Below are positions 1 to 21,666 of a stretch of DNA of 21,666 nt, in pieces. Source of the stretch: a virus; the IMG/VR virus record IMGVR_UViG_3300017772_000164, positions 1 to 21,666 of that record; one strand, given 5' to 3'. The notes below the pieces were generated by a model. That model had not been told where the DNA came from, made no database searches, and saw only the letters and a list, made by a program, of their open reading frames with translations. The translations under genes were made by a program, and so were the position numbers. Position 1 is the first letter of the stretch; each line of letters starts with the position of its first letter.

Positions 1-1524
1 GCTGATAGAGTAGTTTATTTTATTGAGAATTTTGTTAAGCATTCTAAAGGAGAATATGGGGGTAAGAATTTTATTCTTGAATCTTGGCAAAAGAAAATAG
101 TAAGAGATATTTTTGGATGGAAGAATAGGGTAAATAATACTAGAAGATTTAGGACTGCTTACTTATCCTTTCCTAGAAAGAATGGTAAATCTACTCTTAT
201 ATCTGCTCTCAGTCTCTATATGTTATTTGGAGATAAAGAGCCTTCTGCTGAATGCTACTTAGCAGCTGGAGATAGACAACAAGCAAACATAGTTTTTTCT
301 CAAGCTTCTTCAATGGTTAAGATGGATAAAAATCTTAGCTCAAATTTAAAGGTTTATAGAAATTCAATAACACACGAAAAGAGTTCAAGCTTCTTAAAAA
401 CTATTTCTTCAGATGCTGCTACTTCCTTTGGTTATAACGCAAGCTTCATTTGTATGGATGAATTTTTTGTCCAGCGAGATGATTCTTTATGGAATGCTTT
501 AACTACTTCTGTAGCTTCAAGATTAGCTCCTTTGACTATTGCTATTACTACTGCTGGATATAATAAGAATTCTATTTGCTATCGAGTTAGAGAATATGGA
601 GAAAAAGTATTGGCTGGAATAATAGATGATCCAACTTTTTATTTTTGTGAATTTGCTACTCCTTTAGAAGATGATTGGACTACTGAAGAATCTTGGAGAA
701 AAGCTAATCCTGGATTAGATAGTGGAATAGTTAAAATAGATTATTTAAGAAATGAATGTGAGAAGGCTCAAAGAATGCCTTCAGCAGAAGCCAGCTTCAG
801 AATGCTGCATCTTAATCAATGGATGAGTTCAGAGCAAAAGTGGATAAGTGATAAGGATTGGATGAAGTGCAATATTGGACCAGTTAATATTAATGATTTT
901 AAAAATGTTCCTTGTTATGCTGGATTGGATTTAGCATCTATTCGAGATGTTACTGCTTTGGTTTTATTATTTGTAGAGGATGATAAATATACTGTTGTCC
1001 CTTATTTCTTTACTCCTAAAGAGAATGCTTTTATTAGAAGTAGAAGAGATGGAGTTGATTATATGGGCTGGGCTTCTGATGGCTTTATGGAACTTACTCC
1101 AGGAGATGTAACAGATTATGATTTTGTTCAAGCTAAGATAATGGAGATTGCAGAAATAGTAGATTTAAAATGCGTAAATTATGATAGATGGAATGCCAGC
1201 CAATTAGTGATTTCGTGTGTTAATGAAGGAATTCCTATGAATCCTTATGGGCAAGGATTTTTATCTATGAGCCAGCCAACAAAACACTTAGAAAAAATTG
1301 TTTTAAACAAAGAACTTAATCACGGAGGGAATCCTATTTTAAGATGGATGGTAAGTAATTTAAGAATGAAAGTAGATGCTTCAGATAATATTAAGCCAGA
1401 TAAATCAAAATCTACTGAGAAGATTGATGGAGTAGTAGCTTTAATAATGGCAATTGGTGCTAGTATGAATGCAGATTTTGAAGATGATTCTTCTTATAAT
1501 GATAGAGGATTAACTTTCTTATAA
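1..1524 (+). CDS. terL: Terminase large subunit (5' partial)
   Basis: ATPase-nuclease motor that cuts concatemeric phage DNA and pumps it into the prohead through the portal. The frame is open from the first base of the window, so the true start lies upstream; 507 residues are visible and perhaps 30-60 are missing. Residues 58-65 (PRKNGKST) form the Walker A loop typical of the HK97-like Terminase_1 family. FICMDEFF near residues 149-156 is Walker B with the catalytic Glu. The C-terminal RNase H-like nuclease shows the expected acidic residues: GLDLAS (D310), NYDRWN (D395) and KIDGVVAL (D476). The first internal ATG is at 220, but starting there would delete Walker A. The portal gene follows after a 54-bp gap. 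The small terminase subunit must lie to the left. The call is secure from motifs and gene order. Confidence 0.96.
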   Translation, partial: ADRVVYFIENFVKHSKGEYGGKNFILESWQKKIVRDIFGWKNRVNNTRRFRTAYLSFPRKNGKSTLISALSLYMLFGDKEPSAECYLAAGDRQQANIVFSQASSMVKMDKNLSSNLKVYRNSITHEKSSSFLKTISSDAATSFGYNASFICMDEFFVQRDDSLWNALTTSVASRLAPLTIAITTAGYNKNSICYRVREYGEKVLAGIIDDPTFYFCEFATPLEDDWTTEESWRKANPGLDSGIVKIDYLRNECEKAQRMPSAEASFRMLHLNQWMSSEQKWISDKDWMKCNIGPVNINDFKNVPCYAGLDLASIRDVTALVLLFVEDDKYTVVPYFFTPKENAFIRSRRDGVDYMGWASDGFMELTPGDVTDYDFVQAKIMEIAEIVDLKCVNYDRWNASQLVISCVNEGIPMNPYGQGFLSMSQPTKHLEKIVLNKELNHGGNPILRWMVSNLRMKVDASDNIKPDKSKSTEKIDGVVALIMAIGASMNADFEDDSSYNDRGLTFL

Positions 1525-1530
1525 TTTGCT

Positions 1531-1561
1531 TTTAACTTTATACCTACTTATATTATATTTG
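1531..1561 (+). promoter_or_regulatory. Candidate Bacteroidota-type promoter before the portal gene
   Basis: In the gap between terminase and portal, TATATTTG (1554-1561) matches the Bacteroidota -7 consensus TAnnTTTG. TTTA at 1531-1534 lies 19 bp upstream and differs at one base from the -33 consensus TTTG. A true TTTG also occurs at 1525-1528, but its 25-bp spacing is too long. Transcription would begin about 10 nt upstream of the portal ATG. The match is partial and the region is very AT-rich, so chance is a real alternative. Confidence 0.4.
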
Positions 1562-1578
1562 TAAAATAAAGATAACCT

Positions 1579-2766
1579 ATGGGATTATTAGATTTCTTCA
1601 AATCAGAAAAGCGAAGCCATAATTCTTCAACTGTTATGCAGTCAAGCTATGGAATTCAAGCTAATTCTGGTGTAGCAGTAGATGAAAATTCTGCTTTAAA
1701 TTTCTCAGCAGTCTGGGCTTGTGTTAGGGTTATTTCTGAAGCAGTTGCTAGTTTACCAATTGGAGTATTTAAAGAAGATGAAAATGGAAATAGAGGAGTA
1801 GATAAATCTTCTCCAATATATTCTCTTTTAGCTTATGAGCCTAATTCATATATGACCTCTTTTATTTGGAGAGAATGTCTAATGAATAATCTTCTTATTC
1901 ACGGAAATAGTTATTTTCTAATTAAAAGAGATTCTTCTTTAAGGCCTATAGAATTATGTTATTTAAATCCAGAAGATGTTAACCCGGTTAAGGTTGATGA
2001 TGTTATTTATTATAATGTAGAAGAATATGATTCTCCGATTCCTCAATATGATATGCTTCACTTTGTTGGAATGGGTTATGATGGTATTAAAGGAAAATCA
2101 GTTTTAAGAGTTCACGCGGATACTATAGGATTATCTCTTGGAGCTAATGTTACTGCAACTTCTTACTTTGGAAATTCTACTCAAGTAGCTGGAGTATTAA
2201 AGCATCCAGGAAAATTAAGTGAAGAAGCAGCTTCAAGATTAAAAGCTAGTTGGAATAATAATTATAGTGGTCCTTATAATTCGAATAGGACTGCAATTTT
2301 AGAAGAGGGTTTAGATTTTAAAGCTATTTCTATTCCAGCTTCAGATAGACAATTATTAGATTCTAGACTTTTTCAAGTTCAAGAAATTGCTAGAATCTTT
2401 CGTGTTCCTCCTCATCTTATAGGAGATTTATCAAAAGCTAGTTACAATTCAATGGAGCAATTATCTATTGAATTTGTTAGAACTACATTAAGACCTTATC
2501 TAGTTAATATAGAAAGTGAGTTGAATCGCAAATTATTTCGAGAATCTGAAAGAGGGACTTACTATACAAAGATGTCAGTCGAAGGTTTACTAAGAGGAGA
2601 TTCACAAGCTAGAGCAAACTTCTATAGAGAGATGCTTCAAACTGGAGTATTCTCTATTAATGAAGTTAGAAGATTTGAAGATATGAATCCTATAGAAAAT
2701 GGGGATGAGCATCTTGTTCCATTAAATTTCCAGCCACTAAATAATATTAATTTAGATAGTGAATAG
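1579..2766 (+). CDS. Portal protein (HK97 family)
   Basis: Forms the dodecameric ring at one capsid vertex through which DNA enters and leaves, and to which the terminase and head-tail connectors bind. The 395-aa protein has the Phage_portal layout of HK97-type phages: a conserved N-terminal stretch around residues 40-65 (NFSAVWACVRVISEAVASLP), then a long alpha/beta clip and stem region, with RIFRVPPHLIGDLSKASYNS near residues 270-290. Length is typical of the family. It sits directly after the large terminase and its 3' end overlaps the protease frame by 8 nt, the standard order. The ATG at 1579 has no Shine-Dalgarno but an A-rich leader, as is usual in Bacteroidota. Confidence 0.95.
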   Translation: MGLLDFFKSEKRSHNSSTVMQSSYGIQANSGVAVDENSALNFSAVWACVRVISEAVASLPIGVFKEDENGNRGVDKSSPIYSLLAYEPNSYMTSFIWRECLMNNLLIHGNSYFLIKRDSSLRPIELCYLNPEDVNPVKVDDVIYYNVEEYDSPIPQYDMLHFVGMGYDGIKGKSVLRVHADTIGLSLGANVTATSYFGNSTQVAGVLKHPGKLSEEAASRLKASWNNNYSGPYNSNRTAILEEGLDFKAISIPASDRQLLDSRLFQVQEIARIFRVPPHLIGDLSKASYNSMEQLSIEFVRTTLRPYLVNIESELNRKLFRESERGTYYTKMSVEGLLRGDSQARANFYREMLQTGVFSINEVRRFEDMNPIENGDEHLVPLNFQPLNNINLDSE

Positions 2767-3931
2767 TAGGGATATAAATACTAAGCCTACTCAAGAAATG
2801 GCTAATGAAGCTGAACAAGCTTTAGAATGGAGAGCAGAGTTCGGAAGAGGGGGAACAGATATAGGAGTTGCAAGAGCAAGAGATTTAAAGAATAGAGTTA
2901 ATCTTTCTATTGATACTATAAAGAGAATGTTCTCTTATTTTAGTAGGCACGAAATTGACAAAGAAGCAGAAGGATTTAGGCCTGGAGAAGATGGTTATCC
3001 TAGTGCTGGAAGAATTGCTTGGGGATTGTGGGGAGGTGATCCTGGATTTAGTTGGACTAAAAGAAAAATAAAAGAAATAGAAAATGAAGAAAATTCTATT
3101 AATATAAAAGATATGGAAAATAAAAAATCAAAAAGGCATATTGAAAAAATTGAAGAAACTGATGAATCAATTATAATTCACTTTGCAAAAGGTCACGATG
3201 AAGAAATGAATGATGTTATTTCTACAGAAGATGAAGTTGAAGAAGTGGTTGAAGAAGAGGTTGAAGATTCTCCTAATGTCGAACTTTATCAAAGAAGCAT
3301 ATCTAACAAAGAAACTAGATATTTAAATATTCAAAATTTAGAAGTTAGAGCTGAAGGTGATGAAACTATTGTAGAAGGCTATGCTAGTATCTTTGATTCT
3401 GAAAGTAATGATTTAGGTGGCTTTGTTGAATATATTGGAAGAAATGCTTTTGATGGAAGAACTGAAGATGATGTTAGATTTTTACTAAATCACGACCCTA
3501 ATTATATTTATGGTAGAACTACTGCTAATACTTTATCTTTATCTATAGATGAAAGAGGTTTAAGATATTCTGTTAATTTACCTAATACACAAGCTGGAAG
3601 AGATTTAGCAGTAAGTTTAAAAAGAGGAGATATAACTCAAAGCTCTTTTGCTTTTAGAATTGAAGATGATTCTTGGGAAGAAAAAGAAGGAAGAGTTGTT
3701 AGAACTATTAATAAAGTATCTCAATTATTTGATGTATCAGCAGTAGTCTATCCAGCTTATGAAGAAGCAACTGTTGGCCTAAGGTCTATGGAAGAATGGA
3801 AAGAAAAAAGAACAAAAGAAAAACTAGAGGAAAATCTTGAAAAAGAACTTCTAGAAAATAAGAAGGAAGAGCTAGACCTTCATAAAAGAAATCTAGCTGA
3901 ATTGAGATTGAAAATCAAAATCAATAATTAA
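2759..3931 (+). CDS. Prohead protease with an extra N-terminal domain
   Basis: The C-terminal half (about residues 185-345) is an HK97-type (U35) prohead maturation protease. This class cleaves the delta domain of the capsid protein inside the prohead. Motifs: EGYASIFDSES, then FLLNHDPN with the likely catalytic His245, then GDITQSSFAFR with the likely catalytic Ser near 295-296, and VSAVVYPAYEEATV near the end. Residues 8-105 form a separate domain (KPTQEMANEAEQALEWRAEF, RGGTDIGVARARDL, GYPSAGRIAWGLWGGDPG) that I recognise from other phage structural cassettes but whose role I cannot name. An acidic linker (about 145-172) separates the two and a charged, probably coiled-coil tail (345-390) follows. 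The start is GTG at 2759, overlapping the portal stop by 8 nt; an ATG at 3113 could start a protease-only form. Confidence 0.9.
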   Translation: MNSRDINTKPTQEMANEAEQALEWRAEFGRGGTDIGVARARDLKNRVNLSIDTIKRMFSYFSRHEIDKEAEGFRPGEDGYPSAGRIAWGLWGGDPGFSWTKRKIKEIENEENSINIKDMENKKSKRHIEKIEETDESIIIHFAKGHDEEMNDVISTEDEVEEVVEEEVEDSPNVELYQRSISNKETRYLNIQNLEVRAEGDETIVEGYASIFDSESNDLGGFVEYIGRNAFDGRTEDDVRFLLNHDPNYIYGRTTANTLSLSIDERGLRYSVNLPNTQAGRDLAVSLKRGDITQSSFAFRIEDDSWEEKEGRVVRTINKVSQLFDVSAVVYPAYEEATVGLRSMEEWKEKRTKEKLEENLEKELLENKKEELDLHKRNLAELRLKIKINN

Positions 3932-3948
3932 TAATTAAATAACTGAAA

Positions 3949-5184
3949 ATGAAAAATTCTAAATCTTATTTAGAGAGTCGTTCTGAAGTTGTTGAATCTA
4001 TGGAAAATCTTGTAAATCTTGCGAAAAGCGAGGAAAGAGATTTAACTTCAGATGAGCAAACTAAGTTCGATGATTTGAATTTAAAAGCAGATGGCTATTC
4101 TGCTGATGCTAAAAGAGCTGCAAAGTTTGAAGCATTACAACAAGAAAAAGTAAAATCTACTCCTTTATCTGCTGAAGAAACTGATGCTAGAAGAAGCTGG
4201 TCTTTATTTAAGGCAGTTAACGAGATTCGTAATGGTGGAAGCCTTACTGGATTAGAAGCTGAACTTCATCAAGAAGCTGAAAAAGAAGCTAGAAAAGGAA
4301 TGCAAGGTATTGGAATGCCATCTTGGATGACTGAAAAGAGAGCAATTGACCAAACTAATTCTGCTATCCAGCCTACTTCTGTAGGAGCATATATTGACTC
4401 TTTACAAGCTGCTGGCTTATGGAATAGAGTTGGTGTTCAAAATCTAGGAACTGTTGCTGCTGATACTGTTCTTCCTATTGCTGGTGGCTCTACTGTAGCT
4501 TGGCAAACAGAAGTAGGTGCTGCTGCTGATGGTGGTGCTGACTTTGGAAAAGTAACTCTTTCTCCAAAAAGATTAACTGGATATGCTAACTTGTCTAATG
4601 TAATCTTAGCTCAAAATGGACCAGCTGCTGAAGCTTCTGTAATGAATGACTTAGGTCGTAATATGTCAACTCAGATAGATGCTGCTATGTTTGCTTCTGC
4701 TAATGTTGCTAATGCTCCTGGTTGTATTGTTGGAACTGCTGGAACTTTGACTTTTACTGAGTCTGCTGCTGGTGGTGCTGCTGGTGCTGCTTCTGATATG
4801 TTAGAAGCAATTCAAACTATTGCTAATAATCACGGATTAGATGGAAATTTAGCTTTTGTAAATAACTGGGCTTTATACTCTAATATCAAAGCTGCTTCTG
4901 AAGTTGCTAATGTTAGTCCTTTATATATGGATGATAAATTAGCTGGCTATCCTGGTTACTTTACTAATGCTACTGCTACTGCTGGTGGTCCTCCTATCAC
5001 TTCTGCTGATGGTTTATTTGGAGACTTTAGCCGTGTATTCTTTGCGACCTTTGGCCCAAGTAACATTATGGTTGATCCTTACTCTAGAGCAACTAATAAT
5101 GAAGTTAGATTAGTAATGAATAATCACTTTGACTTTGGTGTAGCTTCTGGTGCATCTTTCGTTAAATATACTACTGTACTTTAA
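3949..5184 (+). CDS. Major capsid protein, HK97 fold
   Basis: Main shell subunit of the icosahedral head. The 411-aa length and layout fit the Phage_capsid (HK97 gp5) family. Residues 1-100 are charged and helical and look like the delta (scaffolding) domain that the upstream protease removes; no separate scaffold gene is present. From about residue 135 (SAIQPTSVGAYIDSLQAAGL) the mature fold begins, with N-arm, E-loop (WQTEVGAAADGGADFGKVTL) and A and P domains, ending FDFGVASGASFVKYTTVL. It is rich in Ala and Gly and uses more GCT and GGT codons than its neighbours, as expected of a highly expressed gene. The leader is A/T-rich and the gene is closed by the hairpin at 5202-5235. The exact cleavage point cannot be fixed by reading. 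Confidence 0.95.
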   Translation: MKNSKSYLESRSEVVESMENLVNLAKSEERDLTSDEQTKFDDLNLKADGYSADAKRAAKFEALQQEKVKSTPLSAEETDARRSWSLFKAVNEIRNGGSLTGLEAELHQEAEKEARKGMQGIGMPSWMTEKRAIDQTNSAIQPTSVGAYIDSLQAAGLWNRVGVQNLGTVAADTVLPIAGGSTVAWQTEVGAAADGGADFGKVTLSPKRLTGYANLSNVILAQNGPAAEASVMNDLGRNMSTQIDAAMFASANVANAPGCIVGTAGTLTFTESAAGGAAGAASDMLEAIQTIANNHGLDGNLAFVNNWALYSNIKAASEVANVSPLYMDDKLAGYPGYFTNATATAGGPPITSADGLFGDFSRVFFATFGPSNIMVDPYSRATNNEVRLVMNNHFDFGVASGASFVKYTTVL

Positions 5185-5201
5185 TAGTAGTCTTTAATTT
5201 T

Positions 5202-5235
5202 AAAAGGGAGTTGGGGAAACTCACTCCCTTTTTTT
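5202..5235 (+). terminator. Intrinsic terminator after the capsid gene
   Basis: The arm AAAAGGGAGT (5202-5211) is fully complementary to ACTCCCTTTT (5223-5232), with an 11-nt loop, and T residues run to 5235. An alternative inner stem GAGTT/AACTC can form in the loop. It lies 18 nt after the capsid stop and before the connector genes, so it probably gives partial termination and a surplus of capsid mRNA. Confidence 0.85.
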
Positions 5236-5247
5236 ATAAAAAAAAAT

Positions 5248-5883
5248 ATGATTAATAACTTTATACATTCTCACAAGCTGGTAAATTATGGCTCTTTAAG
5301 AGAGAGAGCTAATAATTCTATTACTGAATTAGTTTCTTTAGCTGAAGCAAAAGAACATTTAAGAATAGATTCTAGCTTTACTAATGATGATACTTATATA
5401 ACTACTTTAATATCAGTATCTAGAGCTATATGTGAAAGTTATGTAGGATTTACTTTAGCTACTAATACTGCTTTAGAATATCATATGGATAAATTTCCAG
5501 ATAATGAAGTGATATATCTTTACGGAGTTTATAAGCCTGGAAATTTTGTAATAAATTATTATGATAATAATGATTCTCTTCAAGTTTTATCTAATACTTT
5601 ATATAATGTAGATACTAGCTCTATTCCAACTAGAGTATTTTTAAAAGAAAATAATAGCTTTCCTTCTACTTCTGATAGCATTCCTTCAGCTATTAAAATA
5701 GATTTAGCTGCTGGACCTACTGTAGCTCAAGAATTGCCTAGACCAATTTATCAAGCAATACTTTTAACTATTGGCCATCTTTACGAAAATAGACAAAATG
5801 TAATAGTAGGAGGTGGCAAGCCTTATGATGTTCCTCAAACTGCTGAACATTTAATGAATCCTTATAGAGTAGTAGTTATATAA
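5248..5883 (+). CDS. Head-tail connector (gp6-like adaptor)
   Basis: Likely adaptor ring that docks on the portal after packaging. Residues about 25-65 (ELVSLAEAKEHLRIDSSFTN, DDTYITTLISVSRAICESYV) carry the signature start of the gp6-like/QLRG family of connector proteins: an LaeAKeHLRI helix followed by a dnyI..lI..A...ce.y helix. The C-terminus (PIYQAILLTIGHLYENRQNV) matches the helical end of this fold. At 211 aa it is within the family range, with a short extra N-terminus. It is the first gene after the capsid terminator and overlaps the next by 1 nt (TAATG). Position and motif agree, so the family call is strong. Confidence 0.88.
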   Translation: MINNFIHSHKLVNYGSLRERANNSITELVSLAEAKEHLRIDSSFTNDDTYITTLISVSRAICESYVGFTLATNTALEYHMDKFPDNEVIYLYGVYKPGNFVINYYDNNDSLQVLSNTLYNVDTSSIPTRVFLKENNSFPSTSDSIPSAIKIDLAAGPTVAQELPRPIYQAILLTIGHLYENRQNVIVGGGKPYDVPQTAEHLMNPYRVVVI

Positions 5884-6230
5884 TGAATATAGGAAGATTA
5901 GATAGACTAGTAGGGATTTATAGTAGAGCTATAAGTCAAAATGAATTTGGTGCTTATGATGTGAATGAATCAGCTCCTACTTTTCTAGATAATGCTTGGG
6001 TTAAAAAAATACCTAAGAAATCAGATATTGTAGAGCAAGGAGGAAGCATTATGATTAATCAAAATTCTTTTGAATTTGTTGCTAGATATAATGAAACTTT
6101 ATGGAAGCCAGGCTATTATTTCCAGATAGCTCAATCAAATGAAAAATATTGGATTAGAGGAGTTGAAGAAATAGGAAGAAAAGAAGGAATGAGAATCTTT
6201 GCAGAATATGAAAAATCAAGAAGTATATAA
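5883..6230 (+). CDS. Head closure / head-tail joining protein
   Basis: The 115-aa protein fits the SPP1 gp16-like head closure family (Phage_H_T_join). Family features seen here are the opening IGRLDRLVGIYSRAISQNEFG, the AWVKKIPKKSDIVEQGG strand, the FEFVARYNETLWKPGYYFQI core and the terminal YWIRGVEEIGRKEGMRIFAE strand. Such proteins form the stopper under the adaptor ring that holds DNA in and accepts the tail. Start and stop overlap both neighbours by a single base, indicating translational coupling. Gene order (adaptor, closure, gp10-like, tail terminator) is the canonical one. Confidence 0.88.
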   Translation: MNIGRLDRLVGIYSRAISQNEFGAYDVNESAPTFLDNAWVKKIPKKSDIVEQGGSIMINQNSFEFVARYNETLWKPGYYFQIAQSNEKYWIRGVEEIGRKEGMRIFAEYEKSRSI

Positions 6231-6781
6231 TGGCTAGAGAAGGAGATTTTTATTTGGATCAAAAAACATTAAAAGATGTTATAAATAGTTTAGAAAAAGT
6301 ATTTCCTAAAACTTCTAAACAGAATACTGCTATAGCTAATGGAATGAAAAAAGCAGCAGCTCCTTTAAAGACTGGATTAAAAAATGCAATAGGTACTCAA
6401 GCTAAAGATAGTGGTAGATTAAAAAAATCTATCAATCTTTTTAGAAGCAGAAGGTTAGATGATAATGGAAGGCCTTCTATTTTTGTAGGTCCAAAAGTAA
6501 ATCCTCCTACTAAGTTTAAAAATAAAAAGGGACAGAATAAAGCTCAAAGGGAGCAGAATCAAAAAGATAGAGAAGCTTGGGCAAAGAAGCAAAGTGGATA
6601 TTATTTCTACTATTTAGAATATGGATTTAAGCCATTTAATAGAGGAAATATGAAGCCTGGATTGGGATTACTTCCTAAAGTAGCTTCAGCTTATGGAGGT
6701 CAAGTTATGAATCAGCTTTATAATAAGATTTTTGCAGAGATAAAAAAGGGAGCAGATAAACAAGGAATAAATATAGGATAA
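6230..6781 (+). CDS. HK97 gp10-like head-tail / tail completion protein
   Basis: The 183-aa basic protein shows the gp10-like pattern: an N-terminal helix with LKDVINSLEKVFPKTSKQNT, then MKKAAAPLKTGLKNAI, SGRLKKSINLFRSRR and a strand FVGPKV, a very basic loop (KFKNKKGQNKAQREQNQKD), and the conserved aromatic stretch YYFYYLEYGF followed by PGLGLLPKVASAYG. In HK97-like phages this protein acts at the head-tail joint. It lies between the closure and tail terminator genes with 1-nt overlaps on both sides. The long Lys/Gln insert is unremarkable in this family. Confidence 0.85.
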   Translation: MAREGDFYLDQKTLKDVINSLEKVFPKTSKQNTAIANGMKKAAAPLKTGLKNAIGTQAKDSGRLKKSINLFRSRRLDDNGRPSIFVGPKVNPPTKFKNKKGQNKAQREQNQKDREAWAKKQSGYYFYYLEYGFKPFNRGNMKPGLGLLPKVASAYGGQVMNQLYNKIFAEIKKGADKQGINIG

Positions 6782-7218
6782 TGGCAACTTGGGGAAACAT
6801 AGGAGCAGCAATATATTCTCTACTTAATACTGGAGATACTCTTGCTATTTATGGAGGTAGAATTGTACCTAATAAAGCAAGATTTAATACTACTACTTAT
6901 CCTATTATAGTTTATACTATAACGGATACAGAGCCTACTAATACAAAAGGAGCTAATGGAGATTCTAAATTAGATGTTTTACAAGTTCAAATAGCTATAT
7001 TCCATAAAGATTATTCTGATTTAATAGATGGGCAAGATAAAGTAAGAGCTGCTTTAGATTATGTAACTCCAGGAAATTATCCTTCAACTGGAAGTAATAA
7101 GGTAAAGCTTCAATCTTGCTCTTTTCAAGATATGCGACAAGATTTTATAGAAGATTTTGATGAGCAAGGTCTTTATGTTAGTTATATGAATTATCAATTT
7201 AGACAACAAAGGGGTTAA
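6781..7218 (+). CDS. Tail terminator / completion protein (DUF3168-like)
   Basis: The 145-aa protein fits the DUF3168/gp17-type tail completion family, which caps the tail tube end that joins the head. Seen in the sequence: an N-terminal helix (GAAIYSLLNTGDTLAIYGGR), the phrase IVPNKARFNTTTYPIIVYTI where family members have P.....PYivy, then VLQVQIAIFHKDYSDLIDGQ and a helix DKVRAALDYV, ending in the QGLYVSYMNYQFRQ strand. Its position after the gp10-like gene and before the tail tube supports the call. It overlaps the upstream stop by 1 nt. Confidence 0.82.
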   Translation: MATWGNIGAAIYSLLNTGDTLAIYGGRIVPNKARFNTTTYPIIVYTITDTEPTNTKGANGDSKLDVLQVQIAIFHKDYSDLIDGQDKVRAALDYVTPGNYPSTGSNKVKLQSCSFQDMRQDFIEDFDEQGLYVSYMNYQFRQQRG

Positions 7219-7234
7219 CTTTAAAAAATTTATT

Positions 7235-7405
7235 ATGAAAATAGAATTAAAAAAAGATTGGAAAAGAAAAGGACTAAAAACTGTTCCTTCTGGCACGATT
7301 ATTAACATAGACCAAGAACTATTTGAAAAGCTTGAAAAGAAAGGATTATTTACTCAAAAAGAAAAAGTAAAAAAATCTGATAATAAAATTAATATTAATA
7401 TCTAA
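7235..7405 (+). CDS. Small basic protein in the tail cassette
   Basis: A 56-aa frame beginning at the ATG at 7235 after an A/T-rich leader and ending at TAA 7403-7405, filling the gap between the tail terminator and tail tube genes. It begins MKIELKKDWKRKGLKTVPSG and contains SGTIINIDQELFEKLEKKGL, a pattern (G-T-I-I-x-I-D-x-x-x-x-x-x-L-x-x-K-G) also seen in short proteins of many tailed phages near head-tail genes. The C-terminus is Lys/Asn-rich. Function unknown. The short internal match and perfect fit in the gap make a real gene likely. Confidence 0.7.
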   Translation: MKIELKKDWKRKGLKTVPSGTIINIDQELFEKLEKKGLFTQKEKVKKSDNKININI

Positions 7406-7415
7406 TTAGAAAAAA

Positions 7416-7817
7416 ATGGCTACAACTGGAATTATTAATGGTACTGACTTACTAGTTTTCATAGGTGGTACTGCGATTACACATTCTACTTCTGCTTCTA
7501 TTTCTTTCTCTATGGAAACTAGAGATGCGTCTACAAAAGACTCAGCTGGTTACAGAGAGATTTTAGAAGGACAAAGAAGTTATACTATAGAATGTGAAGG
7601 AATGACTGCTTTAGATGCAGCTAACGGATTTGAAGAGCTTTTTGCTGCTTGGGTGGCTAGAACTGTTTTAACTGTTAAATTTGGAACTTCTGATGCTTCT
7701 GACCAATTTTATCAAGGAACTGGATACCTTACTTCTTTAAGTATGGATTCTGGAGTAGAAGATTCTTCTACTTTTTCTGCTTCTTTTGAAATGACTGGAA
7801 CTGTTACAACTTCCTAA
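7416..7817 (+). CDS. Major tail tube protein
   Basis: The 133-aa protein fits the TP901-1-like tail tube family (Phage_tail_2), whose hexamers stack to form the tube of non-contractile tails. Diagnostic stretches are NGTDLLVFIGGTAITHSTSA, the ETRDASTKDSAGYREILEG segment where family members carry TRD.tTKDS.G....l.G, and a closing strand STFSASFEMTGTV. It is Ser/Thr/Ala-rich and all-beta in character, with an abundant-gene codon pattern. It lies upstream of the tail chaperones and tape measure as expected. The hairpin at 7827-7865 follows directly. Confidence 0.92.
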   Translation: MATTGIINGTDLLVFIGGTAITHSTSASISFSMETRDASTKDSAGYREILEGQRSYTIECEGMTALDAANGFEELFAAWVARTVLTVKFGTSDASDQFYQGTGYLTSLSMDSGVEDSSTFSASFEMTGTVTTS

Positions 7818-7826
7818 ATTCTGTTG

Positions 7827-7865
7827 ATTGGGGTTGGACTTCGGTCCTTCTCCCTTTCAATTTTT
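7827..7865 (+). terminator. Hairpin with T tract after the tail tube gene
   Basis: GGAC-TTCG-GTCC (7836-7847) is a hairpin with the very stable TTCG tetraloop. GGG (7831-7833) can pair with CCC (7852-7854), and ATTG (7827-7830) with CAAT (7858-7861), across small internal loops. The T run at 7861-7865 follows. It lies 9 nt after the tail tube stop and 20 nt before the chaperone ATG, so a partial terminator or mRNA 3'-end stabiliser is likely. Confidence 0.7.
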
Positions 7866-7886
7866 ACTAATCAACAAAAATTTAAA

Positions 7887-8231
7887 ATGTACGAATTAAT
7901 AACAATCAATAATAAAGAATTTGCTATTCGTTATGGAATGAATTCTTTAAGGCTCTTTTGTAAGGCTACTAATAAAACTCTTAATGATTTATCTAAATTA
8001 GGTAATGATATGAGCTTAGAAGATTCTATTCAATTAGTTAAAGCTGGTTTAGATGATGGAGGGAGAAAAGCTGGTCAGCCTTGTAAATTGACAATTGAAG
8101 ATATAGCTGATGCTTTAGATGATGATATGGATTTATTGACTAGAGCTATGGATATATTTTCTTCTCAATTTAATACAGAAGAAAAGGGAAACGCAAAAGG
8201 GGATACTCTTCCCAAAAAGAAAAAGAGTTAA
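7887..8231 (+). CDS. Tail assembly chaperone, short form (lambda gpG analogue)
   Basis: A 114-aa protein lying between tail tube and tape measure, the place of lambda G. It begins MYELITINNKEFAIRYGMNS, where the beta strands and the RYGMNSLRLFCKAT helix are typical of tail chaperones, continues through an acidic helical region (IEDIADALDDDMDLLTRAMD), and ends in a Lys-rich tail that contains the frameshift region. The frame is open back to a TTG at 7824, but that start would sit inside the terminator hairpin; the ATG at 7887 follows an A-rich leader and opens with the conserved domain. Chaperones of this type coat the tape measure during tail assembly. Confidence 0.85.
   Translation: MYELITINNKEFAIRYGMNSLRLFCKATNKTLNDLSKLGNDMSLEDSIQLVKAGLDDGGRKAGQPCKLTIEDIADALDDDMDLLTRAMDIFSSQFNTEEKGNAKGDTLPKKKKS
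8183..8189 (+). promoter_or_regulatory. Predicted -1 ribosomal frameshift site (A AAG GGA)
   Basis: In the chaperone frame the codons are GAA AAG GGA, so positions 8183-8189 read A AAG GGA, a perfect X XXY YYZ heptamer: tRNA-Lys can re-pair to AAA and tRNA-Gly to GGG after a -1 slip. The -1 frame is closed by TAA at 8171-8173 and open from 8174 through 8611, so the site lies inside the required window. Weaker candidates downstream are C AAA AAG (8213-8219) and G AAA AAG (8219-8225). Confidence 0.8.
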
Positions 8232-8614
8232 GCTGGGAAGATTTTGAATCTTATGCTTATGGAAGAATGGATATTAATCCAGAAGATTTTTGGAATTTAA
8301 CAATGAGAGAATTTCAATTAAAGCAAAGAGGATATTTAGAAAGGTTAGAAGATGAGCAGATTCATAGCTGGAATCTTAATAGAACTTTGGCTTGTTATAT
8401 ACTAAAGCCACATTTAAAAAAGGGATCAACAATGAAGCCAACTGATATAATGTATCTTCCAATTGATGGAAAATCTAAAGGAGAAATAGATATAGAAAAA
8501 AGAAGAAAACAAGGAATTTTAGCAGCTAAAAAAGCAGCAAAATTTGCAGAAAAAAATAAGAATAAAGAAAAAAAGGAAATAGGATTAGAAAGTTTAATGC
8601 TAAAAAAACACTAA
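8189..8614 (+). CDS. Tail assembly chaperone, frameshift extension (lambda gpT analogue)
   Basis: In the -1 frame relative to the short chaperone, translation runs on without a stop across its end: ELSWEDFESYAYGRMDINPE then DFWNLTMREFQLKQRGYLER. The W-x-x-F-x-x-x-A-x-G and F-W-x-L-T-x-R-E-F motifs are what one expects of the T domain of lambda-type chaperones, and part of this conserved block lies upstream of the first ATG (8267). That argues the segment is made as a fusion, not from its own start. The fusion would be about 242 aa: 101 from the short form and 141 from here. The tail is Lys-rich. In lambda, only the fusion form binds tail tube subunits. Confidence 0.85.
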   Translation, partial: KRKRGYSSQKEKELSWEDFESYAYGRMDINPEDFWNLTMREFQLKQRGYLERLEDEQIHSWNLNRTLACYILKPHLKKGSTMKPTDIMYLPIDGKSKGEIDIEKRRKQGILAAKKAAKFAEKNKNKEKKEIGLESLMLKKH

Positions 8615-8755
8615 AAAAGCTTATCTAGTAATTTTATTCTAATAGGACTTCTCGTATTTTTGATATATGGATTAGTCAGAATAGGCAAAGTTTCTTAAAT
8701 AGCTTAAAAAGTGCTTTAAAAATGAAATTGAAAAAAGCAAGTAAATAATTCCAAA
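8615..8755 (+). other. Gap between tail chaperones and tape measure; no supported gene
   Basis: No ATG-initiated gene of useful length is present. Two start-less open stretches overlap here: one in the T-domain frame right after its stop (8615-8695, hydrophobic, one possible membrane helix) and one in the next frame (8632-8745, ending in a basic tail). Either may be chance in AT-rich DNA or a remnant of the chaperone gene. Confidence 0.4.
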
Positions 8756-11302
8756 ATGGGAAAAAAGAGTTTAAATATATTTGTAGGTCTTAATGATTCA
8801 AGCTTTCAAAAGGGCATAAAAAGAGTCAATAAAAGCCTAACGAGATTTGGGAGTCAGATGAAAAATGTAGGCTCTAAATTGTCTACTTCTGTTACTGCTC
8901 CTCTTGCTTTAGCTGGTGGTGCTTCTTTAAAAATGGCTGTTGATTTTGAGAGTTCAATGACTAAAATAATGACTTTAGTTGGAGCAACTGGTGAACAGAT
9001 GAAGCAATATTCTGAAGGAGTTGCTCAGATTTCTTCAACTACTGCAATAGCTCAAAAAGATTTAGCTGATGGTTTATTCTTTATAACTTCTGCTGGCCTT
9101 AAAGGAGAAGAAGCTTTAGCTGCTTTAGATGTATCTGCTAAAGCTGCTGCTATGGGAATGGGAGAAATGGATTCTATAGCTAATGCTCTTACTTCTGTAA
9201 TGACTGCTTATGGTGATGAAAATATGACTTCTGCTAAAGCTGGTGATTTATTGCACGAAACTTTGAAGCAAGGTAAATTTGATGCTGGTCAGTTTATGGA
9301 CAAGCTTGGAAGTGTTATTCCAGTTGCTGCTGCTGCTGGAGTTTCTTTTGAAGAATTAGGAGCTGCTTCTGCTACTATGTCTAAATTAAGTGGAGATGCT
9401 TCTGGAACTCTAACTTCTATGAAGTCTTTAATAATGGGACTTTTAAAGCCTAGTGAAAAGCAAAAAGAAATACTAGACCAATTAGGATTATCTACTGATG
9501 ATTTAGGATCAATGATGGATGAAAGTCTTATGGGGACTTTGCAATTCTTATTTAAAAATCTAGAAGGGAATAATGAAGCTTTGACTTCAATGTTTGGAAG
9601 TTCACAAGCAGTAACTGGAGCTTTAGCTACTATGGGACTTCAAGCTGATACTTATGCAGAAGTATTAGATGGGATGAATAACTCTCAAGGGAATGTTAAT
9701 AATGGAATGCAGATTTTAAATCAAACTGCTGGCCAACAACTTAAGCAAGCTTTTGTTGACTTACAAAATGCTGGTATAGAAATAGGTAATATTTTAATGC
9801 CAGTAGTTTTAAAATTAGTTAATGGATTTAAGAGTTTAGTTAGTGGATTTACTTCTTTAGATTCTAGCACGAAAAAAATTATAGTTGCAATTGGTTTAGT
9901 TGCTGCTGCTATTGGTCCAATATTAAGTATAGTAGGAAGTTTAACTGTAGCTTTTGGAGCTTTATTTAGTCCAGTAGGATTAGTTATAGCTGCTTTAGTT
10001 GCTGGAGGAGTTATGATTTATAAAAATTGGGATTTAGTAAAATCTTTAATAGTTAAATTAGTTAATTTTTTTATAGACCTTTATAATAATTCTATGCTCT
10101 TTAGAGCTGGAGTTGAGTTAATTATTCTAGTATTTAAGAATCTTTGGGCAGAAGCGAAATTTGTTTTCAATGCTTTAAGTGGAATAGTTAAAGAAGTTAT
10201 AGGAACTTGGATAAAGAAATTTAAAGCAGTAGGAAAAGTAATAGCATCTGCTTTAAAACTTGATAGAGCTGGAGTTAAGGAAGGAGCTGAAGAATTTGCT
10301 GATGCAGTAGTTGATGGTTATAAAGGGATTGGGAAAGTTATTGCTGATGAAGGAGAAATATTAGGAGAAGAATTAGCTTCTAATATGAAAACTGCTTACG
10401 ATAATACTATTAATGGAAATCCTATAGAATATATAACAGAAGATGATGTTCAAGGAGCAGTAGATAAGGCTGGAGATTTAGCTCAAGGAATTGCTGATAA
10501 AATGAAATCAATGTTAGGAGGTCCAGGATTAGCTACTCCTACTACTCCTACTGATGCTGGAGCTGGTGGTGGTACTCCTATAGGTCCTCAGACTTTTGAT
10601 ATGTCCTCTTTGGATAAAGTAGAAGAAAAAAATGCTTCTCTTTTAGATAAGATGAAGGCTGGTTGGACAGAGTTCGGAGAAACTGCTGGACAAAAAATTC
10701 AAAAAGTAGGAGAAATTTTTAGCTCTATTACTTCTCAAATGGAAGCAGCTTCTAATCAAAGATTTGCAAATGAATTTGCTCACTTAGATTTGCAGACACA
10801 AAGAGAAATTGCAGCTATAGAAAATTCTTCAGCTACTGAAAAAGAAAAACAAGATAAAATTACAGATATAGAAAAGGGAGCTGATAAGAAAAGAAAAGCA
10901 ATCCAATTAAGACAAGCTAAAGCTAATAAGAAATTTGCTATTATGTCTGCTATAGTTAATACTGCTATGGCTGTTACTAATGCTTTAGCTAATATTCCCG
11001 CTCCATTTAATATAGGAGTTGCTATAGCTATGGGAGCTGCTGGTGCTGCTCAAATTGCAGCTATTGCTTCTGCTCCTCTTCCAGCTCTTGCAGAAGGTGG
11101 ATTAGCTTTTGGACCTACTGCTGCTTTAGTTGGTGATAATGCTGGAGCTGCTGCTGACCCAGAAGTTATTGCTCCTCTTTCTAAGCTTAATGGAATGCTT
11201 GGAGGGTCTACTCAAAAAGTAATAGTAGAAGGGATAATAAGTGGAGAAGATATATTTTTAGTAAATAAACAACAAGAAACAACGCAAAAAAGATTCTTTT
11301 AA
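8756..11302 (+). CDS. Tape measure protein
   Basis: The 848-aa protein sets tail length and is threaded through the tube during assembly; it leaves first at infection. Residues about 60-290 match the TP901-type minor tail region (PhageMin_Tail): AVDFESSMTKIMTLVGATGE, AQKDLADGLFFITSAG, AAAAGVSFEELGAASATMSK. Hydrophobic stretches at about 374-422 and 430-470 could insert in the inner membrane. A Gly/Thr/Pro-rich linker (GGGTPIGPQT) precedes a coiled-coil region with KEKQDKITDIEKGADKKRKA, then an Ala-rich C-terminus (about 725-790). It follows the chaperones and precedes the tail-tip genes. From the family's usual rule of about 1.5 Angstrom per residue, the tail would be about 125 nm. Confidence 0.95.
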   Translation: MGKKSLNIFVGLNDSSFQKGIKRVNKSLTRFGSQMKNVGSKLSTSVTAPLALAGGASLKMAVDFESSMTKIMTLVGATGEQMKQYSEGVAQISSTTAIAQKDLADGLFFITSAGLKGEEALAALDVSAKAAAMGMGEMDSIANALTSVMTAYGDENMTSAKAGDLLHETLKQGKFDAGQFMDKLGSVIPVAAAAGVSFEELGAASATMSKLSGDASGTLTSMKSLIMGLLKPSEKQKEILDQLGLSTDDLGSMMDESLMGTLQFLFKNLEGNNEALTSMFGSSQAVTGALATMGLQADTYAEVLDGMNNSQGNVNNGMQILNQTAGQQLKQAFVDLQNAGIEIGNILMPVVLKLVNGFKSLVSGFTSLDSSTKKIIVAIGLVAAAIGPILSIVGSLTVAFGALFSPVGLVIAALVAGGVMIYKNWDLVKSLIVKLVNFFIDLYNNSMLFRAGVELIILVFKNLWAEAKFVFNALSGIVKEVIGTWIKKFKAVGKVIASALKLDRAGVKEGAEEFADAVVDGYKGIGKVIADEGEILGEELASNMKTAYDNTINGNPIEYITEDDVQGAVDKAGDLAQGIADKMKSMLGGPGLATPTTPTDAGAGGGTPIGPQTFDMSSLDKVEEKNASLLDKMKAGWTEFGETAGQKIQKVGEIFSSITSQMEAASNQRFANEFAHLDLQTQREIAAIENSSATEKEKQDKITDIEKGADKKRKAIQLRQAKANKKFAIMSAIVNTAMAVTNALANIPAPFNIGVAIAMGAAGAAQIAAIASAPLPALAEGGLAFGPTAALVGDNAGAAADPEVIAPLSKLNGMLGGSTQKVIVEGIISGEDIFLVNKQQETTQKRFF

Positions 11303-11303
11303 T

Positions 11304-13304
11304 ATGGCTTTAGGATATATTTTATGTCACTCAGAATTTAAATCTGACCAGGATGTCCAGTATAAAATTACTATTTATGATGCTGAAGGGTCTTTTGATT
11401 TAGATTATCCTCTTACTTGTGGAGCAGATGGATTTGTTCTTAATTATGATGGAAAAGGCAAAAAAAGATATAATTACATTCAAGCATCAAAAGTAAATTT
11501 TGAGCTTAATATTCCTAATGCTTCTCATCCAGCTGCTGCTATGATAACAAATTTATCAACTGCTGATGCTGGAAGATATAAAGTCTTAATAGAATCTTCT
11601 ACTAATTCTGGAGTTAGTTATCAAAACTACTGGAGAGGAGTTATTGTTGCTGATATTCAAAAAAGAAAAGATATTAGCTATCCTTATTTCTTTGATTTTA
11701 CTGCAGTAGATGGTTTGTCTTTGATGCGTGATGTCCCATTTAATAAAGATATCTATAATGGTGTCAATGATGATGTTACAAATTTAAGAACTTTGATTAA
11801 GCATCTTTCTAATATGTTTAGATATTATAATCCAACTTATGATTTTTTCAATTCTACTGAAAGTTGTTTTTATGAATTAATACACTGGTATGAAGATTCA
11901 ATGCCTAATCCAAGTGGAGCAGTAAGTCCTTTAGAATATTCAGCAGTTTATGCTAATGCTTTTATGGGGTTAGAATATACAGATGAAGGAAGCATAGAAT
12001 CATCTGATCCAATTACTGCTTATGAAGTTGTGGAGCAAGTTTTGAAGACTTTTGGAGCTAAAATAGTTCAAGCTAAGGGTTATTGGTGGATAACTAATAT
12101 AGAACAGTATGCTCATCTAACAGATGGAATTTTATATTATAGAAGATTTGAAAAGGATGGAAGTAAAATAGGAGGAGGAACTCAATTAGAATCTAACTTT
12201 GTAAAGGAATTAGGCTCTGTTTCTGATGCTCATAACTGTGTAAAATTAAGCGGAGCAATTTATTCTCATCTTCCTAAAGTTCAAGAATATAGAGCAACTT
12301 ATTCTAATTGGACTACTTCTGGACTTTACTCAGCAACAGAAACTCTAACAGTTTGGCCAGGAACAACAGCTGGAGTTGCTGGTCTTTATAATTTAGGCTT
12401 TGTAGTTGCAGTATCTGGATGTGGAATTAATATTACTCAAAGGCTTCAATATAGAAGAAAAGCTGGTTCAGTATATCAATCGCCTTATGACTATCTTTAT
12501 GTGAAATATATTTTAAAAGTAGGGAGTTACTATTGGAATGGAGGAGCTTGGCAACTTAACGCAACTAGCTTTAATTCTGATTCTTCTTTTGTAGAGGATT
12601 ATGCAACTTTTTCATATCAAGATTTAGGAGAATATCCTCAAGCTTCTTTTCAAACTACAGAATTTCCAGCAAGTGGTGATGTTTTATTTAGAGCTTACTA
12701 TTATGAGAGTTCTTGGTATGCTAATAACTACACAACTGATTATGAGATAAGACAAATAGCTAATACTACTTCTTATCCTTCAGCTGTTCAGTTTACTGTT
12801 AATGAATCTTTAGAAGCTAAAAGAACTTTCTCTTCTTCTAATGATTCTACTATAGCTAACACTATAGAAGATTTAGGAGAATGCTTATTAGGAGATGGAC
12901 CAACTACTGCTGCTCCATCTTGGGGAAGATTAAGAATAAATAATGGGAGCAGTTGGCTTGATACTATAGAAGAGAATTGGCAAGCTTGGGAAGCTGGATC
13001 AGAATCTAGAATAACTAATATATTTTGCCAGCAAGCTTTATTTGGACAAAATAATTATATTCCTTTAAATGAGTATAATATCTTTTTAAGAAATCAACAA
13101 GCTCATTCTTTCAATCCAACTATTGCTTTTGATGATAACACTTCTGGAGGGGATAGAATGGTTTGTCAAGGATATAAATTTAATGCTGCTAAAGATGAAA
13201 TAAGTGGAGAATATTGGAAGGCTGCTCAAGATAGCTCTGGAGTAGTCTTAAATGATACGGAAGAATTGATTGAGGTTACTTATCAAGTTGGAAATACATA
13301 TTAA
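11304..13304 (+). CDS. Tail-tip / baseplate hub candidate
   Basis: A 666-aa structural protein placed directly after the tape measure, where distal-tail and hub proteins lie. It is rich in Tyr, Ser, Thr and Asn and of mixed beta character. Residues about 15-150 (QYKITIYDAEGSFDLDYPLT, VNFELNIPN, GVIVADIQKRKDISYPYFFD) look like a beta-sandwich tail-tip domain. The middle (YEVVEQVLKTFGAKIVQAKG followed by YWWITN) resembles the hub region of tail-associated proteins where a helix is followed by a W-x-I strand. No lysozyme or peptidase motif is visible. I do not recognise a named family; the call rests on position, size and composition. The stop of the tape measure gene is 1 nt upstream. Confidence 0.65.
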   Translation: MALGYILCHSEFKSDQDVQYKITIYDAEGSFDLDYPLTCGADGFVLNYDGKGKKRYNYIQASKVNFELNIPNASHPAAAMITNLSTADAGRYKVLIESSTNSGVSYQNYWRGVIVADIQKRKDISYPYFFDFTAVDGLSLMRDVPFNKDIYNGVNDDVTNLRTLIKHLSNMFRYYNPTYDFFNSTESCFYELIHWYEDSMPNPSGAVSPLEYSAVYANAFMGLEYTDEGSIESSDPITAYEVVEQVLKTFGAKIVQAKGYWWITNIEQYAHLTDGILYYRRFEKDGSKIGGGTQLESNFVKELGSVSDAHNCVKLSGAIYSHLPKVQEYRATYSNWTTSGLYSATETLTVWPGTTAGVAGLYNLGFVVAVSGCGINITQRLQYRRKAGSVYQSPYDYLYVKYILKVGSYYWNGGAWQLNATSFNSDSSFVEDYATFSYQDLGEYPQASFQTTEFPASGDVLFRAYYYESSWYANNYTTDYEIRQIANTTSYPSAVQFTVNESLEAKRTFSSSNDSTIANTIEDLGECLLGDGPTTAAPSWGRLRINNGSSWLDTIEENWQAWEAGSESRITNIFCQQALFGQNNYIPLNEYNIFLRNQQAHSFNPTIAFDDNTSGGDRMVCQGYKFNAAKDEISGEYWKAAQDSSGVVLNDTEELIEVTYQVGNTY

Positions 13305-13309
13305 AAAAA

Positions 13310-14128
13310 ATGAAAACAAGCTTATATAGTTTAATATGGGAAGCAAGTAAATTAACTGCTCCAATTGCTGAAGGAAATGCTACTGGCTCTTTATCGTGTG
13401 AAGCTATGCCTTTTGATATGAAATCTGGAGAAAGTCTTATAATTAGAGATAAATTTAATTCTACTTTTTTAATAGAATTAGATGCTGATATAGATGCTGG
13501 AGCTACTACTATTACTTATGATACGAGACCTGGAGGAACTACTTTAGAAATTCCTTCTGAAATTCCAGTAGGAAGCTCTTTATTATTAATAGGAAGCGAA
13601 ATAAGCAAGCAAGGAAGAAGAAAGAGCCAGATGTTTATTAATTTTTCTAGTCAAGCTGGAGCTAGTCAATATTGGACTACTTTTAGTAGTGCTGGAATAA
13701 GTAATCATTCCTGGAATACTGTTACTTCAGATAATGGAACTACAGTTGGAACTTCTCAAATTACTAATATTTCTACTGCTATTCAATCTACTGGTATAGT
13801 TATTCCTTTTAATTGTACTTTATTAGGTTTTAGAGCTACAACTTATAGAGTAGGAAATCATCAAAGTGCAATAGGACTTTTTGTAGGAACTCCAACTTAT
13901 AATGATAATGCAACTAAAGATTTTACTTTAAGAGCTTATGCTGCTGCTGATAATTCTGCTGGTCCAGATTCTAATTATAGTCAAAGACCAGTTAAAGCAG
14001 AGGACTTAACAAGAAATTTTAGCTTAAGTGCTGGAGATGTTATTCTTCCAGCTTTTAATAGTGTTACTAATAATGGAGGAAACTTCAGAGCTAATTATGT
14101 AATAGTATTACAATACGATTTATTATGA
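13310..14128 (+). CDS. Fibre-like or receptor-binding structural protein
   Basis: The 272-aa protein is Ser/Thr/Asn/Gly-rich and appears all-beta. Its first 100 residues include KSGESLIIRDKFNSTFLIEL, then ADIDAGATTITYDTRPGG and EIPVGSSLLLIG, a repeated strand pattern of the kind seen in virion-attachment domains. The remainder (residues about 125-272) ends NGGNFRANYVIVLQYDLL, which could be a jelly-roll-like distal domain. Its place between the tail-tip candidate and the lysis genes is usual for receptor-binding proteins of small siphophages. No chaperone gene or collagen-like repeat is visible. Specific function is inferred from context. Confidence 0.55.
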   Translation: MKTSLYSLIWEASKLTAPIAEGNATGSLSCEAMPFDMKSGESLIIRDKFNSTFLIELDADIDAGATTITYDTRPGGTTLEIPSEIPVGSSLLLIGSEISKQGRRKSQMFINFSSQAGASQYWTTFSSAGISNHSWNTVTSDNGTTVGTSQITNISTAIQSTGIVIPFNCTLLGFRATTYRVGNHQSAIGLFVGTPTYNDNATKDFTLRAYAAADNSAGPDSNYSQRPVKAEDLTRNFSLSAGDVILPAFNSVTNNGGNFRANYVIVLQYDLL

Positions 14129-14259
14129 TAAAAGAAGAAATTAAAAAATTAAATATAGATTTAAATGAAAGTTTTATGTCTGGAGATTATGAGAAAGTTC
14201 TCATAGTTTTAAATTTAATTATTGAAAAAATAAATGAATTAGAAAAAACTAAAAAATGA
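14125..14259 (+). CDS. Small helical protein of unknown function
   Basis: A 44-aa frame coupled by ATGA overlaps to both the fibre-like gene and the following membrane protein. It begins MIKEEIKKLNIDLNESFMSG and is predicted by eye to be two amphipathic helices, the second ending KINELEKTKK. No family is recognised. The tight double ATGA coupling in a chain of real genes is the main reason to accept it. A role in lysis timing or fibre assembly is possible but only by position. Confidence 0.6.
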   Translation: MIKEEIKKLNIDLNESFMSGDYEKVLIVLNLIIEKINELEKTKK

Positions 14260-14423
14260 AATCATTCTTTAAAGATTGTTCAGATGTAATTTTATTAAAT
14301 ACTACAACTTTTACTTTTGTAAGTTTAGCAAATATAGAAGTTATTTTAAAAATTGCTTTATTAGTATTGACTATAATTTATACTTTAGATAAGTATTTAT
14401 ATAATAGAAAGAAAAGAAAATAA
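14256..14423 (+). CDS. Small membrane protein, possible holin or antiholin
   Basis: A 55-aa protein with one clear membrane helix at about residues 27-44 (NIEVILKIALLVLTIIYTL), a weaker hydrophobic stretch before it, and a strongly basic C-terminus (NRKKRK) that should stay in the cytoplasm. It overlaps the upstream frame by ATGA and the peptidase start by 1 nt, so it is produced together with the lysis enzyme. This fits a small holin-like protein. The 3TM-type holin candidate lies just downstream, so the two could act as holin and antiholin; nothing in the sequence decides between them. Confidence 0.6.
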   Translation: MKSFFKDCSDVILLNTTTFTFVSLANIEVILKIALLVLTIIYTLDKYLYNRKKRK

Positions 14424-14827
14424 TGTTTAATTTAGGAACTTGGACTAAAAGCATTAATAAATTATATAAAATGAAATACTTTAAAATAGAAGAGTTTAAT
14501 TGTGATGGAGTTATTTGTTATGATAAAATGAGTCCAAAACTTTTAAAGATGTTGGATCAAGCAAGAGAAATATCTAAAACTCCTTTCAAATTAACTAGCT
14601 CTTGGAGAAGTCAAGAGAAAAATGATTCATTAAAAAATAGCTCTAAAAATAGCAGTCACTTAAAAGGATTGGCAGTAGATATAGCTTGCAGTAATGGATT
14701 AGAAAGAATGAAGATATTTTCTGGATTAGTTAAAGCTGGTTTTACAAGAGTTGGAATATCAGAAAAAGGTGGATTTATACACGCAGATGTAGATAATAGT
14801 AAAATAGATTCTTTATGGATTTACTAG
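14423..14827 (+). CDS. M15-family zinc peptidase (endolysin candidate)
   Basis: The 134-aa protein carries the zinc site of Peptidase_M15A: SSHLKGLAVDIA with His79 and Asp86, and GGFIHADVD with His120; the upstream SSWRS (residues 59-63) is the usual conserved loop. M15 enzymes cut D-Ala-containing peptide bonds in peptidoglycan, so this is the likely lysin. The domain is complete, and the family's usual opening (KYFKIEEFNCDG) begins at residue 18, so the ATG at 14471 is a credible alternative start; I keep 14423 because it overlaps the upstream stop by 1 nt. There is no signal peptide, so release through the adjacent holin is expected. Confidence 0.9.
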   Translation: MFNLGTWTKSINKLYKMKYFKIEEFNCDGVICYDKMSPKLLKMLDQAREISKTPFKLTSSWRSQEKNDSLKNSSKNSSHLKGLAVDIACSNGLERMKIFSGLVKAGFTRVGISEKGGFIHADVDNSKIDSLWIY

Positions 14828-15198
14828 GAGGAATATTTTCTGGATTGTTTAAGTCAGCAGAAGGAATTTTAGATACTACAATAACAAACAAAGAAGAACT
14901 TCAGAAAGTAAAAAATGAGCTTCAGAGTATTTTAAATGATGCTGAAAAAAATGCTTCTAATCAAGTTACAGAAAGATGGAAGTCCGATAATTTAGGAGAT
15001 AATAAGCTCAGTAAAAATATAAGGCCAATGTCTTTAATATTTGTAACTGTAGTATTTGTAATAATATCTTTTATGGATGGGAATTTTAGAGAGTTTACAT
15101 TAAATCCTATTTATGTTCCAATTTGGAATTCATTATTATTAGCAATTTATGGTGCTTATTTTGTTGGAAGAACTATAACTAAGATGAAGAATAAATGA
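14815..15198 (+). CDS. Holin, 3TM gene-transfer-release type
   Basis: The 127-aa protein has an N-terminal amphipathic or weakly hydrophobic segment (MDLLGGIFSGLFKSAEGILD), a charged coil with KNELQSILNDAEKNASNQVT, and two clear membrane helices at about 71-87 (PMSLIFVTVVFVIISFM) and 99-118 (YVPIWNSLLLAIYGAYFVGR), ending KMKNK. The N-I-R-P-x-S-L motif before the first main helix and the G-x-Y-F-x-x-R-x-x-x-K end match the pfam11351-like 3TM holins found beside lysins. It overlaps the peptidase gene by 13 nt and the next gene by 4 nt. It would form the membrane lesion that frees the lysin. Confidence 0.8.
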   Translation: MDLLGGIFSGLFKSAEGILDTTITNKEELQKVKNELQSILNDAEKNASNQVTERWKSDNLGDNKLSKNIRPMSLIFVTVVFVIISFMDGNFREFTLNPIYVPIWNSLLLAIYGAYFVGRTITKMKNK

Positions 15199-16262
15199 AT
15201 GAAGAAAAGAGGTATAGATTAAAGAAAGATGAATGGGATTTAGTAGATAAATATAGAGAGGATAAAAAAAATAATTCTCTACTTCAAGATGAATGTAATG
15301 CTGCTGGAATAGATATTAATTCTGTTTCAATGTATTGGTATAAAAGCCAAAAATTCTCTATTTCTGCTAGGCCTAATCAAATTAATCAAACTGACTTTTT
15401 AAATTCTATTGAAGAATTAATTTCAAATTATGCTCCTACTTATCCTACTATTGATTATCCTAAGAAAGAAGATGGCCATCTATTAATAATTAATCCAGCT
15501 GATGTCCATATAGGAAAGTATGCAGATGTTTTAGAAACTAATCAAAACTATAATATTCAAATAGCTAAAGATAGAGTAAGAGAAGGAGTAAAAGGAATCT
15601 TAAGAAATGCTGAAGGATTTCCTTTATCAAAAATAATATTTTGTATAGGAAATGATATACTCCACACGGACTCTAGTCTCTCAACTAATGGAACTACTAA
15701 AGGAACTCCTCAAGATGTAGATGGTAAATGGTTTAATCACTTTACAGAAGCTCTTTCTTTATATGTAGAAATTATAGAGATGTTAATTCAAATAGCTCCA
15801 GTTGAAGCTATTCACTCTATGAGCAATCACGATTATATGAGTGGATTCCATTTAGCTCACGCATTAAAAAGCTGGTATAGAAATACTGAAGCAGTTAAAG
15901 TAGATGCTGATCCTAATCCTAGAAAATATTTTAAATGGAAAAATTCTCTAATTGGATTGAGTCACGGAGATGGAGCTAAGACTGCTAAGATGCCTATGTT
16001 AATGGCTCAAGAAGTAAGCCAACTATGGGCCGATACAAAATATAGATATTGGTATTTGCATCATATTCACCACAAGCAAAGATATAAATTTATGTCTAGC
16101 TTTGATGATATAGGGGTCACTTGTGAATTTTTAAGAAGTCCTAGTGGAACTGATTCTTGGCATCATCAAAAAGGGTTTACTGGTAGTCCACAAAGTAAAG
16201 CAGTAGAAGGATTTATTCATAATGAAAATGGTCAAGTAGCTCATTTAACTCATATATTTTAA
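15195..16262 (+). CDS. Calcineurin-like metallophosphoesterase
   Basis: The 355-aa protein has the full two-metal site of the family: PADVHIG (Asp103, His105), IGNDILH (Asn153, Asp154), MSNHDYM (Asn211, His212, Asp213, where Ser replaces the usual Gly of GNHD), LSHGDG (His257) and LHHIHHK (His290, His292). The enzymes hydrolyse phosphodiesters or phosphomonoesters; Mre11/SbcD-type nucleases are relatives. Residues 5-60 form a separate small helical, possibly helix-turn-helix region (KDEWDLVDKYREDKKNN). It is the last gene before the strong terminator and is coupled by a 4-nt ATGA overlap to the holin, so it is expressed late. Such genes are common in phages, but the substrate is unknown. It might process DNA ends or mature phage DNA. 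Confidence 0.85.
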   Translation: MNEEKRYRLKKDEWDLVDKYREDKKNNSLLQDECNAAGIDINSVSMYWYKSQKFSISARPNQINQTDFLNSIEELISNYAPTYPTIDYPKKEDGHLLIINPADVHIGKYADVLETNQNYNIQIAKDRVREGVKGILRNAEGFPLSKIIFCIGNDILHTDSSLSTNGTTKGTPQDVDGKWFNHFTEALSLYVEIIEMLIQIAPVEAIHSMSNHDYMSGFHLAHALKSWYRNTEAVKVDADPNPRKYFKWKNSLIGLSHGDGAKTAKMPMLMAQEVSQLWADTKYRYWYLHHIHHKQRYKFMSSFDDIGVTCEFLRSPSGTDSWHHQKGFTGSPQSKAVEGFIHNENGQVAHLTHIF

Positions 16263-16311
16263 TATATTTGCTTTTTGATTCATTTAATCAATTTTGTGTT
16301 AGTTTTTCAGG

Positions 16312-16342
16312 GAGTCTATTTTAATTAATAGGCTCTTTTTTT
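16312..16342 (+). terminator. Strong intrinsic terminator closing the late operon
   Basis: GAGTCTATT (16312-16320) pairs with AATAGGCTC (16327-16335) over nine base pairs with one G-T wobble and a 6-nt loop, and seven T residues follow (16336-16342). It lies 50 nt after the phosphoesterase stop and before the early promoter, so it separates the two transcription units. Confidence 0.92.
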
Positions 16343-16448
16343 GTCTTAAAACTAATAAATATTAATTCTTTTTAACTTTTTTATATAATTATTTTAACCT
16401 AGTAAAGTTAATTTAATTACTTTTTTTTGTGTTTTTATTGTGAATAAG

Positions 16449-16479
16449 TTTGCACAATTAAAAAAAGCTTGTATATTTG
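16449..16479 (+). promoter_or_regulatory. Early promoter, Bacteroidota type (TTTG-N19-TATATTTG)
   Basis: TTTG at 16449-16452 and TATATTTG at 16472-16479 match both halves of the Bacteroidota sigma-ABfr promoter (-33 TTTG, -7 TAnnTTTG) exactly, with the usual 19-bp spacing. It lies 107 bp past the late terminator and 29 bp before the first early ATG. The 16343-16448 stretch upstream is extremely A/T-rich and holds no gene I can support; regulators may bind there, but I see no clear operator repeat. Confidence 0.82.
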
Positions 16480-16508
16480 TACCAACAATAACACTAAAAA
16501 CAAACACA

Positions 16509-16655
16509 ATGTACAAGATTTATTTTACAAGACTACACAAAGGAACAGAATTAGTAACTAATGTAACTTTCTTAAATGCTGATAATATAAAAGAGGCTAC
16601 TTTATATGCTCTTAAAACTTTTGGAGATAATTTGATTGAGGTTATAGAAAGATAA
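16509..16655 (+). CDS. First early gene, small unknown protein
   Basis: A 48-aa frame starting MYKIYFTRLHKGTELVTNVT and ending FGDNLIEVIER. The same frame is open back to a GTG at 16440, but that longer start would place the promoter inside the gene; the ATG at 16509, 30 nt after the -7 element and behind the A-rich leader AACACTAAAAACAAACACA, is the better choice. The protein looks like a small alpha/beta domain: a strand, then a helix (DNIKEATLYALKTFG). Family unknown. Being first behind the strong early promoter suggests a role right after infection, but nothing specific is visible. Confidence 0.7.
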   Translation: MYKIYFTRLHKGTELVTNVTFLNADNIKEATLYALKTFGDNLIEVIER

Positions 16656-16675
16656 ATTAATAATAACTACTTTTT

Positions 16676-16701
16676 CCCTACATTTCACAATGTGGGGTTT
16701 T
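16676..16701 (+). terminator. Hairpin with short T run in the early leader, possible attenuator
   Basis: CCCTACATT (16676-16684) and AATGTGGGG (16689-16697) pair over nine base pairs, one a T-G wobble, around a TCAC loop; TTTT follows (16698-16701), then GG. The short T run suggests a leaky terminator that would make the first small gene more abundant than the rest of the operon. Confidence 0.55.
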
Positions 16702-16710
16702 GGTGGTATA

Positions 16711-16732
16711 AACTAACTAACACTAAATTAAA
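16711..16732 (+). promoter_or_regulatory. Shared early leader, copy 1
   Basis: AACTAACTAACACTAAATTAAA directly precedes the ATG of the interrupted gene. The same pattern occurs upstream of the genes at 16961 and 17411. With no Shine-Dalgarno present, it is probably a translation-enhancing leader. Confidence 0.5.
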
Positions 16733-16948
16733 ATGAATTTTAAAGAATTAAAAGTAATGGCTAGAATACTTGATAGCATCTAAGAAGAACTTTACGAAAG
16801 AGAAAGCTATGGAAAAGTATCTGATGATTTTAAAGAGTCAGAATTAGGTAAAGATTTTAATCAAAATACAAAATTATTGAAGGAGATTCACGATGATATT
16901 GAAAATGTCATTGATAAATCTTTTATATTTTTAAAACTAACTAAATAA
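16733..16948 (+). pseudogene. Small early gene interrupted by an in-frame TAA
   Basis: One continuous frame of 72 codons from the ATG at 16733 to TAA at 16946-16948, broken only by TAA at codon 17 (16781-16783). Before the stop it reads MNFKELKVMARILDSI; after it EELYERESYGKVSDDFKESE, continuing with LLKEIHDDIENVIDKSFIFL. The downstream 54 codons look coding (charged helical protein, codon use like the neighbours) but contain no ATG, so as it stands only a 16-residue peptide would be made. TAA ends most other genes here, so recoding is unlikely. Possible causes: a recent point mutation (CAA or AAA to TAA), a sequencing error, or readthrough. It retains the shared leader, suggesting recent loss. 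Confidence 0.6.
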
Positions 16949-16960
16949 AACTAAATTAAA
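16935..16960 (+). promoter_or_regulatory. Shared early leader, copy 2
   Basis: AACTAACTAAATAAAACTAA followed by ATTAAA sits immediately before the ATG at 16961 and repeats copy 1 with a small insertion. It overlaps the end of the interrupted gene. Confidence 0.5.
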
Positions 16961-17149
16961 ATGAGTACAAAAGAACTATTAATTATGCAATCAATAGCAG
17001 AGTTTAGAAAGTACAAAGAGCTAGAGCTAAACAAGTCTAAACAAGAAGAACAAAGAAAAGATTCTAATATGGCATCTTATCATCAAGGAAAAGCAGATGG
17101 ATTAGATTTATTAATTCAAAGATTAACTTCTATAAATAACTTAAAGTAA
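16961..17149 (+). CDS. Small helical protein of unknown function
   Basis: A 62-aa protein, MSTKELLIMQSIAEFRKYKE onward, almost entirely helical and highly charged (many Lys, Glu and Gln), ending DLLIQRLTSINNLK. The segment NMASYHQGKADGLDLLIQRL, in which a helix carries a Y-H-x-G-x-A-x-G-L-D pattern, is often seen in small phage proteins of unknown role. It is preceded by the second copy of the shared leader and overlaps the next gene by 1 nt. No catalytic motif and no membrane segment. Function unknown. Confidence 0.65.
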   Translation: MSTKELLIMQSIAEFRKYKELELNKSKQEEQRKDSNMASYHQGKADGLDLLIQRLTSINNLK

Positions 17150-17385
17150 TGAAAGACTTAGCAAAGCAAGAATTTTTAAAGAATCAAGCAAAATTAGAAC
17201 TAGGTACTGAAGTACAATTTTTTAAATTTGATTTAGATGATGTTTGCAGCTATACTACTATTATAGCTTTAATAACTTTGATTCTCTATTATTTTACTCC
17301 TATTCTTTTGGATTTAATTATAGGAGGATTTACTGGAGCTATCCTATTGCTCTTATTTTTTTACTTTAAAATAGGAACTAAATAA
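17149..17385 (+). CDS. Two-helix membrane protein of unknown function
   Basis: A 78-aa protein with a cytoplasmic-looking charged N-terminus (MKDLAKQEFLKNQAKLELGT) and two membrane helices at about 35-50 (YTTIIALITLILYYFTP) and 52-73 (ILLDLIIGGFTGAILLLLFF), ending KIGTK. It overlaps the upstream stop by 1 nt (TAATG). An early-expressed small membrane protein could serve in superinfection exclusion or in tethering replication to the membrane; both are guesses from position. It is too far from the lysin, and in the early unit, to be a likely holin. Confidence 0.65.
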   Translation: MKDLAKQEFLKNQAKLELGTEVQFFKFDLDDVCSYTTIIALITLILYYFTPILLDLIIGGFTGAILLLLFFYFKIGTK

Positions 17386-17391
17386 ATTTAT

Positions 17392-17410
17392 AACTAAATA
17401 AAAAATTAAA
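17392..17410 (+). promoter_or_regulatory. Shared early leader, copy 3 (shortened)
   Basis: AACTAAATAAAAAATTAAA precedes the ATG at 17411 and keeps the AACTAA start and AAATTAAA end of the two earlier copies. A second AACTAAATAAA lies just upstream, at the end of the membrane protein gene. Confidence 0.45.
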
Positions 17411-18031
17411 ATGTCTATTATTATTTCAGAATCAACTAAAACTAAAAAAGAACTTATTCCAAGTGGTACTCACATAGCAAGGTGTTATTCTATGATACAT
17501 ATTGGAACTCAAGAATTTGAGTATCAAGGAGAAAAGAAGCAAGCTAATAAGATAAGATTAACTTTTGAACTTCCTTTAGAGCTTAAAGACTTTAATGGAG
17601 AGTCTAAGCCACTTGTTATAGATAAAGAATATACTTTATCACTTCACGAAAAAAGCAATCTTAGAAAGGACCTAGAGAGCTGGAGGGGTAAATCTTTTAG
17701 TCCTAAAGAGCTTGCTAATTTTGATGTTACAAAACTAATCGGAATAGCTTGCAATATTTCAATTATTCATAAAGAATCTAATTCTGGTAAAATGTTTGCT
17801 TTTATTTCTAATATCAGCAGTCTATCTAAAGGAGTAGAAGCTCCTGGTCAAATTAATGATTCTTTTGAGTTTAATTATACTGATAAATTTAATAAAGAAT
17901 GGCTTAATGAGATTTGTCCAGCCTGGATCAAAGAACAGATAGAAAAATCAAAAGAATATAAATTATCACTTTTAGATAATTATGACTTTGATAAAGAGAC
18001 TAATGATTTAGAAGATGATTTACCTTTTTAA
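17411..18031 (+). CDS. Single-stranded DNA-binding protein candidate
   Basis: The 206-aa protein ends NDLEDDLPF, a close match to the acidic C-terminal tip (DDDLPF) by which bacterial SSBs recruit replication and repair partners. The body is beta-rich with strands in TKKELIPSGTHIARCYSMIH, KIRLTFELP and IGIACNISIIHKESNSGKMF followed by AFISNISSLSKG, consistent with an OB-like fold and similar to phage proteins annotated as ssDNA-binding or DUF669-like. An aromatic-rich region (FEFNYTDKFNKEWLNEICPA) links to the tail. It lies in the early operon ahead of the initiator genes. I do not see a canonical SSB core, so the call rests on tail, strands and context. Confidence 0.6.
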   Translation: MSIIISESTKTKKELIPSGTHIARCYSMIHIGTQEFEYQGEKKQANKIRLTFELPLELKDFNGESKPLVIDKEYTLSLHEKSNLRKDLESWRGKSFSPKELANFDVTKLIGIACNISIIHKESNSGKMFAFISNISSLSKGVEAPGQINDSFEFNYTDKFNKEWLNEICPAWIKEQIEKSKEYKLSLLDNYDFDKETNDLEDDLPF

Positions 18032-18032
18032 G

Positions 18033-18257
18033 ATGATGGTAGTAGATTCTTATTATATAGAAGAAGATGATTATATTATGGAAATCTTCTATAAATATTC
18101 AAAAGATAGAGGAGATTATTTTTCTCCTCCTTCTTCTGAACTTGAAATAAAAAAAGTATTAATTAACTCTGAAGAATTAACTCAGTTATTTTGGGACTAT
18201 ATAGAAACAGAAGAGCTTTTAGAGATTATAGAATCAGATGCTAATTCTAAATTATGA
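18033..18257 (+). CDS. Small acidic protein of unknown function
   Basis: A 74-aa frame reading MMVVDSYYIEEDDYIMEIFY and ending EIIESDANSKL. It is rich in Glu, Asp and Tyr with strands early and a helix at the end (EELTQLFWDYIETEELLEII). The frame is open to an ATG at 18015, which would overlap the SSB-like gene by 17 nt; I prefer 18033, one base after that stop. The next gene starts in an ATGA overlap. No family recognised; a small acidic early protein could mimic DNA or bind a host factor, but this is a guess. Confidence 0.6.
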   Translation: MMVVDSYYIEEDDYIMEIFYKYSKDRGDYFSPPSSELEIKKVLINSEELTQLFWDYIETEELLEIIESDANSKL

Positions 18258-18451
18258 AAGATAAATTATTAAAAGAAAAAATTGATGAAATTCTTTTTAG
18301 AAGTCACCAAGTAATTAACTCATCAACTGGCTTAGATATTAGTAAATCTAAAAGAGATGAAGCCAGGAGAGAAAGTAGAAAGATTTTAAAAGAATTAAAA
18401 GATTTAGATATTACAATATATAATATAGTTAAAGAAGAATTCAATGGATGA
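18254..18451 (+). CDS. Small helical protein of unknown function
   Basis: A 65-aa basic helical protein, MKDKLLKEKIDEILFRSHQV onward, with KSKRDEARRESRKILKELKD in its second half and an end in IVKEEFNG. It is coupled by ATGA to the gene before and overlaps the DnaA-like gene by 8 nt. Charge pattern suggests a helical hairpin. No known motif is visible. Its position directly before the DnaA-like gene suggests a replication accessory role, unproven. Confidence 0.62.
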   Translation: MKDKLLKEKIDEILFRSHQVINSSTGLDISKSKRDEARRESRKILKELKDLDITIYNIVKEEFNG

Positions 18452-18863
18452 GATAGAAAGAATAATTAAAGAAAAAGATAATGTCAAAAGCATTATTAAA
18501 TGTACTTGCTTAATTCATAATATAAGCTTACAAGATTTTAATTTAAATTCAAGAGAAAGAAGGCTTATAGATGCTCGGAGAATGGCCTATGCTTTATCTA
18601 AAGACTTATTAGACTTTGGATGGTCCAGAATAGGTAAAGAGTTTAAAATGAATCACGCATCTATTATCCATCACTATAAGCAGCATAAAAGCTTTTTAAA
18701 TACTGATAGTTATTACTTTAATAAATATGATAGTTTATTAGAAGTAGCTAAATGTGAGATTGGATATGTTGAAATTGATAGCATCATAGAAGAAGCTAGA
18801 AGAATTAATAAGCAAAGAATTGAAGAAAGATTAAATATTAAAAATAAAGTTAAAGAATTATGA
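18444..18863 (+). CDS. DnaA domain IV-like DNA-binding protein
   Basis: Residues about 37-85 resemble domain IV of DnaA, the part that reads DnaA boxes: RERRLIDARRMAYALSKDLL, then FGWSRIGKEF, then the signature NHASIIHHYKQHK (residues 70-82), where DnaA has DHTTVLHACRKI. The basic loop and the signature helix are both present. There is no AAA+ ATPase (domain III), so at 139 aa this is only a DNA-binding unit plus helical N- and C-termini. The match predicts binding to TTATCCACA-like boxes. Three of those lie at 19464-19508 in this same operon. It could recruit host DnaA or compete with it. Frame overlaps both neighbours (8 nt and ATGA). Confidence 0.85.
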   Translation: MDEIERIIKEKDNVKSIIKCTCLIHNISLQDFNLNSRERRLIDARRMAYALSKDLLDFGWSRIGKEFKMNHASIIHHYKQHKSFLNTDSYYFNKYDSLLEVAKCEIGYVEIDSIIEEARRINKQRIEERLNIKNKVKEL

Positions 18864-19171
18864 AAACAGTTAGAGATAAAATAATTAAGATGTTAATGGA
18901 TAATCCAAGTAATAGTGATTTTAGTAATAAACTAATTGCCAATTTTTGGTATAAAGAAATTATAAAATCTGGAGCTGATCCTAAAGAATTATCTGCTTTT
19001 GATTTTCTTAATATGATAGCTAATTATAAATTAACTTCAAGTGAAACTATAAGAAGAACAAGTGCTGATATTCAGAAAGAGCATAAAGAGCTTAGAGGTA
19101 AAAATTATAAAAAAAGACAAACTACTTTACAAAATAAAGTAAGAAAAGAATTGGGATATGAAACTTATTAG
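18860..19171 (+). CDS. Conserved-looking phage protein of unknown function
   Basis: A 103-aa protein, helical, with SNKLIANFWYKEIIKSGADP in the first half and TSSETIRRTSADIQKEHKEL followed by RGKNYKKRQTTLQNKVRKEL in the second. The combination of a short helix ending in FWY, a linker with LTSSETIRR and a basic tail is a pattern I have seen in small phage early proteins next to replication genes, but I cannot name a domain. The basic C-terminal half (many Lys and Arg) suggests nucleic-acid contact. It lies between the DnaA-like and initiator genes and overlaps each by 4 and 14 nt. Confidence 0.7.
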   Translation: MKTVRDKIIKMLMDNPSNSDFSNKLIANFWYKEIIKSGADPKELSAFDFLNMIANYKLTSSETIRRTSADIQKEHKELRGKNYKKRQTTLQNKVRKELGYETY

Positions 19172-19868
19172 AGTTAAAAAAGACACTAATTTTACTACTA
19201 TTAATAATGCTTTTATTTTTAATAAAAATATGAGCTTAAAAGCTAAAGGTTTATTATGTCATATTCTAGCTTTACCAAACGATTGGACTCTTTATGTAGA
19301 AGAAGTTGGTAAATGGCATAAAGATGGCAAAGGGTCTATATATTCTGCTTTTAAAGAGCTTACTGCTAATGGATATATGAAAAGAGAGAAGGTAAGAGAT
19401 GAAGCTGGAAAGATAGTTAAATGGGATTATTTAATTTTTGAGAAGCCACATACCGATTTTCAAGATGTGGATAATCCAGATGTGGATAATCCAGATGTTG
19501 ATAATCAGCAACTACTAAAGACTAATATAACTAAAGACTTAATTAAAGTAAATACTAATAGTAATAAAACAGAAGCTTTTAATTATCCAATTGAGTTAAA
19601 TCTTGAATCTTGGAAACTTTGGAAAGAATTTAAAAATGAACAGTTTAAAACTAAATTTAAGCCAATTGGAGAAAAAGCAGCTATAGTAAAACTTTTAAAA
19701 ATATCGAGAGGATGTTTAGAAACTCAATCTTCTATAATAAATCAATCAATAGAAAATGGATGGAAAGGTTTATTTAAATTAAAAGAAGAAAAAGGAAGTA
19801 AAGCTCAAGCAATACTTTCAGAATATGAAAAAGGACTTAATTTAATTAATAATCAATATGATGACTAA
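19158..19868 (+). CDS. Replication initiator (winged-helix, lambda O-like role)
   Basis: Residues about 10-95 form the winged-helix domain common to phage and plasmid replication initiators: NFTTINNAFIFNKNMSLKAK, GLLCHILALPNDWTLYVEEV and GSIYSAFKELTANGYMKREK (the recognition helix and wing). Residues 103-116 are a repeat (DVDN-P-DVDN-P-DVDN), and a linker plus a C-terminal domain (about 135-236, with WKLWKEFKNEQFKTKFKPIG) follow, probably for helicase-loader contact. The DNA encoding the repeat carries DnaA boxes, so the origin seems to lie inside this gene, as in lambda O. It overlaps the upstream gene by 14 nt and the next by 11 nt. Length of 236 aa suits the class. Confidence 0.82.
   Translation: MKLIRVKKDTNFTTINNAFIFNKNMSLKAKGLLCHILALPNDWTLYVEEVGKWHKDGKGSIYSAFKELTANGYMKREKVRDEAGKIVKWDYLIFEKPHTDFQDVDNPDVDNPDVDNQQLLKTNITKDLIKVNTNSNKTEAFNYPIELNLESWKLWKEFKNEQFKTKFKPIGEKAAIVKLLKISRGCLETQSSIINQSIENGWKGLFKLKEEKGSKAQAILSEYEKGLNLINNQYDD
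19464..19508 (+). repeat. Three 15-bp iterons with DnaA boxes, candidate replication origin
   Basis: The unit GATGTGGATAATCCA occurs at 19464-19478 and 19479-19493, and a variant GATGTTGATAATCAG at 19494-19508. Each contains a DnaA box on the minus strand: TGTGGATAA at 19466-19474 and 19481-19489 is the exact reverse complement of TTATCCACA, and TGTTGATAA at 19496-19504 differs by one base. The DNA right downstream (19510-19600) is almost pure A/T with few C or G, suiting an unwinding element. In the protein the units encode the DVDN(P/Q) repeats. Confidence 0.75.
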
Positions 19869-20115
19869 AGAAGAAGAAATAGATTTAAATTTATTAATAG
19901 CTACATTTAGAGCTTTTAATGAGCAGCTTTATATTTTAAAGGGAACACATTCTGGAATAGTAAAGCAGAAATTTAATAGATTAGTTAAAGTAGCTAATCA
20001 ATATGAAAAAGAAGTGATAAAGTGGACTAGGGAAAATGATTTAGAATCAGTTTATGATTTATTAATGGATGTAATAATAGAAGTAAAAAAGCAAGTAAAT
20101 GAAGGACAAAAGTAA
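19858..20115 (+). CDS. Helical protein of unknown function in the replication operon
   Basis: An 85-aa, fully helical acidic protein: MMTKEEEIDLNLLIATFRAF, HSGIVKQKFNRLVKVANQYE, DLESVYDLLMDVIIEVKKQV. It looks like a four-helix or coiled-coil adaptor. The start is either of two adjacent ATGs at 19858 and 19861; it overlaps the initiator gene by 11 nt and the next by 17 nt. No family recognised. Position after the initiator fits a partner protein or helicase-loader subunit, which is a guess. Confidence 0.65.
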   Translation: MMTKEEEIDLNLLIATFRAFNEQLYILKGTHSGIVKQKFNRLVKVANQYEKEVIKWTRENDLESVYDLLMDVIIEVKKQVNEGQK

Positions 20116-20506
20116 GCAGATTTGGAATCTATATAAAACAAATGAAAAGCAATTAGTAATAGAATGCTTTAATATTTTATCAGAATTTTATGTTCATCTT
20201 GGACATAAATCAGAAGCTCAAATAGTTAATGCTCTTAATAAAATTTTTGTAGAAGATTTAATAACTAGATATTCTTTTATGGAAATAGAAGAAGTAAGAT
20301 TTGCAATTCACAAAGGGATTAAGGATAATGATCCTCCTTTGTTTGTTAATGTTCCAACTTGGAATAAATTTTTAAGAGATTATAGGAAATCTGAACAATT
20401 TAGAAGGCAGTCTAATGCAATAGAAGAATATACTATTTATAAAAAAAGAATGGAAGGATTTGGCAAAGCTTTAAAAAATAGAGAAGTTAAAAAGATAGGT
20501 AAATGA
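20099..20506 (+). CDS. Unknown protein, possible replication accessory factor
   Basis: A 135-aa protein with helical N-terminal half (KQLVIECFNILSEFYVHLGH, then KSEAQIVNALNKIFVEDLIT) and a conserved-looking middle (IEEVRFAIHKGIKDNDPPLF, then VNVPTWNKFLRDYRKSEQFR). The C-terminus is basic (KALKNREVKKIGK). The stretch with FAIHKGIKDNDPPLFVNVPT resembles helical domains in phage helicase-loader-like proteins where a short helix is followed by an N-V-P-x-W turn, but I cannot name a family with confidence. Its place after the initiator would suit a loader. It overlaps the next gene by ATGA. Confidence 0.6.
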   Translation: MKDKSKQIWNLYKTNEKQLVIECFNILSEFYVHLGHKSEAQIVNALNKIFVEDLITRYSFMEIEEVRFAIHKGIKDNDPPLFVNVPTWNKFLRDYRKSEQFRRQSNAIEEYTIYKKRMEGFGKALKNREVKKIGK

Positions 20507-21144
20507 ATATTTTAGAGTTATTTGCTGGTAGTAGGTCTATTGGTAATGTTGCTGATGATTTAGGATGTAATGTTTTTAGTGTTGACATAAACAATTTTAA
20601 AAATATAAATTTAGTTAAAGACATAGAATTTTTATCTCCTAAAGATATTCCATTTATACCAGATATGATATGGGCATCTCCTCCTTGTACTACATACTCT
20701 ATTGCTGCTATTAGTCATCATAGACCAACAAATAATAAATTATCTGAATTTGCTTTAAAGTCAGATAGATTAGTAAAAAAGACTTTAGAATTAATAAAAC
20801 ATTATAATTGTATTTATTATATTGAGAATCCTAGAGGTTTATTAAGAAAACAAAAATATATGTTAGGAATACCTAAAACAACAATATGGTATTGTAAATA
20901 TGGAGATAATAGAGCAAAGCCAACTGATATTTTTAGCAATAACATTTTTAATTTATTTAATGAAAATGGATGGATACCAAAAGAAAAATGTTTTAATAAT
21001 AATATAAATTGTCATCACGAATCTGCTCCAAGAGGTAGTAACACAGGCACGCAAGGATTAAAAAATAATTATGAAAGGAGTAAAATACCTTATTTATTAT
21101 GCAAAGAAATAATAGAATCTACAAAAAATGGCTACAATAAGTAA
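20503..21144 (+). CDS. C5-cytosine DNA methyltransferase-like protein
   Basis: The 213-aa protein shows motif I (LELFAGSRSIG, SAM binding), motif II/III (VFSVDIN), motif IV with the catalytic Cys62 (WASPPCTTYS) and motif VI (YYIENPRG, Glu108), here ENP instead of the usual ENV. KPTDIF near 139-144 resembles motif VIII-type sequence. At 213 aa it is shorter than typical C5 enzymes (300 or more), and I see no separate target-recognition domain, so its specificity cannot be read. Roles could be protecting phage DNA against host restriction or altering gene expression. No cognate restriction enzyme is adjacent. It overlaps neighbours by 4 and 17 nt. Confidence 0.85.
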   Translation: MNILELFAGSRSIGNVADDLGCNVFSVDINNFKNINLVKDIEFLSPKDIPFIPDMIWASPPCTTYSIAAISHHRPTNNKLSEFALKSDRLVKKTLELIKHYNCIYYIENPRGLLRKQKYMLGIPKTTIWYCKYGDNRAKPTDIFSNNIFNLFNENGWIPKEKCFNNNINCHHESAPRGSNTGTQGLKNNYERSKIPYLLCKEIIESTKNGYNK

Positions 21145-21517
21145 ACTTAAAAAGAAGCTTGATAAGATATTCAGCGAATACATTAGACTAAGAGATTCTG
21201 ATTATAAAGGAAATTGTAAATGTATTTCTTGTGGTAAAGAAGCTCCAGCTTTTGGAGGGTCTACTCACGCGGGCCATCTATTTAGCCGACGTTATCTCTC
21301 AATAAGATTTGATGAGAAAAATGTAAATGCTCAATGTTCCTATTGTAATACTTTTCTTAGCGGTAACCAAATTAAGGCCGCCAGGGGAGTAGAGAATAAA
21401 TGGGGAGAAGGAACAGTAGCTAATTTAGAATCTAGAATGCACGTAACTACAAAACTATCTAGAATTGACTATGAAGAAGCTATAGAGAATATTAAAAGAA
21501 AGATTAAAGAATTATGA
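21128..21517 (+). CDS. ninG: NinG (Rap)-like recombination protein
   Basis: The 129-aa protein matches the lambda NinG family: zinc-binding Cys cluster GNCKCISCGK (C30, C32, C35), then THAGHLFSRRYLSIRFDEKN (H47, H50) and VNAQCSYCNTFLSGNQ (C70, C73), the HNH-like core. Lambda NinG/Rap is a structure-specific endonuclease acting on Holliday junctions and D-loops in phage recombination. Lambda's protein is longer, but this short form covers the core. The start ATG at 21128 overlaps the methyltransferase end by 17 nt and the next gene begins in an ATGA overlap. The conserved core has unusually high GC and rare CGA CGT codons. Confidence 0.9.
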   Translation: MATISKLKKKLDKIFSEYIRLRDSDYKGNCKCISCGKEAPAFGGSTHAGHLFSRRYLSIRFDEKNVNAQCSYCNTFLSGNQIKAARGVENKWGEGTVANLESRMHVTTKLSRIDYEEAIENIKRKIKEL

Positions 21518-21666
21518 TAACAGTTAATTCAATTAGTGGAGGTAAAACTTCAAGCTTTATAGCTAAAAATTATCCAGCAGATTATAATATTTTTTCTTTA
21601 GTTAGAACTAATGACAAAGAATGTATTTATCCAGATAAAAAAATAAGACAGATAGTAAGTGATAAA
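21514..21666 (+). CDS. PP-loop ATPase, PAPS-reductase-like (3' partial)
   Basis: Only the first 51 residues are visible. They carry the PP-loop SGGKTSSF (about residues 8-15), used by PAPS reductase and other N-type ATP pyrophosphatases to bind and activate ATP, followed by the PADYNIFSLVRTNDKECIYP stretch and KIRQIVSDK. Phage members of this family are common in Bacteroidota phages and are annotated as PAPS reductase-like, but their actual reaction is not settled; DndC-type DNA modification, tRNA thiolation or sulfur assimilation are options. It begins in an ATGA overlap with the ninG-like gene, so it belongs to the same operon. The remainder lies past the window end. Confidence 0.8.
   Translation, partial: MITVNSISGGKTSSFIAKNYPADYNIFSLVRTNDKECIYPDKKIRQIVSDK

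Follow-up and report, generated by a model that had tools for sequence, protein, structure and literature searches.

A probable lambda-like replication origin, built of palindromic 15-bp iterons, within the initiator gene of a virus

The replication initiator gene of the virus studied here very probably contains a lambda-like origin of replication, in which the winged helix of the initiator itself would read tandem 15-bp iterons and an unwinding element would lie next to them. The window, that is, the whole stretch of DNA analysed, corresponds to a linear virus record 21,666 bp long. It has the features of an in-gene iteron origin, namely repeats between the domains of the initiator, units that are inverted repeats (at the level of the family), and an AT-rich neighbouring region for melting. 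An earlier note on this DNA had proposed that the origin is hidden in the initiator gene and consists of DnaA boxes; the origin-type iteron array is upheld here, and the identity of its units as DnaA boxes is not. The features are listed in Table 1.

Table 1. Coordinates of the initiator gene, the iterons, and associated features in the window
Feature	Position	Strand	Remarks
DnaA domain IV-like protein, 139 aa	18444..18863	+	PF08299, E value 1.9e-11; two genes upstream of the initiator
Replication initiator gene, 236 aa	19158..19868	+	Winged helix (HTH_36-like), disordered linker bearing the probable origin, O-like helical C-terminal domain
Probable recognition helix, residues 58-70	19329..19367	+	Helix in the wHTH model; inside the stretch that diverges jointly between L041 and L013
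W89 wing codon	19422..19424	+	Tracks iteron base 8
Iteron 1, CAA.GATG.TGG.ATAAT	19461..19475	+	2/3 dyad pairs
Iteron 2, CCA.GATG.TGG.ATAAT	19476..19490	+	3/3 dyad pairs; 10-bp core identical to TP901-1 repeats
Iteron 3, CCA.GATG.TTG.ATAAT	19491..19505	+	2/3 dyad pairs
6-bp spacer CAGCAA	19506..19511	+	Length constant across initiator clusters
CTACTAAAGACTAAT, AT-rich, candidate unwinding or single-strand-binding element	19512..19526	+	Codon bias; conserved in two reading frames
Candidate DNA unwinding region, 60 bp past the iterons	19512..19571	+	Low mean stacking energy

The best PHROG match of the initiator is phrog_4707 (E value, 1.7e-27), one of the replication-initiation families, and residues 60 to 217 match the 'O-like' family phrog_678 (E value, 9e-9). 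Residues 24 to 74 match HTH_36 (PF13730) with an E value of 1.5e-4 and 21.9 bits, which is below the Pfam gathering cut-off of 25 bits; the Rep protein of phage TP901-1 (24.5 bits) likewise falls below it. RepA_N (PF06970) is absent from the Pfam matches of the initiator at E values of ≤1. In the AlphaFold model, the winged-helix domain comprises helices at residues 17 to 21, 27 to 38, 47 to 53, and 58 to 70 and wing strands at residues 74 to 80 and 86 to 93, the linker (residues 101 to 140) is predicted to be disordered (pLDDT of <50), and the C-terminal part is helical. A Foldseek search against the PDB retrieved generic winged-helix matches (best E value, 3.4e-3), with DnaD and DnaB among the weaker ones, and a sequence search of the PDB found no relative. 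The scan of genome contigs retrieved a single C-terminal relative, in Bizionia, which makes a host among the Flavobacteriia no more than a hint.

The three tandem 15-bp units described in the earlier note are real, with the register corrected to 19461-19505. TRF places the array at 19463-19506 with a score of 81, the highest TRF score in the window, and the natural units are CAAGATGTGGATAAT, CCAGATGTGGATAAT, and CCAGATGTTGATAAT. Their location between the winged-helix domain and the C-terminal domain, also claimed previously, is borne out by the PF13730 match, the structural model, and TRF. The words that had been read as complements of the DnaA box are present on the plus strand, two exact (TGTGGATAA at 19466-19474 and 19481-19489) and one variant (TGTTGATAA at 19496-19504). 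Together they give three matches to TGTKGATAA in the window, compared with 0.61 expected, and at least three were reached in 1 of 100 shuffles; since the matches are copies of one unit, they represent one event rather than three. With up to one mismatch, the iteron motif occurs in the window in the array and at a single site at 834. The window array consists of three units only, one a perfect dyad and two with one mismatch, and no shift in GC skew, a check proposed by the earlier note, was seen at the array.

The units obey a dyad rule that is apparent from the relatives, which came from a scan of viral contigs yielding 79 loci, 66 of them with initiators and analysed further. With the first base of codon 1 taken as position 1 of the unit, position 2 is complementary to position 9 and position 3 to position 8, giving CxyNNNNy'x'G followed in the relatives by AAAAN; a scan of all column pairs that assumed no register ranked pairs 3-8 and 2-9 and the tandem copies first. 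Half-sites have changed in a compensatory manner among the relatives (CCA/TGG, CCG/CGG, CGG/CCG, CTG/CAG, and CTA/TAG), with the window core CCA.GATG.TGG being represented in them by CTA.GATG.TAG, CTA.CAAG.TAG, CTG.AATA.CAG, CGG.AATA.CCG, and CCG.AAAA.CGG. The wobble bases of codons 1 and 3 fall at positions 3 and 9, respectively, so that codon choice could be examined without altering the peptide. Among 56 distinct units from the 66 family members, pair 3-8 is complementary in 55 and pair 2-9 in 35, compared with about 25 to 27 and 14 to 15, respectively, under the synonymous-codon nulls, and none of 2,000 draws reached the observed pairing. On the tree, pair 3-8 underwent 11 double changes (9 from pair to pair) and pair 2-9 underwent 8 (6 from pair to pair), compared with 0 or 1 pair-to-pair changes in control column pairs. 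GTG accounts for 1% of the Val codons in the window ORFs yet for two of three in the repeat; GTG, CCG, CGG, and TCG each make up about 1% of the codons for their amino acid in these ORFs, and CTG about 0%. A dyad scan of single genes at any position is weak and overly permissive, with 8 of 36 clusters reaching p ≤ 0.05, and the evidence for the dyad is strong through pooling and fixed geometry rather than gene by gene. Exceptions to the rule are L062, L085, and Limosilactobacillus (CGTACATTGG), and the spacer within the dyad is altered in L116 and L155, whose linkers hold CCGA-CCG-TCGG and CCA-GTCAG-TGG, respectively, in otherwise similar arrays.

Pairing beyond the synonymous-codon nulls is also found in distant phage initiators of Firmicutes and Bacteroidetes, and a common register is shared by those of Lactococcus, Lactobacillus, Parageobacillus, Staphylococcus, Bacteroides, Parabacteroides, and Alistipes phages. 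Out of sample (51 distinct units from 18 far clusters), the two pairs form 45 and 38 times, compared with 24.5 and 27.6 expected, and these values were reached by 0 and 1 of 3,000 null draws, respectively. The geometry is fixed: a CTACTAA anchor is available in 34 of 36 clusters, and in the unit ending 6 bp before it 88 of the 102 pairs that could form do so, compared with 81 one unit further upstream and 13 to 42 at all other offsets. Four staphylococcal clusters have the identical DNA layout in another reading frame, encoding GKTVN or FSENG and then TTNNN in place of PDVDN and then LLNTN, and the second-frame layout also occurs in some plasmids. Selection on the peptide can hardly account for the recurrence of the layout in a second frame with a different peptide. 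The synonymous-codon nulls, the compensatory changes, and this second-frame copy of the DNA indicate that the repeat is constrained at the DNA level. The encoded peptide repeat is largely a by-product of the DNA signal, as the earlier note had suggested in part, since across many phages the letters of the DNA repeat vary widely yet stay palindromic.

For plasmids, the prediction was set down first and ten initiators were then examined against it. Six of the ten fit the unit, the 6-bp spacer, and the element on a corrected reading, the correction having been made after the data were seen; two fit in part and two do not. The automatic pass alone found the pairing of the last units in 3/7 (pair 2-9) and 2/7 (pair 3-8), a low score that arose because anchors were missed or misplaced. 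The fitting plasmids are from Caldicellulosiruptor, Brevibacillus, Aneurinibacillus, S. nepalensis, Apilactobacillus (CTACAAA), and Exiguobacterium (GTACTAA), those fitting in part are from Limosilactobacillus and B. carboniphilus, and those of Levilactobacillus and Deinococcus do not fit. In the Limosilactobacillus plasmid (L276), three copies of CGTACATTGG are followed by the usual 6 bp and CTACTAA without a dyad. The rule of dyad, spacer, and element is general, not universal.

Exactly 6 bp past the last unit stands the element CTACTAAATACTAAT, in the window in the form CTACTAAAGACTAAT. Its codon usage in 27 clusters is strongly skewed, with CTA encoding 38 of 47 Leu residues (10% elsewhere in these genes), ACT used in 23 of 23 cases (29% elsewhere), and AAT in 38 of 38 (59% elsewhere); the p-values for this bias treat the clusters as independent. 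The DNA past the iterons is also of low stability. Stacking energies there, averaged over 34 clusters, are -1.01 and -1.06 kcal/mol per step, compared with -1.23 to -1.38 elsewhere, and the 60 bp from CTACTAAATACTAAT onward are on average less stable than any other part of the gene.

Protein and DNA covary. Of the 13 clusters whose iterons have T at position 8, 12 carry Trp at residue 89, as do 2 of the 21 remaining clusters (Fisher p, 2e-6, with clusters taken as independent), and p-values based on clusters leave out part of the shared ancestry. Between the L041 and L013 loci, nucleotide identity is 97% in each flank but falls to 70% across the recognition helix and wing and to 51% over the array; since the two are near-identical apart from these segments, helix, wing, and array diverge jointly. 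The sequences suggest that a specificity cassette may be exchanged between co-occurring phages, and, in the manner of a compatibility type, the half-site letters diverge fast alongside the wing and the recognition helix. Near-identical flanks around a divergent recognition-helix/wing/iteron segment are seen in the pairs L041/L013, L040/L006, and L048/L051. The C-terminal domains vary independently and are of the DnaB_2 type in TP901-1 and Parageobacillus-type initiators, Phg_2220_C in staphylococcal ones, and O-like in the window.

By analogy with TP901-1, pPR9/pSK41, and lambda O, initiator binding, opening, and helicase loading would follow one another in this phage in the following order. 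The N-terminal winged helix would bind the tandem 15-bp iterons, probably in dimeric or higher oligomeric form, each iteron being a short dyad, CxyNNNNy'x'G, and then an A-tract. Once filled, the array would put strain on the weakly paired tract, which begins at CTACTAAAGACTAAT 6 bp downstream, and open it, after which a helicase or helicase loader would be brought in by the C-terminal domain. Because the linker is disordered and tolerant, it has room for a DNA signal, and DVDNPDVDNPDVDN is what that signal translates to.

That the units are instead DnaA boxes, with host DnaA or the phage DnaA domain IV-like protein as the binding protein, is very unlikely, even though two exact complements of TTATCCACA and one variant are present and the DnaA domain IV-like gene lies nearby, two genes upstream. 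The earlier note had proposed looking for conservation of the box bases in homologues, and TGTGGATAA is kept in the initiator genes of the 66 relatives by L001 alone. DnaA-box-like words are not enriched around the origin in homologous loci (52 seen versus 59 after shuffling), and TP901-1 shares the CCAGATGTGG core without TGTGGATAA. The further proposal that the DnaA domain IV-like protein reads the repeats is not supported, as its gene is retained in 55 of 66 relatives and the box is missing from all but one of their arrays; the gene is thus kept without the boxes. In this protein, NHAS stands where the aligned E. coli DnaA has DHTT at its box-contacting positions, and because of this replacement the protein may have an altered binding site elsewhere. 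The DnaA-box reading was rejected on the basis of homologue conservation, the lack of enrichment, and the persistence of the DnaA-like gene without boxes. The match to the box is a by-product of the CCA/TGG half-sites in this lineage, and the A-tract ATAAT gives the window units their DnaA-box look.

It is likewise highly improbable that the acidic/asparagine-rich peptide has been selected as a flexible spacer or interaction repeat, with the regularity of the DNA stemming from recent tandem duplication. The 5-aa units are near-identical within an array, duplication yields copies, and the linker is predicted to be disordered; however, the wobble bases obey the dyad and not codon usage, double changes are compensatory, identical DNA in the other frame encodes a different peptide, the 6-bp gap to a codon-constrained element is constant, and duplication alone gives no complementarity of positions 2/3 with 9/8. 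Dyads bound by a winged-helix protein also resemble operators, and the array could be both operator and origin. That it serves the autoregulation of the initiator or an early operon and is not an origin is extremely improbable, given that it lies mid-gene rather than at a promoter, that the motif with up to one mismatch is confined to the array and the site at 834, that the low-stability element adjoins it at a fixed distance, and that the equivalent TP901-1 repeats are reported as ori.

Beyond this origin, it is about an even chance that the HTH_36 initiators of Firmicutes- and Bacteroidetes-associated phages and plasmids share one in-gene module, composed of covarying palindromic 15-bp iterons, 6 bp, and a CTACTAAATACTAAT opening element akin to the DnaA-trio/DRE. 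Recognition helix and wing would determine its interchangeable types, with W89 reading the A:T pair at 3/8, and the module would be swapped as a helix-wing-iteron cassette and be independent of reading frame. If so, phages would hold many mutually compatible replication types. The in-gene iteron origin by itself explains the recurring short in-frame peptide repeats between phage initiator domains as translations of origin iterons. Its sequence rule locates such origins from sequence and predicts their specificity type, a link is drawn between the phage and plasmid opening element and the chromosomal DnaA-trio/DnaD element, and exchanging W89 together with the base 3/8 pair offers a single-swap test of initiator protein-DNA specificity. 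The covarying half-sites, the W89 coupling, and the fixed unwinding element were not found described in open-licence PMC papers, and an earlier description may exist elsewhere.

Several other features of the window were recorded. The DnaA domain IV-like protein (18444-18863) has no AAA+ domain, and an intergenic segment before the early genes (16421-16447) holds a doubled TTTTTATTGTG and one TGTGAATAA, a DnaA box of the TTATNCACA type. A 103-aa ORF (18860-19171) lies just upstream of the initiator and is found in several relatives about 1.3 to 2 kb downstream of the initiator start, apparently through shuffling of gene order. A DNA methyltransferase-like gene (20503-21144) is present in only 2 of 66 related loci, and the neighbouring NinG-like gene (21128-21517) in 55 of 66. 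Two 39-bp copies (18834-18872 and 21488-21526; 87%) span overlapping stop/start junctions (AAAGAATTATGA), and two 49-bp leader-like copies (16711-16759 and 16939-16987; 78%) include the ATG starts of small ORFs.

An iteron origin within the initiator gene is of an already known kind, represented by lambda ori in O, TP901-1, and pSK41. The lambda ori lies in the middle of gene O, and O dimers bind its iterons, each of them an inverted repeat, with an AT-rich region alongside (PMC7466680). The window resembles it in the mid-gene position of the origin, the inverted-repeat iterons, and the adjoining AT-rich region; however, lambda iterons are 19 bp long and those of the window 15 bp, and the O-like PHROG match of the window initiator is just 9e-9 in E value and covers part of the length. 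In pSK41, the Rep boxes are central in rep, the linker is dispensable as protein, and the N-terminal winged helix binds the boxes, and the chimeric plasmid pPR9 replicates with the pSK41-type N-terminal domain and origin (about 500 bp) swapped for those of a pfam13730 type (PMC5703833). Central repeats in the gene and an N-terminal winged helix as their probable reader are found in the window too, whereas pSK41 carries a RepA_N domain and the window initiator an HTH_36-like one. ORF13 (Rep) of TP901-1 and Rep2009 of Tuc2009 are each reported to bind direct repeats located inside the gene that encodes them, and these repeats to act as ori (PMC8965321). TP901-1 Rep has an HTH_36-type winged helix, as in the window (51% identity over 114 aa), the repeats between its domains share the exact window core CCAGATGTGG, and CAGCAG-CTACTAAATACTAAT follows downstream with equal spacing; TP901-1 and Tuc2009 differ in their DnaB_2/DnaD-type C-terminal domain, which is O-like in the window, and in their lactococcal hosts. 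The DnaD recognition element of Bacillus subtilis oriC, 5'-CTACTATTACTTCTACTA-3', lies opposite the DnaA-trios (PMC10201434). It resembles CTACTAAATACTAAT in that each contains two TnnT motifs (both TACT in CTACTAAATACTAAT), and the complementary strand of CTACTAAATACTAAT begins 3'-GATGAT, as do DnaA-trios, which are repeats of 3'-(G/A)AT-5' opposite TnnT motifs, with only two trios in register and no DnaA box in the phage element. The B. subtilis element is chromosomal and stands beside DnaA boxes, whereas the phage element follows the iterons of the initiator.
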